From: Bradyrhizobium sp. dw_411
GTDB lineage: Bacteria > Pseudomonadota > Alphaproteobacteria > Rhizobiales > Xanthobacteraceae
Length of the DNA: 64,000 nucleotides
Direction of reading: 5' to 3'
NCBI RefSeq assembly: GCF_018449695.1
Contig: NZ_JAAVUY010000016.1
Coordinates: forward strand, 62,001 to 126,000
The notes beneath the pieces were generated by a model that saw only the letters and a list, made by a program, of their open reading frames with translations, was not told where the DNA came from and did not search any database. The translations under genes and the position numbers were made by a program. This document shows positions 1-64,000 of the stretch, piece by piece (position 1 is the stretch's first letter; each line of letters starts with the position of its first letter).

Positions 1-347
1 GGCTGCCGATGGCGCATTGGAATGATGCAGTGCCGAACAGTCGTTGAACTGAACGAGCAGCCGGGATTCTATTTGGATGTTGATGGAGATACCGCGCCGG
101 TCCCGTGTTGGATAAGACCGCTCATTCTCAATGTCCGTTGCTGAAGGGCGAGCGGACGAAGGCAGCGCCGTCACTCGACTTCCGCAGATGATCCGGAGCG
201 GACGCGTCGCATTGGACTACTCACTGTTTCATTCTCAAGGAAACTATCCGTAAGCCTGCGTTTATTGACCAAGCCTGCATTTCAGCCCACACTGCTCCAA
301 CGAGCAGGCATCGAGGTGTCTCGTGCCAGGTTCTAGCGTGGCTGCTG
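1..347. other. Gene-poor leader before the sensor kinase
   Basis: I see no gene I would support here. A 40-codon frame opens at about position 22 and stops near 144, but it has no ribosome-binding site and looks like ordinary intergenic sequence. The stretch around 140-200 (ending in an 'acttccgcagatgat' phrase) resembles wording seen again near 31635 and 32331, so it may be a worn dispersed repeat. The promoter of the downstream kinase should lie here, but no convincing -35/-10 pair stands out. Confidence 0.4.
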
Positions 348-2204
348 ATGATCCTCGATAATTTCATCCCTTGCGCTCGAGCTATCGGTGCCGCTTACGT
401 GCTGGCGATATTTGCCGCGCCACCGGCAGATGCCGCCGGGATTGAAGACAAACAAATAATGATCCTTCACTCGTTCGGCCAGGATTTCAGGCCTTGGGGG
501 GAATACGCCAGAACCATTCGCTCCGAACTTTCAAGGCAGTCGCGGTGGCCCTTGAACATTAGTGACCACCCGCTCGTGGCGGCACGATCGATCGATAAAA
601 ATCCCGAAGTGCCCTTCGTCGAATATCTCAACGCGCTCGGTGCCCAGCGTCAGCATGACCTCATCATCGCCATCGGTGCGCCAGCGGCTGATTTCGTTCA
701 GCGACATCGTGGCGAACTATTTCCTCAAACTCCGATCATTCTGACAGCAGTTGAGCAGCGGCGTGTTCGTTCGGACGACCTCACCGCTAATGATGCCGTT
801 GTCGCAGTAGCTCATGACTACGCGGCTGTCTTCGAGAACATTCTTCGGCTTTTGCCTGACACGCAGACTATCGTCATTGTCAACGGGGCATCGCCGAACG
901 AAAAGTTCTGGTTGGGTGAATTAAAGCGAGAGCTGGAACCGTTTGCAAATCGTATCAAACTGCTCTGGTACGAGGGTATGCCTTTCGAAGCCGTTTTGAA
1001 GGAGGCCGCATCGCTGGCACCAAAGTCGGCGATCTTCTGGCATTTAATGAACGTCGATGTCGCTGGCGTGGCCTATGAAGGGGATACCGGCCTGAAGAGG
1101 CTCTATGCGGTAGCAAATGCTCCGATCTTCTCCTATGACGACGGTTTTTTCGGGCGAGAGGTGGTCGGTGGGCCGATGTACTCGGTGCAGGACATCAGCC
1201 AGAAGACGGCTTCCGTTGCTGTTCGCATCCTGGCCGGAGAAAGGGCGGGCGACATACCGGTGCCTCCCACTCGGTTCGCTGCACCAAAATACGATTGGAG
1301 ACTGCTGCAACGCTGGAAAATCAACGAAAGCCTTCTTCCATCAGGTAGCCAGGTCTGGTTCCGCGAGGCGTCAGCTTGGGAGAGGTATCGCTCGTTGATA
1401 CTTCTCGTTTCGGCAGTAATGCTTGTGCAGGCGGCCTTGATCTCCGGTTTGCTCTATCAACGCCGCCGCACTCAGGCAGCCGAACTGGTTGCGCGGCAGC
1501 GGTTGACCGAACTTGCGCGCGTTAATCGCGTCTCCACCGTGGGTGAACTGACTGCAACTATCGCGCATGAGCTCAAGCAGCCTCTGGGAGCTATTCTCGC
1601 AAACGCCGAAACAATGGAGGCCATCCTCAAATCTCCTTCACCGGATTTGAATGAACTCCAAGAAATCGTTTCCGACATTTGCCGCGATGACCGGCGAGCC
1701 GACGACGTAATCGAGCGGGTTCGGGCCCTTCTGCAAAAAACACCATTTGAACCGAAGATCGTCGACCTGAATGACATTGTCGTCGAAACGCTTGAACTGC
1801 TCTCTGGCCTCACCGTATCCCGGCAGATCGAGATAGCATACTCGCGACCCCCGGAACCTTTGACCGTCAAAGGCGATCCAGTTCAGCTTCAGCAGGTTCT
1901 ATTAAATCTTATTGTCAACGGGGTCGACGCTCTCTCAAGCAAGCGGGTCTCCGAGCGACGAATCAAGATAGGGACAGCGACAGTTGACCGGCAGGCAGAA
2001 CTCTACGTATCCGATAATGGCCCTGGAATTGATTCAAACAAACTCAATGACGTCTTTCAGACGTTCTACTCGACGAAGCCTAACGGCATGGGGATGGGTT
2101 TGTCCATTGTCCGAACCATCGTTGAAGCCCATAACGGCCGCATAACGGCAGAAAATCAGCCCGGGGGCGGCGCGGTCTTTCGGCTCCGGCTGCCGCTTGC
2201 TTAA
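348..2204 (+). CDS. Orphan sensor histidine kinase with periplasmic ABC-type binding domain
   Basis: Membrane-bound two-component sensor of 618 residues. An N-terminal signal/anchor segment (about 10-30) is followed by a periplasmic domain of about 310 residues resembling the 'ABC transporter substrate-binding' sensory domains (opening IMILHSFGQDFRPW). A transmembrane helix lies around residues 345-365. The cytoplasmic part carries the H-box AHELKQP with phospho-acceptor His407, the N-box LNLIVNGVDAL, the G1 box DNGPGI and the G2 box GMGMGLSIV, so the catalytic ATPase domain looks complete. The H-box and C-terminal style match the last module of the giant kinase at 6745-12270. No response regulator is adjacent, so the partner is unknown. 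An intrinsic terminator follows at 2312. The start ATG is the first in frame; no strong ribosome-binding site is visible, so the exact start is uncertain. Confidence 0.9.
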   Translation: MILDNFIPCARAIGAAYVLAIFAAPPADAAGIEDKQIMILHSFGQDFRPWGEYARTIRSELSRQSRWPLNISDHPLVAARSIDKNPEVPFVEYLNALGAQRQHDLIIAIGAPAADFVQRHRGELFPQTPIILTAVEQRRVRSDDLTANDAVVAVAHDYAAVFENILRLLPDTQTIVIVNGASPNEKFWLGELKRELEPFANRIKLLWYEGMPFEAVLKEAASLAPKSAIFWHLMNVDVAGVAYEGDTGLKRLYAVANAPIFSYDDGFFGREVVGGPMYSVQDISQKTASVAVRILAGERAGDIPVPPTRFAAPKYDWRLLQRWKINESLLPSGSQVWFREASAWERYRSLILLVSAVMLVQAALISGLLYQRRRTQAAELVARQRLTELARVNRVSTVGELTATIAHELKQPLGAILANAETMEAILKSPSPDLNELQEIVSDICRDDRRADDVIERVRALLQKTPFEPKIVDLNDIVVETLELLSGLTVSRQIEIAYSRPPEPLTVKGDPVQLQQVLLNLIVNGVDALSSKRVSERRIKIGTATVDRQAELYVSDNGPGIDSNKLNDVFQTFYSTKPNGMGMGLSIVRTIVEAHNGRITAENQPGGGAVFRLRLPLA

Positions 2205-2311
2205 GGGGCTTTCGGACTTTGGCGTTACGGCTGGAGGCGTGACGGAAATACTGCCGGCTATTCTCGCGACGCGTGACCTTTCGCACGCCCGGCGATTTCC
2301 GCTTGTGGCTG

Positions 2312-2332
2312 AGCCGCCTTCTGGCGGCTTTT
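2312..2332 (+). terminator. Intrinsic terminator after the sensor kinase
   Basis: A perfect 7-bp GC stem (AGCCGCC/GGCGGCT) with a TTCT loop runs straight into TTTTCG. It lies 108 bases past the stop of the histidine kinase and before DUF4239, so it probably separates the two transcription units. Confidence 0.75.
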
Positions 2333-2532
2333 CGTTGCGGCCTCTGCATCGCGACGTCGGTTGATGGGCACTTATCAGACTTCGGCAACGACGCGGCAAG
2401 GTCCGCTTGGGGAGGAAGAGCGAACGGAGGGTAGGGCGCTGGTCTACGTTCGCGATTGACCCGAAGCCGACATGGGTCTGTCCCGAACGTACCCGCTGTG
2501 CTTTGATAAAGCGATGGGAAGGGGGGACTGCG

Positions 2533-3321
2533 ATGAGCGACTGGATACACTATCTGCCGGTGCCATGGATGGCGCTTGTCGTGTTTGGCTTTACCTATCT
2601 GCTTGCCGCGGCTGTCTTCGTTGCCGTGACGGCGCTCGCAACCGGAGAGCGCGCCAAATCCTTTAAAGCGGTTTCTCCCGGAATGCTTCCGGTGCTCGGC
2701 ATTATCTTCGGCCTGTTCGTTGCGTTTACCGCGGCGCAGGTCTGGGCCGACAATGATCATGCTGGTGCTGCAGTCAGCCGTGAGGCCAGCGCGCTGCGAG
2801 CGGTAACGCTGCTGGCTGCCGGCCTGCCGGACGAGCAGGAGGTGCGGCTGCTGGGCCTTGTTCGCAGCTATATCGAGCAGGCGGCGACGGTGGAATGGCC
2901 TGACATGGCGCACCAGACGGCCTCTCTGAGGGCTGCGCCAGCGGCGCTCGCCGAGGCGCTGCAACTGGTTGTCGCGATGTCGCCACAGGGCGCGGGTCAG
3001 CAGACGGCGCAACGTGAAATCATTTCCGCACTCGGCACCGCGCTGGATGCACGCCGGCAACGGATCATTATCAGCCAGTCTCAGGTTAATCCGGTCAAAT
3101 GGTGGTGCCTGTATCTGCAGGCAGTGTGCGAATTGCTCGTGATCGCAATCGTACACTGCGACAACAGGCTGTCATCCGCCATCGCATTGGCCCTGTTTGC
3201 GACCGGTGTCGCCGTTTCGGTAGTGCTGATCGTCGCACATGATCGGCCGTTCACCGGCCAGATTTCCATAGGCCCGGGCTCATTGCTGCAAATCATGCCC
3301 GACGAACCGACGAAGCGGTGA
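2533..3321 (+). CDS. DUF4239-type membrane protein
   Basis: A 262-residue integral membrane protein resembling the DUF4239 family: two N-terminal transmembrane helices (about residues 8-30 and 43-65), a soluble helical middle of about 120 residues, and two C-terminal helices (about 180-215). The function of this family is not established. I chose the ATG at 2533 because AAGGGGGG sits 9 bases upstream and the protein then begins just before its first helix; a longer in-frame extension to 2407 would add a hydrophilic tail with no ribosome-binding site. It stands alone, after a terminator and before a gene relic. Confidence 0.75.
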   Translation: MSDWIHYLPVPWMALVVFGFTYLLAAAVFVAVTALATGERAKSFKAVSPGMLPVLGIIFGLFVAFTAAQVWADNDHAGAAVSREASALRAVTLLAAGLPDEQEVRLLGLVRSYIEQAATVEWPDMAHQTASLRAAPAALAEALQLVVAMSPQGAGQQTAQREIISALGTALDARRQRIIISQSQVNPVKWWCLYLQAVCELLVIAIVHCDNRLSSAIALALFATGVAVSVVLIVAHDRPFTGQISIGPGSLLQIMPDEPTKR

Positions 3322-3653
3322 GGTATGTTTGGGATGTGATGACAGCAACTTTCCCTGACTTTGCTGTTGCACAGACCGGTGTCACCGCTTCGATCGAGAT
3401 GAAGTGGCGCAACGGCTGGTCGGCTTCCGCGGCATTCGAAGGCGAGTTCTCCAACGTCACCTCATCCTACGCCGGCAAGGGTGTGGCGCGTTACGCGTTA
3501 CGTGTGGTGATGCCGGCTTTTGGCCCATTTCCGACATCGGAAGCGAAAGCAGTCATGTTTACTGTTGACGTGAAAGCGGACGAGAGCAGGGTGGCGGCCA
3601 GCCGGCTTCCGCTGACCCCGATCGCCGCGTTTTGGAAGCCGGTGATACCTTAG
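3318..3653 (+). pseudogene. Relic of an autotransporter beta-barrel C-terminus
   Basis: The first 45 or so residues of this frame (VTASIEMKWRNGW, then FEGEFSNVTSSYAGKG) look like the last strands of a type V autotransporter barrel, which in this group usually end ...GKGVVRYAW. Here the frame runs on past the expected terminal Trp into unrelated sequence, and the passenger domain and nearly all of the barrel are missing. It has no signal peptide and overlaps the stop of the preceding gene. I read it as the decayed 3' end of a lost autotransporter gene fused to other intergenic sequence. A small functional protein is possible but unlikely. Confidence 0.5.
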
Positions 3654-3791
3654 AAACCAGCGGCCGGCGTCAATCCGACCGGTACCCTCAGCCGACCATC
3701 TCGGGGTGTGATTTTGCCCAATTGAATCTGAACCGGAACGGCAAATACCGACACTTATTCCAGAATACTAAAGTTTGTCCACGGAGATGGC

Positions 3792-5435
3792 ATGAGGCCA
3801 GCGGATTGGAGATTTTGGAGCGCTCTTTTTGCCGCAACGTTATGCCTGAATTATTCGGCCCTGGCAGGCGCTGACTGCGATGCGCCGGGCAATCCCGATG
3901 CTGCGATCGTCGATTGCTCGCAGAGCATCAATTCGGGGAAATGGAAGGGCAGCCGTCTGGCGGCTTTCTACACCAACCGAGGTGCCGCCTATCACGAAAA
4001 GGGCGACCTTGACCGCGCCATCGCCGATTTGAGCGAAGCGATCCGGCTTGACCCCAAGATCGCCATGGCCTGGAGCAATCGGGGGGCCGCTTATAACGAG
4101 CAGGGCGACAACGACCGCGCCATCGCCGACTTAAGCGAGGCGATCCGGCTCGATCCCAAATTGACCTTGGCGCTCAACAATCGAGGTAACGCCTACAGCG
4201 ACAAGGGTGACTACGACCATGCCATCGCCGACTTCAACGCGGCGATCCGGTTCAATCCCAAATTTGCCGAGGCCTTCAGCAATCGAGGTGGCGCCTACAG
4301 CGCCAAGGGCGACAACGACCGTGCCCTCACCGACGTCAGTGAGGCGATCCGGCTCGATCCCAGCCACCCCAAGGCCTTCATCGGCCGAGGGATGATCTAC
4401 AGCGCAAAGAACGACAACGACCGTGCCATCGCCGATTTCAATGCGGCGATCCGGCTCGATCCCACATCGGCCATGGCCTTCGATCATCGCGGCAGCGCTT
4501 ACAACGACAAGGGTGATCACGACCGCGCCATCGCCGACTACAGCGAAGCGATCCGGCTCGATCCCAAACGCGCCAGGGCTTTCCAGCATCGAGGGTATGC
4601 CTACAACGACAAGGGCGACAACGACCGCGCCATCGCGGACTTCAACGAGGCAATCCGGCTCGATCCAAAATTCGCCGTGGCCTTCCACAATCGGGCTGCC
4701 GCCTACCGCGCCAAGGGCGATAATGATCGCGCCATCGCCGACTACAGTGAGGCGATCCGGCTCGATCCCGAAGATGCCAGCGCCTTCCACTATCGCGGGA
4801 TTGCTTATCGCGACAAGGGCGATCTCGACCACGCTATCGCCGATTTCAGTGAGACGATCCGGCGGGATCCCAAAGATCCCGACGGCTTCTACGGTCGAGG
4901 TATCGCGTATCGCGCCAAGGGCGACTTCAAGCGCGCGATCGCGGATTTCGACGAGGCGATCCGGCTTAATCCGAAGCCGCCGGCGGTCTACTTTGCACGC
5001 GGGCTTTCATACTTGTTTGCCGGCTCGGCCGAAAAGGCGCTGGCCGATTTTAACCAGGCAAGTGCGTATGTCCCTGACGATGCCTATCTGGCGCTGTGGG
5101 CCGATATCGCCGGCCGGCGCAGCAATCTCCCGAGCCGTCTGGTGCAAACCGGTTCCAGGATCGACATGACCGTCTGGCCGGCGCCCGTCGTCAAATTGTT
5201 CATGAACCAGATAACGCCTACTGCCGTGCTTGCGGCGGCCGATGATCCGGACGGTGGCAAAAAGCAGGGCCAGGTCTGCGAGGTGAATTTCTACGGCGGG
5301 GAGCTTTCGTTGACGAAAGGGTTGAAAGAGGAAGCCATCGGCCTTTTTCGTCTGGCGGCCAGCGATTGCCCGCACGGTTTCAACGAGTGGGAGGCCGCGA
5401 ATGCCGAGTTGAGAGCGCTTGGCGTGATGCCCTGA
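3792..5435 (+). CDS. Secreted tetratricopeptide-repeat protein
   Basis: A 547-residue protein with an N-terminal signal peptide (RFWSALFAATLCLNYSALAG, cleavage near residue 26) followed by about eleven near-identical 34-residue TPR units between residues 55 and 430. The units carry the consensus AFxNRGxAYxxKGDxDRAIADxxEAIRLDPK. TPR arrays are protein-protein interaction scaffolds; the partner is unknown. The C-terminal 110 residues are not TPR and contain three Cys. This layout resembles periplasmic, NlpI-like TPR proteins in Bradyrhizobium. The repeats are so alike at DNA level that recent unit duplication is likely. GGAG sits 8 bases before the ATG. The gene is convergent with the MFS gene, 33 bases away. 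Confidence 0.88.
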   Translation: MRPADWRFWSALFAATLCLNYSALAGADCDAPGNPDAAIVDCSQSINSGKWKGSRLAAFYTNRGAAYHEKGDLDRAIADLSEAIRLDPKIAMAWSNRGAAYNEQGDNDRAIADLSEAIRLDPKLTLALNNRGNAYSDKGDYDHAIADFNAAIRFNPKFAEAFSNRGGAYSAKGDNDRALTDVSEAIRLDPSHPKAFIGRGMIYSAKNDNDRAIADFNAAIRLDPTSAMAFDHRGSAYNDKGDHDRAIADYSEAIRLDPKRARAFQHRGYAYNDKGDNDRAIADFNEAIRLDPKFAVAFHNRAAAYRAKGDNDRAIADYSEAIRLDPEDASAFHYRGIAYRDKGDLDHAIADFSETIRRDPKDPDGFYGRGIAYRAKGDFKRAIADFDEAIRLNPKPPAVYFARGLSYLFAGSAEKALADFNQASAYVPDDAYLALWADIAGRRSNLPSRLVQTGSRIDMTVWPAPVVKLFMNQITPTAVLAAADDPDGGKKQGQVCEVNFYGGELSLTKGLKEEAIGLFRLAASDCPHGFNEWEAANAELRALGVMP

Positions 5436-5468
5436 GCAGGTATGACCCGCTCTCAGCCGTCTGTCTCT

Positions 5469-6701
5469 TCAGCCATCGGTCTCGGGCAGGAACAGCATCA
5501 TCACGCCGGCCAGGGCAAAACTGCCGGCGCAGAACGCGATGCCGACGGCGAGGCTGAATGAGGTCGCGACGAAGCCGATCAGAAATGGCGAAAATGCCGA
5601 AATGCCGCGACCGACATCGAAGCAGAAGCCGGTACCCAGGCTGCGGACATGCATCGGATAAAGCTTGGCGAAATACGACGCGTAAATGCCGGAATAGCCG
5701 AAGAAGAACGCCATCAGTGGGCCCATCCACAGCACCAGATTGGGGTCGGTTACGGTGGCGTAAATCGGCACCATGATGGTGGCGCCGATGAAGTTGACGA
5801 TCAGCGCCTTGCGCCCGCCGATCTTGTAAGCCAGAAATCCGAATACCTGATATCCGATGAACATGCCGACGTTCAGCATCACCACGAACATCGACATGTG
5901 GGTAACGTCCATGCCGCGCTCCTCGACCAGGAAGGTCGGCACCCAGGTGTTGACTCCCCAATAGCCGATCAGTGCGAAGCTCGATGACAGCGTACCGAAT
6001 ATTGTGAAGCGCAGCAGGCCGGCCGAGAATATCTCGGTGATCGGGACTTTCGCGGCTCCGGCAATCTGGCGGGACTTTTTTTCCTCCTTCCAGGTCTGCG
6101 ACTCCGGCACGTACAGATAAGTATAGAGCGCCGCCAGCAAAGCGACGGCGCCGCAGAAAAACATGACGCGCCAGCCGTAACGCGGCAACACGAAGCCGGC
6201 GAGCAACGCGGCCGAGCCGAAGCCGAGCGACCATGACGAGAACACGAAAGCCGCGGCGCGACTGCTCTGGTTCGCCGGCCAGGTCTCGTTGACCAACGCT
6301 GCGATGACACCGAACACGCCGCCCAGGCCGATGCCGGCGATGAAGCGCAGGACAAGGATCGAGGAATATCCAGGCGCGAGACCGGTCGCGGCTGTAAACA
6401 GGCCGAAGACCGCGATGCCGGCGATCAGCGCGTTCCGGCGGCCGTAATTGTCGGCGAACCATCCCATGATAATACTGCTCAGCCCGACCCCGAGCAGCGT
6501 CGCGGTACCCAGCAGGCCCGCGTCGGCCATCGTGATACCCAATTCCTTGATCATCAGGGGCAACGACATGGCCAGGATCATGAAGTCGAACGCGTCGAAC
6601 ATGTAGGTCAAAAAGCCGCTGATCAGGACGCGCCATTTGACAGCCAGTCCCCCGACCAGGGTGCGATCGCTGATAGGCACGGGATCGCCGCTGACGGTCA
6701 T
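5469..6701 (-). CDS. MFS transporter, sugar/aromatic-acid:H+ symporter type
   Basis: A 410-residue major facilitator with about 12 hydrophobic helices. After the second helix it has the loop motif DNYGRRNALI (the family's motif A). The opening RVLISGFLTYMFDAFDFMI is typical of the aromatic-acid/sugar-phosphate symporter branch, which carries an acidic residue in helix 1. It probably imports a carboxylate or aromatic acid by proton symport; the substrate cannot be told from sequence. It lies 43 bases downstream of the giant sensor kinase on the same strand, so the two are likely cotranscribed and the kinase may respond to, or control, uptake of the transported compound. Confidence 0.85.
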   Translation of the reverse strand: MTVSGDPVPISDRTLVGGLAVKWRVLISGFLTYMFDAFDFMILAMSLPLMIKELGITMADAGLLGTATLLGVGLSSIIMGWFADNYGRRNALIAGIAVFGLFTAATGLAPGYSSILVLRFIAGIGLGGVFGVIAALVNETWPANQSSRAAAFVFSSWSLGFGSAALLAGFVLPRYGWRVMFFCGAVALLAALYTYLYVPESQTWKEEKKSRQIAGAAKVPITEIFSAGLLRFTIFGTLSSSFALIGYWGVNTWVPTFLVEERGMDVTHMSMFVVMLNVGMFIGYQVFGFLAYKIGGRKALIVNFIGATIMVPIYATVTDPNLVLWMGPLMAFFFGYSGIYASYFAKLYPMHVRSLGTGFCFDVGRGISAFSPFLIGFVATSFSLAVGIAFCAGSFALAGVMMLFLPETDG

Positions 6702-6744
6702 CGTCGTGCTTCCCGTGATCGCGGCAAAACGACGGATGCTATTT

Positions 6745-9700
6745 TCATATCGAAATCCCGGCGCGGACGGGCAGGATCAACTGGAAGACTGCCCCGCGGG
6801 GGTCCGTGGTTGCCCATAATTGCCCGCCATGTGCCTGGATGATCCCGCGGCAGATGGACAGGCCCATACCCAAACCGGCGGGCTTGGTGGTGTAAAACGC
6901 GTCAAATATCCGCTCGAGCTTCGCCGCTTCCACGCCCGGACCGGAATCCCGCACGGCAACGTGCACGCCACCGGCTTCCATCTTTGCGGTACTGACATGC
7001 AAGTCCCGCGTTGTCTCGCTGCATGCCTTCATTGCCTCGACGGCATTGATGATCAGATTGAGAATGACCTGTTGCAGTTGGACGCCGTCCCCTTCGATCA
7101 GGGGTAAATCCTCGGCAAATTGCGTGTGCACCGTGACGCGGTTCTTTTCCACTTCACCTTTCGCAAGACCGATGACGTCGACAATGGCGTCGTTCATATT
7201 CAAAGGGTCTCTTCGTGGTGGGGCCTTGTCGATCAATTCGCGGATACTGCGGATGACATCGGCAGCCCGCATTCCGTCCTTGACGATACGGGTGAGGGCC
7301 TCCCGGACCTGATCCATGTTTGGCGGCTGCGCATTCAACCATCGCAAAGCGGCTTGAGCGTTGATGACGGTAGCGCCGATCGGCTGATTGACCTCGTGGG
7401 CAATCGACGCCGAGAGCTGGCCGGTGATCGCGACGCGGTTCACGTGAGCCAGCTCCATCTGGATGTCGCGATATCGCCGCTCACTTTCCCGCACCGCCTC
7501 TTCCGACTTTTTTCTATCGGTCAAGTCGAGCACAAAGGCGACGCCTGCGTTGCTTCCTTCCTCGAACCTTGCGGCGCCGACCAGTACCGTCACGCGGCTT
7601 CCGTCTTTCCGGAAATACTCTTTCTCAACGGGCTGCGCGGTTCCCGCACCCTTCAAACCGGTCAGGAGATGGGCGTCGCTATCCTTCCATTCCGCGGGCG
7701 TCAGGTCCCTCCAGTTCAGGAAACCCGCGACAAGATCGCCGCGGTCATATTCCACGATGCGCAGAAAGGCATCGTTGGCATCTATGATCCGGCCATCGTC
7801 GCGCCAGATGAATATCCCGATGATATTGGAATCGACCAGTCGCCGAACCCTCGCTTCGCGTTCCCGAAGATCGTTGTAGAGACGCGTATTTTCCAGAGAG
7901 ATCGCGGCTTCCGAAGCAAGCAGCTTGAGGATGGTCATCCGCGCCGATGTGAAGACATGGGGAGCAAGGTTGTTTTCCAGGTAGAGTACGCCGATCAACC
8001 CGGACTGCTTGAGTAACGGCAGACAAAGAATCGAACGCGCCTGATGGTGCTGAATGTACGCGTCCGCCGAAAATTGATTCGTACTCGTGGCATCCTCGAG
8101 AAGAACACTCTCTTTGGTCCGCACAACATAGTGGAGGATCGACTCCGGCATATCGCCGGCGGTGACGTTGGCCTGTCGCAGACCGACCGTTACCGTATTA
8201 TCTCCAGCCGTGGCTTCGGCTTCGATCCGGTAGACGCCCTCGCGCGCGAGAATCAGCAGCCCTCGCTTGGCGCCCGCATTCTCGATCGCGGTGCGCATGA
8301 GCACGTCGATCAGTTTTTCCAGGACCACCTCGCCTGACACCGCCTGCGAGACTTTTATCACGGTGGCCAGATCGAGGTGTTCGACGGGCGACTGGATGGT
8401 GTTTATCCGGCCCGGCTCTTCCGCGGTAATCTGCGGATATAATTGATCGAGTTGACGTACCTTGCCGTCGGCTCCCCAGCGAAGATAAAGCGAGCGTGCA
8501 TCGCGAAGATACATCGTCGCGATCTTGTCAAAACCGCGCGACGCATAGAAGCGCCCGGCGGCTTCGTTGGCGATCGCCTCATTGTGGACAAAGCCGTTTA
8601 GGCGCGCGGAACGGATCGCCTGTTCGTAAAGTTGCTCGGCGTCGAGCGCGCGATCCTCAATACGTGCGATCTCCGCGCCGACCAACGCCGCGCGATTGTC
8701 GAAATTCTCCGGGCAATGTTCCGCCCATATCTCAAGCTGCCGGTGGTGCTCGGCGAGCGACTCAGCATGCCGAAGCTTCTCGCCGGGAGATGCGGCATCC
8801 CAGGCCGAAGCGTGGGAGAGCGCGCCATAGAAGCGCAACTCCGCGATTTCGAACGATGGCGAAATCCAGAGCAACTCTTGTGCCCGCGATGAGGCTTCGA
8901 CGGCCGAAGCATAATCTCCGGCAAGGAAGCGGGCTTGCAGCTTTCGAACGCAGTACCAATACTCGCAAATCATCAGGACCGGATCACTTGCCACATGGCG
9001 TTCGAATTCGGACTCGTCAAATCCCTGATGGTTGAGGCTGCCGAATTTCGGCGTTAACCCGCGAAGCGTGCGGATCAAGGCAAGCTGCGCTGTGATGAAG
9101 TTGACAACGATGCTGAACCGCGTCGTTTGGGCAAACGCCAGACCGGTTTCGGCTTCAAGCTGCGCCGCCGGAAGCGGGTCGCCCACGGCCAGGAAGTTGG
9201 TGATCAACTGGCTGCAGCTATAGGCGGCGAAGGTCAGATCGCCAACCCGATAGGCGGCATCGAATGCGCGGCGTATCAGTGGGCGTCCGCCAAGGGCATG
9301 TTTCGACCACGGCAGGACAATATTGCCAAAGGACATATAGGTGCGCGCCTGATAGCGCATTAAGCCCCGCCCTTCGACCAGTTCGTAGCCGAGGCGGCCA
9401 AAGCGAAATCCGTCGCCGTAATTGCCGAAGCGCGGGCCCGCGATGATGCCGAACCATACATAGGCGAAGCATGCGGCATCGCTGTTGCCATGCTCGAGGC
9501 TGAGCGTAACCATCCGGCAAATGACGAGTGAACACAGGTTTCCGTCGTAAAACAAAGCAGGCGTCACCAGCTCGGTCAGGACGTCGAGAATGTCGAGCAG
9601 GTCAGGGTCGGTCATCAGGGGCAGGTCGACGAGTTGTTCGATCGACCGGCGCCCGACCAGGGACGAGATGCGATCATACTCGCGCGTTGCTTCCTCCCTG

Positions 9701-12270
9701 GTCGGATGCGGCGACCAATCCGTACCGCTGCGCCGGAGATATTCGAGACAGACCTCCACGCCGCGGTCGATCCGGGTCAAGCTCGTATAAAGGGTAAGCC
9801 GTAATCGGGTGACGACAGCGATGTCGTGGCCGTCCTTGGCGCGCCGCGCCAGCATTGAAAGCCGGCTCTCGGCAGCGACCATGTCCGCGGACAGTAATTC
9901 GCATTCGGCCAGCAAATGCTCGATCGAAAAGATCAGGCCGTAGTTACGGTCCCAGCAGTCCTCCGCCAGCAAAAGCCGGCCGGCGGTGAGATATTTGAGC
10001 GCAGAGGCGTAGGCCGTCGAGGCCTTGGCGCGCCTGCCGGCAATGAAGTTCAATTGCGCAACCCATTCCCGTTCCTCCACCGAGTTAAGGAGGTGGGAGC
10101 CTCGGTTGAGCTGATTGACGATCTCGAAGATCGCCTCCTCCTGCTGGTCAGGAGGGGTCTGGGTCGCGATCAGCCGTCCTATCCGCAGATGGGTCTCGTC
10201 GCGCATTTCTTCGGGGATCGACGCATAGGCGGTTTCCTGAAGACGGTCATGAAGAAACCGGTAGGAATCTTCGGAACGAAAAATCAACCCGGCTCGAACG
10301 GCTTCCCAGAGTTCGCCATGCATGGCCTCCGAATCCGGATAGACCATCCGCAACCGGGCGAATTCCGCGCTGTTGCCGATGCAGGCAAGCCGCTGCAATG
10401 CCTGCTGCGTTTCGACCGGAAGACGATTCAATTTTCCGACCATCAGGTCCACCACATTGTCGGTGTAACCCTTGGCGTGAATGCGATCCACGTCCCAGGA
10501 CCATCGCGCCTGCACTGGATCGAAGGCAAGCAGTCGTTCGTCAGCGAGCGTGGAGATGAACTGAATGGCGAAGAACGGATTGCCGGCCGTCTTTTCGTGA
10601 ATCAGTTGGGCCAGCGGGGCGGCATATTTTGGTTCGCAATGAAGGGATTCCGACAGCAATTGCGTCAGGTCTTCGCGGACCAGAGGTGCCAGCACGATAT
10701 TCTGCACCATCGCGCCGGCTCGGCGCACCGTGTCCAGCTTGCGAATGAGCGGATGAGCGGCATTGACCTCGTTGTCGCGATAGGCGCCGATCAGCAGCAG
10801 GTTCTGCATGTCGGCCCGGGTCAGCATGTCCTCGAGCAAATCGAGCGTCGCCGCGTCGAGCCATTGCAGATCGTCAAAGAACAGAACGAGCGGATGTTCG
10901 GGCCTTGCGAATATGCCGATGAAACGCCGGAACACCAATTGAAAACGGCCCTGTGCGTCCTGTTGGGGAAGTTCGGGTACCGGGCGCTGGTCTGCGATGA
11001 TGTGCTTTAATTCGGGAACGAGATCGACAATCAGCATTCCGTTCGGACCCAACGCCTCGTCAAGCGCGTCGCGCCATTTGTGCAGCTCGGCTTCGCTCTT
11101 GCTCAGCAGCGGGCGAACCAGGCTCTGAAGGGCTTGTGCCAAAGTGGCATAGGGGATGTCGCGCTTGTACTGGTCGAACTTGCCCGAAGCAAAAAGGCCG
11201 CGAGACCGGATGACCGGTTTGTGGAGTTCATTGACGACGGAGGATTTGCCGATGCCGGAGTAACCGGAAACCAGCACCAGTTCGGGTCTGCCGCCGGCCA
11301 CAACGCGATCGAAGGCGGCGAGAAGGGTATTGATCTCGTAACTTCGCCCGTAGAGTTTTTCGGGGATGAGCAGGCGATCCGGCATGTCGTGTTCGCCAGG
11401 CCATAATTCGTCGATACGGCCTTCTGCCTGCCATTGCGCGAGGCAGCACCGAAGATCGCTCTCAACGCCAACAGCCGTCTGGTAGCGCTCCTCGGCGGTT
11501 TTCGCGAGCAGCTTCATGATAATGGCGGAGACCGCGGAAGGAACGTTTCTCGTCCGGTCGTGAGGCGGCGGCGGCTGCATCGCGATGTGACAATGTACCC
11601 ATCCGATCGGATCGGAAGCGGCGAAGGGAAGGCTGCCGGTCAGCATTTCGTAAAGGGTGACCCCGAATGAGTAGAGGTCGCTCCGTGAATCGATCGAGCG
11701 ATTCATCCGTCCCGTCTGTTCGGGCGCCATGTAGGGCAGTGTTCCGGCGATGAACTCAGGGGGCCCGGCCGGCTGATGCTCCCGCGGAAGGCGCGATGCG
11801 ATGCCAAAGCCCGTCAGCCAAACCTGGCCCGTGGCGGAATCGACAAGCACATTGGCCGGCTTGATGTCTTTGTGGATGAGGCCATGTCCGTGCAGCTTGC
11901 CGAGCGCAACCGAGAGAGCGACGGCGAGTTGCAGGAATCTTCCCAGTTCGAGCGGCTGACCGATCATCCGGCTGAGCGGCTCGCCGCCGGGATCCCGGAG
12001 CATCAGAATGGTCCGGTTGCGCTCGCGCACGAGGTCCATGGGCCGTAACGCCCATTCCTCATCCAGTTCGTCCTTCAACTCGTATTCGTGAGCCAATCGA
12101 TCGAGGCCGCCCGGCCTCGGATAATTCGTGCCGACATAGACGGCCAGAACGCTATTCCGGTTGCCGTCAGCATCTTCGAAAAATGTCCTGCAGAAAACAT
12201 GATCGTCATCCTCCCAGAACACCTGGAGAGGGTTCATTTCCTCGTCGCGGATCGACGAGGGTGTGTTCAT
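6745..12270 (-). CDS. Giant Ser/Thr kinase - AAA ATPase - GAF - PAS - histidine kinase
   Basis: An 1841-residue soluble multi-module sensor. Residues 20-280 form a protein-kinase-like domain: catalytic loop HKDIKPAN (133-140), a TGFG at 153-156 where DFG is expected, and APE at 182-184. Residues 305-600 are an STAND-like predicted ATPase with Walker A GYSGIGKS (336-343) and Walker B FFDDLQWLD. A long helical/TPR-like region (about 600-1270) follows, then GAF (about 1310-1450), PAS (about 1475-1590) and a histidine kinase with AHEVNQP (His1625), N-box NLIINAVEAM, DSGPGV and GLGMGLSI. This architecture is known as the 'trifunctional kinase/ATP-binding/sensor histidine kinase' family, found in rhizobia and cyanobacteria; its signals are mostly unknown. 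Loss of the DFG Asp suggests that the first domain is a pseudokinase or uses another metal ligand. It is upstream of, and probably cotranscribed with, the MFS gene. ATG at 12270 has only a weak ribosome-binding site; ATG at 12237 is an alternative. Confidence 0.92.
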   Translation of the reverse strand: MNTPSSIRDEEMNPLQVFWEDDDHVFCRTFFEDADGNRNSVLAVYVGTNYPRPGGLDRLAHEYELKDELDEEWALRPMDLVRERNRTILMLRDPGGEPLSRMIGQPLELGRFLQLAVALSVALGKLHGHGLIHKDIKPANVLVDSATGQVWLTGFGIASRLPREHQPAGPPEFIAGTLPYMAPEQTGRMNRSIDSRSDLYSFGVTLYEMLTGSLPFAASDPIGWVHCHIAMQPPPPHDRTRNVPSAVSAIIMKLLAKTAEERYQTAVGVESDLRCCLAQWQAEGRIDELWPGEHDMPDRLLIPEKLYGRSYEINTLLAAFDRVVAGGRPELVLVSGYSGIGKSSVVNELHKPVIRSRGLFASGKFDQYKRDIPYATLAQALQSLVRPLLSKSEAELHKWRDALDEALGPNGMLIVDLVPELKHIIADQRPVPELPQQDAQGRFQLVFRRFIGIFARPEHPLVLFFDDLQWLDAATLDLLEDMLTRADMQNLLLIGAYRDNEVNAAHPLIRKLDTVRRAGAMVQNIVLAPLVREDLTQLLSESLHCEPKYAAPLAQLIHEKTAGNPFFAIQFISTLADERLLAFDPVQARWSWDVDRIHAKGYTDNVVDLMVGKLNRLPVETQQALQRLACIGNSAEFARLRMVYPDSEAMHGELWEAVRAGLIFRSEDSYRFLHDRLQETAYASIPEEMRDETHLRIGRLIATQTPPDQQEEAIFEIVNQLNRGSHLLNSVEEREWVAQLNFIAGRRAKASTAYASALKYLTAGRLLLAEDCWDRNYGLIFSIEHLLAECELLSADMVAAESRLSMLARRAKDGHDIAVVTRLRLTLYTSLTRIDRGVEVCLEYLRRSGTDWSPHPTREEATREYDRISSLVGRRSIEQLVDLPLMTDPDLLDILDVLTELVTPALFYDGNLCSLVICRMVTLSLEHGNSDAACFAYVWFGIIAGPRFGNYGDGFRFGRLGYELVEGRGLMRYQARTYMSFGNIVLPWSKHALGGRPLIRRAFDAAYRVGDLTFAAYSCSQLITNFLAVGDPLPAAQLEAETGLAFAQTTRFSIVVNFITAQLALIRTLRGLTPKFGSLNHQGFDESEFERHVASDPVLMICEYWYCVRKLQARFLAGDYASAVEASSRAQELLWISPSFEIAELRFYGALSHASAWDAASPGEKLRHAESLAEHHRQLEIWAEHCPENFDNRAALVGAEIARIEDRALDAEQLYEQAIRSARLNGFVHNEAIANEAAGRFYASRGFDKIATMYLRDARSLYLRWGADGKVRQLDQLYPQITAEEPGRINTIQSPVEHLDLATVIKVSQAVSGEVVLEKLIDVLMRTAIENAGAKRGLLILAREGVYRIEAEATAGDNTVTVGLRQANVTAGDMPESILHYVVRTKESVLLEDATSTNQFSADAYIQHHQARSILCLPLLKQSGLIGVLYLENNLAPHVFTSARMTILKLLASEAAISLENTRLYNDLREREARVRRLVDSNIIGIFIWRDDGRIIDANDAFLRIVEYDRGDLVAGFLNWRDLTPAEWKDSDAHLLTGLKGAGTAQPVEKEYFRKDGSRVTVLVGAARFEEGSNAGVAFVLDLTDRKKSEEAVRESERRYRDIQMELAHVNRVAITGQLSASIAHEVNQPIGATVINAQAALRWLNAQPPNMDQVREALTRIVKDGMRAADVIRSIRELIDKAPPRRDPLNMNDAIVDVIGLAKGEVEKNRVTVHTQFAEDLPLIEGDGVQLQQVILNLIINAVEAMKACSETTRDLHVSTAKMEAGGVHVAVRDSGPGVEAAKLERIFDAFYTTKPAGLGMGLSICRGIIQAHGGQLWATTDPRGAVFQLILPVRAGISI

Positions 12271-12590
12271 CCTGAACTCTGGCTGGGCACGGCTCTTACC
12301 CGATCACATCTGGTCATCGCGCGGCCGGACAATGGACTGAAAGATGCTCTCTTTCCAGAGCATTCGCCGGGCAGGGACGATCCCGGACGAGAGAGAAACA
12401 ATGCGTCAAACCAACTCCAAGCGCTGGATAATGCGAGGGTTTTCTGGAGGGCTGCCACCTCTGCGGGCATTTGGAGTTTGGCAATCGCGATCGTACGGTC
12501 GCCGATGGAGTTCGCGTCGCGCGGTATCGCGCTTGCTGGTTGACAGTCGCAAGCTTGCCCAAAGCCTTGTCCAGGCTTCGCCGATGCAGC

Positions 12591-12605
12591 GGCACGGTTT
12601 CTGCA
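12591..12605 (+). promoter_or_regulatory. Possible sigma-54 promoter for the binding-protein operon
   Basis: GGCACGGTTTCTGCA matches the sigma-54 pattern (TGGCACG-N4-TTGCA) at the two invariant doublets, GG and GC, with the required 10-base spacing, but departs at two flanking positions. It lies about 142 bases upstream of the solute-binding protein ATG. No upstream activator gene is adjacent, so this is a tentative call. Confidence 0.3.
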
Positions 12606-12662
12606 TATCGTTTCCGGATATCGTTTCCAGACATCGTATCGGCGTATCGTATCCGGCGATAT
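12603..12662 (+). repeat. Degenerate 12-14 bp tandem repeat
   Basis: About five back-to-back imperfect units of the form 'gATATCGTttCC' can be read: catatcgtttcc, ggatatcgtttcc, agacatcgtatc, ggcgtatcgtatcc, ggcgatatc. It overlaps the 3' edge of the possible sigma-54 site and lies upstream of the binding-protein gene. It may be a drifting minisatellite or a set of binding sites; the sequence alone does not say which. Confidence 0.5.
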
Positions 12663-12746
12663 CAAGGTAGAAAAGTTGCGCGCACCGGCAAAGCGCAGCG
12701 CTTAGCTATCTAAGGTTTTATATCTGCGGATATTCTAGGAGGTGGC

Positions 12747-13955
12747 ATGTCGACCAGGGTTGCGCTGTTAGCATTGTCCGTGACGCTCGCTTTGACCCAG
12801 CATGCGAGCGCTCAGGTCTCGGACAGCGTGGTCCGCATCGGCTTGCTGACGGATTATACCGGTGTGTTCTCTGCCCTGTCAGGTCAAGGCGGGGTGGTCG
12901 CAGCCCGCATGGCGGTGGAAGATTTCGGCGGCACGGTGCTCGGCAAGCCGATCGAGATCGTGCAGGCCGATCACGGCAACAAGCCCGATACGGCGGCGGC
13001 GATCGCCAAGCGCTGGTACGATGTCGAAGGTGTCGACATGATCGCCGACGTGCCCAATTCGTCGGTGGCGCTTGCGGTTCAGGCGGTCGCGCGCGAACGG
13101 CAGAAGATCGTCATCGCGTCCGGCTCCGGCACGGCCGAATTCACCGGAAAGTCCTGCACGCCAACCAGCTTCCAATGGACCTGGGATACCTATTCGGCGG
13201 CGGTCGCGACCACCAAAGCCGTGATGCAGAGCGGCGCAGATTCCTGGTACATCCTCGCGGCGGATTATACGTTCGGGCGAACGATGGCCGCGGATGTTTC
13301 CGCGCAGGTGAAAAAAGCCGGCGGCACCGTCGCCGATGTCGTTCGGCATCCCCTGAATACGCTGGATTTCTCGTCGTTTATCGTTCAGGCGCAGGCCTCG
13401 AAAGCCAAGGTGATCGCGCTCGCCAATGGCGGAACCGACACGGTCAACGCCGTCAAGCAGTTCAACGAGTTCGGATTGCGCGAGAGCGGTGTCAAGCTGG
13501 TGGGCATGGCGGTTTTCATCACCGACGTTCACGGCATGGGCATTGAAAATGCGCGCGGCCTCGTTCTGACCAACGGTTTCTACTGGGATCGCACCGATGA
13601 AACGCGGGCGTGGTCGAAGCGCTTCTTCGCCCGGCATGGTGCGATGCCGACGATGGCCCAGGCGGGCGTCTATTCGGCTGTGACGCACTATCTGAAATCA
13701 ATCGCATCTGGTGGAACCGACGATGGCGTGCGCGTCGCCGCGGAGATTCGGGCGCATCCGGTCACCGACTTCTTTGCAAATGGCGGCCGCGTCCGCGAAG
13801 ATGGCCGGCTCGTGCATGACATGTACCTGGTCGAGGTGAAGAACCCCGACGAAGTCAAATATCCCTGGGATTACTACCGCGTCCTGCGGACCATTCCCGG
13901 CGAAGAGGCTGTGAGACCTCTGGCGGAGAGCGAGTGCCCGCTGGTACAGAAATAG
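12747..13955 (+). CDS. Branched-chain-amino-acid-type ABC solute-binding protein
   Basis: A 402-residue periplasmic binding protein. The signal peptide ends at ...THQ-like sequence HASAQ (about residue 23). The mature part starts VRIGLLTDYTGVFSALSGQG, the classic opening of type I (LivJ-like, PF13458) binding proteins, and keeps the fold throughout (DHGNKPDTAAAIAKRW; WYILAADYTFGR). It would bind a small ligand in the periplasm and feed an ABC permease. No permease or ATPase gene is nearby, so it is either an orphan or uses a permease encoded elsewhere. The start has an excellent ribosome-binding site, AGGAGGT, 4 bases upstream. It heads a same-strand row (flavin reductase, cytochrome c, nitroreductase, SDR), suggesting that the ligand is the substrate degraded by those enzymes. 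Confidence 0.88.
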   Translation: MSTRVALLALSVTLALTQHASAQVSDSVVRIGLLTDYTGVFSALSGQGGVVAARMAVEDFGGTVLGKPIEIVQADHGNKPDTAAAIAKRWYDVEGVDMIADVPNSSVALAVQAVARERQKIVIASGSGTAEFTGKSCTPTSFQWTWDTYSAAVATTKAVMQSGADSWYILAADYTFGRTMAADVSAQVKKAGGTVADVVRHPLNTLDFSSFIVQAQASKAKVIALANGGTDTVNAVKQFNEFGLRESGVKLVGMAVFITDVHGMGIENARGLVLTNGFYWDRTDETRAWSKRFFARHGAMPTMAQAGVYSAVTHYLKSIASGGTDDGVRVAAEIRAHPVTDFFANGGRVREDGRLVHDMYLVEVKNPDEVKYPWDYYRVLRTIPGEEAVRPLAESECPLVQK

Positions 13956-14031
13956 CACTTAAGCTTGCACAAAGATCTGCTTACCGGAACATCTGCTTCT
14001 CGGAATGGCTGGATGAAGGGAGGAGGGCGCG

Positions 14032-14679
14032 ATGACCCATGTCGTGATGTCAGGTTTGAGCAATATGCAGAAATACTGGCTGATCACCGGCAGCATCGCG
14101 CCGCGGCCGATAGCGCTGGTGACGACGCGTGGCGCGAACGGGCTCCACAATGCCGCGCCGTTCAGTTCGTTCACCTATATGGGCGAGGACCCGCCGCTGA
14201 TGGTGATCGGGGTGGACCTTTACGGCGAAGAGAGCCACCGCCCCGGGGAAATCAAGGACACCCTGAAGAACATCCAGGATCGCGGCGAATTCGTCGTCAA
14301 CATGGTCGACGAGAGCCTGCTCGAAAAGATGGTGCTGTGCGGCAGCGATTTTCCCTCCCACGTCTCCGAACTCGACGCGACCGGTCTGTCGCTGGCCCCG
14401 TCGCAGCACATGGAAACCCAGAGGATCGCGGAAACCCCGATTGCCTGGGAATGCAAGCTCTACAAGATTCTCGATTTCGCAACCTCGAGGTCGATCGTGT
14501 TCGGCGAAATCGTCGCGATGTATTTCCGTGACGATTTGATCGACGCCGAAGCGATGCGGGTCCGGGTCGATCGCTTTGCCCCCTGCGGACGGCTCGGCGG
14601 TCCCAACTATAGCCGCACGAGCGATCGCATCAGGCTGCCGGTGCCGACATTCACGTCGAAAGGCACCCCTCGCGTATAG
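14032..14679 (+). CDS. Flavin reductase-like FMN-binding protein
   Basis: A 215-residue protein of the split-barrel flavin reductase family (DIM6/NTAB type). The motif GSIAPRPIALVTTRGANGLHNAAPFSSF (given here only as position 21-48, key residues RPIAxVTT and NxAPFSSF) is the usual flavin-binding opening, and DPPLMVIG follows. Members reduce FMN with NAD(P)H for a partner monooxygenase or bind FMN as sensors. GGAGG lies 6 bases before the ATG. It sits 76 bases after the binding-protein gene and 58 before the cytochrome c, in one apparent operon. No monooxygenase large component is visible in the window, so its electron acceptor is unknown. Confidence 0.85.
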   Translation: MTHVVMSGLSNMQKYWLITGSIAPRPIALVTTRGANGLHNAAPFSSFTYMGEDPPLMVIGVDLYGEESHRPGEIKDTLKNIQDRGEFVVNMVDESLLEKMVLCGSDFPSHVSELDATGLSLAPSQHMETQRIAETPIAWECKLYKILDFATSRSIVFGEIVAMYFRDDLIDAEAMRVRVDRFAPCGRLGGPNYSRTSDRIRLPVPTFTSKGTPRV

Positions 14680-14737
14680 CGGTTACTTTTGATAACAACG
14701 CTGGATTGCCGCTCGAAAAAATACCGGTGGGGGAAAA

Positions 14738-15721
14738 ATGAGACTCGCAGTTGCAGGCGTCGTGGCGCTTTTGGGTGTTGCTGCCGGTGGTGTCGTCAGT
14801 GGGGTGTTGGCGCAATCGGCGAGTCCTGCACCCGGTCCTGCAGCGGCGCCGCCTAATCCGGAGTGGGCCTATCCGGCCAATCCGCCGGTCGCCGAGTTCG
14901 ACGCCACTGTGGAGCACACTCTGCCGGGCAGCAGCCGGAAATATACCCAGGCGCAGGTCGAGAATGATTTCACGCCGCCTGACTGGTTTCCGGAGGATCA
15001 TCCGCCGATGCCGGTGGTGGTCGCCACCGGACGCGCGCCGGCCGTCAAGGCCTGTTCCAAATGCCACGTCACCAACGGCGCCGGGCATCCGGAATCGTCC
15101 GATATCGCCGGAATGTCCGAAGCCTACATCATCCGCCAGATGACGGACTTCAAAGAAGGCCGCCGCAAAGGCGCCCGTGCCGGTTCGATGTTTCCGATCG
15201 CCAAGGCGGTAAGCGACGAGGAATTGCGCGAGGCCGCCCGTTATTATGCGGCTCTGCCGCGCGTCGCGTGGACCCGGGTGGTCGAAACCGACACCGTGCC
15301 GAAAACCGAATTGCGCGTCGGCGGCATGCGCTTTCCGGTCGCCAATGGCGGCACCGAGCCGATCGGCAACCGCATCATCGAGCTGCCCGAAGCGCCGGAG
15401 CGCGCCCATCTTCGCGACTCGCGGATGGGCTTTGTGGCCAACGTCCCCGTCGGCAGCGTCAAACGTGGCGAGGCGCTGGTGAAGGGTGAGGGCGGTCTGA
15501 CGCCGGCATGCGCCACCTGCCACGGCCAAGACCTGAAAGGCATCGGCGAAGTGCCATACCTTACCGGCCGTTCGCCGATGTACGTGTTTCGTCAGCTCAA
15601 CGACATCAAGATCGGCACCCGCGCCGGACCCAGCGCGGAGCTGATGCAGCCTGTCGTCGCGAAGCTTAGCCAAGACGACATGCTGGCGATATCGGCCTAT
15701 CTGGCGACGCTGCCCCGATAA
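14738..15721 (+). CDS. Periplasmic dihaem cytochrome c
   Basis: A 327-residue exported cytochrome with a signal peptide (residues 1-26, ending SGVLAQ) and two c-type haem sites: CSKCH (Cys106, Cys109, His110) and CATCH (Cys258, Cys261, His262). Spacing and size fit two class I cytochrome c domains, as in cytochrome c4-like or alcohol-dehydrogenase-subunit proteins. Met residues that could be sixth ligands occur in both halves (for example GSMFPIAKAV and AELMQPVVAK). It would carry electrons in the periplasm for an oxidation linked to this operon. A GGGGGAAAA purine run precedes the ATG. Confidence 0.9.
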   Translation: MRLAVAGVVALLGVAAGGVVSGVLAQSASPAPGPAAAPPNPEWAYPANPPVAEFDATVEHTLPGSSRKYTQAQVENDFTPPDWFPEDHPPMPVVVATGRAPAVKACSKCHVTNGAGHPESSDIAGMSEAYIIRQMTDFKEGRRKGARAGSMFPIAKAVSDEELREAARYYAALPRVAWTRVVETDTVPKTELRVGGMRFPVANGGTEPIGNRIIELPEAPERAHLRDSRMGFVANVPVGSVKRGEALVKGEGGLTPACATCHGQDLKGIGEVPYLTGRSPMYVFRQLNDIKIGTRAGPSAELMQPVVAKLSQDDMLAISAYLATLPR

Positions 15722-15771
15722 GGTTGAGAGGCAATTTTGAGTTTAGAGGCTATCCCGGGAATCCCAGACCC

Positions 15772-16449
15772 ATGCAGTTCGATGACGTTATCCTCGGCCG
15801 CCGCAGCATCCGCGGTTACAAGCCCGATCCGGTGCCCAGGGCGCTGATTGAGGAAATCATCGGTCTGGCGATGCGCGCGCCGTCGTCGATGAACACCCAG
15901 CCCTGGAATTTTTACGTCATCACCGGCGAACCGCTGAACAAAATCCGCGCCGGGAATACCGAGCGGATGGTGGCAGGCGTGCCGCAGTCGCGCGAGTTCC
16001 GCACCGGACAGCCTTTTGCAGGTCCGCACCGCGACCGGCAGGTTGGCGTCGCCAAGCAATTATTCTCCGCGATGGGGATCGCGCGCGACGACAAGGAGAT
16101 GCGGCAGGATTGGGTGCTGCGCGGCTTCCGTCAATTCGACGCGCCGGTATGCGTGATCGTGACCTATGACCGCGTGCTGGACGGCAGCGACGATACGCCG
16201 TTCGATTGCGGCGCTGTCGCGACCGCCTTGGTCAATGCCGCCTGGTCTCGCGGGCTCGGCGCCGTGATCAACAGCCAGGGCATCATGCAATCGCCTGTGG
16301 TGCGCGAGCATGCCGGCATAGCCGACGATCAGGTCATCATGAAAAGCATCGCGCTGGGCTGGCCGGATGAAAGCTTCCCGGCTAATGCGGTGGTGTCCGA
16401 ACGAAAATCGGTCGAGGAAGCGACGGTGTTCGTCGGTTTCGGCGATTAG
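15772..16449 (+). CDS. Nitroreductase family oxidoreductase
   Basis: A 225-residue FMN-dependent nitroreductase-fold protein. FDDVILGRRSIRGYKPDPVP is the usual N-terminal Arg-rich phosphate-contact motif, and MRAPSSMNTQPWNFYVITG is the second signature. The C-terminal ALGWPDE is also typical. The family reduces nitro groups, quinones or enones with NAD(P)H. I chose ATG 15772 over a TTG at 15724 because the family begins 3-5 residues before the RRSIR motif; no strong ribosome-binding site is seen, so translation may be coupled to the cytochrome gene 50 bases upstream. Confidence 0.88.
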   Translation: MQFDDVILGRRSIRGYKPDPVPRALIEEIIGLAMRAPSSMNTQPWNFYVITGEPLNKIRAGNTERMVAGVPQSREFRTGQPFAGPHRDRQVGVAKQLFSAMGIARDDKEMRQDWVLRGFRQFDAPVCVIVTYDRVLDGSDDTPFDCGAVATALVNAAWSRGLGAVINSQGIMQSPVVREHAGIADDQVIMKSIALGWPDESFPANAVVSERKSVEEATVFVGFGD

Positions 16450-16495
16450 AGCAGTTTCGCGCGACCCGGCGCATTCACATTAAAGGAGAGAAGCG

Positions 16496-17248
16496 ATGGA
16501 CCTGAAGGGCGCGGTGGCATTGGTGACGGGCGGCAATGGCGGGCTGGGGCAGCGTATCTGCCACGCGCTCGCGCAAGAGGGCGCCCATGTCGCCGTGATG
16601 TATGCGCGCAGCCGCGAGCAGGCGGAAGGCGTCGCCAGCGAGCTGGCGTCACAATATCACATCAAGGCTCAGGCTTTCGGCTGCGACATCACCGATGGCG
16701 CGGCAGTGGATCGGCTTGTCGGCGAAGTGACAAAAGCTTTCGGTCGCCTCGATATCCTGGTCAACGACGCGGCCTACAATTTCGCGGTTCCCTTCGCCGA
16801 CCTCGATGGCCTGACGCCGCAGGTCTGGAACGATATCATGGCGATCAACCTGACCGGGCCGATGCACCTGTCCAAGGCCGTTGCGCCCGTCATGAAAGCC
16901 CAGGGGCGGGGTCGCATCGTCAACATCGCTTCGGTCGCGGGGCTCGCCCCAACCGGTTCTTCGATCGCCTATGCCGTGTCGAAGGCGGGGCTCATTCATC
17001 TGACGCGCTGCATGGCGGTGGCGCTGGCGCCCGAGACGCTGGTCAACTGCGTGGCGCCAGGCCTCCTGGACGGCACGCGCGCGACAGCCAATCTCAAGTC
17101 CGAGCAGATCGAGCGCTCCGCATCGGCCTCGCTCCTGAAGAAGCCCGCCGACAAGGACGACTGCGCCGACATGGTGGTCACCATATGCCGCACCGAGACC
17201 ATGACCGGCCAGACCGTCGTCATCGATTCCGGACGCATCTTCCATTAG
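16496..17248 (+). CDS. Short-chain dehydrogenase/reductase
   Basis: A 250-residue classical SDR. The Rossmann motif TGGNGGLG is at 11-18 and the catalytic triad is Ser146, Tyr159 and Lys163 (YAVSK). NDAA at 90-93 replaces the usual NNAG. NIASVAG precedes the active Ser. It would oxidise an alcohol or reduce a ketone with NAD(P). The loop after the active site, VAPGLLDG, is as expected. It has a strong AAAGGAGAGAAGCG ribosome-binding site and lies 46 bases after the nitroreductase, ending the first catabolic block before the palindromic repeat. Confidence 0.9.
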   Translation: MDLKGAVALVTGGNGGLGQRICHALAQEGAHVAVMYARSREQAEGVASELASQYHIKAQAFGCDITDGAAVDRLVGEVTKAFGRLDILVNDAAYNFAVPFADLDGLTPQVWNDIMAINLTGPMHLSKAVAPVMKAQGRGRIVNIASVAGLAPTGSSIAYAVSKAGLIHLTRCMAVALAPETLVNCVAPGLLDGTRATANLKSEQIERSASASLLKKPADKDDCADMVVTICRTETMTGQTVVIDSGRIFH

Positions 17249-17290
17249 CAGTGATGAGATTGGATTGAATTACAGCGACAGCGGAAATGC

Positions 17291-17417
17291 ACTCCCTCTC
17301 CTGCTTGCGGGAGAGTCGGGGTGGGGTGCTTCGGCAAAACGCGTTAGTAGAGGGGAGGACAGACCTTCCCCCACCCGCCGCGCTTCGCACGGCGACCTCC
17401 CCCGCAAGCGGGAGAGG
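17291..17417. repeat. Dispersed palindromic repeat (CTCCCGCTTGCGGGAGAG type)
   Basis: The two ends are inverted copies (ctcctgcttgcgggagag at about 17298, cccccgcaagcgggagagg at 17397), flanking a C/G-rich middle with a further 'gtggggtgcttcggc' / 'ccccacccgccgcgcttcg' pairing. This is the familiar short intergenic palindrome found in many copies in Bradyrhizobium-type genomes. Only this copy is in the window. It lies between the SDR and the TctC-type gene and could form a large hairpin in RNA that separates the two operons. Confidence 0.75.
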
Positions 17418-17512
17418 TTCAGTAACCCCGCAGTCTGTGGAACGCATTTTGCAGCGCTGGATCGGTTGTAAAAAACGCTTGATGACAGCGAGTAACCCTT
17501 TTGGAGTGATGC

Positions 17513-18505
17513 ATGAAGGTCAGTCTGCCGCGCATCGTTTTTCAGTTTATCGGAGGCTTGCTTGTCCTGCTTTCGCTTGATCCTGCGCGCTCGCTGAGCG
17601 CTGAGGAATACCCGACGAGGCCGATCAAATTGATCGTTCCATTCTCGGTTGGAGGCGATGCCGATGTGATCGGCCGCGTCCTTGCGGAGCGTTTGGGCGC
17701 AGAGTTGAAACAGCCCATCATCGTGGAAAACGTGACTGGCGCAGGCGGCAATATCGGCGTGGAGCGGGTGATCCGTTCCGAGCCTGACGGTTACACGTTG
17801 CTGCTGGCGCCGATGGGGGTCTTGTCGGTCAATCCGACCCTGTACAAGGGGCTGACATTCGACGCATCCAAAGACCTGATACCGATTTCGCTCGCCTACG
17901 AGACCGGACATCTGGTGGTCGTGAATCCCTCCTTGCAAGCGAAGTCCCTGGCTGAACTGGCGGATCTGGTACGCAGCAAATCAGGAAAGTTCAGCTTCGG
18001 GTCCGGAGGTCTGGGAACGTCGACCCACCTTTACGGTGAGGTGTTCAAAATGACGACGAAGGGAGACATTCTGCATGTTCCCTATCGAGGCAATGGCCAA
18101 GCGTTGAACGATGTCATCGCCGGTCAGATCCAGATCATGTTTCCGCAAATCGCTTCGGCGGCAAGTCAGGCTGCGAGTGGTCTGGTCAGACCGCTGGCCG
18201 TCACGACGGATCATCGCTCGGCACTGCTTCCCGACGTGCCGACCGTCGTCGAGGCCGGCATGCCAGAATTGGCCGGAACCTCGTGGGGCGGCATCATGGC
18301 GCCGCGCGGCACGCCTCCCGAAGTCGTGGCGCGTCTGAACAGCGCAATCGTCAAGGTCGTCAACGGTTCGGATGTGCGAAGCCGCTTTGAAGCGATCGGC
18401 ATCAACGCGCGCACCAGCACGCCCGAGGCATTGGGCAGCCTGATCGACACAGAACTCGCTCGCTGGAGGCGTGTCATTACGGCTGCCAATCTTACGATCA
18501 ACTGA
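17513..18505 (+). CDS. TctC/Bug-family tricarboxylate-type solute-binding protein
   Basis: A 330-residue periplasmic receptor of the Bug family. After a signal peptide (about residues 1-30) comes YPTRPIKLIVPFSVGGDADV, the standard N-terminal motif, then IVENVTGAGGNIGVERV and a late LLPDVPTVVEAGMPEL. Bug proteins bind carboxylates or amides for TTT-type transporters, but are vastly duplicated and often orphan; here no tctAB partner is present. It is followed 70 bases later by an amidohydrolase on the same strand, which may act on the captured ligand. Confidence 0.9.
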   Translation: MKVSLPRIVFQFIGGLLVLLSLDPARSLSAEEYPTRPIKLIVPFSVGGDADVIGRVLAERLGAELKQPIIVENVTGAGGNIGVERVIRSEPDGYTLLLAPMGVLSVNPTLYKGLTFDASKDLIPISLAYETGHLVVVNPSLQAKSLAELADLVRSKSGKFSFGSGGLGTSTHLYGEVFKMTTKGDILHVPYRGNGQALNDVIAGQIQIMFPQIASAASQAASGLVRPLAVTTDHRSALLPDVPTVVEAGMPELAGTSWGGIMAPRGTPPEVVARLNSAIVKVVNGSDVRSRFEAIGINARTSTPEALGSLIDTELARWRRVITAANLTIN

Positions 18506-18574
18506 GGCCGCTGTCTCACCGCGAGTGCCGGATTTCTTCGGCTGTGAGCCCGCAGAAGTTTATGAAGGAAAACG

Positions 18575-19810
18575 ATGGACCTGATCATCAGAAACGCCCT
18601 CATTCTCCGCGGCGCCGGGACAGAATGTGTCGACATCGGTATCCAGGATGGCAAGATCGTCGCGATCGAGAAGAGCCTGGCGGCTGAAGGTGAGGTCTAT
18701 GATGCGAACCACAGACTTGTCTGCGGCGGACTCGTCGAAACGCATATTCACCTGGACAAGGCCTATCTGATCGACCAATGCCCTGCCTTGCCGGGGCGCG
18801 ACATCAGTCCCGTGCCGTACACATCTTCCATCAAGCCGAAGCTGTCCACGGAAGAGGTGTATGGCCGGGCGGAACGGGCGCTCAAGGAGTGCCTGATGCG
18901 CGGAACCACGCATATCAGGACGCATGTCGAAGTCGATCCTGTCATCGGTATGCGCGGCTTCGACGCGATCGAAAAGCTCAAGGCTGACTACCGATGGGCG
19001 GCTGACATTCAGATTTGCGTGTTTCCGCAGGACGGGCTGACAAATTTGCCGGGAACGGAAGAGTTGATCATCCAGGGTTTGCTGCGAGGCGCAAATGTCA
19101 TCGGCGCTGCTCCGCGATACGATACGGATGCCAAAGCGCAAATTTTGCGTATTTTCGAGCTTGCCCGGGAATTCGATGTCGACGTCGATATGCATCTGGA
19201 TGTCGGTCCGACGGCCGATCACCTTGATATCTACGATGTGATCGAACTCACCAAGCGGCATGGTCTGGGTGGCCGCGTCACCGTCGGCCACATGGCAAAG
19301 CTTTCATTGTTGCCGCCGGCGGAGCTGGAAAAAGTCGGCGCGCGGCTGGCCGATGCTGGCATCAACGTCACCGTGCTGCCCGCGACCGATCTTTTCCTGA
19401 TGGGCAGGAAGCATGATCATGCGGTCCATCGCGGCGTGGCCGATGCAAATTTTCTGGTCAAGTGCGGCGTCAATTGCTCGATATCGTCAAACAATATCAT
19501 GAACCCGTCCACGCCTTACGGCGATTGTTCCCTGATCAGGATTGCGAACCTTCAAGCCAATGTGCTGCAGGTGGCGCTGCCCCACGAATTGGCCGAATGC
19601 TTTCACATGATTACAGATCGCTCAGCACGCATTCTCAATATTGGGAATTACGGCGTGCAGGTCGGCAATCCGGCCGACATCGTCATGATCGACGCGCCAT
19701 CGCCGGAAAAGGCCGTCGCGGAAATTCGCCAGCCCGTCGCGGTCTTCAAGCGCGGGAGACGAACCGTGGCCTGGGATCTGCCGCAACTTTTGCAGCCGGC
19801 GGGTGCGTGA
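18575..19810 (+). CDS. Cytosine-deaminase-like amidohydrolase
   Basis: A 411-residue metal-dependent amidohydrolase of the CodA/AtzC group. It has the beta-strand 1 motif ETHIHLDKA (HxHxDK), a TIM-barrel His in DMHLDVGP, and GHMAKLS at strand 6. At the position where cytosine deaminase has HDD (metal-ligand Asp, before DPxxPLG) this protein has SSNNIMNPSTPYG, so the Asp ligand appears to be Asn. Such a change is known in some subfamilies, but would alter the metal site or chemistry. The substrate is probably a cyclic amide or amino-heterocycle. GAAGGAAAAC precedes the ATG. The gene is followed by a convergent LuxR-type regulator that may control it. Confidence 0.82.
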   Translation: MDLIIRNALILRGAGTECVDIGIQDGKIVAIEKSLAAEGEVYDANHRLVCGGLVETHIHLDKAYLIDQCPALPGRDISPVPYTSSIKPKLSTEEVYGRAERALKECLMRGTTHIRTHVEVDPVIGMRGFDAIEKLKADYRWAADIQICVFPQDGLTNLPGTEELIIQGLLRGANVIGAAPRYDTDAKAQILRIFELAREFDVDVDMHLDVGPTADHLDIYDVIELTKRHGLGGRVTVGHMAKLSLLPPAELEKVGARLADAGINVTVLPATDLFLMGRKHDHAVHRGVADANFLVKCGVNCSISSNNIMNPSTPYGDCSLIRIANLQANVLQVALPHELAECFHMITDRSARILNIGNYGVQVGNPADIVMIDAPSPEKAVAEIRQPVAVFKRGRRTVAWDLPQLLQPAGA

Positions 19811-19945
19811 TATTGAATTCGGCCTTCGGCACTTTGCAGACGTGGCGGTGAGGAACCAACGTCGAACCATTGCTGAACAACGCGATCTCGATTGTCCTCC
19901 ATCCGCAGGGCGACCTCGGCGTATCGGCTGGTGTTGACCCCATCA

Positions 19946-21040
19946 TCAGCCTTTCGATGGCAAGACCAACGGCGGCTGCACCGCTCTGAGCATGTTGACG
20001 AGCTGGCTTTGCCGGCTGGTGCCGGTCTTCCGGAAGATGCGTTCGAGGTAAGTGCGTGCGGTCTTGACCGTAACGGCATGCCGGACAGCGCAATCCGATA
20101 AGGTCAGACCGTCCGCGAGGTCCATTGCCAATCGAGCTTCCGCGGGCGTCAGGTCGAACAGCGCGTTGAGGAGATTTGCCGATGGCACGAGCTTGCTCGG
20201 AGCGATCGGTGTGGCCAGCACCAAAGTATCCGCGCCAGCGAAGATGTCGTGCGCTGCCCGTCGCAGCGGCAAGAGGTGAACGACGAACGCAGCCTCGCTG
20301 CCCACCGCCGGCACCGGAATGGAGCAGACTGCAGTGGTGCTCTGATTGATGCCGATCACAGCCTGCTGAAACAGCCGGTTGGCTTCCCCGTCAGCGATAG
20401 CCAACCCGCCATGGGCAACCGGCAGGAACGCGTCACTCATCCGCTGGAGGCGCGTATTCGAGGCCAGGACGCGGCCTGAGGCAGAGAGTACGGCGGCAGG
20501 CAATCCCATGATCTCAAGCGCCGATGCGGTTGCTTGAGCGCGTTCGATCCCAAGTCGGGCAGCAACGAGGCTTGCGCGGGCGAGATGCGGTCTTAGCGCA
20601 TCCAGACGATCGATCTCGGCCTGCCTGTGTTTGCCGTCCTCAATCCATTTTTGAAAAACGAACGTTGCCAACTCGCCGGTTGGCATCGCGACGGCCGAAC
20701 ACAGGTGAGCGCCGATGCCAATTTCTCGAAGCATGACGCGGGCCGGATCGCGTGCGATCTCATCCTGTGTCATGAAATCGTCGACACAGACGAAGCTTGC
20801 CGGCTGCACGGCGCACATCCTCTGGGCGCTGTCGCAGAACTTCCACGTATCGCCCCTGATGAATTCATCGAACAGGGGGCGCAGATTTTCCAATGTCGTC
20901 CCGCGCGGCGGACCATTCTCGCTAAAAAAGAAAATTTGTGCACTGGCCGAGGCCGACAGATCGCTAGCCTTCTGCAGAACAGCGTTCCACAGCTCGGGAA
21001 CGAAGGCAGCCTCATAAATGCATTCAATCAGATCAATCAT
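19946..21040 (-). CDS. LuxR-type HTH transcriptional regulator
   Basis: A 364-residue regulator. The C-terminal 65 residues are a LuxR/FixJ helix-turn-helix (LTPAEARLAMDLADGLTL ... VKTARTYLERIFRKTGTSRQ). The N-terminal 290 residues form an unassigned sensor region with a PAS-like middle (LEIMGLPAAVLSASGRVLASN). I place the start at ATG 21040 (IDLIECIYEAAF), where the family usually begins; a longer frame from a TTG at 21127 is possible. It is convergent with the amidohydrolase gene, so that block is the natural regulatory candidate. Confidence 0.85.
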   Translation of the reverse strand: MIDLIECIYEAAFVPELWNAVLQKASDLSASASAQIFFFSENGPPRGTTLENLRPLFDEFIRGDTWKFCDSAQRMCAVQPASFVCVDDFMTQDEIARDPARVMLREIGIGAHLCSAVAMPTGELATFVFQKWIEDGKHRQAEIDRLDALRPHLARASLVAARLGIERAQATASALEIMGLPAAVLSASGRVLASNTRLQRMSDAFLPVAHGGLAIADGEANRLFQQAVIGINQSTTAVCSIPVPAVGSEAAFVVHLLPLRRAAHDIFAGADTLVLATPIAPSKLVPSANLLNALFDLTPAEARLAMDLADGLTLSDCAVRHAVTVKTARTYLERIFRKTGTSRQSQLVNMLRAVQPPLVLPSKG

Positions 21041-21381
21041 GGCCACACGAAAAATATTTAGAACTTCAGAAGAGTCATACGTCGTCTGGCAATCCATTAA
21101 TATCCACGGCCTACGTCCCGGCCGCAAGCCTGAAACCAGGCGATTTCAGGTGCGCGGTGTCGATTTGGCAGCAGGGGGCGATTTGGCTCGTTGCGGTCAG
21201 GCCACTGGGCCCATCCCTTTTCACGGCCGTGATTTGTCTTCTTGGTCGTCATTTGACGACTGGAAAGCGGACTGGTTTCAGAAAGAATCCGTGCGCGACA
21301 GACCGCGGCCAATTTTCGATTTTGAACGGCTTTGGAGCGCAGGAACCGCAATACGATGGCTGAGAGCTTTGGAGATCTCGA

Positions 21382-21537
21382 ATGACCACTATTGTACGAT
21401 TGCTCGCCCGCGGGGCCACATCCTATCCGACTGAAGTCGATGTCCTGAAGCAAATTGCATTATTTTGCTGTGCAGGTCTGTTGGTATCATTGCTCATGAT
21501 TTCCTACGGCCTGGATCTGAGTTTCGGATTTTTTTGA
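21382..21537 (+). CDS. Small single-helix membrane protein (51 residues)
   Basis: A 51-residue frame with a hydrophilic start (MTTIVRLLARG) and one transmembrane helix (IALFCCAGLLVSLLMISYGL, about residues 25-44), ending GFF. GGAG lies 8 bases upstream of the ATG. Small proteins of this look (…SLLMISYGLDLS) are frequent in Bradyrhizobium-type genomes, where their role is unknown; this is from memory, not a search. Confidence 0.55.
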   Translation: MTTIVRLLARGATSYPTEVDVLKQIALFCCAGLLVSLLMISYGLDLSFGFF

Positions 21538-21728
21538 TGGGCGCGCGACTTCTGTTTCTGGCGTCGAGCGGTCTTGCCGATCTGGCCATCCGATGCCCGC
21601 CGCCGAGGCAGGGGCGGACGAGGGCAGGGCGCCGATCAATGTCTGCCTGGACATCTTGAGCTACAAATTTCCAGGGTAATTTTCGCCCTTGAATCATGCA
21701 GTTCATTTTTCAGTAACGGGGTCTCTAA

Positions 21729-21914
21729 ATGAATTTTCTTCGTAAACGCATCGGGAGGTCTTCTACCGACAAGCGACTTTCAATCGTTACTGGCGTACCA
21801 GCAGATTTGGACGCGCAACTAGCCGAATTGAATGATCTGCGTGAGCAAGTCAGAAAGGCGCAGCTTCGGGCCAAGAAATTGGAGCAAACGAGCCATCGGA
21901 AAAAACAAATTTAG
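21729..21914 (+). CDS. Small charged hypothetical protein (61 residues)
   Basis: A 61-residue basic protein (MNFLRKRIG start) with a short heptad-like helical stretch (DLDAQLAELNDLREQVRKA) that could form a coiled coil and a Lys-rich tail. A weak ACGGGG lies 8 bases upstream. I do not recognise the family. It stands alone in an AT-richer region; it may be real, but the evidence is only frame, start and composition. Confidence 0.4.
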   Translation: MNFLRKRIGRSSTDKRLSIVTGVPADLDAQLAELNDLREQVRKAQLRAKKLEQTSHRKKQI

Positions 21915-22129
21915 CACAAGGAGTCTGCCTCAGTTGGCGGCTCTTTCATGGCATCCAAGCGCATATTGGGCGATTAAGCTTGAAAAGTTAGGTTAACAAC
22001 CGGCCCAAATTGATGTCGCGATAAAAAGCTGTACGTCTAGGAAATGTCTTTCTGCTTCCACAGCGTCAGCAAGAATACGGACGCGCTTGCCGCCGGATGG
22101 CCAATCGCAGCTCCTGTTTGGAGGTCACG

Positions 22130-22885
22130 ATGGCACTCCTGACCGATCGGCTGGATGCCACGGCACTCGCCGCGGAGCTGGATGAAAAGGGCTTCGTTTG
22201 CATCGAGAATGCGATCGATCCGGCCTGGATCAGGCGCGCGCAGGCCTATGTCCACGGCCTGGTCGAAGAGAAGGGCAAGCGCTATTTTGCCCTGAACTGG
22301 CTTTCGCGCGATCGGGGCACCCCGCCTCAGGAACTCACCGACGATCCGCAGATGCGCCGGCTATTGGCGCAACTCGCGCAGATCGGCTGCCCCCGCGCGA
22401 AATTGGAGGAGGAAATCTATACAGGCCTGCGCGTCGTCGCAGGTCGTTCGGGCGACGAGAAGTCGCTGCTCCACCATTACGATAAACACGTGATCACGGC
22501 GCTGGCGCCGATATTGATCCCGGAGGGACCGAAGGGTCGCGCCGGCGAGTTGATCGTGTTCCCGAACCGCCGCGGCTATCGCCGGTTCGCGCTCGTCAAC
22601 ATCGTCGAAAAGGCGATCGTCCAGAGCAAATGGTACCGCAACCGCGTCTCGCGCAAGCTGGCGGCGGGCGATCAGGCGAACGTCAAATATCTGAAACCCG
22701 GCAACCTCTATCTGTTTTGGGGCTACCGGACCTTTCACGCGAATTTCCCGGTTGCCGGCGACGCGGTTCGGGCGACGATGCTGCTGCATTATGGCGATCC
22801 GCATCCGAGCAGCCTGATCCTGAAGGCCAACACGGTGCGGCAGATCCGCGACGAGCGCCGCATCGCGGAAAAAGCCACGGCCTGA
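22130..22885 (+). CDS. PhyH-like Fe(II)/2-oxoglutarate dioxygenase
   Basis: A 251-residue protein resembling phytanoyl-CoA dioxygenase-type enzymes. It opens with LAAELDEKGFVCIENAID, has an HxD pair in HHYDKH (about residues 117-122), and a distal FHANFPVAGDAVRATM that would supply the third His and the 2-oxoglutarate-binding Arg of the cupin core. Such enzymes hydroxylate small molecules using O2 and 2-oxoglutarate; the substrate is unknown. The start ATG 22130 has GGAGGT 4 bases upstream. No clear partner: the KdgT gene starts 227 bases later. Confidence 0.72.
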   Translation: MALLTDRLDATALAAELDEKGFVCIENAIDPAWIRRAQAYVHGLVEEKGKRYFALNWLSRDRGTPPQELTDDPQMRRLLAQLAQIGCPRAKLEEEIYTGLRVVAGRSGDEKSLLHHYDKHVITALAPILIPEGPKGRAGELIVFPNRRGYRRFALVNIVEKAIVQSKWYRNRVSRKLAAGDQANVKYLKPGNLYLFWGYRTFHANFPVAGDAVRATMLLHYGDPHPSSLILKANTVRQIRDERRIAEKATA

Positions 22886-23112
22886 TTTCGACTAATCCGG
22901 CGGTCCAAGACGAATAATACAGCGCAAACGTGACGGCGAGCGCGAGTCCGCTGTTGGTAGCTGGCGGACGCAGCGAGTCCGATCCTTGATGTCCACAACT
23001 TCGAGAATTTTCCCCGCGTACCCTTTTTAGTTGTGGCGTCGGCCATCGGCGCACGCTATTGGCCGTTAACAACAAAAAATCAAACCGTAAAAAGCCGGGC
23101 GCGGGAGGCAAT

Positions 23113-24135
23113 GTGAGGATTTTAAAGTCGATTGAGAAGGTTCCAGGTGGACTCATGCTGGTTCCTCTGCTGCTTGGCGCGGTCTGCAAGACGTTCGCGC
23201 CGGGCGCGGGCACTTATTTCGGATCTTTCACCAATGGCTTGATCACCGGCACGGTGCCGATTCTGGCGGTCTGGTTCTTCTGCATGGGCGCTACAATCGA
23301 TTTGCGGGCAACCGGCATCGTGTTGCGCAAGTCCGGAACGCTGGTCGTCACCAAGACAGTCGTGGCGTGGGTCGTCACCATGATCGCCGCGCGCTTCATC
23401 CCCGAGGCCGGGATCACGACCGGCATCTTTGCCGGCCTCTCGGTTCTCGCCATCACCACTTCGATGGACATGACCAATGGCGGTCTCTACGCCGCGGTGA
23501 TGCAGCAATACGGATCGAAGGAGGACGCAGGTGCTTTCGTGCTGATGTCGATCGAGTCGGGTCCGCTGGTCAGCATGCTCGTGCTCGGCGCGTCGGGTAT
23601 CGCTGTGTTCGAGCCACGGTTGTTTGTCGGTGCCGTGCTGCCGTTCCTGATCGGGTTTGCACTCGGCAATCTCGACAGCGATCTGCGCAAGTTCTTCGGG
23701 CAGTGTGTCCATCCATTGATTCCGTTCTTCGGCTTCGCGCTCGGCAACGGCATCGATCTCAACGTGATTGGCCAGACGGGCATCGGCGGCATCCTGCTTG
23801 GATTGATCGTCATCGTGGTGACGGGAATCCCGCTGATGCTCGCCGATCGCTTCATCGCGGGCGGCAATGGCACTGCGGGATTGGCAGCGTCAAGCACGGC
23901 GGGAGCGGCGATCGCCAATCCCACCTTGATCGCCAACATGATTCCGAGTTTCAAACCCGTGGCGCCGGCGGCAACGGTGCTGGTGGCGACATCGTGCCTG
24001 GTGACCGCAATCCTCGTTCCGATCCTCAGCGGATTCTGGGCCAAGAGGATGGGGCATGTTCCAACGGATGAGGCCAGGCCCTCAACGGACGATACGAATG
24101 TCGAAAGCCTTCGGCAGGGCGTCGAGCCGATCTGA
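23113..24135 (+). CDS. kdgT: 2-keto-3-deoxygluconate permease
   Basis: A 340-residue, about ten-helix permease closely matching Kdg[38 protein letters not shown] and [10 protein letters not shown] are family hallmarks. It imports 2-keto-3-deoxygluconate, a pectin/uronate breakdown product, by H+ symport. I start it at GTG 23113, which has GGGAGG 4 bases upstream and aligns with the usual start (RxxKSIEK); the longer TTG frame from 23059 adds a Lys/Asn-rich tail. No kdgK or kdgA gene is nearby, so catabolic enzymes must be elsewhere. Confidence 0.88.
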
Positions 24136-24213
24136 AGCGAGCCTCTAGCTGGTGTGATCGTTACTCGCGCTGGACGTCATCGGCGCGATAGCGAGCGGTG
24201 TGACTGAGACGCT

Positions 24214-24231
24214 CCCGGCATTGCTGCCGGG
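24214..24231 (+). terminator. GC hairpin downstream of kdgT
   Basis: CCCGGCA-TTGC-TGCCGGG forms a perfect 7-bp stem 79 bases past the kdgT stop. There is no T-run after it, so it may be a Rho-dependent stop, an mRNA-stabilising hairpin or a processing site rather than an intrinsic terminator. The rest of the 348-base gap (24136-24483) holds only a short in-frame glycine-zipper-like phrase (PGIAAGIGTGVVTGALL), too short to call a gene. Confidence 0.4.
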
Positions 24232-24483
24232 ATTGGCACTGGCGTCGTGACAGGTGCTTTATTGCCGTCGGTCTGACAGGTGTGATGACTAAAACTGCCG
24301 AAACACCGTTGTCGAGACGAGAGCGGAAGAGGAGACGCGAACATTTCATTTCTGCGAATGGCCATAGCGGCATTGGGCCGCAGATATCTGCTTTAATTGC
24401 GCGGCCGGAGACATGCTATCGTCGGCCGGTAAGGTTTTGACGGCGCAAGGGCGCAGCGAGATCAGAATGCCGAGGAGAAATAC

Positions 24484-25167
24484 GTGACCCAACATGTCCT
24501 CTTCATCGTCACCAACGCAGCCGTGATCGGTCCGCACAGCCGGAAGACCGGCTTCTTTTTTGCCGAGGTCGCTCATCCGTTCGGCGTGCTGGATAAAGCG
24601 GGTATCGCGGTAGAGTTCGCGTCGCCTGCCGGCGGATGGACGCCCTACGACGCGTACGACGAGAAAGACCCCGCCGAGAAAGAATTTTTCGAGAGCAAGG
24701 GTTTTCGACGGCTGAATCACAGCCGCAAGCTGTCGGAAGTGGATGCCGCGGACTACGACGCTATCCTCGTGCCCGGCGGCCTCGGGCCCATGGTCGATAT
24801 CCAACGCAATGCGGACGTCCAAAGGGCAATTGTGCGTGCCTGGAGCACGAACAAGATCGTGACCGCTGTTTGTCACGGTCCGTGCTCGCTGCTCGGGGTC
24901 AACCTCGGTGATGGCACGCCCTTCGTGCGCGGCAAGAAGCTCACCTCGTTCTCCAGGAAAGAAGAGTACGACTACGCCCGCGATGACGTGCCCTACGAAC
25001 TCGAAGACGCGCTAAGGGCAGAAGGTGCCGAATACTCGTCTACATCCAACTGGCAACCTCACGTCGTCGTTGATGGCCGCCTCATCACCGGCCAGAACCC
25101 CGCCTCGGCGGAACCTCTGGCGAAAGAGTTGCTCGTAGCCCTTAAACGGGGCGCCGTTCCGGCGTGA
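24484..25167 (+). CDS. DJ-1/PfpI family protein (Hsp31/glyoxalase III-like)
   Basis: A 227-residue class I glutamine-amidotransferase-fold protein. The nucleophile elbow AVCHGPCSL places Cys130-His131, with Glu28 (FFFAEVAHP) as the usual acidic partner, and LVPGGLGPMVDI is the conserved loop. Related proteins act as glyoxalases III, deglycases or chaperones under carbonyl stress. The GTG start follows a strong GAGGAGAAAT ribosome-binding site. It stands alone, convergent with the AraC gene. Confidence 0.88.
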   Translation: MTQHVLFIVTNAAVIGPHSRKTGFFFAEVAHPFGVLDKAGIAVEFASPAGGWTPYDAYDEKDPAEKEFFESKGFRRLNHSRKLSEVDAADYDAILVPGGLGPMVDIQRNADVQRAIVRAWSTNKIVTAVCHGPCSLLGVNLGDGTPFVRGKKLTSFSRKEEYDYARDDVPYELEDALRAEGAEYSSTSNWQPHVVVDGRLITGQNPASAEPLAKELLVALKRGAVPA

Positions 25168-25353
25168 GCTGATGAGACGCGGGCTGGTATCAAGGCTGCT
25201 TAGGTACTTCGCCCTACGGCTTGTCAAGGAACAGGGCGCTTTCCGCGATTGGAAGGCGGGGCTTATTCATCCGGCGCGTTGCATGGTGCTGGCGCCAACG
25301 CAAGCAAATACGCAAAAAAATATTGCACGCCTGGCAATCCCGACGGCGTCGTT

Positions 25354-25413
25354 CAGGCTACCGGTGACTTCCAGTTTACGGGCATTTTCCAGTCTACGGG
25401 CGACCTGCAGTCA
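25354..25413 (+). repeat. 18-bp tandem repeat, about 3.3 units
   Basis: Three consecutive 18-base units, caggctaccggtgacttc, cagtttacgggcattttc and cagtctacgggcgacctg, plus a partial fourth (cagtca) lie between the DJ-1-like gene and the convergent AraC gene, with the last partial unit reaching the AraC stop. In one plus frame they would read ATGDFQ-FTGIFQ-STGDLQ, but no credible gene contains that frame. Confidence 0.6.
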
Positions 25414-26427
25414 GGATGCGACCGCGGTGATCAGGCTGCCGTCGCGCCACCGCCCGGGCGTCACGCCGGTCACCCGCTTGAAGGCGCGATTGAACGCGGC
25501 TTCGGAATCGTAGCCGACGTCGGCCGCGATCGCCGCAAGACTGCCGCTCCCGGCGCGGATACGTTCGGCCGCAAGCTGCATCCGCCAGCAGGTGATGTAC
25601 TCGATCGGGGCCTGACCCATCACCTGGTGAAATCGCTCCGCCAGCACGGTGCGCGACGAGCCGGCTTCGCGCGCCAAATCTTCCACCGTCCAGCGCCGCG
25701 CGGGGTCGGCGTGCACGGACTGGATCGCGCGACCGACCAGGGGATCGTTGAGGGCGGCGAACCATCCCTTGGCGCTCGCCGGCAACCGCGTCGCGTAGCG
25801 CCGCAACACCTCGACGAACAACAATTCCATCAGCCGGCCAAGCATCAGCTCACTGCCGGGGGCTGCGTTTTCCGTCAGCGCAAGAATCTGGCCGACCGTG
25901 GATTTGATCAGCGCGCTGACCTGGTCGTCTTCGGCGCGATCGACCAATAGTGGCGGCAAGGTGCGAAACACTGGTGTCAGCAGGAATTCGGACGACTCCA
26001 GAAATCCGCAGACCATGCGGGTTTCCTGTCCGCCGCCGCCATGATTGATGGTCCAGATTCCCTTCAGGGCTCCGGGGCGGACAACGTCCTCCGCGAGCGG
26101 CGCTTCGAGGGCGCGCCCGTTGGAGAATTTATGCCGGTCCGCAAACGGCATCAGGATGATATCGCCAGCCGAGATTTTCGTGCGTTCGCCGTTGGCAAGT
26201 TCGACGTCGCATTCGCCTGCCGCGATCAGGTGAAACACGCTGACATGGCGAAGATGCGCCATCGGGCTGCTGGCGTCGAAACGCTTCGGACTGATGATGC
26301 CGAACGGCGCGGTAAAGCAGGCGTCGAGAAACACCGAGCCGGTCAGGCGCACTGCGCGCAATGACTCGGCAAGCACGTCGTGACCTTTGTCCGGCGCAAT
26401 AGCAAATGATGGCGGTGTCTCGATCAT
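25411..26427 (-). CDS. AraC-family regulator with cupin sensor domain
   Basis: A 338-residue regulator: an N-terminal cupin-type domain (about residues 25-200, with HLIAAGECDVELANGER and GDIILMPFADRHKF) of the kind paired with AraC DNA-binding domains, and a C-terminal double helix-turn-helix ending VGYDSEAAFNRAFKRVTGVTPGRWR. ATG 26427 is chosen because the upstream 24 residues look non-coding. It is divergent from the DUF1127-like gene (86 bases between starts), which together with the two methyltransferase genes downstream is the likely target set. Confidence 0.88.
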   Translation of the reverse strand: MIETPPSFAIAPDKGHDVLAESLRAVRLTGSVFLDACFTAPFGIISPKRFDASSPMAHLRHVSVFHLIAAGECDVELANGERTKISAGDIILMPFADRHKFSNGRALEAPLAEDVVRPGALKGIWTINHGGGGQETRMVCGFLESSEFLLTPVFRTLPPLLVDRAEDDQVSALIKSTVGQILALTENAAPGSELMLGRLMELLFVEVLRRYATRLPASAKGWFAALNDPLVGRAIQSVHADPARRWTVEDLAREAGSSRTVLAERFHQVMGQAPIEYITCWRMQLAAERIRAGSGSLAAIAADVGYDSEAAFNRAFKRVTGVTPGRWRDGSLITAVAS

Positions 26428-26513
26428 TGTGGATTTGGCTCTCGGACAATACCCATGAGTCACCGATGCAGGCGTTTGGTTCAACGCGTGGCATCCCACT
26501 GATGGAGGTCATG

Positions 26514-26819
26514 ATGATCAGAAATTGGGCTGCAAATGTGGCCAATCGGGGCGTCGCCCTGATCGCATCTCTGCTGATGCGATCGGCGATTAAGTCCCTG
26601 CTCGAAATCGACGAACGGTCCCTTCGGGCCGCCGGATTGTCCCGCGCCGACCTTATCGAATGCCTTTCAACGCCGTTCACCGTCGATCCGACGGAACTGC
26701 TGGTTTTGCGCAGCAGAGCGGCGCGGTCACGCCGAAGCGTTCGAAGGGTGTCGCGGGCGGGTATGCGACGCGGCGTCGCACCCACAGCGCGCGCCTTTTC
26801 CCGAGCGCACCAGTTTTAG
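26514..26819 (+). CDS. DUF1127-like small protein with basic tail
   Basis: A 101-residue protein. Its middle, SLLEIDERSLRAAGLSRADLIECL, resembles the DUF1127 motif (LxELDDRxLxDIGLxRxDI). It is followed by an Arg-rich tail (RSRAARSRRSVRRVSRAGMRRG). DUF1127 proteins are small, often basic and stress-linked, and some bind RNA. GGAGG lies 5 bases before ATG 26514; an ATG at 26511 is also possible. The stop is 23 bases before the next gene, so it is probably cotranscribed with it. Confidence 0.55.
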   Translation: MIRNWAANVANRGVALIASLLMRSAIKSLLEIDERSLRAAGLSRADLIECLSTPFTVDPTELLVLRSRAARSRRSVRRVSRAGMRRGVAPTARAFSRAHQF

Positions 26820-26842
26820 CAATCGGATTTGAGGAGTTTTCC

Positions 26843-27628
26843 ATGTCCAGATTAATCGCACTGATTTACGGACTCGTTTCCTACACTTTGTTTGTCGTCA
26901 CCTTTCTGTACGCGGTCGGTTTCGTCGGCGGTTTCGTCGTGCCGAAGACGATCAACAGCGGCGATATTGCACCGCTGTCGCAAGCCATTTTGAACAATCT
27001 CCGCCTGCTGTCCCTGTTCGCAGTTCAGCACAGCGTCATGGCGCGGAAGTCATTCAAGGCGTGGTGGACTAGGTACGTTCCGGCTTCGGTCGAGCGCAGC
27101 ACCTATGTGTTGTTCGCCAGCCTGACGCTCGACCTGCTGTTCTGGCAATGGCAGGCCATACCGGCCGTGATCTGGCGGATCGACCAGCCGCTGATCGCCA
27201 TCGCCATCAGCAGCCTGTCGCTCGGCGGCTGGCTGATGGTCCTCACCAGCACGTTCCTGATCAGCCACTTCGAACTGTTCGGCGTGCATCAGGTCGTCAA
27301 CAATCTGAACGGCAAGGAATTGCCCGCGCCACGCTTTCGCACGCCGTTTCTGTATAACTTTGTGCGCCATCCGATCTATCTCGGTTTCCTCATCGCATTC
27401 TGGGCGACGCCGAACATGACCGCGGGCCATCTGCTGTTTGCCGGTGTCACCACGATCTACGTGCTGATCGGAATCATGCTCGAGGAGCGTGATCTGACCG
27501 TCCTGTTCGGCGACGACTACCGCCACTACCGCGACCGGGTATCGATGCTGCTGCCGTGGCGCCGCGGATTTCCGCAAGCCCCCAAAGCGTTTCCGCGTCC
27601 GGGTCCGAGTTCCGAAGCCGCGGAATAG
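26843..27628 (+). CDS. mddA: Membrane methyltransferase, MddA/NnrU-like
   Basis: A 261-residue polytopic protein (about five or six helices). The C-terminal half has the isoprenylcysteine-methyltransferase-type motif YNFVRHPIYLGFLIAFWATP and the acidic EERDLTVLFGDDYRHYRDRV. This combination matches the NnrU-like methanethiol S-methyltransferase MddA, described from Bradyrhizobium, which makes dimethyl sulfide from methanethiol and SAM. GAGGAG precedes ATG 26843; the in-frame extension to 26660 overlaps the previous gene and is non-coding in style. The symbol is by family resemblance only; other small-thiol or membrane substrates are possible. Confidence 0.68.
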   Translation: MSRLIALIYGLVSYTLFVVTFLYAVGFVGGFVVPKTINSGDIAPLSQAILNNLRLLSLFAVQHSVMARKSFKAWWTRYVPASVERSTYVLFASLTLDLLFWQWQAIPAVIWRIDQPLIAIAISSLSLGGWLMVLTSTFLISHFELFGVHQVVNNLNGKELPAPRFRTPFLYNFVRHPIYLGFLIAFWATPNMTAGHLLFAGVTTIYVLIGIMLEERDLTVLFGDDYRHYRDRVSMLLPWRRGFPQAPKAFPRPGPSSEAAE

Positions 27629-27678
27629 ACCGCAACTGTCCACCGTACCTGTCAACCCACATCGAAAAGGAGAATGCC

Positions 27679-28509
27679 ATGACCATCCAAACCCCGCTCC
27701 ATCCGGCGACCGACTTCACCGCGATCAAAGGCCGGCAGCAACGCGCCTGGTCGTCCGGCGACTACGCCGTCGTCGGCGTGACCTTGCAGATCGTCGGCGA
27801 GATGCTGTGCGAGGCGGTCGATCTGCGCAGTAACCAGCGCGTGCTCGACGTCGCCGCCGGCAACGGCAATGCGACGCTGGCTGCCGCGCGCCGGTTTGCC
27901 GAAGTAGTCTCGACAGACTATGTCGGCTCGCTGCTCGAACGCGGCCGCGAACGCGCCCAGGCGGAGCGGCTATCGGCGATCTTCCGTGAGGCTGACGCCG
28001 AAGCGCTGCCTTTCGAGGATGCAAGCTTCGATGTGGTGCTATCGACATTCGGCGTGATGTTCACACCGAACCAGCAGCAGGCGGCGAACGAGATGCTGCG
28101 GGTGTGCCGTCCCGGCGGGAAAATCGGCCTCGCCAACTGGACCCCGGAAAGCTTCATCGGGCAATTGTTCAAGACTATCGGCAAACACCTGCCGCCGCCG
28201 GCAGGCGTCTCATCGCCGGCGCTGTGGGGCACGCGGGCGCATCTCGATCGTTTGTTCGGTGCCGGCGGCCGCATCGGAACGCAGAGCCGGAATTTCGTGT
28301 TCCGCTACGAATCGCCGGAGCACTGGATCGAGATTTTCCGGAACTATTACGGCCCCGTGGTGAAGGCGTTCGAAGCCCTCGATGACACAGCGGGCGCCGC
28401 ACTCGCGACGGATATCGACGCACTGCTCGGCAAGTTCAATCTTGCCACCGACGGTACGCTGGTGATTCCAAGCGAATATCTCGAAGTCGTTATCGTCAGG
28501 AATAACTGA
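27679..28509 (+). CDS. Class I SAM-dependent methyltransferase
   Basis: A 276-residue cytosolic methyltransferase. VLDVAAGNGNATLAAARR is the SAM-binding glycine-rich motif, then ALPFEDASFDVVLSTFGVMF (motifs II/III) and EMLRVCRPGGKIGLANW. It resembles UbiE/ArsM-type methyltransferases; the substrate is unknown. AAAAGGAG lies 6 bases before ATG 27679. It follows the MddA-like gene by 50 bases and is probably in the same operon. Confidence 0.88.
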   Translation: MTIQTPLHPATDFTAIKGRQQRAWSSGDYAVVGVTLQIVGEMLCEAVDLRSNQRVLDVAAGNGNATLAAARRFAEVVSTDYVGSLLERGRERAQAERLSAIFREADAEALPFEDASFDVVLSTFGVMFTPNQQQAANEMLRVCRPGGKIGLANWTPESFIGQLFKTIGKHLPPPAGVSSPALWGTRAHLDRLFGAGGRIGTQSRNFVFRYESPEHWIEIFRNYYGPVVKAFEALDDTAGAALATDIDALLGKFNLATDGTLVIPSEYLEVVIVRNN

Positions 28510-28533
28510 TCACGTCACTGCGACCCCATCAAA

Positions 28534-28577
28534 GCCGCCGTCGGACCGATATCGCCGGTCCGGCGGCAAAGCTTTTT
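28534..28577 (+). terminator. Probable intrinsic terminator of the methyltransferase operon
   Basis: A two-part stem: outer GCCGCC/GGCGGC with inner GGACC/GGTCC, 25 bases past the methyltransferase stop, followed by AAAGCTTTTT. It separates this operon from the Hsp20-Lon unit. A second hairpin (ACGGCG/CGCCGT near 28678-28698) followed by CTTTTG lies closer to hsp20. Confidence 0.5.
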
Positions 28578-28773
28578 CGACCGCAAGCCTTTGCGAAACC
28601 AAGAGTGCAATCAGCAACGCCGCCGGCACATCGCATTGCAATAGCTCACCGAATACCGGTACGCTGACGATCCGGAACGGCGGCGCTTTGACGCCGTCGC
28701 GCTTTTGTTTTGAACCGATGTTTATTAGATATGGAATCAGGATACTTCCAACTCTGACGGCTGGAGAACTCAC

Positions 28774-29181
28774 ATGGCAACCAAAGACCCCATGGATTGG
28801 ATGCTGTCCGATGCCATCGGAGCCTTGGCTCGCGCCGAGCGAATGCATCAGCAATTCCTGCGATTACGTCCACTGGCTGGTACCCGCGAACCAAGCTGGG
28901 AGCCGCCGATCGACGTGCTGGAGACCGATCGCGAGGTGCTGATCCTGATCGCGCTTCCGGGCGTCGATCCCGATGATGTCGAAGCCGTGATCGACGAGGG
29001 AGTGCTGATCGTCAGCGGCCGGCGCGCACTCCCGCCCGAACTCCGCAATGCCCGGATACTCCGGATGGAGTTGCCGCAGGGACGTTTCGAGCGCCGCATT
29101 ACACTGCCGCTGGGTCGTTACACCGTAAGCCGCTTCGCCACCAATGGCTGCATCGGCCTGCGCCTCGCCAAATCGATTTAG
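28774..29181 (+). CDS. Small heat-shock protein (Hsp20/alpha-crystallin)
   Basis: A 135-residue Hsp20 chaperone. The alpha-crystallin core runs from about residue 45 to 130: PPIDVLETDREVLILIALPG, then VIDEGVLIVSGRR, and ELPQGRFERRITLPLGRY. The C-terminal IxI-type anchor is weak (LRLAKSI). It holds unfolding proteins in a refoldable or degradable state. The Lon gene starts 12 bases after its stop, so they are an operon pairing a holdase with a protease. An AT-rich stretch (28705-28745, ttttgttttgaac ... tattagatatgg) may hold the promoter; no clear sigma-32 consensus is seen. Confidence 0.88.
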   Translation: MATKDPMDWMLSDAIGALARAERMHQQFLRLRPLAGTREPSWEPPIDVLETDREVLILIALPGVDPDDVEAVIDEGVLIVSGRRALPPELRNARILRMELPQGRFERRITLPLGRYTVSRFATNGCIGLRLAKSI

Positions 29182-29192
29182 GGAGAAACCTC

Positions 29193-31598
29193 ATGTCATC
29201 GGCCGACCAGGCAAGCGTCTCCGACGAGCCGTCTGCGGCAGCAGCCCGTCCATCGGTTTCTATTCCGACAGATGCGCTCATCATGATTCCGGTCCGGAAT
29301 ACGGTCCTGTTTCCGGGAATGATCGCGCCGATCACGCTGGGGCGGCCGGAAGCAATCGCCGCCACACAACAGGCGATGCGCGAGCAGCGCCAGATCGGCA
29401 TTCTCCTGCAGCGCGATGCCGAGCTCAACGAGCCGGGACCTGACGATCTGTATCGCATCGGCACCGTTGCAAATATCATCCGCTACCTGACCGGGCCTGA
29501 TGACACCCACCATGTCGTCTGCCAGGGCGTTCAACGCATCCGGGTACTCGATTTTCTCCCAGGCACGCCGTTTCCAGCGGCACGCGTTCTCAACATTCCG
29601 GAGCCCACAACCAGGTCGCCGGAAATCGAGGCCCGTTTTCTGAATTTGCAGCGCCAGGCCATAGAAGCAACGGAGCTGCTGCCGCAGGCGCCGCAGGAAC
29701 TGATCGCAATACTGCGGAGCACAACCTCGCCATCGGTGCTCGCCGATCTTGCGACGTCGTATATGGATATAAAACCACGGGACAAGCAGGAAATTCTGGA
29801 GACCGTCGACCTTGCGCTTCGCATGGACAAGGTGTCACGGCATCTGGCCGAGCGCATCGAGATTCTGCGGCTGAGCAACGAGATCGGCCAGCAAACCAAG
29901 GCGACTTTCGACGGGCGGCAGCGCGAAGCGATCCTGCGCGAGCAAATGGCGACCATCCAGCGACAATTGGGTGAAGGCGATGGCAAGGCTCAAGAGGTTG
30001 CGGAATTGAATGCAGCCATCGCCAAGGCGGAGATGCCGGCTGACGTCGAAAGCCAGGCGCGACGAGAAGTTCGCCGGTACGAGCGTATGCCGGACGGCGC
30101 AGCCGAAGCAGGCATGGTTCGAAGTTATCTGGATTGGCTGACCGAACTGCCGTGGGGACTGCCGGAGGAGAAGTCGATCGATATCGCCGAAGCTCGGCGC
30201 ATCCTCGACGAGGACCATTACGGTCTGGAGAAGATCAAGAGCCGGATCATCGAATACCTGGCGGTCCGCAAGCTGGCGCCTGAAGGCAAGGCGCCGATCC
30301 TCTGCTTTGCCGGTCCGCCAGGGGTTGGCAAAACCTCGCTGGGGCAGTCCATCGCGCGTGCGATGGGGCGGCCATTCGTGCGGGTGAGTCTTGGCGGCGT
30401 GCATGATGAAGCGGAAATCCGCGGCCACCGCCGCACTTATATAGGTGCGCTCCCAGGCAACATCATTCAGGCCATCAAGAAGGCCGGCGCGCGCAATTGC
30501 GTCATGATGTTGGACGAGCTCGACAAGCTCGGGCGTGGCGTGCAGGGCGATCCGTCGGCGGCGATGCTGGAAGTGCTCGATCCCGAGCAAAACGGAACCT
30601 TTCGCGACAATTATCTCGGCGTTCCCTTCGACCTCTCGCGCGTAGTGTTCATCGCTACCGCCAATATGCTCGATACCGTTCCGGGGCCGCTGTTGGACCG
30701 AATGGAAGTCATTAGCCTGGCCGGCTACACAGCGGATGAAAAGCTCCAGATCGCTCAGCGTTATCTGGTGCGCCGCCAGCTTGAGGCCAATGGGCTGAAA
30801 GCCGACCAGGTTGAAATCGATCCCGCGGCGCTGGAGCTCATGATCAAAGGATACACGCGAGAGGCGGGCGTCCGGAATCTGGAGCGCGAGATCGGCAGGG
30901 CGTTTCGTCACGTCGCCGTCCAGATCGCTGACGGCAGCAAGGATCGCGTGGCGCTTACCGCCCAGGAAATCACGACCATCCTCGGCCCGCCTCGTTTCGA
31001 AAATGAAGTCGCGATGCGCACCAGCATTCCCGGTGTGGCGACGGGTCTTGCCTGGACGCCGGTCGGCGGCGATATTCTCTTTATCGAAGCGTCGCGCACG
31101 CCCGGCAGAGGATCGTTGATCCTGACCGGACAACTCGGCGAGGTAATGCGCGAAAGCGTTCAGGCGGCGCTGACTCTGGTAAAAAGCCGGGCAGCCCAAC
31201 TCGGCATCGACCCAGCGACCTTCGAAAAGAGCGACATTCATGTTCACGTCCCGGCCGGCGCTACGCCCAAGGATGGCCCCAGCGCCGGTGTGGCGATGTT
31301 CACGGCGCTCACCTCGCTGCTGACGGATCGCACGGTGCGAAGCGACACCGCAATGACTGGCGAGATTTCGTTACGAGGTTTGGTGCTTCCGGTAGGCGGT
31401 ATCAAAGAGAAAGTCGTTGCCGCCGCCGCGGCGGGCCTGACAAGAGTCATGCTCCCCGCACGCAATCGCCGTGACTACGACGACATTCCCGCAAGCGCCC
31501 GCGATAAACTCGAGTTTATCTGGCTGGAACGGGTTGACGAAGCCATAGCCGCTGCGATCGGAGGCGAAACCGGATCGCGGGTCGGCGAAAAGTCATGA
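29193..31598 (+). CDS. lon: ATP-dependent protease Lon (accessory copy)
   Basis: An 801-residue Lon. The N-terminal substrate domain (PVRNTVLFPGMIAPITLGR) is at 33-230. The AAA+ module has Walker A GPPGVGKT (374-381) and Walker B MMLDELDK. The protease domain has the Ser-Lys dyad Ser697 (DGPSAG) and Lys738 (GGIKEK). It degrades misfolded and regulatory proteins in the cytosol. Its linkage to hsp20, rather than to clpX/hupB, suggests that this is a second, stress-linked Lon; the housekeeping copy would be elsewhere. AGGGAG lies 9 bases upstream of the ATG. Confidence 0.93.
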   Translation: MSSADQASVSDEPSAAAARPSVSIPTDALIMIPVRNTVLFPGMIAPITLGRPEAIAATQQAMREQRQIGILLQRDAELNEPGPDDLYRIGTVANIIRYLTGPDDTHHVVCQGVQRIRVLDFLPGTPFPAARVLNIPEPTTRSPEIEARFLNLQRQAIEATELLPQAPQELIAILRSTTSPSVLADLATSYMDIKPRDKQEILETVDLALRMDKVSRHLAERIEILRLSNEIGQQTKATFDGRQREAILREQMATIQRQLGEGDGKAQEVAELNAAIAKAEMPADVESQARREVRRYERMPDGAAEAGMVRSYLDWLTELPWGLPEEKSIDIAEARRILDEDHYGLEKIKSRIIEYLAVRKLAPEGKAPILCFAGPPGVGKTSLGQSIARAMGRPFVRVSLGGVHDEAEIRGHRRTYIGALPGNIIQAIKKAGARNCVMMLDELDKLGRGVQGDPSAAMLEVLDPEQNGTFRDNYLGVPFDLSRVVFIATANMLDTVPGPLLDRMEVISLAGYTADEKLQIAQRYLVRRQLEANGLKADQVEIDPAALELMIKGYTREAGVRNLEREIGRAFRHVAVQIADGSKDRVALTAQEITTILGPPRFENEVAMRTSIPGVATGLAWTPVGGDILFIEASRTPGRGSLILTGQLGEVMRESVQAALTLVKSRAAQLGIDPATFEKSDIHVHVPAGATPKDGPSAGVAMFTALTSLLTDRTVRSDTAMTGEISLRGLVLPVGGIKEKVVAAAAAGLTRVMLPARNRRDYDDIPASARDKLEFIWLERVDEAIAAAIGGETGSRVGEKS

Positions 31599-31742
31599 CT
31601 GGCTGATGAGCGGACCAGAGCAGCGCCACCGCTTGCTTCCGCAAATGATCGACAAGAGGCATGCGGAAGATAATTCCGTCTGCTATCGTTCCTCCACTCC
31701 GGAATGCCATTTGTGAAATACCGGATAAACGAGGAAACAACG

Positions 31743-32180
31743 ATGAATCCAAAAAAGACGATCCGAGGCGCGATCGCACTACTGGTAGCGGGCTTCTGCT
31801 TATTCTCAGCAGAGCGTCTACTGGCTCAGTCGAAGGATGCGGGCAGCCGGGTTTATGAACTCAGAACATACACGACGCTGCCGGGGCGGCTACCGGCGCT
31901 CAACAAACGATTTGCCGATCACACCATACGGCTATTCGCAAGACACGGCATCAAGAGCGAGATTTACTGGATTCCCACCGACGACGCGCGAAAAGACAAC
32001 ACGCTGATTTATGTTCTGTCGCACGATAGTCAGGAAGCGGCCGACAAGAACTGGAAGGAATTCCAGGCGGATCCGGAGTGGGTCCAGGCTCGCGAAGCCA
32101 GCGAGTCCGATGGAAAAATCCTGGTGAAACCCCCGGAGCGCATCTTCATGAAGATGACGGATTATTCTCCGGGCAGGTAG
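31743..32180 (+). CDS. Exported NIPSNAP-family protein
   Basis: A 145-residue protein with a signal peptide (TIRGAIALLVAGFCLFSAER, cut near residue 28) and a NIPSNAP dimeric alpha-beta-barrel domain: VYELRTYTTLPGRLPALNKR and, later, YVLSHDSQEAADKNWKEF with ADPEW. The function of bacterial NIPSNAP proteins is unclear. ATG 31743 has GAGGAAACAACG upstream and starts exactly at the signal peptide. An intrinsic terminator follows at 32257. Confidence 0.85.
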   Translation: MNPKKTIRGAIALLVAGFCLFSAERLLAQSKDAGSRVYELRTYTTLPGRLPALNKRFADHTIRLFARHGIKSEIYWIPTDDARKDNTLIYVLSHDSQEAADKNWKEFQADPEWVQAREASESDGKILVKPPERIFMKMTDYSPGR

Positions 32181-32256
32181 AGCAACGGGCGGGCCGGGGG
32201 CTCGCTTGGTGGCCTGAGGATGCATGGTTCGACCCACTATATCGGATTGAATGGAG

Positions 32257-32281
32257 AGCCGCCTTCGGGCGGCTTTTCTTT
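32257..32281 (+). terminator. Intrinsic terminator of the NIPSNAP gene
   Basis: AGCCGCC-TTCG-GGCGGCT, a perfect 7-bp stem with a UUCG tetraloop, runs into TTTTCTTT. It is very similar to the terminator at 2312. Confidence 0.85.
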
Positions 32282-32377
32282 GGATTGAACCGGCCGGGCG
32301 ACAAGCCCACAAACGGGGGACGCGACCCGACTTCCGCAAATGACGCGAAGCAAACACCAGAGGTATCCCTGCACATA

Positions 32378-32758
32378 TTAATTCTTGTTGCGTTGAACGC
32401 GCGCAGGTCGCGGGGTTGCGAGGACCTCCGAGAGTTCGCGCAAGAGCTTGGACGAAAGTTCGTCGTCAAACAGAAAGTTCATGGTCGATAGAGGATGAAG
32501 ACGAAACGCCACGAGGGCATCCCCACTCTCGTCGATGGCTACCTGAAAAGATGGGCGGCCCTGCAATAAAGGGCGCTCTGGGTCCTGGAGCAACTCACCT
32601 TCAAGCGGTGGGAGACGTGATAGTTCTTGCAAGCCCATAACGACTAACGCTGTCGTCAAGCGGCGGTCGAGCCGGAATTGTGCTTGCGCACCTTGCTCGT
32701 CCTCTATTTTAAACTCAACTCCCTCGCCAGAAGCGTTAACCTCTATCTCTGCTGGCAT
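32378..32758 (-). CDS. Hypothetical protein of 126 residues
   Basis: A 126-residue acidic cytosolic protein that I do not recognise. It starts MPAEIEVNASGEGVEFKIED, has no signal peptide or membrane helix, and ends with a basic tail. The start ATG 32758 has AAAGGGAG 7 bases upstream. It overlaps by 16 bases the end of the chrA remnant, on the same strand but in a different frame, as if the chrA fragment's truncation placed it directly upstream. Coding quality (regular GC3, good alternation of helix and charge) supports a real gene. Confidence 0.6.
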   Translation of the reverse strand: MPAEIEVNASGEGVEFKIEDEQGAQAQFRLDRRLTTALVVMGLQELSRLPPLEGELLQDPERPLLQGRPSFQVAIDESGDALVAFRLHPLSTMNFLFDDELSSKLLRELSEVLATPRPARVQRNKN

Positions 32759-33042
32759 TGTCGGCTCCCTTTTAGAGAAGCGACCGCACCGGCCATGCCG
32801 CGCAACAGCCATCCGACGCCCGTGGAGAAGGCGAGAAGATTGGTTCCGGGCGTGAGGCGGCCCAGCGCAAAACAGAGCATGAAGCGGTCTTCCGGTATCT
32901 ATCGCCGCTTTCCGACCAACTCGTGATGCAGAACCGCCGTCGTGGCACTGCCGCCGCCGAGCGTGAAATTGCCATAGCGTGCGAATACCCAAGCCAAGGG
33001 CGCGAGACGCGGATGCGTGGTGTGGTCGTCGGAGGTCGTCAT
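32743..33042 (-). pseudogene. chrA: chrA chromate-transporter remnant with in-frame amber
   Basis: Read on the minus strand from ATG 33042, 100 codons in one frame give LAPLAWVFARYGNFTLGGGS and TAVLHHELVGKRR, then a TAG at 32901-32899, then IPEDRFMLCFALGRLTPGTN and LLAFSTGVGWLLRGMAGAV. This is the N-terminal part of a ChrA (CHR-family) chromate transporter, where the stop replaces the Trp usually found in RRRW. The rest of the transporter (about 300 residues) is absent: the frame ends at 32743, where an unrelated gene starts. It is therefore a truncated pseudogene with a Trp-to-amber mutation. Family identification is from motif memory. Confidence 0.75.
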
Positions 33043-33508
33043 GGGGCACGGTCCGGCGCATTTCGCCGTTTGTTGGGATGATGCCCAAACCCATGCAGCC
33101 TGTGGCGCAGGGTCCCGTCGTGCCGGTTTGCTTCACGACGTGCTTACGGCACGCCGTGGGGTGGCACTACTCTAACCAGAATTGTCACCGAGTCTAGGCC
33201 GCCTTCGCAAATCGGGATCGTTGTCGTCCCCCCAAATCAAACGAAGATTGCGCGCATCCCGGAGGCAAGTTTGGCACAAACTGGACATCCCTTCCGCGCG
33301 GAACCGGGCTAGGATCGAGACGGAGCAACGCCAAAACAAAAATCGTCTCCGCCGTGGACAGACAGACCTATGCCAGTTGCTAAGTCGGTCAAGTGTTGGA
33401 TGCGCGTTTCAATCTCGATCATCGAGAAACTGTGCGCCGCCTATCGTGCAGGCCTGCAAGCCATCCGGATGTTCGCCGGTCAGATGTCGCAAGGCCTCGT
33501 CTTTTCCC
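33043..33508. other. Gene-free stretch between relics
   Basis: No credible gene. Frames on both strands are Arg/Ser-rich and lack ribosome-binding sites. The stretch lies between the chrA relic and a DUF1214 relic, consistent with a decaying accessory region. Confidence 0.4.
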
Positions 33509-33628
33509 AACAGAATGAAGCTGCCCGCGCCGGAGGACCATTTCTCCCTCTACATCCGCGCCTACTGGGGCAAGCAGGGCATCCTCGACGGTTCATGGAA
33601 GCCGCCGCTAATCAAGAAGGTCGCGTAA
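33509..33628 (+). pseudogene. C-terminal relic of a DUF1254/DUF1214 protein
   Basis: The last 39 codons before the stop at 33628 read [17 protein letters not shown] then [15 protein letters not shown]. This is the usual end of DUF1214 proteins (NWLPAPxGPFxLxLRxYxPKxxxLDGxWxPPxV). Upstream in this frame the family sequence is gone. It is the 3' scrap of a deleted or recombined gene. Confidence 0.6.
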
Positions 33629-33683
33629 AAGTCCAGGCTTCGTCGTTCATACGCCATCTGCACACTGCAAAAAGGAACAGGAA

Positions 33684-34124
33684 ATGCCGCGTTTCACTAG
33701 CATCAAGAAAATATCTTTAGCCGTTGTCGTATCGGCCGCAATGCTGATGTCGATATCGGAATCTTACGCGGGCACCGGCACCGTTCGTCTGCGAGTTTTC
33801 AAAGCCGGATTTATCATCGGCGGAGGCGGCGGAAAAGGAGTTCTGAATTACCAAGGCCACATCGCTTACTTCAGAGTAGGCGGCATCGGTGTTGGCACCA
33901 TCGGCGTCGCGGAAACCAGATATGCAGGTGTCGCTTATAATTTGCGAAGTCCCGCGGATATCTATGGAACCTACAGTGCCGCTGGCGCCGGAATCGCCGT
34001 CGTCGGCGGTGCCAAGGTTGCACGATTGCAGAACGCAAACGGGGTTGTTCTGGAATTGCGAGGCGTACAAGCGGGCTTCGAGGCTTCGCTTGGATTGGGT
34101 GGAATGACTGTTACCCCACTCTAG
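33684..34124 (+). CDS. Secreted glycine-rich hypothetical protein
   Basis: A 146-residue protein with a signal peptide (ISLAVVVSAAMLMSISESYA, cut after residue 29) and a Gly/Ala-rich beta-type mature part (FIIGGGGGKGVLNYQGH ... VGGIGVGTIG ... AGAGIAVVGGAKVA). Proteins with this pattern recur as small periplasmic proteins of unknown function in rhizobia. AAAAGGAACAGGAA precedes the ATG. It stands alone. Confidence 0.7.
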   Translation: MPRFTSIKKISLAVVVSAAMLMSISESYAGTGTVRLRVFKAGFIIGGGGGKGVLNYQGHIAYFRVGGIGVGTIGVAETRYAGVAYNLRSPADIYGTYSAAGAGIAVVGGAKVARLQNANGVVLELRGVQAGFEASLGLGGMTVTPL

Positions 34125-34210
34125 CTGCGCTGAAGAACCGCTTTGTGATTTCCTCGACGCCGGATGGCGCCGGTTTGAAGCCGCCGGACGCATACAAAGC
34201 GGTTCAGCCC

Positions 34211-34307
34211 GTAGGATGGGTGGAGCGCAGCGATACCCATCGTATCTTCGTGACATTGGCGTCGCGCGCCAAGGTGATGGGTTTCGCAAGTGCTCTACCC
34301 ATCCTAC
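34211..34307. repeat. Dispersed palindrome GTAGGATGGGT...ACCCATCCTAC, copy 1
   Basis: The element starts gtaggatgggtggagcgcag and ends gtgctctacccatcctac, giving an inverted repeat with internal gatacccatc/gatgggtttc pairing. A second copy lies at 42229-42307 in this window. This is one of the common intergenic palindromes of Bradyrhizobium-type genomes. Confidence 0.85.
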
Positions 34308-34328
34308 GATCTGATCAGACCCGGCGGT

Positions 34329-35459
34329 TCAGCACTGGTGTCCTGCGAGGACGCTCGACAGGAAGCCGGTATGAGCCGGATCGCACCCAACCGGTTTGGC
34401 GAACATGGTGCCAAACCATTTATTCGCCAGCGAACCGTCATTGTCGACCCACGGGATCGGCGGCAGTTGCGGCAGGTAGGATGCATACGGCATCACCATC
34501 GCAAGCCTCACTCTGCCCGGAAACTGGGCGAGGAATGCCTTGTTCATTCCACCGTCAAATCCGCTGTAAATTGATGTGGTGGGCGCGTTGTCTTTCACCA
34601 ATTGCGCGTATTCCATCGCGTCGCTGCGCTGTTTCTCCTGCGCCATCGGCGCGATTTTCGGGTTCACGACGAAGGCGGGGCATTTACCGGTGGGATTGAA
34701 CACGAGGGGACCAGGTGAGTTGGCGGGAGCCTGCGCATCGAAGACGTAGCTGCGATTGCACACATTTACTTTCGGCTCGAGATGCGTCGTCTCGAAGTGA
34801 TCGTTGCCGATCTTGAGCATTTCCCAGAACGCCAGGTTCGGACTGTTGCGATGCCGCGCCAGGTTCGCCGGCGTCAAGCGGAACGGATAGGCCTGGACCT
34901 GGAACGACGGCGCGCCGCCGACGAATACGTCGCGCGCCAGCGCATAGATCTCGCTGATCTGTTCGTCGGTCATGGCGTAGCAACCGCTCGACCAGCAGTC
35001 GCCATGAATCATCAGAAAACTGCCGGCGCGGTTGTTCGCCTTGTCGAAGCTGTTGGGAAAGCCGGTATTGATCGCAAGATAGTAGCTGGAGTTGGGATTC
35101 ATCTGCGCCGGCGTAATGGAATAGAATCCCTCCGGCGTCTGCCGGTCGCCTTCGTAAAGCTTCGGGCCAAGATCGCCGGACCACCGGCAGACCGGATAGG
35201 TCTTGAGGATCTCGAAGTGCCCTGACGTGTCCTGTTTCCAGACTTCAAGCTCCGCCTCTTCCTTGAAGATGCGCAAGATGATGGGTGAATGTTTCGGCAT
35301 CTTCTTTTCTTGAAGCAGCGAAAGCAGCTCGGGCGGCAGCTCCTTTGTGGCCTTGCCCGGCAACAGATTGCTGTTGTCGTCAAGGCATGCGGCCGGCATC
35401 ACCCCCGCGGCAAGAACCGCCGTCAGCACGAGCGCGCGGAGCAACGCGGCGCAGATCAT
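34329..35459 (-). CDS. L,D-transpeptidase (YkuD/YafK type), exported
   Basis: A 376-residue periplasmic protein with a signal peptide (ALLRALVLTAVLAAGVMPAA). The YkuD catalytic motif HGDCWSSGC places His152 and the nucleophile Cys160; GDRQTPEGFYSI is the conserved strand before it. It would form 3-3 peptidoglycan cross-links or attach proteins to the wall, acting on tetrapeptide stems. The C-terminal 150 residues after the catalytic domain are unassigned, as in YafK-like members. ATG 35459 has GGAGGT 6 bases upstream. It follows the gamma-glutamyltransferase gene by 16 bases, so the two are probably one operon of peptide/wall enzymes. Confidence 0.9.
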   Translation of the reverse strand: MICAALLRALVLTAVLAAGVMPAACLDDNSNLLPGKATKELPPELLSLLQEKKMPKHSPIILRIFKEEAELEVWKQDTSGHFEILKTYPVCRWSGDLGPKLYEGDRQTPEGFYSITPAQMNPNSSYYLAINTGFPNSFDKANNRAGSFLMIHGDCWSSGCYAMTDEQISEIYALARDVFVGGAPSFQVQAYPFRLTPANLARHRNSPNLAFWEMLKIGNDHFETTHLEPKVNVCNRSYVFDAQAPANSPGPLVFNPTGKCPAFVVNPKIAPMAQEKQRSDAMEYAQLVKDNAPTTSIYSGFDGGMNKAFLAQFPGRVRLAMVMPYASYLPQLPPIPWVDNDGSLANKWFGTMFAKPVGCDPAHTGFLSSVLAGHQC

Positions 35460-35475
35460 GACACTACCTCCGGCG

Positions 35476-37083
35476 TCAGAAGCCCATCGCCGCACCATCG
35501 CTGCGCGGGTCGGTCGCGCCCTCGAATAGGCCGTCGGAATGGCGCACCACGGCCCCGCCGTGACCCATCGTTGAAGTGAAGTCGGCCAGCATTTCGATAT
35601 CGTGCCCGGCGTCGCGCATCGCCTGCACCACGCGCGGGTCGAAACGGCCCTCGAGCTTGAGCGTCACGGTGGCGTCGCCCCAGGTCTTGCCGAGCAACCA
35701 GCGTGGCGCGGTGATCGCAGCTTGCAATTCCTGACCGTACATCGCGTAGCGCGAGAAGATGGCGGACTGGCTCTGCGGCTGGCCTTCGCCGCCCATGTTG
35801 CCATACACCATTCGCCTTCCGTCCTTGAACAGCGCCATTGCCGGATTGAGCGTGTGAAACGGCTTGCGTCCCGGCTTCAGCGCGCGCGGACCATTGCCTT
35901 CGAGCACAAAGCTCGATCCGCGATTTTGCCAGACGATGCCGGAATTCTCGAGCACGCAGCCCGAGCCGAACTCGAAATAGATGCTTTGAATAAAACTGAC
36001 CGCGATGCCATCCTTGTCGATCGCCCCGAGCCAGACCGTGTCGCCGGGATTGGCCGGCACCGGCCATGGCAATGCGCGCACAGGCGACACATTCGAGGCC
36101 AATTGATCGAGAATTTCGGGCTTCAGATAGTCTTCGGCCTTCTGCACCATCAGCGCGGGATCGCCGACGATCCGGTCGCGCACCAGAAAGGCCTGCTTGG
36201 TCGCCTCCACGATGCCGTGCAGGTATTCGAACGTTTCGGCCTGCTTGATGTTCAGGCGCTCGAAAATTGCCAGGATCATCAGCGACGCGAGGCCCTGCGT
36301 CGGCGGTGGGAAATTATACAGCGTTGCATCTTTCACGCCGACCGAAAGAGCCTCGCGCCGCTGCGCCTTTTGCGAGGTCAGGTCTTCGAGCGTTACCGGT
36401 GATCCACAGCGCTTCAGGTCGGCGGCGATCTCCTTGGCCAGTTCTCCGGTGTAGAAATCCATCGCGCCGTGCAGGCCAAGCCGTCTGAGCGTGGCGCCTA
36501 ACGCCGGCAGCTTCATCAACTGGCCGGCCTTTGGCAGCTTGCCGTCGAGCAAGAATGTTTCAATGAAGCCGGGAGAATCCTTGAGTTCGGGTAATTTCGT
36601 TTCGGTCAGTTCCTGTTGTCCTGATGTTACGGCGAATCCGTTCTCGGCCGACCACACGGCGTCCTCGACCAGTCGCGACAGCGGCAGTTTGCCGCCGATC
36701 TCCTGATTGATCTTGATCACCTCGGCCCACCCCGAGATGGTGCCCGCGGCCGTATTGGCCGCAAGCGGGCCGCGCGAGGGGATCTCGGTCAGGCCCTTTG
36801 CCTTGTAGAATTCCACGGTCGCGGCCGAGGCGGCGGCGCCGCAGCCGTCCACCGCGATCGGCGGCTTGCCGTCTTTTGAAATAAGCCAGAACCCGTCGCC
36901 GCCGATCGAATTCATGTGCGGATAGACCACCGGCAGGCTTGCCGCCATCGCCAGCGTGGCCTCGATGGCGTTGCCGCCTTCGCGCAACACGCGCAAGCCT
37001 GCTTCGCTGGCAAGATGATGCGGGGAGGTTACCATGCCGCGGCGGGAGCGAGGCGTATTGAGCATAAAGTCCGTCCTCTTCAT
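35476..37083 (-). CDS. Gamma-glutamyltransferase family protein
   Basis: A 535-residue Ntn-hydrolase of the GGT family. The self-processing nucleophile is Thr349 in GDTVWLGAIDKDG (family usual: THxxxxDxxG). The early motif MVTSPHHLASEAGLRVLREG GNAIEATLA (residues 17-45) and the C-terminal GHGGAVVRH fit. It would cleave gamma-glutamyl amides such as glutathione or act as a gamma-glutamyl acylase. No signal peptide is seen, unlike classical periplasmic GGT, so it is probably the cytosolic YwrD-like branch. Confidence 0.9.
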   Translation of the reverse strand: MKRTDFMLNTPRSRRGMVTSPHHLASEAGLRVLREGGNAIEATLAMAASLPVVYPHMNSIGGDGFWLISKDGKPPIAVDGCGAAASAATVEFYKAKGLTEIPSRGPLAANTAAGTISGWAEVIKINQEIGGKLPLSRLVEDAVWSAENGFAVTSGQQELTETKLPELKDSPGFIETFLLDGKLPKAGQLMKLPALGATLRRLGLHGAMDFYTGELAKEIAADLKRCGSPVTLEDLTSQKAQRREALSVGVKDATLYNFPPPTQGLASLMILAIFERLNIKQAETFEYLHGIVEATKQAFLVRDRIVGDPALMVQKAEDYLKPEILDQLASNVSPVRALPWPVPANPGDTVWLGAIDKDGIAVSFIQSIYFEFGSGCVLENSGIVWQNRGSSFVLEGNGPRALKPGRKPFHTLNPAMALFKDGRRMVYGNMGGEGQPQSQSAIFSRYAMYGQELQAAITAPRWLLGKTWGDATVTLKLEGRFDPRVVQAMRDAGHDIEMLADFTSTMGHGGAVVRHSDGLFEGATDPRSDGAAMGF

Positions 37084-37138
37084 TGGTCAGGCTGATTTTA
37101 GAGGAATCCAGGAAACACTGGTTTTACCGCTGCGGAAC

Positions 37139-37196
37139 CCCCGGGCGTAATGGCATAGAATCCTTCCGGCGTCTGACGGTTTTCCTGTTGGGAGTT
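37139..37196 (-). pseudogene. Short fragment of a second L,D-transpeptidase
   Basis: On the minus strand this stretch reads ENRQTPEGFYAITPG, the same conserved strand as GDRQTPEGFYSITP in the transpeptidase at 34329-35459. Over 36 bases the DNA of the two sites matches at 33 (compare 37145-37180 with 35112-35147). Flanking sequence is unrelated, so it is a relic of a duplicated or deleted YkuD gene. Confidence 0.6.
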
Positions 37197-37272
37197 TGTA
37201 GCCGGTGGCTTTCGCAAGGCAAGTCCGGATGGGGGCAGGTGCGGGCGAAATTCCGGCGACCTGTACCGGGCA

Positions 37273-37635
37273 TCACATGAAATCCGTTTTTTTGAGCAGT
37301 TTTAGTTCCCGGTGCTTTCGCATCCAGTTCAAGACATCTGTTGGCTTTCCCCGAAGCACCCTGAGTGATTTGCTACCCCGCGAATCCGTTTTGGCATCGC
37401 GGAATTGCCAAACCTCGTTAATGATGACCACATGCCAACGCTGTTTCGGGGGATCGTCCAGACGAAGGTCCATGACTTCAAACCGGAAAGCGTAGTCCTG
37501 GCCACTGAATCGATGCCGGTCGATCGAGCAGTTGACGCCGTGTGACGTCCAGGTTGTTACATCGCTTCCGATACCGGGTGGCTCAACGACATACTCGATA
37601 TCGGCAATTGTCCGGGCATTTCCGATCCGCGCCAT
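37273..37635 (-). CDS. Hypothetical protein, last gene of the ClC operon
   Basis: A 120-residue soluble protein, not recognised. It is rich in aromatic and charged residues (VEPPGIGSDVTTWTSHGVNC, WHVVIINEVWQFRD) and has a basic C-terminus. AGGTGG lies 3-4 bases before ATG 37635. The start is 11 bases downstream of the phosphatase stop, so it is very likely cotranscribed with the phosphatase, the EamA-like gene and the ClC gene. Confidence 0.65.
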   Translation of the reverse strand: MARIGNARTIADIEYVVEPPGIGSDVTTWTSHGVNCSIDRHRFSGQDYAFRFEVMDLRLDDPPKQRWHVVIINEVWQFRDAKTDSRGSKSLRVLRGKPTDVLNWMRKHRELKLLKKTDFM

Positions 37636-37646
37636 TATCCACCTGC

Positions 37647-38219
37647 TTACTGTATTTGGATGGCTGGCGAGACGACCCGCGCAAGCGTGATGTCCATCGC
37701 GATCGTGCTGTTACCCAGCCATGGAAAATGACCGTAGCGGAAGGAGAGTTGTGCCGCGGCCTCAGATGGCGGGCGTTTCTCGACAACCAATTTATAAAGT
37801 GCCGAGGCCAAGCCAGTCCGGTCGGCGCCAGCTTCGCAATGAATAAGGATAGGCCGGGCGGATGTTCTCAATAATCCCAATAGCTGAGACACTTGATCAT
37901 TGGTCAGCTCTCGACTCGCAGAAATGGGAAAGTCGACGTGTTCTACGCCGGCTGCGGCGCTAGCTTTCATTTCGTCATCGTACCAGAGACTGCCGGCATT
38001 GTTGCCGCGCAGGTTGATGATCGTCCGTATTCCGTTCTCGCGGATGCGATTTGAGAATTGCGAACCGCTGAGTTGTCCCGATCGATAGATGGCGCCTTCT
38101 TCGACTGCGTGAAAGTTGCCACTTAAGCGCAGGTATCCCGCCCACGTGCCGGTGAGCGCGATAATAACTCCGGCCACTGCGCCGAGTCGCTTGAGCCATT
38201 GATTTGTTCGGCTTTGCAT
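37647..38219 (-). CDS. Membrane-anchored tyrosine/dual-specificity phosphatase
   Basis: A 190-residue protein with one N-terminal transmembrane helix (GAVAGVIIALTGTWAGYL, residues 13-30) and a cysteine-phosphatase domain. The P-loop HCEAGADRTG places Cys128 and Arg134, and AIYRSGQLS and IRTIINLRG are typical of the DSP/tyrosine-phosphatase group that includes SiiiS-like bacterial enzymes. The catalytic domain would be periplasmic if the helix is an N-in anchor. It starts 10 bases after the EamA-like gene and ends 11 before the hypothetical gene, an arrangement that places it in the riboswitch-controlled ClC operon. Confidence 0.82.
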   Translation of the reverse strand: MQSRTNQWLKRLGAVAGVIIALTGTWAGYLRLSGNFHAVEEGAIYRSGQLSGSQFSNRIRENGIRTIINLRGNNAGSLWYDDEMKASAAAGVEHVDFPISASRELTNDQVSQLLGLLRTSARPILIHCEAGADRTGLASALYKLVVEKRPPSEAAAQLSFRYGHFPWLGNSTIAMDITLARVVSPAIQIQ

Positions 38220-38229
38220 CGACCGCCAA

Positions 38230-38607
38230 CTAAACCCGGTAAGCGATCAATATGGCGCCGCAGGTTATCATGAGCGCGCCCAGCCAATTTGGCAGCCTCA
38301 GCCGCTCGCCGAAGAACATGACCGCGAAGATCGACACGAATACGACGCTGAGCTTGTCGATCGGCGCAACGCGCGCCGCATCGCCAAGCTTGAGAGCCCG
38401 GAAATAACAGATCCAGGAGGCGCCGATCGCTGCACCCGACAAGACCAGAAAAAGCCATGTCTTTGCCGACACCGTGGACGGCTGCTGCCAGTGTCCCGTT
38501 CCGTAGACGATAAGCCTGGCAGCCAGCGTAATGACGATGGTCTGGATAAACGTCGCAAAGTCAGAGTTGACGTTCTCGAAGACCCAGGAGGTGAGCAGGT
38601 TCTTCAC
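38230..38607 (-). CDS. EamA-domain membrane protein, apparently lacking helix 1
   Basis: A 125-residue protein matching single-EamA-domain transporters: ENVNSDFATFIQTIVITLAA, GASWICYFRALKLGDAARVA and PIDKLSVVFVSIFAVMFFGE are hallmarks. These proteins usually have about 140 residues and five helices, starting with a helix before (V)ENVNSDFAT. Here that helix is replaced by MKNLLTSWVF and only four helices are evident. Its GTG start is 5 bases after the ClC stop, with an in-frame TGA upstream, so the gene appears 5'-truncated or re-started after fusion to the ClC gene. Function as a small-molecule exporter is family inference. Confidence 0.72.
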   Translation of the reverse strand: MKNLLTSWVFENVNSDFATFIQTIVITLAARLIVYGTGHWQQPSTVSAKTWLFLVLSGAAIGASWICYFRALKLGDAARVAPIDKLSVVFVSIFAVMFFGERLRLPNWLGALMITCGAILIAYRV

Positions 38608-38612
38608 CCCGG

Positions 38613-40421
38613 TTAAGCTCGCAACGCTTCATCTATTTTGACTACGTCGCCTGTCAGGTCCCAGTGTTCGATATGCTTGTAAACGATAACTTTGCGCTTC
38701 AGCATGTCGCCATGCGTGCGGCAAAACTCCTCGAGCTCGGCGCGGGGCGCAATAAGTTCCACGCACATCGTCAGGTCCGGGTTTGATATTTCGTATCCTT
38801 CATCTTCCAGCTTGCCGCGGTTGCTGTAACCAAAATGGGTGTGATGCGCGGTCGCGTTCATGATGCCGGCCGCCTTGGCCTGGATCACCAGCTCGCGGTA
38901 GAGCGGCCGGCCGCCAAATAAACGACTGCCCGTGCCCACTGCCTTTTCGCGCGGCTTCAGATAAATTCGAACCATGCCAATTTCTTTATGCGTGAGTGTA
39001 TGACGAGCCATGTTTTCTACTTTCTTGGTTGGAAGGGGGAGGCGGCTTGATCGCGCTTGAACCCGGTCGACGAAGTCGCCGAAGGCCTGGACGTTCAGAT
39101 CCCGAACCTGGCGCACCGACAGATCGGGAGGAATGAAGGCGGCCGCCGTCTTGGGCGTACCAAGGCGTTGGGCCATGTAGATGCTGGAATGGCCACTGCA
39201 GAGATACGCAACAAAGCAGGCGACTGCGATGTAGACAGCGTGGAGAGAGCCAAACAGTTCAATGCCCATGATCATGCAGGCGAGCGGGGTGTTGGTGGCG
39301 CCGGCAAAGACAGCCACAAACCCAAGGCCGGCGAACAAGTCGGACGGCGCGCCGAAGACGACGGCAAGCGCATTTCCAAGCGCCGCGCCGATAAAAAACA
39401 GTGGCGTTACCTCGCCGCCTTTAAAACCGCTGCTCAGCGTGACGACCGTGAAAATCGTTTTCCAAAGCCAGCTCCAATGATCGACCCGACCAGGCAGGAA
39501 AAAGCCCGCGATGGTGGCATCCGCTGGATTAGGAGACCACACGCCGAGGCCAAGATATTCGCGCGTGCCCAAGGCGAAGACGAGACCAATCAATATGGCA
39601 CTGGCAATAACCGGCCGAAGCGGCGCGTATGGGCAGATCGCTTTGTATGCAGCGCTTACCAAGTGAGAAAATTCACTGAAGAAGCGAGCGGCCAAACCAA
39701 ATAGGACGCCTGCTGCCACCACCTTGAGCAGCAGCAGGGCATTTAAATGAAACCCTGACGTTTCCGAGACATTCGCAAGATAGTTGATGGAGTAATGGGT
39801 GTGTTCGATCCCCCAGGCGTGGCAGCTCCAGTCTCCAGCGATGGCGGCCATCAGGCAGGGAAGCAGCGCCTCATATTGCATGCGCCCGATTGTCAGGACT
39901 TCGAGGGCGAACACGGCGCCCGCGATAGGCGTTCCAAACACCGCGCCAAAGCCGGCCGCAATGCCGGCCATCAAGACGATCCTGATGTCGGCAGGCGACA
40001 GTTTGAACGTTTTGGCAAAGGCGCTGGCAATGCTGCCACCCAGTTGCACGGCCGTCCCCTCGCGACCAGCGGAGCCCCCCACCAGATGGGTCAATACAGT
40101 GGTAATGAGGATGAACGGCGCCATGCGGAGCGGGACGCCGCCGCCGGGCTCATGAATCTGTTCGACGATCAGATTATTGCCGCCCTCGGCCGATCGGCCG
40201 AAGCGCTGATAGGCCTGCACCATCAGGAAACCGGCGATTGGCATTCCGTAGATGAGCCAGGGGAAACTAAAACGTGCCTGGGTCGCTCTATCCAACCCCC
40301 ATAAGAATAAGGCGCATAAGGAGCCGACGACCGCAGCCATCGGCACAACAATGCCAATCCATTTGATCAGGCTTCGCAACTGCTCGAAGCGGAGGCCGAT
40401 AAAGCCCGAAGGGGACATCAT
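38613..40421 (-). CDS. ClC-type (probably fluoride) antiporter fused to DUF190
   Basis: A 602-residue protein. Residues 1-about 440 are a ClC channel/antiporter with around ten helices: [13 protein letters not shown] carries the gating Glu, [18 protein letters not shown] the second signature, and [16 protein letters not shown] the third. [13 protein letters not shown] stands where Cl- transporters have the Ser-containing GSGIP, a change known in fluoride-specific CLC-F proteins. Residues about 470-600 form a DUF190 domain (PII-like; [13 protein letters not shown] ... [15 protein letters not shown]), usually encoded as a separate gene near crcB. Riboswitch control and crcB linkage support fluoride/H+ antiport out of the cell. 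The start ATG 40421 overlaps the stop of a 21-codon leader (ATGA); TTG 40478 is an alternative start. Confidence 0.88.
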
Positions 40422-40483
40422 CGCGCACCGCCCGCGGCAGCGCCGATTTCGAACCCAAAGTATGATATCAAAAAACAAAACAT
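40418..40483 (-). CDS. 21-codon leader ORF translationally coupled to the ClC gene
   Basis: ATG 40483 is preceded by GAAGGAGTAGGGTC, the best ribosome-binding site in the region. The frame encodes 21 residues (start [10 protein letters not shown], end GGAR), and its TGA at 40420-40418 overlaps the ATG of the ClC gene at 40421 (ATGA). The ClC start itself has no good ribosome-binding site, so translation of the antiporter probably depends on ribosomes arriving from this leader, whose own site can pair with the riboswitch. The peptide need not have a function. Confidence 0.55.
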
Positions 40484-40515
40484 GACCCTACTCCTTCGCG
40501 CGAGAGGCGAATTAA

Positions 40516-40580
40516 GTAGGAGTCATCAGCTTCTCTTGGAAGCGGTTCGGCCCGAGTGGCCCGGCAGAATCCATTACCGT
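40516..40580 (-). ncRNA. Fluoride riboswitch (crcB motif), minus strand, for the ClC operon
   Basis: On the minus strand the 3' half is canonical: AACCGCTTC ... GAAGC then TGATGACTCCTAC. The 5' half is divergent: GGTAATGGATTCTGCC could form P1 and offer GGATTC to pair with GACTCC (5 of 6 pairs), and a 14-base hairpin (GGCC-ACTC-GGGCC) is inserted before P2. Downstream, ACTCC is complementary to GGAGT of the leader's ribosome-binding site, supported by TTCGC/GCGAA between them. Without fluoride this stem would hide the site; with fluoride ACTCC would be held in the pseudoknot and translation allowed. The mechanism is inference. Confidence 0.75.
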
Positions 40581-40830
40581 TATCATCACTTAGCGATAGG
40601 GCAGCAATACTGTCAATATTACTTTGTTAGGCACCGGATGCTCAGAAATTACGCCTCGCAAGAAATGACTTGGGTGTCCGTTCTTTTCGTTGCAGTGCAC
40701 GTATTTATGTATCGTCGCGCGGGTTGCGCGTACGGTTTTCGTTTCTGGCGCAGAGCGTGTTCGGGTCACAGTCGGGGTTGCGATGCAGCCTTGCCGAGCG
40801 AAAAAGTCTGGCGTATTTTTCTTGTGTTGA

Positions 40831-40877
40831 TGGGGATGGAGTCCCCCGATAACCGCCGAGAGGCTGATGACTCCTAC
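40831..40877 (+). ncRNA. Fluoride riboswitch (crcB motif), plus strand, for crcB
   Basis: The sequence matches the fluoride aptamer closely: P1 GGGG (40832-40835)/CCCC (40844-40847), loop strand GGAGTC (40838-40843) pairing with GACTCC (40869-40874) as the pseudoknot, AACC then GCC-GAGA-GGC as the second helix, and the hallmark CTGATGACTCCTAC. It lies 72 bases upstream of the 59-residue membrane protein gene that precedes crcB. Fluoride binding (through Mg2+) stabilises the pseudoknot and turns on export genes. Confidence 0.93.
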
Positions 40878-40900
40878 CGGGCGCAACGCGCCGGTAGGAG
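40871..40900 (+). promoter_or_regulatory. Alternative hairpin (expression platform) of the plus-strand riboswitch
   Basis: CTCCTACCGG and CCGGTAGGAG are perfect inverted copies (10 bp), closed by a further CGC/GCG. The 5' arm contains the CTCC used by the aptamer pseudoknot, so hairpin and ligand-bound aptamer cannot coexist. There is no T-run behind it, so it may act through Rho, pausing or ribosome access rather than as a classic intrinsic terminator. Confidence 0.7.
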
Positions 40901-40948
40901 CTTGCGCACCGCCGGTCTCGTTGCCCCTAACCAACAGAGGGGTGGCAA

Positions 40949-41128
40949 ATGGATAAACTTCCAGATTCTTTATCAATCGCGCTTTGGCTGGTCGGATCGC
41001 TTTGGATCGTTGGCTTCATCGCTTTTCTTGGCGACGCACCTGGCTCTCTTGTCGCCGCAACTTTCGTGGCGGGTTTAGTTGCCGGGGGTTTTGAGTGGTG
41101 GGTTGCAACCCGGCGGGCAGGACAATGA
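40949..41128 (+). CDS. 59-residue two-helix membrane protein overlapping crcB
   Basis: A 59-residue protein beginning MDKLPDSLSIALWLVG with two hydrophobic helices (about residues 8-28 and 32-50) joined by GDAPGS and ending in a basic tail (TRRAGQ). AGAGGGG lies 6 bases before the ATG, and its TGA (41126-41128) overlaps the crcB ATG (41125) as ATGA, so crcB translation is probably coupled to it. It is the first gene under the plus-strand fluoride riboswitch. I do not recognise a family. It could be a partner or assembly factor of the dual-topology CrcB dimer, or a separate fluoride-stress protein; both are inference. Confidence 0.75.
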   Translation: MDKLPDSLSIALWLVGSLWIVGFIAFLGDAPGSLVAATFVAGLVAGGFEWWVATRRAGQ

Positions 41129-41502
41129 ACCTGCAATTCATCATCGCGGTCGCGGTTGGCGGTTCGATTGGATCAGTCGCCAGATATTTGGTGGCAATCG
41201 GATCGAGTAAAGTCTTCGGATCAGATTTTCCGTGGGGCATTTTTATCATTAACGTCACGGGCTCGTTCCTGATCGGCGCCCTCCTCGGTCTTTTTGCGAC
41301 AAGGTGGGACGTGCCGCAAGCAGTCCGGATATTTCTCACCGTCGGCATCTGTGGCGGCTACACGACGTTCTCGACGTTCTCATTGGACAGCTATTATTTG
41401 ATGGAACGTGGAGAACTCGGCGCTGCGCTGCTGTACATGATTGGTTCGGTGCTCCTGTCGATCAGCGCTTTTGGCGGAGGCCTTTATCTCACCCGGCTTT
41501 GA
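41125..41502 (+). CDS. crcB: Fluoride channel CrcB/Fluc
   Basis: A 125-residue, four-helix protein with all CrcB hallmarks: GGSIGSVARYLV, NVTGSFLIGALLGL (the pore Asn and the TGSFxxG break) and GICGGYTTFSTFSLD (the Phe-box and the central Na+-site loop). Fluc proteins form dual-topology dimers that let F- leave the cytosol. The start at 41125 is set by the ATGA overlap with the preceding small gene and fits the family's usual N-terminus; a longer frame from 41095 lies inside that gene. Control is by the fluoride riboswitch at 40831. Confidence 0.95.
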   Translation: MNLQFIIAVAVGGSIGSVARYLVAIGSSKVFGSDFPWGIFIINVTGSFLIGALLGLFATRWDVPQAVRIFLTVGICGGYTTFSTFSLDSYYLMERGELGAALLYMIGSVLLSISAFGGGLYLTRL

Positions 41503-41938
41503 TTGATCGAATCTAATTTCGGGTTTGGCGGACATGAAGATGTCCGACTTGAGTCCAATATGCGTACCGAAGCAGACGTTTCCGATCGCCCACAAATTTA
41601 TGGATTGACACTGCAAAAACGGCGCGCACGCGTGATTTGCCCGTCGCGTTAATCAGTCGCAACTGCCGTTGTTGATCGCGACCCCAAATCAAAGGCAAAA
41701 TCACCGCGTCTCGTCCCTCATGAGGGGCGTTTCGCGATCGTCACGGACGCGGGATGGGATGCGGTGGACGTTAGCAGCGCCTTTGACGAAAGCGCTGATA
41801 ACGGACGGCGAGGTCGTGTGGTCCTGACGCCTCGACGCTGGCGTCAAGTTTCGCGCAGAAGACTGCGCGAGGCGACGGTGACAAAAGAGCCCGATCACCG
41901 GGGAGAGCGCGAAGGAAACCGTTAAAACCATTGCGTGC
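41503..41938. other. Gene-free sequence leading into the repeat cluster
   Basis: No gene seen. A small hairpin (tcggacat/atgtccga-like pairing near 41528-41550) lies just past crcB and may end its transcript. From about 41700 the sequence (ccctcatgaggggcgtttcgcgatcgtcacggacgcgggatggg...) has the look of a Bradyrhizobium dispersed-repeat remnant (position 41700-41930), without coding capacity. Confidence 0.4.
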
Positions 41939-42034
41939 GGGAATGCCGGGTGATCCCGGTGTACCTGTGGCTTCTACCCCTGTGCTTTTTTGTTGCACAG
42001 GGGGCTGCGGGTGCAGCGGGCACCCGGCATTCCC
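41939..42034. repeat. Palindromic element with perfect 14-bp ends
   Basis: GGGAATGCCGGGTG (41939-41952) and CACCCGGCATTCCC (42021-42034) are exact inverted copies. Inside them CCCCTGTGC and GCACAGGGG pair around a T-run. The whole 96 bases could fold as one long hairpin. Confidence 0.8.
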
Positions 42035-42127
42035 CACGCCCTCTGATTTCAGGGCGGAAGATTTCAGGCATGACTCGGGCGTGATGGGCCGCGGGAATGC
42101 GGAGGTATGTGTTGCGGGTAGGACGCG

Positions 42128-42209
42128 GTCATTGCGAGCGAAGCGAAGCAATCCACACTTCCTTGGCTGCTGGATGGATTGCTGCGTCGCTTCGCGCCTC
42201 GCAATGACG
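42128..42209. repeat. Palindromic element GTCATTGCGAGCGAAGCG...
   Basis: The left end gtcattgcgagcgaagcgaa and the right end cgcttcgcgcctcgcaatgac form a long imperfect inverted repeat with aatccacact/ggatggattg in the middle. This is a very common intergenic palindrome in Bradyrhizobium-type genomes. Confidence 0.85.
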
Positions 42210-42228
42210 ATCATGAAATACGAAGTCT

Positions 42229-42307
42229 GTAGGATGGGTAGAGCGCAGCGAAACCCATCACATAGTGAACAAGCCGATGGGTTTCGCAAGCGCTCAACCC
42301 ATCCTAC
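42229..42307. repeat. Dispersed palindrome GTAGGATGGGT...ACCCATCCTAC, copy 2
   Basis: Same family as 34211-34307: left end gtaggatgggtagagcgcag, right end gcgctcaacccatcctac. The right end runs into the class II aldolase gene and supplies its last codons (Cys-Arg-Met-Gly) and its stop. Confidence 0.88.
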
Positions 42308-42962
42308 AAGATCGCTCCTCCGCGTGACCATATCCCGCCATCCGGCCCATCACATTCTCGATCTCGTCGCGAGGCAACAGCGGCGGCGTGCCGATCTGGA
42401 GGCAGCCGTGATATTGCCGCGCCAGGGTTTCGACTTCGACCGCGAGCCACATCGCTCTGTCGAGCGAGGCGCCGACCGCGATCATGCCGTGATGCGCCAG
42501 CAGGCAGGCCGATCGGTCTTCCAGCGCAGCGACGGCGTGTTGCGACAGTTCTTCGGTGCCGAACGTCGCATAGGGCGCGCAGCGGATGGTGTCGCCGCCG
42601 GCGCAGGCGATCATGTAATGCACGGCCGGTATCGCCATGCCCATGATCGCCAGAATGGTGGAATAAGGAGGATGGGCGTGGACCACCGCGTTCACTTCAG
42701 GCCGCGCTTTGATTATATCGCGGTGAAAGCGCCATTCGCTGGAGGGGCGCTGGTTAGTCTCGACCGTGCTGTCGAGCTTCATGAACACGATCTGCTCGGG
42801 CTGCATGGTTTCGTAGGGCGTGCCGGTCGGTGTGATCAGCAGGCCGTCCTCGTGGCGCAGGCTGATATTTCCCGAGGTGCCCTGGTTGATGCCGAGGCTG
42901 TTCATGCGCAGGCAGGCGTCGATGATGGATTGGCGCTTCACCCGGTCGTTCATGGCTGGCAT
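42294..42962 (-). CDS. Class II aldolase, candidate DHAP-shunt aldolase
   Basis: A 222-residue class II aldolase/FucA-fold enzyme: LGINQGTSGNISLR, the catalytic Glu in SSEWRFHRDI, the Zn ligands in VVHAHPPYS and the later LLAHHGM. It is divergent from mtnP-mtnA (95 bases between starts). In Rhodospirillum and some E. coli an aldolase of this class (Ald2) with MtnP and MtnA converts methylthioadenosine or 5-deoxyadenosine to DHAP and an aldehyde; no mtnB/C/D genes are here, so that role fits better than the classic methionine salvage dehydratase. AAGGAAAG precedes ATG 42962. The C-terminus is built from the adjoining palindromic repeat, so the natural last residues may be lost. Confidence 0.82.
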   Translation of the reverse strand: MPAMNDRVKRQSIIDACLRMNSLGINQGTSGNISLRHEDGLLITPTGTPYETMQPEQIVFMKLDSTVETNQRPSSEWRFHRDIIKARPEVNAVVHAHPPYSTILAIMGMAIPAVHYMIACAGGDTIRCAPYATFGTEELSQHAVAALEDRSACLLAHHGMIAVGASLDRAMWLAVEVETLARQYHGCLQIGTPPLLPRDEIENVMGRMAGYGHAEERSCRMG

Positions 42963-43057
42963 CAACTTTCCTTGCAGAGAACAATGGTTGATTATTGCCC
43001 CGCAATATAGTCGAACATTCGCAGGCTTGCGAACCTGAAACAGAGTTGGAATACCTC

Positions 43058-43933
43058 ATGACAAAGGCCGTACTCGGCATTATCGGCGGCTCCGGCATCT
43101 ACGATCTGCCGGGCCTGGAAGATGCCCGCGACGAGGTGATATCAAGCCCTTGGGGCGAGCCGTCGGCGGCGCTGCGCCGGGGCAGCATCGCGGGCCTGCC
43201 GATCGTGTTTTTGTCGCGGCACGACAAGGGTCACCGGCTGTCGCCATCCGACATCAACTACCGCGCCAATATCGATGTGCTCAAGCGCGCTGGTGTCACC
43301 GACCTGATTTCGCTGTCGGCCTGTGGTTCCTTCAAGGAGGAATTGCCGCCCGGCACCTTTGTCATGATCGATCAATTTGTCGATCGGACGCATAAACGCG
43401 AGAGTTCGTTCTTCGGCCGGGGCTGTGTCGCGCATGTGTCGATGGCGCATCCGGTGTCGCCACGATTGTCGCAGCATCTGGCCGCCGCGGCCGAAGCCGA
43501 GGGCATCGCATTCGCGCGCGGCGGGACTTATGTCTGCATGGAGGGGCCGCAATTCTCGAGTCTGGCCGAGAGCCTGACGTACAAAGGCCTTGGCTATTCG
43601 GTGATCGGCATGACCAACATGCCCGAAGCCAAACTCGCCCGCGAGGCCGAGATTTGTTACGCCAGCGTCGCGATGGTCACCGATTTCGACTGCTGGCATC
43701 CGGATCATGACGCGGTCACGGTGCAGGACATCATTCGCGTGCTGAACTCGAACGCCGAAAAGGCGAGGGGCCTGGTCGCGCGTCTGGCGAGGGACTTTCC
43801 GCGTGAGCACGAGCCGTGCCCTGTTGGTTCCGACCGCGCGCTGGACACGGCCCTGATCACAGCGCCGGAAGCGCGCGATCCGGAACTGCTGAAAAAGCTC
43901 GATGCGGTAGCCGGACGGGTGTTGCGCGCATGA
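43058..43933 (+). CDS. mtnP: S-methyl-5'-thioadenosine phosphorylase
   Basis: A 291-residue nucleoside phosphorylase: [15 protein letters not shown] at the start, [20 protein letters not shown] for phosphate/nucleoside binding, [11 protein letters not shown], and [19 protein letters not shown]. It splits methylthioadenosine (and probably 5'-deoxyadenosine) with phosphate to adenine and the ribose-1-phosphate product used by MtnA. ATG 43058 matches the family start; the in-frame extension to 42995 is non-coding. Its TGA overlaps the mtnA ATG (ATGA), so the pair is translationally coupled. Confidence 0.94.
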
Positions 43934-45033
43934 AGGTCGATGGACGCCATATCCGCAGCATCTGGGTCGAGCCTGATGGCGTTTCGGTTCGCGCGATCGA
44001 TCAGCGGCGGTTGCCGCATGAATTCGTGGTCGCCGATATCGCCGACTGCGACGCGGCGGCGGAAGCGATCCGCTCGATGCTGGTGCGCGGTGCGCCCCTG
44101 ATCGGCGCCACGGCTGCATATGGTGTGGCGCTGGCGATGCGCGCCGATAGCTCGGATGCGGCGCTGGCGCGGGCCTATGACAGGCTGATCGTCACACGCC
44201 CCACCGCAATCAATTTGAAATGGGCTCTGGAGGAGATGCGCAAGGCGCTCTCGCCGCTGCCGCCTTCGGCGCGCGCGGCCGCAGCCTTTGCGCGCGCCGG
44301 CGAAATCGCCGAGCAGGATATCGAGATCAACAAGAGTATCGGTGCGCATGGCCTCGCGGTGATTGAAAAGATCCGCGCGAAGAAGGCCAACAACCGGATC
44401 AACGTGCTGACCCATTGCAATGCCGGCTGGCTCGCGACGGTCGATTGGGGGACGGCGACCGCGCCGATCTACATGGCGCACGATCGCGGCTGGGATGTGC
44501 ACGTCTGGGTCGACGAAACCAGGCCCCGTAATCAGGGCGCCTCGCTGACGGCCTGGGAGCTTTCGCATCACGGTGTGCCGCACACCGTGATCCCGGACAA
44601 CACCGGCGGCCATCTGATGCAGCACGGCATGGTCGATCTGGTGATCGTCGGCACTGACCGGGTCGCCGCCAATGGCGACGTCTGCAACAAGATCGGCACG
44701 TACTTGAAGGCACTCGCCGCGCACGACAATGAAGTGCCGTTCTATGTCGCGCTGCCGTCGCCGACGATCGATTTTTCGGTTTCTGACGGAAAGAAAATTC
44801 CGATCGAACAGCGCGACGCCGACGAAGTCACGATGATGCGGGGACGCACGGCGGACGGCCGGATCGAAACGGTGCGCGTGGTCGCGGAAGGATCACCAGT
44901 CGCCAATTACGCGTTCGACGTCACGCCGGCGCGACTCGTGACGGGATTGATCACCGAACGCGGGGTACTCGCTGCGGATCGCGCCGCGCTGGCCGGAGCG
45001 TTCCCCGAGCGGAACCAAAAACAGGTTCCCTGA
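43930..45033 (+). CDS. mtnA: Methylthioribose-1-phosphate isomerase
   Basis: A 367-residue MtnA (eIF2B-like fold): [17 protein letters not shown], the active Cys in [36 protein letters not shown], and the catalytic Asp in [19 protein letters not shown]. It converts methylthioribose-1-phosphate (or the 5-deoxy analogue) to the ribulose-1-phosphate, the substrate of the aldolase encoded divergently. Start overlap with mtnP fixes the ATG at 43930. Confidence 0.95.
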
Positions 45034-45266
45034 TAATTTCGAGTTGGATCAACTGCTTGTCGCCGGAGTGATATTTTGACCATAGCGCCGAAAGCGGCTG
45101 AATTTACCCAGGTTGTGGCGCGATATCACCTCGCGAGTGCGCTGTTTGGGCAACAGCCGTCGAGATTCGTTGAATTCCGAATACCGGAACCGTCGGAGAG
45201 TCTCGATTGAGCTAGGATTGGTTGAGGAATCCGGTATTTTCCCGTCGATTGTTGAGGGACAAATTC

Positions 45267-46088
45267 ATGTTCAAAAAATTCACTGCTGCGCTGGCGGTTG
45301 CTGCCGGTGTATTTGCCGGCACCGGCCTGGCATCCGCGGCGGATCTGGGGGCGGTGCCCTACAACAAGACGCCGGCCTATATCACCCCTGTCTACGATTG
45401 GTCGGGAGCCTATGCCGGCGTGAACGTCGGATACGGGTGGGGTCGATCTTCGGATACCTCCACACTTGGTACGCCCCCTGTGTTTACCGATAGCGTCAAC
45501 GCCAGGATGAACGGCGTCAGTGGTGGCGCTCAGATCGGCTATAATTTGCAGATGCAAAACTGGCTTGTGGGTCTGGAGGGAGACATTCAGGCCACCGGTC
45601 AGAGCAACAGCCATTCCTACACCTGCGCGGCCGGTGTTTGCACAACGACGCTGCTCGGCGGTATTTTTCCGATCCCTGGTCCGGCGGTTTCGGCGACTGA
45701 AACGCAGCGCATCGATTTTTTTGGAACGGTGCGGGGGCGTGTCGGTCTCGTGGTCGTACCAACAGTTTTGCTGTATGCGACCGGTGGTCTTGCTTACGGA
45801 CAGGTTGATGCCGACAGCACACTTTCCGGCGCGACCAGATCGCAAAACTACAAACTGGGATGGACCGCGGGCGGCGGCATCGAGGGTGCGATCGGCGGCG
45901 GCTGGACGGCCCGGCTCGAATATCTGTATCTCGACCTTGGCAAGGTTTCCGGCACGTTTACATCGAACCTGGCCGACCCCACCGGCACCACGGCGCTGGT
46001 CGGCGGCTTCAGTTCACGCATCACGGACAATATCTTGAGAGTCGGCGTGAACTACAGATTTGGCGACCCGGTGATAGCCAAGTACTGA
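45267..46088 (+). CDS. Outer-membrane beta-barrel protein (Omp31/RopB-like)
   Basis: A 273-residue protein with a signal peptide (FKKFTAALAVAAGVFAGTG, cut at SAA-DL) and an eight-strand barrel of the Omp31/opacity type: DWSGAYAGVNVGYGWG, GGAQIGYNLQMQNWLVGLEG, RGRVGLVVVPTVLLYATGG, ARLEYLYLDLG, and the terminal strand NILRVGVNYRFG followed by a short tail. It is a major-type surface protein in this family. TTGAGGGAC precedes ATG 45267, and a strong intrinsic terminator follows, so it is a single-gene unit. Confidence 0.92.
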   Translation: MFKKFTAALAVAAGVFAGTGLASAADLGAVPYNKTPAYITPVYDWSGAYAGVNVGYGWGRSSDTSTLGTPPVFTDSVNARMNGVSGGAQIGYNLQMQNWLVGLEGDIQATGQSNSHSYTCAAGVCTTTLLGGIFPIPGPAVSATETQRIDFFGTVRGRVGLVVVPTVLLYATGGLAYGQVDADSTLSGATRSQNYKLGWTAGGGIEGAIGGGWTARLEYLYLDLGKVSGTFTSNLADPTGTTALVGGFSSRITDNILRVGVNYRFGDPVIAKY

Positions 46089-46138
46089 ACTGCAAGTACT
46101 GGGCTGTCAGGTTTAAAAAAACAGGTTTCAAAAACGGA

Positions 46139-46162
46139 AGCCCGGCTTGGTGCCGGGCTTTT
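46139..46162 (+). terminator. Intrinsic terminator of the outer-membrane protein gene
   Basis: AGCCCGGC-TTGGT-GCCGGGCT, a perfect 8-bp stem, is preceded by an A-run and followed by TTTTG. It lies 51 bases past the stop and might serve both directions, since the CoA transferase gene converges on it. Confidence 0.9.
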
Positions 46163-46208
46163 GTTTGGCTGCTGTTGATGTGGCTTTCGGAAGTGGGCGC
46201 GAGTTGCC

Positions 46209-47402
46209 TCACACCACCTTGGCTTCGCGCAAGCCGTCAATCTCACTGGTGCTGAAGCCGAACTCGGCCAGCACTTCGTTGGTCTGCTCGCCGAATTCCG
46301 GCGGCGCCGCCACCATCTTGCTCGGGGTTCGCGACAGCGTGAACGGCTGGCCGACGAGGCGGATGTGACGGTTCTCGGCATTGGGCACGTCCTGCGCGAT
46401 GCCCAGATGCTTGACCTGGTCGTCCTCGAACATCTGGTCGATCGAATAGATCGGCCCGCAGGGCACGCCGGCGGCGTTGAGCTCCGTGACCCAGGTCTCG
46501 GTGCTCTTCTTGGCGGTCAGGACATTGATTTCCTTGTTGATGGCGTCGCGGTTCTTCGAGCGCGCCGCCGAGGTGGCATAATCGGGATTGGTGATCATCT
46601 CGGGCGCGCCGAGCGCCTGCGCGCAGCGTTCCCAGATCCGCCCGCCGGTGGTGGCGATATTGATATAACCGTCCGAGGTCTTGAACACGCCGGTCGGAAT
46701 ACTGGTCGGATGGTTGTTGCCGGCCTGCTTGGCGACGTCCTTTTCCATCAGCCAGCGCGCGGCCTGGAAATCCAGCATGAAGATCTGCGCCTGCAACAGC
46801 GAGGTCTGCACCCACTGGCCTTCGCCGGAGACGTCGCGCTCCAGCAGCGCCGTGAGGATGCCCATCGCGCAGAACAGGCCGGCGGTGAGATCCGCCACGG
46901 GGATGCCGACGCGCATCGGCCCTTCGCCCGGTGCGCCGGTGATCGACATCAGCCCGCCCATGCCCTGGGCGATCTGATCGAAGCCCGGACGCTTGTGATA
47001 GGGGCCGTCCTGGCCGAAGCCGGAGATGCTGCCATAGACGATGCGCGGATTGACCTTGCGCACGCTCTCATAATCGATGCCGAGCTTGTCTTTGACGTCG
47101 GGCCGGAAATTCTCGACAATCACGTCGGCCTTGGCGGCGAGACGCATGAACACTTCGAGCCCCCTCGGATCCTTCAGGCTGAGCGCCATCGCGCGCTTGT
47201 TGCGGTGCAAATTCTGGAAGTCGGCGCCACGGCGGGGACCGCCGAGCTGTTCACCGCCGGCTTCCCCCAACAGGGCATCGATCTTGATGACATTGGCGCC
47301 CCAGTCCGCCAACTGCCGCACGCAGGTCGGGCCCGCCCGGACGCGGGTGAGATCGAGCACGGTAAAGCGGGACAGGGCCTGTGAGGCGCGCGGAAAGGAC
47401 AT
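46209..47402 (-). CDS. CaiB/BaiF-type (family III) CoA transferase
   Basis: A 397-residue CoA transferase: VLDLTRVRAGPTCVRQLADW at the start, IVENFRPDVKDKLGIDYE, and the catalytic Asp142 in RPGFDQIAQGMGGLM. It moves CoA between carboxylic acids by way of aspartyl-CoA anhydrides. The substrate is unknown and no linked dehydrogenase is present. The ATG is the first in frame and fits the family start; the ribosome-binding site is a modest GGAG. It is convergent with the outer-membrane protein gene. Confidence 0.92.
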   Translation of the reverse strand: MSFPRASQALSRFTVLDLTRVRAGPTCVRQLADWGANVIKIDALLGEAGGEQLGGPRRGADFQNLHRNKRAMALSLKDPRGLEVFMRLAAKADVIVENFRPDVKDKLGIDYESVRKVNPRIVYGSISGFGQDGPYHKRPGFDQIAQGMGGLMSITGAPGEGPMRVGIPVADLTAGLFCAMGILTALLERDVSGEGQWVQTSLLQAQIFMLDFQAARWLMEKDVAKQAGNNHPTSIPTGVFKTSDGYINIATTGGRIWERCAQALGAPEMITNPDYATSAARSKNRDAINKEINVLTAKKSTETWVTELNAAGVPCGPIYSIDQMFEDDQVKHLGIAQDVPNAENRHIRLVGQPFTLSRTPSKMVAAPPEFGEQTNEVLAEFGFSTSEIDGLREAKVV

Positions 47403-47896
47403 TCAGAAAACTCCGGTAGAGATCAGGCGGGGCGATCATGGTGCGGGCGCACCATCGCCGAAACCGCGCCTCTTGTCATGCGGCAGCGCATCGGATTCTG
47501 ACCCTGCAAGCCAGCTATCCGTTTTCGCGAATTCGGGCGCCCAAGGCGCTGGAGCAGGGGCGGAGAGGGGAATGGAGCGGGTTCCAAAGCAGCGGCCCAA
47601 GCTCGATCCCGAGTAACACGCAACGCGAACTAACCAACGCGCTCATAGCGTCTCTTGCGTTGGCGATCTTCACTCGATAGCAACATGGATTCAAACCAGA
47701 TGTTTGTTTCCCATATCTATAGGGCAACGAAAGGCAATGACCGCCGGTGCATCAGAGCAAGGGGCATTTCCGCTCCGTTGACAGCCGGGCGAGCGAATGT
47801 TTCCTTGAAACCGGCGAAAAACCGCCCGGCTCCGGACAGTAGTGGATAAACCTGTCGGCGCAGCACCATGACTTCCATAGCGTTGGGAACGTTCCG
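47403..47896. other. Divergent intergenic region before the glycan-type cluster
   Basis: No credible gene in these 494 bases. They separate the CoA transferase from the TylF-like gene and should hold both promoters. No palindromic repeat of the families above is present. Confidence 0.4.
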
Positions 47897-49216
47897 TTGT
47901 TCAAAGATAAGCCAGATAGCGAAGACACGACTTTTTTAAACTGGACCGAGCGGCGCTTATATAAACGGCTATTCACTCCAAGCGCCACTTTCGATGAAGC
48001 CCTTCGGTTTTACAATTCGGTCGCCGCAGATGGACGGCCTTTCCCGAAGGCGTGGGAGATCAGGGTCCTGGAGTTGGGGGTGGCTGCTCACCCCGATCGT
48101 CAGGACATGCGCGAACGTTTGGAATCCTTGCGCGCTGGAGAGGGCAAGGCAGCCCTGTCTGCGGCCGAGGCAAAAGCGCTCCTCGAAGTGGCGAACCGTC
48201 TGCCGACCGAAGGCTTGACGGATGAGGAGAAAATCCAGCTCGTCCTGCTTCTCGATGGCAAAAGCGGCCTGACTGAAGGGCTGCAGCTTTATTCGTCATT
48301 AACCGAGCGCGGCATTTCGTTCCGACCGGAATGGGAAGAAAAAGTTTTAGAGCTCTCTTTGGCAAATGAGCCGGAGCGCGTGGACACCCTTGGACGCTAC
48401 CGTCAGGTTCTGCTGATATTGGGCAAGCCTGTGCCGGCCGACATCGAACGCCGTTACGGCGAACTGACGCTCAAGGAAGAGCATGGTTTCGATCATCAAC
48501 AAGCGGCTTTTCAGTATCATGGAAAAACCGGACTGAAGGATACCGATCCCGAATTTCGCGTACTTGCCGAGCGTGTTCGAGCATTTTCCATGACCTCGTA
48601 TGAGCGGATGCATGCGCTCTACCAGGCGGTCGACTTTATCGAGCGGGCAGCAATCCCCGGGGCCATTGTTGAATGCGGTGTCTGGAGAGGCGGCAGCATG
48701 ATGCTGGTCGCTCATCGCTTGTTGGCCCTGGGACGCACGGATCGCGACCTTTATCTGTTCGACACCTATGAAGGACTGCCACGTCCCGACGAGACAAAGG
48801 ACGTGGACGTATGGGGCAACCGAGCTATCGATGGCTGGCTTCCCCGTCAAACCAGCGAAGAGAGCAGCCATTGGGCCGAGGCCAGCCTGGAAGATGTACG
48901 CGCCAATATTCTTTCGACAGGCTATCCGGAGGAGCGGTTGCATTTTGTCAAAGGCATGGTCGAGCGGACCATTCCGGATGGAGCTCCGCCGGATATTGCC
49001 TTGCTACGCCTTGATACCGATTGGTACGCATCGACCAAACATGAAATGGAGCATCTTTTCCCGCGTCTGGCCCGCAATGGAATATTGATCATCGACGATT
49101 ACGGCCATTTCGAAGGTGCGCGTCAGGCCGTGGACGAATACATTTCCGCGCACGATCTGCCGCTGCTGCTTAACCGTATCGATTATAGCGGACGGCTGGC
49201 CATCAAGACCGGTTAG
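47897..49216 (+). CDS. TylF/MycF-like O-methyltransferase with helical N-terminal extension
   Basis: A 439-residue protein. The C-terminal half (about residues 205-435) is a macrocin-O-methyltransferase-like SAM enzyme: AIVECGVWRGGSMMLVAHRL, DLYLFDTYEGLPRPDE, and the metal-binding LRLDTDWYAST with LIIDDYGH. The N-terminal 200 residues are helical repeats of unknown role. In surface-glycan clusters such enzymes O-methylate sugars. The start is a TTG with GGGAA upstream; no ATG lies in frame before residue 70, so the exact start is uncertain. Confidence 0.82.
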   Translation: MFKDKPDSEDTTFLNWTERRLYKRLFTPSATFDEALRFYNSVAADGRPFPKAWEIRVLELGVAAHPDRQDMRERLESLRAGEGKAALSAAEAKALLEVANRLPTEGLTDEEKIQLVLLLDGKSGLTEGLQLYSSLTERGISFRPEWEEKVLELSLANEPERVDTLGRYRQVLLILGKPVPADIERRYGELTLKEEHGFDHQQAAFQYHGKTGLKDTDPEFRVLAERVRAFSMTSYERMHALYQAVDFIERAAIPGAIVECGVWRGGSMMLVAHRLLALGRTDRDLYLFDTYEGLPRPDETKDVDVWGNRAIDGWLPRQTSEESSHWAEASLEDVRANILSTGYPEERLHFVKGMVERTIPDGAPPDIALLRLDTDWYASTKHEMEHLFPRLARNGILIIDDYGHFEGARQAVDEYISAHDLPLLLNRIDYSGRLAIKTG

Positions 49217-49288
49217 GTCGGGACCGGCGGTCCATGGCCTGAGCCCAATGTGTCGCGATCGCGGTCCGGTCGCGCGCAGGATCGCGAG

Positions 49289-50173
49289 CTAACGCGGGGA
49301 AATCCGCCGCCGCACGCCTTGCGTCAGCCGGGAAATCCAGACGCGCGTTAAATCCACAAAGCTCACAGAATCGAAAGAAAGGCTTGTTCCGTAGTGAACG
49401 TCCGCATTTGTTGGCATGCGCACGAGGTCGCTTTGCACGATCTTTTCAAAAGCTGGATCGATCGAGAGTGAGGTCGAGGTTTCCATCGGTACGCGGAACG
49501 GATCGGAAGAGGTGCGTCTGTAGACCACCTCGACTCCGACGTCGGTGAAGGTCGCATTCCTGTAGCCCATGGTCTTTAATGCATCGGGAACGGCGTGCTC
49601 CGCGCCCAGCGTGACTTCCTGCAGCAGCAACGCATACCGGTTCGCGGGCAGGACGGTGCTGAAGAAAAGCGGATCATAGCGATACAGCGCGTGGTTCAGA
49701 TACCCAGCCATCGGCAGGTCGTGATAGCAAACGCCATTGATTTTCGTCAGCGTGTGGATGGTCTGGAACGCCCGGAGCTGGTTGAAGACATGCTCCGTCG
49801 TGCCGAGATTGATGACCAGATCGAACTGCTCGATCAGACCCGGGCCGGGCTCGTGAATATTCAGATCGAACAGAATGGTATTGGTGGCGTGGAAAATATC
49901 GAGCGCCTTGTACTGAAAACCCGCCAGCAGGAGCAGGTCTCCGAGAAATCCGTTGTCGGCAATTTTTTGAAGAGCTTCCGGCGGCACATCTTCCGGTCGT
50001 TTGGCCCCGGGAAACCGATCGGCATAAAAGGAAAGAAAAGCACGGGAAGCCTGCTGGTCCTTGTCGCCAAACAGCTGGGTTGCGCCGATGTCGCAGATGC
50101 TGCTCCCCGGGGGCAAGGCTCCCGTCGCGGTGAGATGCTTCAGCCGTTCAAGGGTCTTTGGAGACGATCCCAT
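49289..50173 (-). CDS. Methyltransferase-like protein of the glycan region
   Basis: A 294-residue protein. SSICDIGATQLFG and FDLVINLGTTEHVFNQL read like a class I SAM-methyltransferase core (motif I, then motif IV with 'TTEHV'), though the glycine-rich loop is unusual. The C-terminus (SRLTQGVRRRISPR) is basic. GAGAAGGATATGCC precedes ATG 50173. Its target is probably a sugar or lipid carrier, by context only. Confidence 0.6.
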   Translation of the reverse strand: MGSSPKTLERLKHLTATGALPPGSSICDIGATQLFGDKDQQASRAFLSFYADRFPGAKRPEDVPPEALQKIADNGFLGDLLLLAGFQYKALDIFHATNTILFDLNIHEPGPGLIEQFDLVINLGTTEHVFNQLRAFQTIHTLTKINGVCYHDLPMAGYLNHALYRYDPLFFSTVLPANRYALLLQEVTLGAEHAVPDALKTMGYRNATFTDVGVEVVYRRTSSDPFRVPMETSTSLSIDPAFEKIVQSDLVRMPTNADVHYGTSLSFDSVSFVDLTRVWISRLTQGVRRRISPR

Positions 50174-50536
50174 GGCATATCCTTCTCGAGCCTCAGAGGG
50201 ATAGGCCTCCGGTTTCTCGGTCAATCTGCGCTTGCATCCGCGCACCCCGGTGGGGGACACGCCCTGCGATGGCGACGACAAAACGTCGCGGCGAATTAGC
50301 CCTCCGAATTGCCACGCCGTCTCTCATTCTGCAATAGAAGCTTGGCCGGGACTTCGGACGCCGAAGCACTAGACTTTGGGCAGGGAAGCTGTAAGCGATG
50401 CTTCCGTGGCCCGGAATAAGAGCAATGGCGCCGCCGATTATGTGATATTTGGCCGTGTGGGCCGGTTCCGGCGGGAAGCGGCCCGCTCTTGTCCCGCAGC
50501 AATAAATCTGCAAGCCCGAGGATGCGGATCCCAGAG
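50174..50536. other. Divergent intergenic region
   Basis: These 363 bases lie between the divergent methyltransferase-like and glycosyltransferase-like genes. I see no gene and no strong palindrome; promoters for both are expected here. Confidence 0.4.
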
Positions 50537-52555
50537 ATGAGCGACAGGCTAAAAGTCAGGTTTTTGACGGTTATCTGGGGCACTCGATACATCGAGGAGT
50601 TCGCGAAGGTGTCGTTGCCGTCATATCTGGCGGCGGGCAACCTTCCGTTCATGGCGGCGGAAACCGATCTCGAAATCGTCGTCATGACTTCGATGGAAAG
50701 CCGGGACAAGTTCGAAGAGCGGGATTACCTCGACAAGCTGAAGGCGTTTTGTACGGTTCGCTACATCCTGATCGACGATCTGATTACCAACGGAAATTAC
50801 GGCGTCACGCTGACACTGGCCTATGCGCGCGGAATTCGCGACAGCGGGCCCGAGCAAACCAATACGCATTTCGTCTTCATGAATTCCGACTTCGTTCTGG
50901 CGGAGGGCTCGCTCAAGACGCTGGTCGCAAAGTTGCGAGAGGGGCATCGCGCCATCATGGCGCCTTCGCTGCGCGCCTGTTCCGAGGCTGTCGTTCCCGT
51001 GCTGATCGATGCAGTCGATCAGGCCAGTGGCACATTGACCATGTCGCCACGGCCGATGGTGCAACTGGCATTCGACAATCTGCATCCCACCGTGATCGGC
51101 AAGACGGTCACGCAGGATTTCGTCACCTGCACCAATCACAATCAGATCTACTGGCAAGTCGACAGGAAGACGCTGCTGGGCCGTTACCATCTGATCTTCA
51201 TGCTGGCGATCAAGCCCGAAGTGCCGATGGGGCTTGTGAACTCCTATTGCGATTACGGGCTCATTCCGGAGCTGGTTCCGTCGGGGGATTTTTCGATCAT
51301 CGACGATTCCGATGGGTTCTTCATGCTCGAGTTGCAATCGGCGGAGCAGGAGAAAGGCTACCTGCGATGTGCATACACGTCGCCGGAACAGATCGCCGCT
51401 GAACTGTCCAGTTGGGCGACGCGCGAACACCGGCGTTTCGCCGAGGTGGATGTCGTTTTCCGATCGGGCGATCTGCCGGCAGGACTGGCGCAAGTTCGCG
51501 CAGAGGCGGCGAGGTTCATGTCGGAGTTGAATCGACACATGACACCGCCGCCGGACCATGTCGATCACTTCTATTGGACCTCAGGGGTTCAGGCGTGGGC
51601 TTCGACCAAATTTCCCGGTGTCGCACCGGTGCTTCCGCCGGAAATTGCCAGTGAGGCCCGGTTGTTTGCTCAGCCCAGCTCGGGTGTGGAAGCTCCCCCC
51701 GCAAGGGATCGATCTGCCGAATTCAGGAGATCGTTGCTCCAGCTCTATACCGCTCTGATCGGATTCGTTCGCCGTAACATCGGGGTCATCCCGGATGTTC
51801 CGATCTGGCACTATCTCTGGCTCGATTCCCGGCTGATTCTGAACTGGATCAACTCGATTGCGGGCCACGCCGGTCAAAAGAATGCGCTGGTATGCGACGA
51901 CACCAGTCCTCTATTGCTTTCGCTGCGAAAGCATATGCCGATCGAACGTCATTTTGGCCTGGAAGAACTTGTATCGGGGGCCGCGATCCCGGCGTCCGGA
52001 TATGACATTTCAGATCAGGCAGCCGGGGCTGGAGACGGCATATTGGCCGATCAAAAGTTCGATCATATCCTGGTGCATGTCCGCCGGACAGAACTGCCGA
52101 ATTTGCGGAAAGCGCTGGAGTGGGCTGAGAAGTGCATCAAGCCTGATGGGACCATCGCGGTTTATATCGAGAACCGCAGTGCGGAAGATTATGAAGGTAA
52201 TTTTTCAATCGAACTGGCGCAGTCGGTCCAGAACCTGCTACCTGTAAACTGGCTCGGGCTTCGGTTGAACGCCAGTTTTGCCGGGGGCAGGGTCAAGCGC
52301 CGGTTGAGGTCGAGGGAACGATTCCTGTTCCGCTTTATGTGGCCTTCGTCAGCCGCAAGATTGCCGCTGGCGATGTTTGCGGGATTGTTGTGGTCGGCGG
52401 TCGCAGCGCTGACAACCGTAAACAACTTTCGGCTGAGGAACCGGTCGTCAGAATGTCTGGATTATTGTAGCAGCGCCTTGCTGTGTCTGAACGGTCTCCC
52501 CGAGGGCGGTGCCATGACAGCATCGCCATCCGAGGCGCGGCGCACCGCAGCGTAG
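50537..52555 (+). CDS. Large glycosyltransferase-like protein of unknown specificity
   Basis: A 672-residue protein. The N-terminal part (1-about 300) resembles nucleotide-sugar-transferase folds: VRFLTVIWGTRYIEEFAKVS, then HFVFMNSDFVLAEGSLKTLV, where the D-x-D-like NSD would bind metal and sugar nucleotide. A middle region and a second domain follow (HYLWLDSRLILNWINSI to about 590, with FDHILVHVRRTELPNLRKAL and CIKPDGTIAVYIENR resembling a methyltransferase C-lobe). A hydrophobic helix lies near 610-630. ATG 50537 is preferred; ATG 50522 is possible. It may be a bifunctional glycan enzyme, but I cannot name it. Confidence 0.6.
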   Translation: MSDRLKVRFLTVIWGTRYIEEFAKVSLPSYLAAGNLPFMAAETDLEIVVMTSMESRDKFEERDYLDKLKAFCTVRYILIDDLITNGNYGVTLTLAYARGIRDSGPEQTNTHFVFMNSDFVLAEGSLKTLVAKLREGHRAIMAPSLRACSEAVVPVLIDAVDQASGTLTMSPRPMVQLAFDNLHPTVIGKTVTQDFVTCTNHNQIYWQVDRKTLLGRYHLIFMLAIKPEVPMGLVNSYCDYGLIPELVPSGDFSIIDDSDGFFMLELQSAEQEKGYLRCAYTSPEQIAAELSSWATREHRRFAEVDVVFRSGDLPAGLAQVRAEAARFMSELNRHMTPPPDHVDHFYWTSGVQAWASTKFPGVAPVLPPEIASEARLFAQPSSGVEAPPARDRSAEFRRSLLQLYTALIGFVRRNIGVIPDVPIWHYLWLDSRLILNWINSIAGHAGQKNALVCDDTSPLLLSLRKHMPIERHFGLEELVSGAAIPASGYDISDQAAGAGDGILADQKFDHILVHVRRTELPNLRKALEWAEKCIKPDGTIAVYIENRSAEDYEGNFSIELAQSVQNLLPVNWLGLRLNASFAGGRVKRRLRSRERFLFRFMWPSSAARLPLAMFAGLLWSAVAALTTVNNFRLRNRSSECLDYCSSALLCLNGLPEGGAMTASPSEARRTAA

Positions 52556-52926
52556 AGCAGTGGATACCAGTTCGCGTGAAGAAAACGCGTCAAAACAAAA
52601 GGGTGGAGGCTTATCGGCTCTGCTTCAATCAGAACCGATAAACCTCTAGCAAAATCAGGTCCGGGTGCAGCGAACCCTCGCGCTTTTCGCCGTGGGGCAG
52701 AGGCAGGCTGAAAATCGCTTGAAGCGGCAATCCTGGGACGCGGGTTCGATTGCCACGCACTTTGCGTCCCGTTGCCCGATCGGCTGAGATTTGCCGGCTG
52801 CGGCATCGCCTGTCAGACAATCCAATAAATTCGCGTTCTTAGGGGTTTGTTAACCCTATTTTACCTACTTCATTATATAATGAATCTCGAATCACATATT
52901 GCTCTCGTCAACCTGGAGCGGCTGCA
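52556..52926. other. Intergenic region with AT-rich promoter-like block
   Basis: No gene seen in these 371 bases. A hairpin GGGTT-TGTT-AACCC followed by TATTTT (52843-52862) could terminate transcripts, and just after it a perfect 12-base palindrome CATTATATAATG (52871-52882) lies in the most AT-rich block of the area, 45 bases before the next start; it may be an operator or part of a promoter. Confidence 0.45.
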
Positions 52927-53319
52927 ATGTCGGATTTTCTAGACACTGCGGGTTTGGTTGTTGCGTTGTTGTGTACCCAACTGGTCTTCACCTTGTACGG
53001 CGCCGGCGTAAGGCGGCCGTTTGGGCATCTTCCAAGAATCCCGGACGTTCCTCGCTACCTGTGGCGCGCGCGCAAAGCGGTCATGGCGCTGGACTCCGTC
53101 TTCGCACTATTTGTGTTCGTCATGATGCTCAGTTTGTTCAGCCGCATGAACGGGTTTGCGTTTATCTTTTTCTCGGGCGTGTTCTTTGTGCTGGGAGAAG
53201 CGCTCACCTACAAGATCCGACTGGTGCCTTCCTTCTTCGCGTCTCTGGTTCTTGCCGCTCTTGCGGTGACGCTCGTTTGGCCAGGTGTACCGGCGACGCT
53301 GATCGTCGCTGCAGGCTAG
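52927..53319 (+). CDS. Small polytopic membrane protein
   Basis: A 130-residue protein with about four hydrophobic helices (AGLVVALLCTQLVFTLYGAG; DSVFALFVFVMMLSLF; GFAFIFFSGVFFVLGEAL; SFFASLVLAALAVTLVW). I recognise no family. CTGGAGCGG precedes the ATG by 6-8 bases. It sits alone between two transcription blocks. Confidence 0.6.
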   Translation: MSDFLDTAGLVVALLCTQLVFTLYGAGVRRPFGHLPRIPDVPRYLWRARKAVMALDSVFALFVFVMMLSLFSRMNGFAFIFFSGVFFVLGEALTYKIRLVPSFFASLVLAALAVTLVWPGVPATLIVAAG

Positions 53320-53609
53320 CGCGTCGAATCTCCCGGTAGCGGCGATCATTATCGCCATTGCGCCAATCTCGGCGATTGCGCGGGAAAGACCTTGGGCTGT
53401 ACCCCACCCGAGGTTTATCGATGAAAAACAACTCGTTATTGCGATGTACTTCCATGCTGAGCTGTGGAGAACCAGAGGTTGTCCAAGCATTGATCGGCAC
53501 GGGAGTTTAAGGGAAGCTGGGAAAGCGGCATGGCGGATCGAATCAGTTCGGAGTGAAATCCGTCAGGCTCCGTGTCCGGTTTCGGTTGGTCCGCGAGGCC
53601 TTGCATTAA

Positions 53610-56600
53610 ATGTCGATCAAAGTTCGCTTCGACTTGAATATCTCGGAAGTCCCCGCCGAGGTCGCGCCCGCGGCCGGTTTGGTCGATTACGACATTGATG
53701 CCGGCTACGGAGAAACCGGCTGGCAAATTCCGGGATCGCACGATCTCGGCCCGTCAGTCCTATCCTCACTTGTTTCCCCGGGCGATCCGGGGACTGTGCT
53801 TGCCGCGACCGGCGGTGATGAGTCCGCCAACGTCAGTGAAGGCGTGTCAGCCTACTTGTTCGCCTCGTCTGACGGCTCATTGGATCCGGCGCGTCTGGCG
53901 GTGGCTTCCCTTGATGTGCCTGTCAACGAACACAGCATGGGTTCTGGTGGCGTCATCGGGCAAGACGTTAATGGCGGCTATCCCAGCACCGGTCTCCATA
54001 TAGCCCCGCCCATCGACCGCAGTTTCGTGGCGACATCGGCCGCTTTGTTCGCTCTGACGCCGCCGGTACCTGCGATAGCCACTCTGGCGAGCCTGACGCC
54101 GGCTCTCTTCGGGATTCACGGCGCGGAAGCCGGTATTGGCCCTGGCGGTGCTGCCGGAGCCGTCGTCCCACAGCAAATATCTCACGCTGGATCGGATGCA
54201 ACTGCGCTCGCCGGGAGCGCGGCCGTTCCAATGAGCCTGGAGAATTCAGAAACAGGATCGCCTATCGCCAACGCCGGCGTCGGGTCGGGCGGCGCGACCG
54301 CGGCCCAGGTGCGGCAGGCGCTCGACGAGAGTGGCTCGAGCGGCACCGGCGCCGGCATCAAGGTCGGCGTACTCTCGGACAGCTTCAACGATCTCGGCGG
54401 CGCTGTCGCCGACGAGGCGAATGGCGCGCTGCCGTCCGCCTCCAATATCCAGGTGATCAGTGATCTCGCTTCGGGCGGCACCGATGAAGGCCGCGCGATG
54501 ATGCAGATCATCCACGACATCGCGCCCGGCGCCAGCCTCGCATTCTACACTGCATTCAACAGCGAGCAGGATTTTGCCAACGGTATTCTTGCGCTGGCGG
54601 CCGCGGGCTCCAAGGTCATCGTCGACGATGTGAGCTATAGCGATGAGCCGTTCTTCCAGAACGGCGTGGTGGCGCAGGCGATCCAGACCGTGGAAGCGGA
54701 AGGCGTCACTTACGTTACCGCGGCCGGCAATGACGGCAGCAACGGTTACCAGGCCGCCTGGACGCCGATATCGGGGTCGTTCGACGGAACGTTCTTTACG
54801 GATGCGGAAAGTTTCGGGGGCAGTGGCATCCAGACCGTCACGATAAATACCGAAGGAACCGGGGCTACCGTTCCTTTGGTGCTGGAATGGGATCAGCCCT
54901 ACGGTGCGGCTACCGCCGATCTGCAGGTTCTGGTTTTTCATAATGGCACCCTGATCGGCCAATATTCGAACCGGAACTCCGGCCAGGAACTCAACAACCC
55001 CCTGGTGATGGTGCCGTTCAGCGCTTCGGGGACTTACCAGATCGCAATCGAGAATCTGTCCGGGCCCAATCCCGGCCTGATCAAGGAGATTACCGAGGGC
55101 GACGGTCTACCGGCGACGATCAGCGGTGCGAATGCCGGCACTGTCGTCGGCCACGCCATGACACCCGGCGCCATCTCCGCAGGCGCGGTGAGTGTCGCCG
55201 CTACGCCGGCCTTTGGCTTCAATCCCGCGATCAACGAAAGCTTCTCGTCATCGGGAGCCGGGAGCGAGCTTTTGTTCGCCAACAACGGCACGAGACTGTC
55301 TTCGCCTGATGTGCTCAGCCCGGTGACGGTCTCCGGCCTGGACGATATCGCGACGACGGTTATCGGAAACCTCGGCGATTTCTACGGCACCTCGGCGGCG
55401 TCGGCGAGCCTGGCCGGCGTTGCCGCGCTGATCTTGTCGGCCAATCCGACCCTGACCCCGGCGCAGGTCGAACTGATCATGGAGGAGAGCGCGCTGCCGA
55501 TGGCGAACTCGGCCGTGAGTGGGGCAGGGCTGGTACAGGTCGATCCGGCCGTCGCCGACGCGCTTAATTTCAACTTGAATTTGAGACTCATTGGCGCAGG
55601 TGATTTCAAGGCGGGTGGCAACGCAAATCTTGCCTGGCAGGACGGAAGCGGCGTGGTGCTCTGGCTCGGCAGTGGCACTGGATTGACCGAGTCCGTTGTT
55701 CCCGGCGCATCGATGGGCGCGGCCTGGACCGCGGATGGCGTCGGAGATTTCAACGGCGACGGAAATGCCGATCTGCTGTGGACCAACGCCAGTGGACAGG
55801 CCGCAATTTGGGAAATGAATGGCTCCAGCCTTGCAGGCTTTGGCGTCTCCGCCGGCCAGATGGGGACTGCCTGGCAAGTTGCCGGCATTGGTGATTTCAA
55901 CGCTGACGGCCATTCGGATATTTTGTGGACGAACTCCTCCGGGCAGGCGGCGGTCTGGACCATGAATGGGACCGCGCTCGCTGGCTTCGCCGTTTCGAAT
56001 GGCGCGATGGGGTCCGCATGGCACGTCGTCGCGGTCGGCGACTTCAACGCCGACGGCCACAGCGATGTGCTGTGGGAAAGCACGTCAGGGGCTTTTGCGA
56101 CCTGGGAAATGAACGGCGCGAATCTTTCGGGATTTTTCGCAAATGTCGGTCAGGTCGGTCCCGGCTGGGAAGTTGCCGGTGTCGGACATTTCAGCGGCGC
56201 CGCGGACAGCACGTCCGATATTGTCGTGGTGAATAGCCTTACCAACCAGGTGCAGATTTGGCAGATGGCAAACGGCGTGATCGCCGACGTCATCAACCCT
56301 TCCGGACTGTACGGAATGGAGTGGCACCTCGCGGCCGTCGGCAATTTCGCCGGTGACGCCAACAGCGATCTGTTGTGGATCAGTACCAGCGGCGCCGCCA
56401 GCCTTTGGGAGATCCAGGGCTCGTCCGTCCATGCGGTCTCCCTGAGCGCCCCGATGGGCCCCAATCTGCAACTGAGCAGTTCGGTAACGGTTTCCTCGGT
56501 GCAACTCAATGACGCGGCGGGTCAGCAGGCAGATTTGCTCGGCGGCGCTGTAACGTTCACCGGGACGATTGCCGCAGGCGCGACGCTCGAATTGACCGCT

Positions 56601-57488
56601 GCCTCTTCCGAAGCGATAAGCTTCGGCGGCTCGACGGGTACGCTGATACTCGACCATTCTGCCACATTCAGCGGGGAAATATTTAATCTTGCCGGCAACG
56701 GCAATTTATCCAGCTCGGATCAAATCGATCTGAAAGACATCGCGTTCGGGCCAGACACGGTGAGTGCGTTCATCGGCAATTCCACCGGAGGCACGTTGAC
56801 GATCACCGATGCCCAAGGTCACGTCGCAAACATCCTGCTGGCCGGCAATTACACGGATTCCACGTTTTCACTCTCCAGCGACGGAAATGGCGGCACCATC
56901 GCGATCGATCCGCCGGCCGCGAATGCCGCCAGCGGCACGTTGTCGTTCAACGAAACCGATTCCGTGAGCACGCCGACCGCGAGCGTCTCGCCGCATAATG
57001 GCGGGGCCGGCTACCTCGGTAGTTTCACCGTGGATGCTGTCGATACCGCCAGCGGACAGGAGACGATAGGGTGGCATTTTAATTTTGATTCCGGCCCTGC
57101 TGTCCAGACGATTACCCAGTCTTACGATGTGACCGTTGCGGCCCATCAGGCCAACGGCACGAACAGTACTGTGTCGCAGACGATCGCTGTGACGATCGGA
57201 GGATCGGGCCCGGACACATTCGTGTTCAAGCCGGGCTTCGGCACCGATGTCATTGCGAACGCCAAAGGCTCGGACACGATCGAGCTGGATGGGTTCGCAT
57301 CGGTCGCCAACGCTGGCCAGTTGCAGACGCTTTTGACCGAGGCCCAGGCGGGGGTGTCCCAATCGCTGTTTCAGGCCGTTAATGGCGGCCACGATACAAT
57401 GATCAACCTCGGTAACCACGACAGCATCATGCTGGCCAACGTCAAGATCGCCGACTTGCATGCCAGCAACTTCATCATTCATGCATGA
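53610..57488 (+). CDS. Large secreted subtilisin-like protease with FG-GAP repeats
   Basis: A 1292-residue protein with no N-terminal signal peptide. An Ala/Gly-rich N-terminal 230 residues precede an S8 peptidase domain with Asp257 (GVLSDSFND), His302 (QIIHDIAPG) and Ser595 (YGTSAAS). Residues about 660-940 hold five or six FG-GAP/VCBS-like repeats (GDFNGDGNADLLWTNASG; GDFNADGHSDILWTNSSG). A beta-rich region with VCBS-type repeats follows, and the acidic C-terminus (DTFVFKPGFGTDVIANAKGS ... NFIIHA) resembles type I secretion signals. It is probably exported by a T1SS encoded elsewhere and processes or attaches to surface material. It lies inside the glycan-type region. No clear ribosome-binding site precedes the ATG. 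Confidence 0.85.
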   Translation: MSIKVRFDLNISEVPAEVAPAAGLVDYDIDAGYGETGWQIPGSHDLGPSVLSSLVSPGDPGTVLAATGGDESANVSEGVSAYLFASSDGSLDPARLAVASLDVPVNEHSMGSGGVIGQDVNGGYPSTGLHIAPPIDRSFVATSAALFALTPPVPAIATLASLTPALFGIHGAEAGIGPGGAAGAVVPQQISHAGSDATALAGSAAVPMSLENSETGSPIANAGVGSGGATAAQVRQALDESGSSGTGAGIKVGVLSDSFNDLGGAVADEANGALPSASNIQVISDLASGGTDEGRAMMQIIHDIAPGASLAFYTAFNSEQDFANGILALAAAGSKVIVDDVSYSDEPFFQNGVVAQAIQTVEAEGVTYVTAAGNDGSNGYQAAWTPISGSFDGTFFTDAESFGGSGIQTVTINTEGTGATVPLVLEWDQPYGAATADLQVLVFHNGTLIGQYSNRNSGQELNNPLVMVPFSASGTYQIAIENLSGPNPGLIKEITEGDGLPATISGANAGTVVGHAMTPGAISAGAVSVAATPAFGFNPAINESFSSSGAGSELLFANNGTRLSSPDVLSPVTVSGLDDIATTVIGNLGDFYGTSAASASLAGVAALILSANPTLTPAQVELIMEESALPMANSAVSGAGLVQVDPAVADALNFNLNLRLIGAGDFKAGGNANLAWQDGSGVVLWLGSGTGLTESVVPGASMGAAWTADGVGDFNGDGNADLLWTNASGQAAIWEMNGSSLAGFGVSAGQMGTAWQVAGIGDFNADGHSDILWTNSSGQAAVWTMNGTALAGFAVSNGAMGSAWHVVAVGDFNADGHSDVLWESTSGAFATWEMNGANLSGFFANVGQVGPGWEVAGVGHFSGAADSTSDIVVVNSLTNQVQIWQMANGVIADVINPSGLYGMEWHLAAVGNFAGDANSDLLWISTSGAASLWEIQGSSVHAVSLSAPMGPNLQLSSSVTVSSVQLNDAAGQQADLLGGAVTFTGTIAAGATLELTAASSEAISFGGSTGTLILDHSATFSGEIFNLAGNGNLSSSDQIDLKDIAFGPDTVSAFIGNSTGGTLTITDAQGHVANILLAGNYTDSTFSLSSDGNGGTIAIDPPAANAASGTLSFNETDSVSTPTASVSPHNGGAGYLGSFTVDAVDTASGQETIGWHFNFDSGPAVQTITQSYDVTVAAHQANGTNSTVSQTIAVTIGGSGPDTFVFKPGFGTDVIANAKGSDTIELDGFASVANAGQLQTLLTEAQAGVSQSLFQAVNGGHDTMINLGNHDSIMLANVKIADLHASNFIIHA

Positions 57489-57878
57489 CGGTTTTCGTAC
57501 GTTGGCCATGACGGACGGCACGGCAATCGCCGCCGCGCCCGATTTTTCCCGACTTGGCGTGAAGCCGGCGCTGCCAGCTTGGGGCGGGCTGAAACGAAAC
57601 GGTGCCGTTCCAACCATTGCCTTCCCGGAACTGGAGAAAGAACAAAGTGGTTGGCGACAGCCGGACGGGGCGCACTGCATTGACAAGTCGTTGCGCCCAA
57701 ATGTATTCCTGAAATCAACAATATCCCGCCACCGAACCATCGAAAACGGTCAGTGCGTCTCCCGCCAGATTCATGGCTGCAAATTTTGCTGATCAATAAT
57801 AATCCTGAACCGCTACTCACCATGCGCGTGGGTGGCATTCGATAGCCTCGATCCGCAACCGGAAGCAAACGTGTCGCT
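57489..57878. other. Intergenic region after the protease
   Basis: No credible gene in these 390 bases. A frame of about 100 codons that starts within the protease stop (near 57481) lacks family features and a ribosome-binding site. No intrinsic terminator was recognised. Confidence 0.4.
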
Positions 57879-60044
57879 ATGGTAGACGAAACGAACGCGC
57901 GGTACGGGGCCTTTTCTTCGCTCGCAATCGTTTTTATTTTGATCCTCTGGATATGGACTTTACTTCCACAAGGCCTCTTTACAGGCACGGACGGTCGCCT
58001 TTACAGGGCGATGATCGCGCAGACGATTGCCTTGGGCGATATCTTTTCGACGACGAACATTAACTACGTCCAGGGCGGGTTCAATCAGGCCCTGCCGATG
58101 AATGTCGCATTCGGCTTGAGCTATTTGCCATTCGCGATTTTTTCGGAGACCAATGCGAGATTTGTAGCCTCCGCGATCGCCCTGTTTTTCCATATGGCTT
58201 CGTCGGCATGGGTATCGCGCCTGGTCGGCGTTCCGCCGATGCTGATACCCATCAGTGTGCTTACCGCGCTCCTGTTGCAGATCTACCCGTTTCAGTACGA
58301 ATTTTCGACTACCGTTCAATTCCTCATCAATCCCGGTGTATTCTTCTCGATCGCCCAGTTCACTCTTGTGGTCGGAGTGCTCCTGACCAAACGCTTTGGT
58401 GCTGTAGCGCTGTTTGCGAAATACGTCATTGTAACGGTGTTGCTGGCATGGGCGGCGATATCGGATACTTTGTGGTTCGCGCTGAATTTGATTTTTTTCG
58501 CGCCATTCCTGCTGACCGCGGTTATGTCGCACCCCTGGCGAATGGCATTGATCCACGGATGCTTGTTACTCGGCGCTTTCGTAATCTTGTGGATACTGGG
58601 ACCTCTGCAGTACGTATTCGTCGTAATGCAGGCCAATGCGCGCAGTATTTTCGCTTCGGAAATTGGTCGGGGCGACGTCGATTTTTCCCTCACCTCATCC
58701 TTGTTTGCAAGCCGGCTTGGTCTGTCGATCTACCTCCTGATCTTCGCGGCTTGTCTGGTCGGGCTGTTCATGCGCCGGCGGATCCTGTTTCTGTTCTGCG
58801 GTACGGTCCTGGCATATTTGGCCATTCTCGTTGTCGGAAGCGCCATCTATATCGCGGCGGGCGAACGCTGGGCATTTCCGGCACCGATTTATATTGAAAC
58901 GGGAACCTTGCATCTGATGTGCGCAGCAGCCTTTGCGGTGCTGGGACGCGCCCTTGGCTTGACGATGCAAGCAACGCGAAAGCCCGCTGCGCGTGCCGCG
59001 GTCATCATGGCTGCGCTGGTATTTCTTGTAACCCCGCCAGCCTTTGTCGCCTACTACGCCGTTCGAATCGTCCCGGAGCGAGCTGGTATTTACAAGGAAG
59101 ATTTAGCTGACGAGAAGAATATCTCCGGCATCTTGCGCGCCGAAAGCGGGCTTGACGATTTCCGCAAGACCAGGCTTTGGGCCGGTAGCATAGCATTTGG
59201 GTGTTGCACGCCAGGCTATGCGACGGATCAATGGCTCCAGGGCGTGCCGACCGCGAACGAATATGGTCAACTCACGCCTCCATGGCCGTACGTGCTTGGA
59301 TCACGGCTGGCATTTCCCAAAGACATGACGCCCAGGATCAACGGCACACCATTCCTGCTTTTTAACGCCAATATCTATCGATCGCTTGGTAGCCGCATTT
59401 TCTTGACGCCTGATCCGGTCAGTGACGCCCAGCTCGATCTTGTCCGCACCATCGACGTCGTCAAATTTGCTCCCGAGGCACGAGCGCTGTTGAACGAAGT
59501 GTCCTCCCTCCTTGTTTATCGTTTCCGCGCTCCCCAGCCGGTGCTATCGCCCACGCAGGTGCATTTGGCGGGCACATGGGAGGAAGTACTCAAGGTATTT
59601 TCCGATCCGGCGTTCGACGTCCGGCGCGATGTCGCGCTGTCAACCCCGATCGGGTCTCAACTTCGGCCCGCTCTCTCAGCTACTTTGACGGCTGTAGATG
59701 GACGACTACGGGTGGATGTCGATACCGACGGCCCATCTCTCATCGTGCTTCCAATCCATTTTTCAACATGCTGGCACACGACCTCGATCGATAGCCCCCA
59801 ATTGCTGAATGCGAATGGCGGTTTTGTGGGCTTTGTGGCACCCAAATCCACAAGCGTTATGTTGGAGTTCGGCTTGTCGGTGTGGAATTCCAAGTGCCGG
59901 CGGGACGATCTGGTGTATTGGCGCCAACAAGCAGCAACGATACCGCCCCGGGTCTCGTCTGCGGCGCCATTGTCTTTTGGTCAGGACTTCCTGCATCGGG
60001 GCGTGGATGCCTTCGACCAGATGGTATTGAGGGCCAAATGGTAA
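57879..60044 (+). CDS. Large polytopic membrane protein, GT-C-like
   Basis: A 721-residue protein with about ten helices in the first 400 residues (for example IVFILILWIWTLLPQG, MLIPISVLTALLLQIYPFQY, LLIFAACLVGLFM), a loop after helix 1 with TGTDGRLYRA that might hold catalytic acids, and a 300-residue extracytoplasmic C-terminus. This layout fits lipid-linked-sugar GT-C glycosyltransferases or related oligosaccharide-processing proteins, but no diagnostic motif is seen. The stop overlaps the start of the next gene by 7 bases. Confidence 0.6.
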   Translation: MVDETNARYGAFSSLAIVFILILWIWTLLPQGLFTGTDGRLYRAMIAQTIALGDIFSTTNINYVQGGFNQALPMNVAFGLSYLPFAIFSETNARFVASAIALFFHMASSAWVSRLVGVPPMLIPISVLTALLLQIYPFQYEFSTTVQFLINPGVFFSIAQFTLVVGVLLTKRFGAVALFAKYVIVTVLLAWAAISDTLWFALNLIFFAPFLLTAVMSHPWRMALIHGCLLLGAFVILWILGPLQYVFVVMQANARSIFASEIGRGDVDFSLTSSLFASRLGLSIYLLIFAACLVGLFMRRRILFLFCGTVLAYLAILVVGSAIYIAAGERWAFPAPIYIETGTLHLMCAAAFAVLGRALGLTMQATRKPAARAAVIMAALVFLVTPPAFVAYYAVRIVPERAGIYKEDLADEKNISGILRAESGLDDFRKTRLWAGSIAFGCCTPGYATDQWLQGVPTANEYGQLTPPWPYVLGSRLAFPKDMTPRINGTPFLLFNANIYRSLGSRIFLTPDPVSDAQLDLVRTIDVVKFAPEARALLNEVSSLLVYRFRAPQPVLSPTQVHLAGTWEEVLKVFSDPAFDVRRDVALSTPIGSQLRPALSATLTAVDGRLRVDVDTDGPSLIVLPIHFSTCWHTTSIDSPQLLNANGGFVGFVAPKSTSVMLEFGLSVWNSKCRRDDLVYWRQQAATIPPRVSSAAPLSFGQDFLHRGVDAFDQMVLRAKW

Positions 60045-60601
60045 GCGACGGATTGCCCTTGATGAACTTGAGCGATGGGCGCTGGGCACGCTTTCGGACG
60101 ACGATCGTTGCCCTCATTCCGATCGCAGCTATCGGCGCCATCTTTTTCGCCGGGTGGCTTTCTCTTGCCGCCTACCGGAATAATTTGTTCGATCGGATTG
60201 CCTTCGTTGCACCGGCACCGGCTCAAAAAGTCATGATTGATGATGCCGTAGGCCGCGTCCGTTTTTTCCAGGAGTTGGCTGTCAATTTGATCAAGGAAGG
60301 AAACAGCGCCAGCGCTCCTGCCGAGCTCATGCAGATCGCCGTCAAGCGCGCTCCGCCAAATTTTTTAGTTACCACCTCGCCGTGGAAAACCGAACTTGCA
60401 TTCGCTCGATATGGTGTTCTGTTTGCGGTCAATTTTCCGACGAAATTCGAGCTATGTCAGCTCTTCATCAGACGTCTCCAGCAAGAGGGCTTTCGCGTAG
60501 TCCTCAACGGCCAGGATATCGACGCGACGCGACCCAGGTGCGGACCCTCGAACTCGCTCGCGGCGGTCGTTTATGACGGAAATCAACCGGCACCGAAATA
60601 G
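60038..60601 (+). CDS. Single-helix membrane protein coupled to the GT-C-like gene
   Basis: A 187-residue protein with one N-terminal helix (IVALIPIAAIGAIFFAGWLSLAA, residues 22-44) and an extracytoplasmic domain of about 140 residues of unknown fold. GAGGG lies 5 bases before ATG 60038, inside the end of the preceding gene (7-base overlap), indicating translational coupling and a shared task. A longer frame from 59882 lies wholly within that gene and is not used. Confidence 0.6.
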   Translation: MVSDGLPLMNLSDGRWARFRTTIVALIPIAAIGAIFFAGWLSLAAYRNNLFDRIAFVAPAPAQKVMIDDAVGRVRFFQELAVNLIKEGNSASAPAELMQIAVKRAPPNFLVTTSPWKTELAFARYGVLFAVNFPTKFELCQLFIRRLQQEGFRVVLNGQDIDATRPRCGPSNSLAAVVYDGNQPAPK

Positions 60602-60702
60602 GGCTGCCCGCAGAGCAATACCGCGAAAATCACGCCGGCATATTCGGCTGTGTGGACCTCGTCGCGGGCGTCGCGATATGCTTATGTGCTTGAAAGATCC
60701 AT

Positions 60703-60724
60703 GAGATTATCGAGATATAATCTC
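60703..60724. promoter_or_regulatory. Perfect 8-bp palindrome upstream of a methyltransferase gene
   Basis: GAGATTAT-cgagat-ATAATCTC is an exact inverted repeat 29 bases before ATG 60754, in a short AT-rich block. It could be an operator for a dimeric regulator or a hairpin in the 5' leader. Confidence 0.5.
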
Positions 60725-60753
60725 AATACCGCTCTGCGAGGAGACGCTTGACC

Positions 60754-61509
60754 ATGGCGGCCGAGGGTTACGACGACAAGTTCATGCAATATACTGCAGA
60801 GTCTTCAGCCTATGCGGCTCACTTTGTAACAACCAGGCTCAGCTCTGTGCTACGAGTACGCAGCGTGATGGACGTTGGCTGTGCGAGAGGAACATGGCTG
60901 CGGGCCTGGATCAAGCAAGGTGTCACTGACGTCCGCGGTGTTGATGGCGCCTATGTCGACAGCTCCCAGCTCGAAGTACCGCCGGACTTGTTCGTGGCTC
61001 ACGATCTTAGCGAACAATTCAAGCTGGGGCGGCGGTTCGATCTGGTGCAGTGTCTTGAGGTTGCCGAACATCTGCCCCCGGACACATCGAGCAGCCTTGT
61101 CGCCACACTCGCCGATCACGCCGCGCGATACGTGATGTTTTCCGCGGCTCCGCCCGGTCAAGGTGGTGAATACCATGTCAACGAGCGGAGCTACGAATTC
61201 TGGCGTGGGCTGTTCAGGCAGCATGGATTCCTGCCGTTTGATTTCCTGCGCCCGATGCTCGCCAATGAAGCGGCCGTGTCATTCTGGTATCGCTACAACA
61301 TCGTTCTTTATGTGCGGGAGGACGCCATCCCGGGATTGGAAGCTGCGGTTTCTGCGACAAGAATTCCCGAGGCGGAGGAAATTCCAGATGTCTCGCCGCC
61401 GCTATTCAGGGTTCGCAAGGCCATCGTTCGATGGCTTCCCGCGCCGGTGCAAGATCGTATCGCCCGTGCAAAGGCACGTTTCGCGGCAACCAAGTTTCAG
61501 CGCGGGTAA
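60754..61509 (+). CDS. Class I SAM-dependent methyltransferase
   Basis: A 251-residue methyltransferase: SVMDVGCARGTWLRAWIKQG is motif I, VRGVDGAYVDS motif II, and FDLVQCLEVAEHLPP motif IV. The C-terminal 60 residues form a basic extension. Similar enzymes occur in O-antigen and exopolysaccharide clusters. GAGGAG lies 10 bases upstream of ATG 60754, with a TTG at 60748 as an alternative. The next methyltransferase starts 12 bases after its stop. Confidence 0.85.
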   Translation: MAAEGYDDKFMQYTAESSAYAAHFVTTRLSSVLRVRSVMDVGCARGTWLRAWIKQGVTDVRGVDGAYVDSSQLEVPPDLFVAHDLSEQFKLGRRFDLVQCLEVAEHLPPDTSSSLVATLADHAARYVMFSAAPPGQGGEYHVNERSYEFWRGLFRQHGFLPFDFLRPMLANEAAVSFWYRYNIVLYVREDAIPGLEAAVSATRIPEAEEIPDVSPPLFRVRKAIVRWLPAPVQDRIARAKARFAATKFQRG

Positions 61510-61521
61510 GGCGGCTGCTCA

Positions 61522-62310
61522 ATGTCTTCTCCTCCAGCCACCACTACATTCGACGATGATCAATACAATCTGCCGTATTCTATCGGCTCCGAACATCATT
61601 TTTGGAATATTGCCCGCAACCGTATCATCGAGCGTCACCTGCGGCGGGTTATAGCTGCGCAGCAGATGTCTAACGGGCTGGTCCTGGACGTGGGGTGTGG
61701 TCCGGGGGTCGTTGTCGATCACTTGCGGCGGTCGGGCATTGATTGCGAGGGTGTTGAGCTCGGGCGACCGCCGGTGCGCCCCGGACTTGAACCGTTTGTG
61801 CGGGTTGGTACCGATGCAACATCCTTGCCGCAGAACATCCGCGAGCGCACGAGCACCATTTTATTGCTCGACGTTCTCGAACACATTCAAAACCCGGATG
61901 CGTTCCTGGCCAGCTTGATGGACGCCTACCCATCCGTTGAGCATTTTATCGTTACACTGCCGGCACGGATGGAGTTGTGGTCAAACTACGACGATTATTA
62001 CGGACATTTTCTTCGATACGACGCCAACGCGGTGAGGGCGCTGGCGAAAGCATGCAACCTTCACGTGGTTTCGCTCAAGTACTTTTTCAACGCGCTGTAT
62101 CCGGTCATGGCAAGCATGGTTTGGCGCAGTCAGACGCGGACCCTGGAAACACGCCCACCTTCCGGCGCCATATTGCGCGGACTGCACGCTTTGGTGGGGG
62201 CGAGTTTTTCTCTCGAAGAGCGTATTCCGTTCATGGGGGCGGTGCCTGGGACATCTCTTCTCGCGGTACTCTCGCCACGGGCTGGATCAGGCGAATCAGG
62301 CGCAAGATAG
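61522..62310 (+). CDS. Class I SAM-dependent methyltransferase
   Basis: A 262-residue methyltransferase: LVLDVGCGPGVVVDHLRRSG is motif I, CEGVELGR motif II, and STILLLDVLEHIQNPDAFL motif IV. It follows the previous methyltransferase by 12 bases, so the pair is an operon. Its 3' end overlaps the end of the convergent asparagine synthase gene by 15 bases. Confidence 0.87.
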   Translation: MSSPPATTTFDDDQYNLPYSIGSEHHFWNIARNRIIERHLRRVIAAQQMSNGLVLDVGCGPGVVVDHLRRSGIDCEGVELGRPPVRPGLEPFVRVGTDATSLPQNIRERTSTILLLDVLEHIQNPDAFLASLMDAYPSVEHFIVTLPARMELWSNYDDYYGHFLRYDANAVRALAKACNLHVVSLKYFFNALYPVMASMVWRSQTRTLETRPPSGAILRGLHALVGASFSLEERIPFMGAVPGTSLLAVLSPRAGSGESGAR

Positions 62311-64000
62311 TCTGTCGTCATAGGCAGCTACGCCGCTTGTCGTCGGCTTGATTTTGTATTGCAGGCTTAGCCAACTCCATAGAAACAAGCGGTGGTCATC
62401 TTGGCAGCCTCGATGATTTAGCCAGGCTTGTTCCGCGAAGCGCTGATTGGCTCCCGGGACCGGCGTTTGAGGAATAGCTGCCGGAAAATCCCGCAACCAT
62501 TTCGCCGTGGGAACACCAAAGCCTTTTTTGCGACGGTCGACGATACCGGAGGGCAAAGAGCGCCTCGCAACCTGTTTCAACAGGTATTTACGATCGCCGT
62601 TGCGATATTTGAGCCGGCTTGGGAGGCGCTGGCAAAAGGCGACGAGATCATTGTCCAGGAAAACCGCCCTGACTTCCAGCGATGAAAGCATGGACGCGCG
62701 ATCGCCCTTGGTGAGAATATCGTCTTGAAGATATATCCTGGTAAAAAATTCCATCGCGCGATCGATGTTGCTCTTGCCTTCGCTCTCGTCCCAGAGAACG
62801 GCCGCCTCCGAGTAGAGCTCGCGAACATCGAGAGGCTCGTCGAAATATTCGGCGATTTCGTTCGGTTCCAGCGGTGACATCCACGCCGGCAATCGAACGG
62901 CGGCAGGATAAGACAGGCCTCGCAACGACCGCTTGATCTTGAAATCCAGGCTCATATTCGCCGTCGATGGCGGCAGCCGTTCCGCGAGACCGCGGACGAC
63001 TCGATGCAACGCGGGCGGCACTATTCGATCGTACATCGCCGCAGGCCCCAGCGCGGCAAACGGATCGTAGCCGGCAAAGAGTTCATCGCCACCGTCGCCG
63101 GACAAGGCGACCGTGACCATTTGGCGTGCGAAACGACACAGCATGTAAGTGGGAAGCAGCGAAGCGTCGCCAAGGGGCTCATCTATACGGCTCAGCACCT
63201 CTGGAATGAGCGCTTTCGCCGCTTCCAGATCGAGTATCATTTCATGATGTTTCGTTCCAAAATGGCCCGCAACCTCGCTTGCGAAACCGGATTCATCGAA
63301 ACTCGGTTCTCGAAAACCTATCGTGAAAGTATCGATCTGCCGTCCGCCGCCGTTGGCACACAGGCTTGCGAGCACAGTGCTGGAGTCGAGACCTCCGCTA
63401 AGAAACACGCCTATCGGAACGTCGCTGATCATTCGGCGTATAGTTGCCTGTTGCAACAGGTGCGCCAGCTCATCGACCAATTCAGTCTCGGGCCTGTCGC
63501 ACAGCCCCTCGTCTGCATCAATCGAGAAACGCCAATATGCTGCGATCGATAGTTCACCGGTATCGATTTCGTAGCTGAGCCGGTGGCCTGCGGGCAATTT
63601 ACGCACACCGCGCATCAGCGAGTGTGGCGCCGGAAAATAGCCGTAGGCAAAGTACTTCTGAAGCGCCTTTGAATCCAGCGATTGATCGACGCAGGGATGA
63701 TGCGACATCGCGCGCAGTTCGCTGGCAAAGCCAAAGAACCCGCGCTTGTGACTGTAGTAAAATGGCTTCTCGCCAAACCGGTCCCGCGCGGCAAAAATTC
63801 GATTTCGGCGAGCATCCAGTATCACGAATGCAAACATTCCGTTGAGGCGCCCGGGAAGGTCATTGCCCCATTCCTCATATCCGTGCACCAGCACTTCGGT
63901 GTCCGAATGATCCGTCTTGAATATATGTCCGCGCTGCTCGAGTTGCCTTCTCAGTTCAACGTGGTTGTAGATCTCGCCGTTGAAGACGATGCCGACTTCA
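62296..64000 (-). CDS. asnB: Asparagine synthase (glutamine-hydrolysing), N-terminus beyond window
   Basis: At least 568 residues are in the window; the gene continues past position 64000. The glutaminase part shows IVFNGEIYNHVELRRQLEQ, DTEVLVHGYEEWG, LNGMFAFVILDARRNRIFAA and RDRFGEKPFYY. The synthetase part has the PP-loop FLSGGLDSSTVLASL and ALSGDGGDELFAGYD. The N-terminal Cys2 nucleophile is outside. AsnB paralogues in surface-glycan or exosortase-type clusters are often used to amidate sugars or small molecules rather than to make asparagine; that role is inference from the neighbours. Confidence 0.93.
   Translation of the reverse strand, partial: EVGIVFNGEIYNHVELRRQLEQRGHIFKTDHSDTEVLVHGYEEWGNDLPGRLNGMFAFVILDARRNRIFAARDRFGEKPFYYSHKRGFFGFASELRAMSHHPCVDQSLDSKALQKYFAYGYFPAPHSLMRGVRKLPAGHRLSYEIDTGELSIAAYWRFSIDADEGLCDRPETELVDELAHLLQQATIRRMISDVPIGVFLSGGLDSSTVLASLCANGGGRQIDTFTIGFREPSFDESGFASEVAGHFGTKHHEMILDLEAAKALIPEVLSRIDEPLGDASLLPTYMLCRFARQMVTVALSGDGGDELFAGYDPFAALGPAAMYDRIVPPALHRVVRGLAERLPPSTANMSLDFKIKRSLRGLSYPAAVRLPAWMSPLEPNEIAEYFDEPLDVRELYSEAAVLWDESEGKSNIDRAMEFFTRIYLQDDILTKGDRASMLSSLEVRAVFLDNDLVAFCQRLPSRLKYRNGDRKYLLKQVARRSLPSGIVDRRKKGFGVPTAKWLRDFPAAIPQTPVPGANQRFAEQAWLNHRGCQDDHRLFLWSWLSLQYKIKPTTSGVAAYDDRLSCA

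Follow-up and report, generated by a model that had tools for sequence, protein, structure and literature searches.

Two divergent fluoride riboswitches preceding a clcF operon and a crcB unit in Bradyrhizobium sp. dw_411

Described fluoride riboswitch loci and the aptamer pair of the window

The crcB-motif RNA (RF01734) is known from regions before crcB or eriC-F/clcF, where a downstream hairpin competes for the pseudoknot strand. The two aptamers described here belong to the same family, precede the same types of gene and are likewise followed by hairpins predicted to compete for this strand, but they are arranged in opposite directions, with one copy for each type of exporter, and the clcF copy differs further in having a kept pseudoknot mismatch and a leader ORF probably coupled to clcF. 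In a passage of a 2024 review (PMC11139923), CLC-F and Fluc are described as excluding each other as a rule, both being present in about 3% of the surveyed strains. In the clcF-DUF190-crcB-EamA operons of Agrobacterium/Rhizobium plasmids (NZ_CP049219.1 and NZ_CP049251.1), the clcF-DUF190 orthologue is 74.8% and 66.0% identical, respectively, to that studied here, and these operons share its clcF leader with riboswitch and leader ORF; however, their crcB lies behind clcF in the same direction under a single riboswitch, whereas the present arrangement is divergent and has two. Riboswitch-ORF59-crcB units from other genus genomes (L102 and L097, for example) have the order found here, from the aptamer through the switch hairpin and the small ORF to crcB, but no facing clcF unit. 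For Enterobacter cloacae FRM, an excerpt of the published description (PMC5533749) reports a fluoride-induced six-gene operon on a genomic island with crcB under RF01734; as presented there, it has one riboswitch, one direction and no clcF, whereas two riboswitches and a clcF are present here.

A comparable overlap of reading frames is found in the ppe2 B12 riboswitch of M. tuberculosis, in which the stop codon of the uORF uPPE2 overlaps the main start (AUGA) and PPE2 expression needs translation of the uORF, according to an excerpt of the source (PMC11260477). Common to both systems are a riboswitch leader and a uORF with a stop codon overlapping the start of the main gene. As far as that excerpt goes, however, ppe2 is a B12 OFF switch studied experimentally in one species, whereas the present case concerns fluoride, is presumably an ON switch and rests on comparison over many genera. 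Among the open-licence papers listed in a literature search, none on divergent or uORF-linked fluoride riboswitches was found. The parts are known and their combination is new; the more general findings are the leader ORF, which is kept in relatives, and the mismatch subtype.

The DNA analysed (hereafter the window) is a stretch of 64,000 nucleotides from Bradyrhizobium sp. dw_411 (contig NZ_JAAVUY010000016.1, positions 62,001 to 126,000). Searching with cmscan (RF01734, Rfam 15) placed one aptamer at 40823..40883 on the plus strand, before the crcB unit (57.5 bits, E 2.5e-13), and the other at 40510..40587 on the minus strand, before the clcF unit (47.5 bits, E 4.6e-10). Both scored higher than the gathering score of 34 and belong to RF01734 by covariance-model score; the minus-strand match, the absence of which would have spoken against the original prediction, was thus present. 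A scan of all 7.3 Mb (54 contigs) gave no third match in the genome. The 14-base hallmark CTGATGACTCCTAC was located exactly where it had been reported, once per strand, at 40864-40877 (+) and 40529-40516 (-), and allowing up to one mismatch still gave these two sites in the window. Chance motif matches were rejected, since 100 shuffled windows contained a mean of 0.01 hallmark matches, none of them having two, and the covariance model matched on both strands.

The minus copy had been described as canonical in its 3′ half. This half is indeed canonical, but the limitation to it does not hold, as the entire aptamer aligned, with a 12-nt insert separating P1 and P3 in the cmscan alignment. In the leader alignment this insert, also present in close relatives, forms a small hairpin that varies in sequence. 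An origin of the pair by recent duplication of a single riboswitch was rejected, because the copies differ in insert, pseudoknot and platform and represent different subtypes.

The outer span of the aptamer pair is 40510-40883, and the long coding sequences closest to it begin at 40421 (-, clcF) and 40949 (+, a 59-aa ORF), which makes the shared region somewhat longer than the 470 bases originally given. It was also noticed that the first reading frame behind each switch is a short ORF and not an exporter gene, a feature overlooked before. The observation of two divergent fluoride riboswitches is confirmed as real and correctly read. That both are true fluoride riboswitches, divergently transcribed from promoters of their own, forms part of an explanation which we consider highly probable as a whole (see below), and both leaders would be expected to respond to fluoride.

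The clcF operon and its leader reading frame

On the minus strand, clcF (38613..40421) encodes a 602-aa protein with a C-terminal DUF190 (PF00654, PF02641). The fluoride-specific CLC signatures, given in the cited passage of PMC11139923 as GNNLI/GMGLI, GREGT/V and GEVTP, were all found in the product (GNNLI at 81, GREGT at 119 and GEVTP at 336). With these motifs present, and with no PDB relatives (E up to 1e-10) other than 6d0j/6d0k/6d0n, all of a CLC-type fluoride/proton antiporter, a chloride-type ClC was rejected. Judged by motifs and solved relatives, the main gene of the minus unit is a F-/H+ antiporter of the CLC-F type; the exporter types were thus correctly predicted for both directions, the plus operon containing a CrcB above curated cut-offs.

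Behind clcF, on the same strand, are an EamA-like transporter ORF (38230..38607), recognised by domain search and comparison with relatives, a DSP/PTP-like phosphatase ORF (37647..38219; domain search) and an uncharacterised 120-aa ORF (37273..37635) whose relatives are recurrent in fluoride operons. The identical order was found in L118 (Tardiphaga robiniae), and L144 keeps it with one additional small ORF. Relatives of the 120-aa protein were seen in the fluoride operons L118, L144, L085 and L091, that of L085 having no Pfam match. The EamA-like ORF of the window is about 20 residues shorter near its N-terminus than those of relatives (W-ALLSAAFAALTA... region), possibly by in-frame loss.

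A likely promoter of the clcF unit (40588..40616, minus strand) consists of a -35 box TTGACA (40616-40611), a 17-nt spacer and a -10 box CTAAGT (40593-40588). The TTGAC box was invariant in all 23 aligned clcF leaders, at a similar distance to the aptamer. A generic sigma-70 promoter scan picked up neither this promoter nor the one proposed for the crcB unit. Downstream, a switch hairpin (40482..40526, minus strand; -20.9 kcal/mol alone) shares ACUCCUAC with the aptamer, is present in the alignment consensus and covers the Shine-Dalgarno (SD) sequence AAGGAG (40496-40491) of a 21-codon leader ORF (40418..40483, minus strand), the TGA of which overlaps the clcF ATG (ATGA). With an SD and start codon, an open frame and a stop/start overlap that is kept in relatives, this ORF qualifies as a uORF.

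The leader-ORF motif, AAGGAG in the switch hairpin with an ATG or GTG 7 bases further on, was present in 28 of 40 clcF leaders and missing in 12. When the clcF starts were set by aligning the clcF protein, 27 of the 28 motif-bearing leaders had a short frame opening at this ATG or GTG and ending in a stop that overlaps the start of clcF (ATGA or TGATG). The spacers measured 56, 62, 65, 68, 71, 77 and 80 bases, all being 2 modulo 3, and leader ORFs of relatives ranged from 18 to 27 codons; in the exception, L128, the spacer is 66 and the leader ORF fuses in frame into clcF. This frame was open in 28/28 leaders, as compared with 21/28 and 13/28 for the others. After removal of spacers more than 75% alike, 18 leaders remained, of which 17 had the overlap, and the open frames numbered 18 (leader-ORF frame), 11 and 6. 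Among four loci found later, L166 and L167 fit the overlap rule and L170 and L149 (sister group) are without overlap. In four sphingomonad leaders (L108, L116 and two in L117), the same SD stands before a GTG at which clcF is annotated to begin (positions counted by hand). The sequence of the leader peptide is not conserved among relatives; therefore, coupling rather than the peptide is likely to be the function, namely translational coupling to clcF.

In the window, the switch hairpin is followed by a U-rich, terminator-like tail GUUUUGUUUUUUGAUAU (40465..40481, minus strand; leader alignment and fold). The stable hairpin of -20.9 kcal/mol together with the tail GUUUUGUUUUUU has the make-up of an intrinsic terminator, and a terminator inside the leader ORF is therefore predicted. 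A generic terminator scan reported none on the minus side, the hairpin being outside the loop limits of the scan. These features could be taken to mean that the leader ORF is a by-product, clcF being translated from its own SD and the riboswitch acting on transcription only; a GGAGC a few bases upstream of the clcF ATG in many relatives would agree with this. We consider it unlikely, however, as the frame and the stop/start overlap have been preserved over seven spacer lengths, the U-tract is confined to the window (1/23 aligned clcF leaders) and missing in the other 22, and the same SD and GTG serve as the annotated clcF start in the four sphingomonad leaders.

In modelled docking, the mean unpaired value of the leader-ORF SD rose modestly, from 0.19 to 0.32, and that of clcF's own SD-like stretch was unchanged at 0.13. 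The fold z-scores of -1.93 and -2.45 count against the overall explanation given below, and so does the near absence of two-sided compensatory change, which the clcF leader had at 1 of 21 predicted pairs.

The crcB unit and the divergent layout

On the plus strand, a possible promoter of the crcB unit (40791..40819; TTGCCG, 17 nt, TATTTT) was picked by eye and is weak; its CTTG is partly conserved in 7 aligned leaders. The plus switch hairpin CUCCUACCGG...CCGGUAGGAG (40871..40900; -22.7 kcal/mol alone) is conserved in the 7 aligned leaders and has CUCCUAC in common with the aptamer. No U-tract follows it, the tail being UUGCGCACC, and it does not qualify as an intrinsic terminator. Fold prediction gave a second plus hairpin (40921..40948) covering the SD of the next ORF; similar complementary arms were seen by eye in 5 other leaders of the alignment. 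The mean unpaired value of this SD rose in modelled docking from 0.19 to 0.39, a modest change.

The unit starts with a small membrane ORF of 59 aa (ORF59, 40949..41128), the stop codon of which overlaps the crcB ATG as ATGA. The crcB gene (41125..41502) encodes a 125-aa Fluc fluoride channel subunit, a family membership based on matches above cut-off to PF02537, TIGR00494 (97.8 bits; cut-off 80.45) and PRK14195 (161.2; cut-off 129). ORF59 had no Pfam match and, at E 0.01, no plasmid match. Its relatives lie behind riboswitches of the genus, with one in 17 of the 51 riboswitch loci of three kilobases each (L003-L053), these loci being the best-scoring ones retained from the genus scans, several from one genome; a crcB match was present in 16 of the 17 ORF59-bearing loci, on the opposite strand in one (L044). 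ORF59 was seen as the first ORF behind many fluoride riboswitches of the genus, and in some leaders (L102, L021, L016 and others), not including that of the window, its frame is open back to the aptamer's own ATG.

The clcF of the window type (>40% identity) was found in 1 of 60 genus genomes, its own. At E up to 1e-80, it was found in 4 of 385 class genomes and 8 of 391 family genomes, its own included. It also occurred on conjugative and other plasmids. Using a covariance model built from 36 aptamers, an aptamer was detected near clcF in 38 of 44 loci (none in L113, L127, L139, L140, L143 and L145) and in 4/4 further clcF loci, the remaining loci of the later search being contigs already covered. 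A second aptamer facing that of clcF was found in 0/48 other clcF loci, among which the upstream sequence was short in L109, L143, L147 and L110-L113.

RF01734 matches were present in 193 of 265 genus genomes, and 20 other multi-hit genomes of the genus were re-searched for facing pairs, defined as less than 1 kb apart with both members above cut-off. In the genus, such pairs were found in the window, G205 (95 bases) and G160 (520 bases), and pairs below cut-off in G253 (33.4 and 33.4 bits) and G126 (30.2 and 24.5). In an order sample (297 genomes, 36 with a match), G791 had two facing pairs; in a phylum sample (398 genomes, 67 with a match) the pair of the window was the only one; and the model built from the 36 aptamers revealed one in L128 (MAG). 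The genus, order and phylum samples overlap, and stricter filters apply to samples of more than 40 genomes. The five divergent pairs counted in addition to the window are rare and serve other gene sets: 1) MutS-like versus NUDIX in G205, 2) Na+/H+ exchanger versus a relative of the 120-aa ORF, crcB and EamA in G160, 3) MFS versus an unknown ORF and 4) NADH-dehydrogenase-like versus MutS-like in G791, and 5) histidine phosphatase versus enolase in L128. In L166, crcB and clcF point away from each other, and an aptamer was found before clcF but not before crcB. Among the loci surveyed, the window alone had CLC-F opposite CrcB with both units preceded by an aptamer. The claim that the layout is not a standard one thus stands for clcF versus crcB, but divergent fluoride-riboswitch pairs as such recur elsewhere.

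The five other pairs, with their different genes, and the divergent crcB of L166 might suggest that the layout was selected as a device for co-regulation and is not a chance neighbourhood of modules. This is improbable in our judgement, since each riboswitch would sense fluoride by itself and a shared region is therefore not required; moreover, the crcB side of L166 is without aptamer, and a second genome with a clcF/crcB aptamer pair was not found in the samples searched. As each unit is found alone elsewhere, the window looks like two modules brought head to head. Most likely, the riboswitch-ORF59-crcB unit native to the genus was joined by a clcF module spreading horizontally, and the events would have taken place in this order. 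The GC content is about 0.55-0.59 at 37-42 kb versus 0.61-0.65 at 42-45 kb. A clean empty site in relatives was not found among the matches listed, the core blocks being on different contigs. Just downstream of crcB there is a dispersed repeat (~41630-42210), with at least 8 other sites in the genome at 78-84%.

Pseudoknot mismatch and proposed switching

As read from the sequence, the plus pseudoknot GGAGUC/GACUCC has six standard pairs, and the minus pseudoknot GGAUUC/GACUCC has five pairs and one U.C mismatch. A mismatch at this place, the fourth pair from the GG end (third from top), was found in 36 of 40 clcF-linked aptamers, rows L107 and L112 being excluded from the count. The letters were mostly U.C, and also U.U, A.C (L128) and C.U (L109), and the clcF-linked aptamers of L141 and L142 (Chitinophaga) pair fully. 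In the clcF-linked alphaproteobacterial aptamers, the mismatch is kept at one position. The same position is paired in 34 of the 36 genus aptamers of the model, the others being the minus copy of the window and one misread row. That the position stays mismatched although its letters vary suggests selection favouring a softer pseudoknot. By analogy, and as a link drawn by ourselves, this would fit the statement, in an excerpt of PMC11077080, that a wobble at the top pseudoknot pair is critical for switching of the fluoride riboswitch.

A mismatch within a six-pair pseudoknot and a lower score (47.5 versus 57.5 bits) are also what a decayed or insensitive minus aptamer might have, the fluoride response then being limited to the crcB side. 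Decay, however, would have lost the insert, mismatch, promoter and hairpin, which are kept in distant relatives and even in other families, and we therefore regard this possibility as very unlikely. Tentatively, and with somewhat less than even confidence, we propose a distinct subtype of fluoride riboswitch, in which the mismatch would soften the aptamer, the platform hairpin would invade it and the output would be the leader ORF coupled to clcF. In the window, this output would be stacked with a terminator and face a riboswitch of another platform, and the thresholds of channel and antiporter may differ.

Binding of fluoride-Mg would stabilise the pseudoknot of each aptamer, and the ACUCCUAC strand would then be unable to pair into the switch hairpin that follows. 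For the clcF unit, this would uncover the SD of the 21-codon leader ORF, and ribosomes ending this ORF would begin again at the clcF ATG that overlaps its stop (termination-reinitiation). In the window strain, the minus hairpin with its U-tract should, in addition, terminate transcription in the absence of fluoride. For the crcB unit, bound fluoride would free the ORF59-crcB mRNA, via transcription or translation. One signal would thereby raise both the F-/H+ antiporter and the fluoride channel. Taken as a whole, the explanation by two fluoride ON switches, coupling through the leader ORF and an origin from two modules is one that we hold with high confidence; it builds on the aptamers, the genes, the ORF overlaps, their conservation and the separate existence of both units, which were observed directly. 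That the neighbourhood is an assembly error is hardly credible: the genome is a draft and has the dispersed repeat just downstream of crcB, but the junction lies within a 166-kb contig, the repeat is not between the units and both aptamers are in one intergenic region.

The genome has both CLC-F and Fluc, with a separate riboswitch for each; a second crcB, on contig C6, has none. The window offers a natural test of the division of labour between the two exporter types, and of whether one ligand, acting through two riboswitches that differ in pseudoknot strength and platform, gives different response levels. The leader ORF would extend the interplay of riboswitch and uORF, described for B12 in M. 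tuberculosis in the excerpt of PMC11260477, to fluoride and to many genera.

Two further observations concern fluoride riboswitches at other loci. The genus genome G167 (4.3 Mb) contained 11 RF01734 matches, several of them within one 36-kb contig (L088 and L089, G167:C15; L090). In L149 and L084, pairs of MutS-like ATPase genes were located directly behind fluoride riboswitches, and PF00488 was found in the gene tested from each pair.
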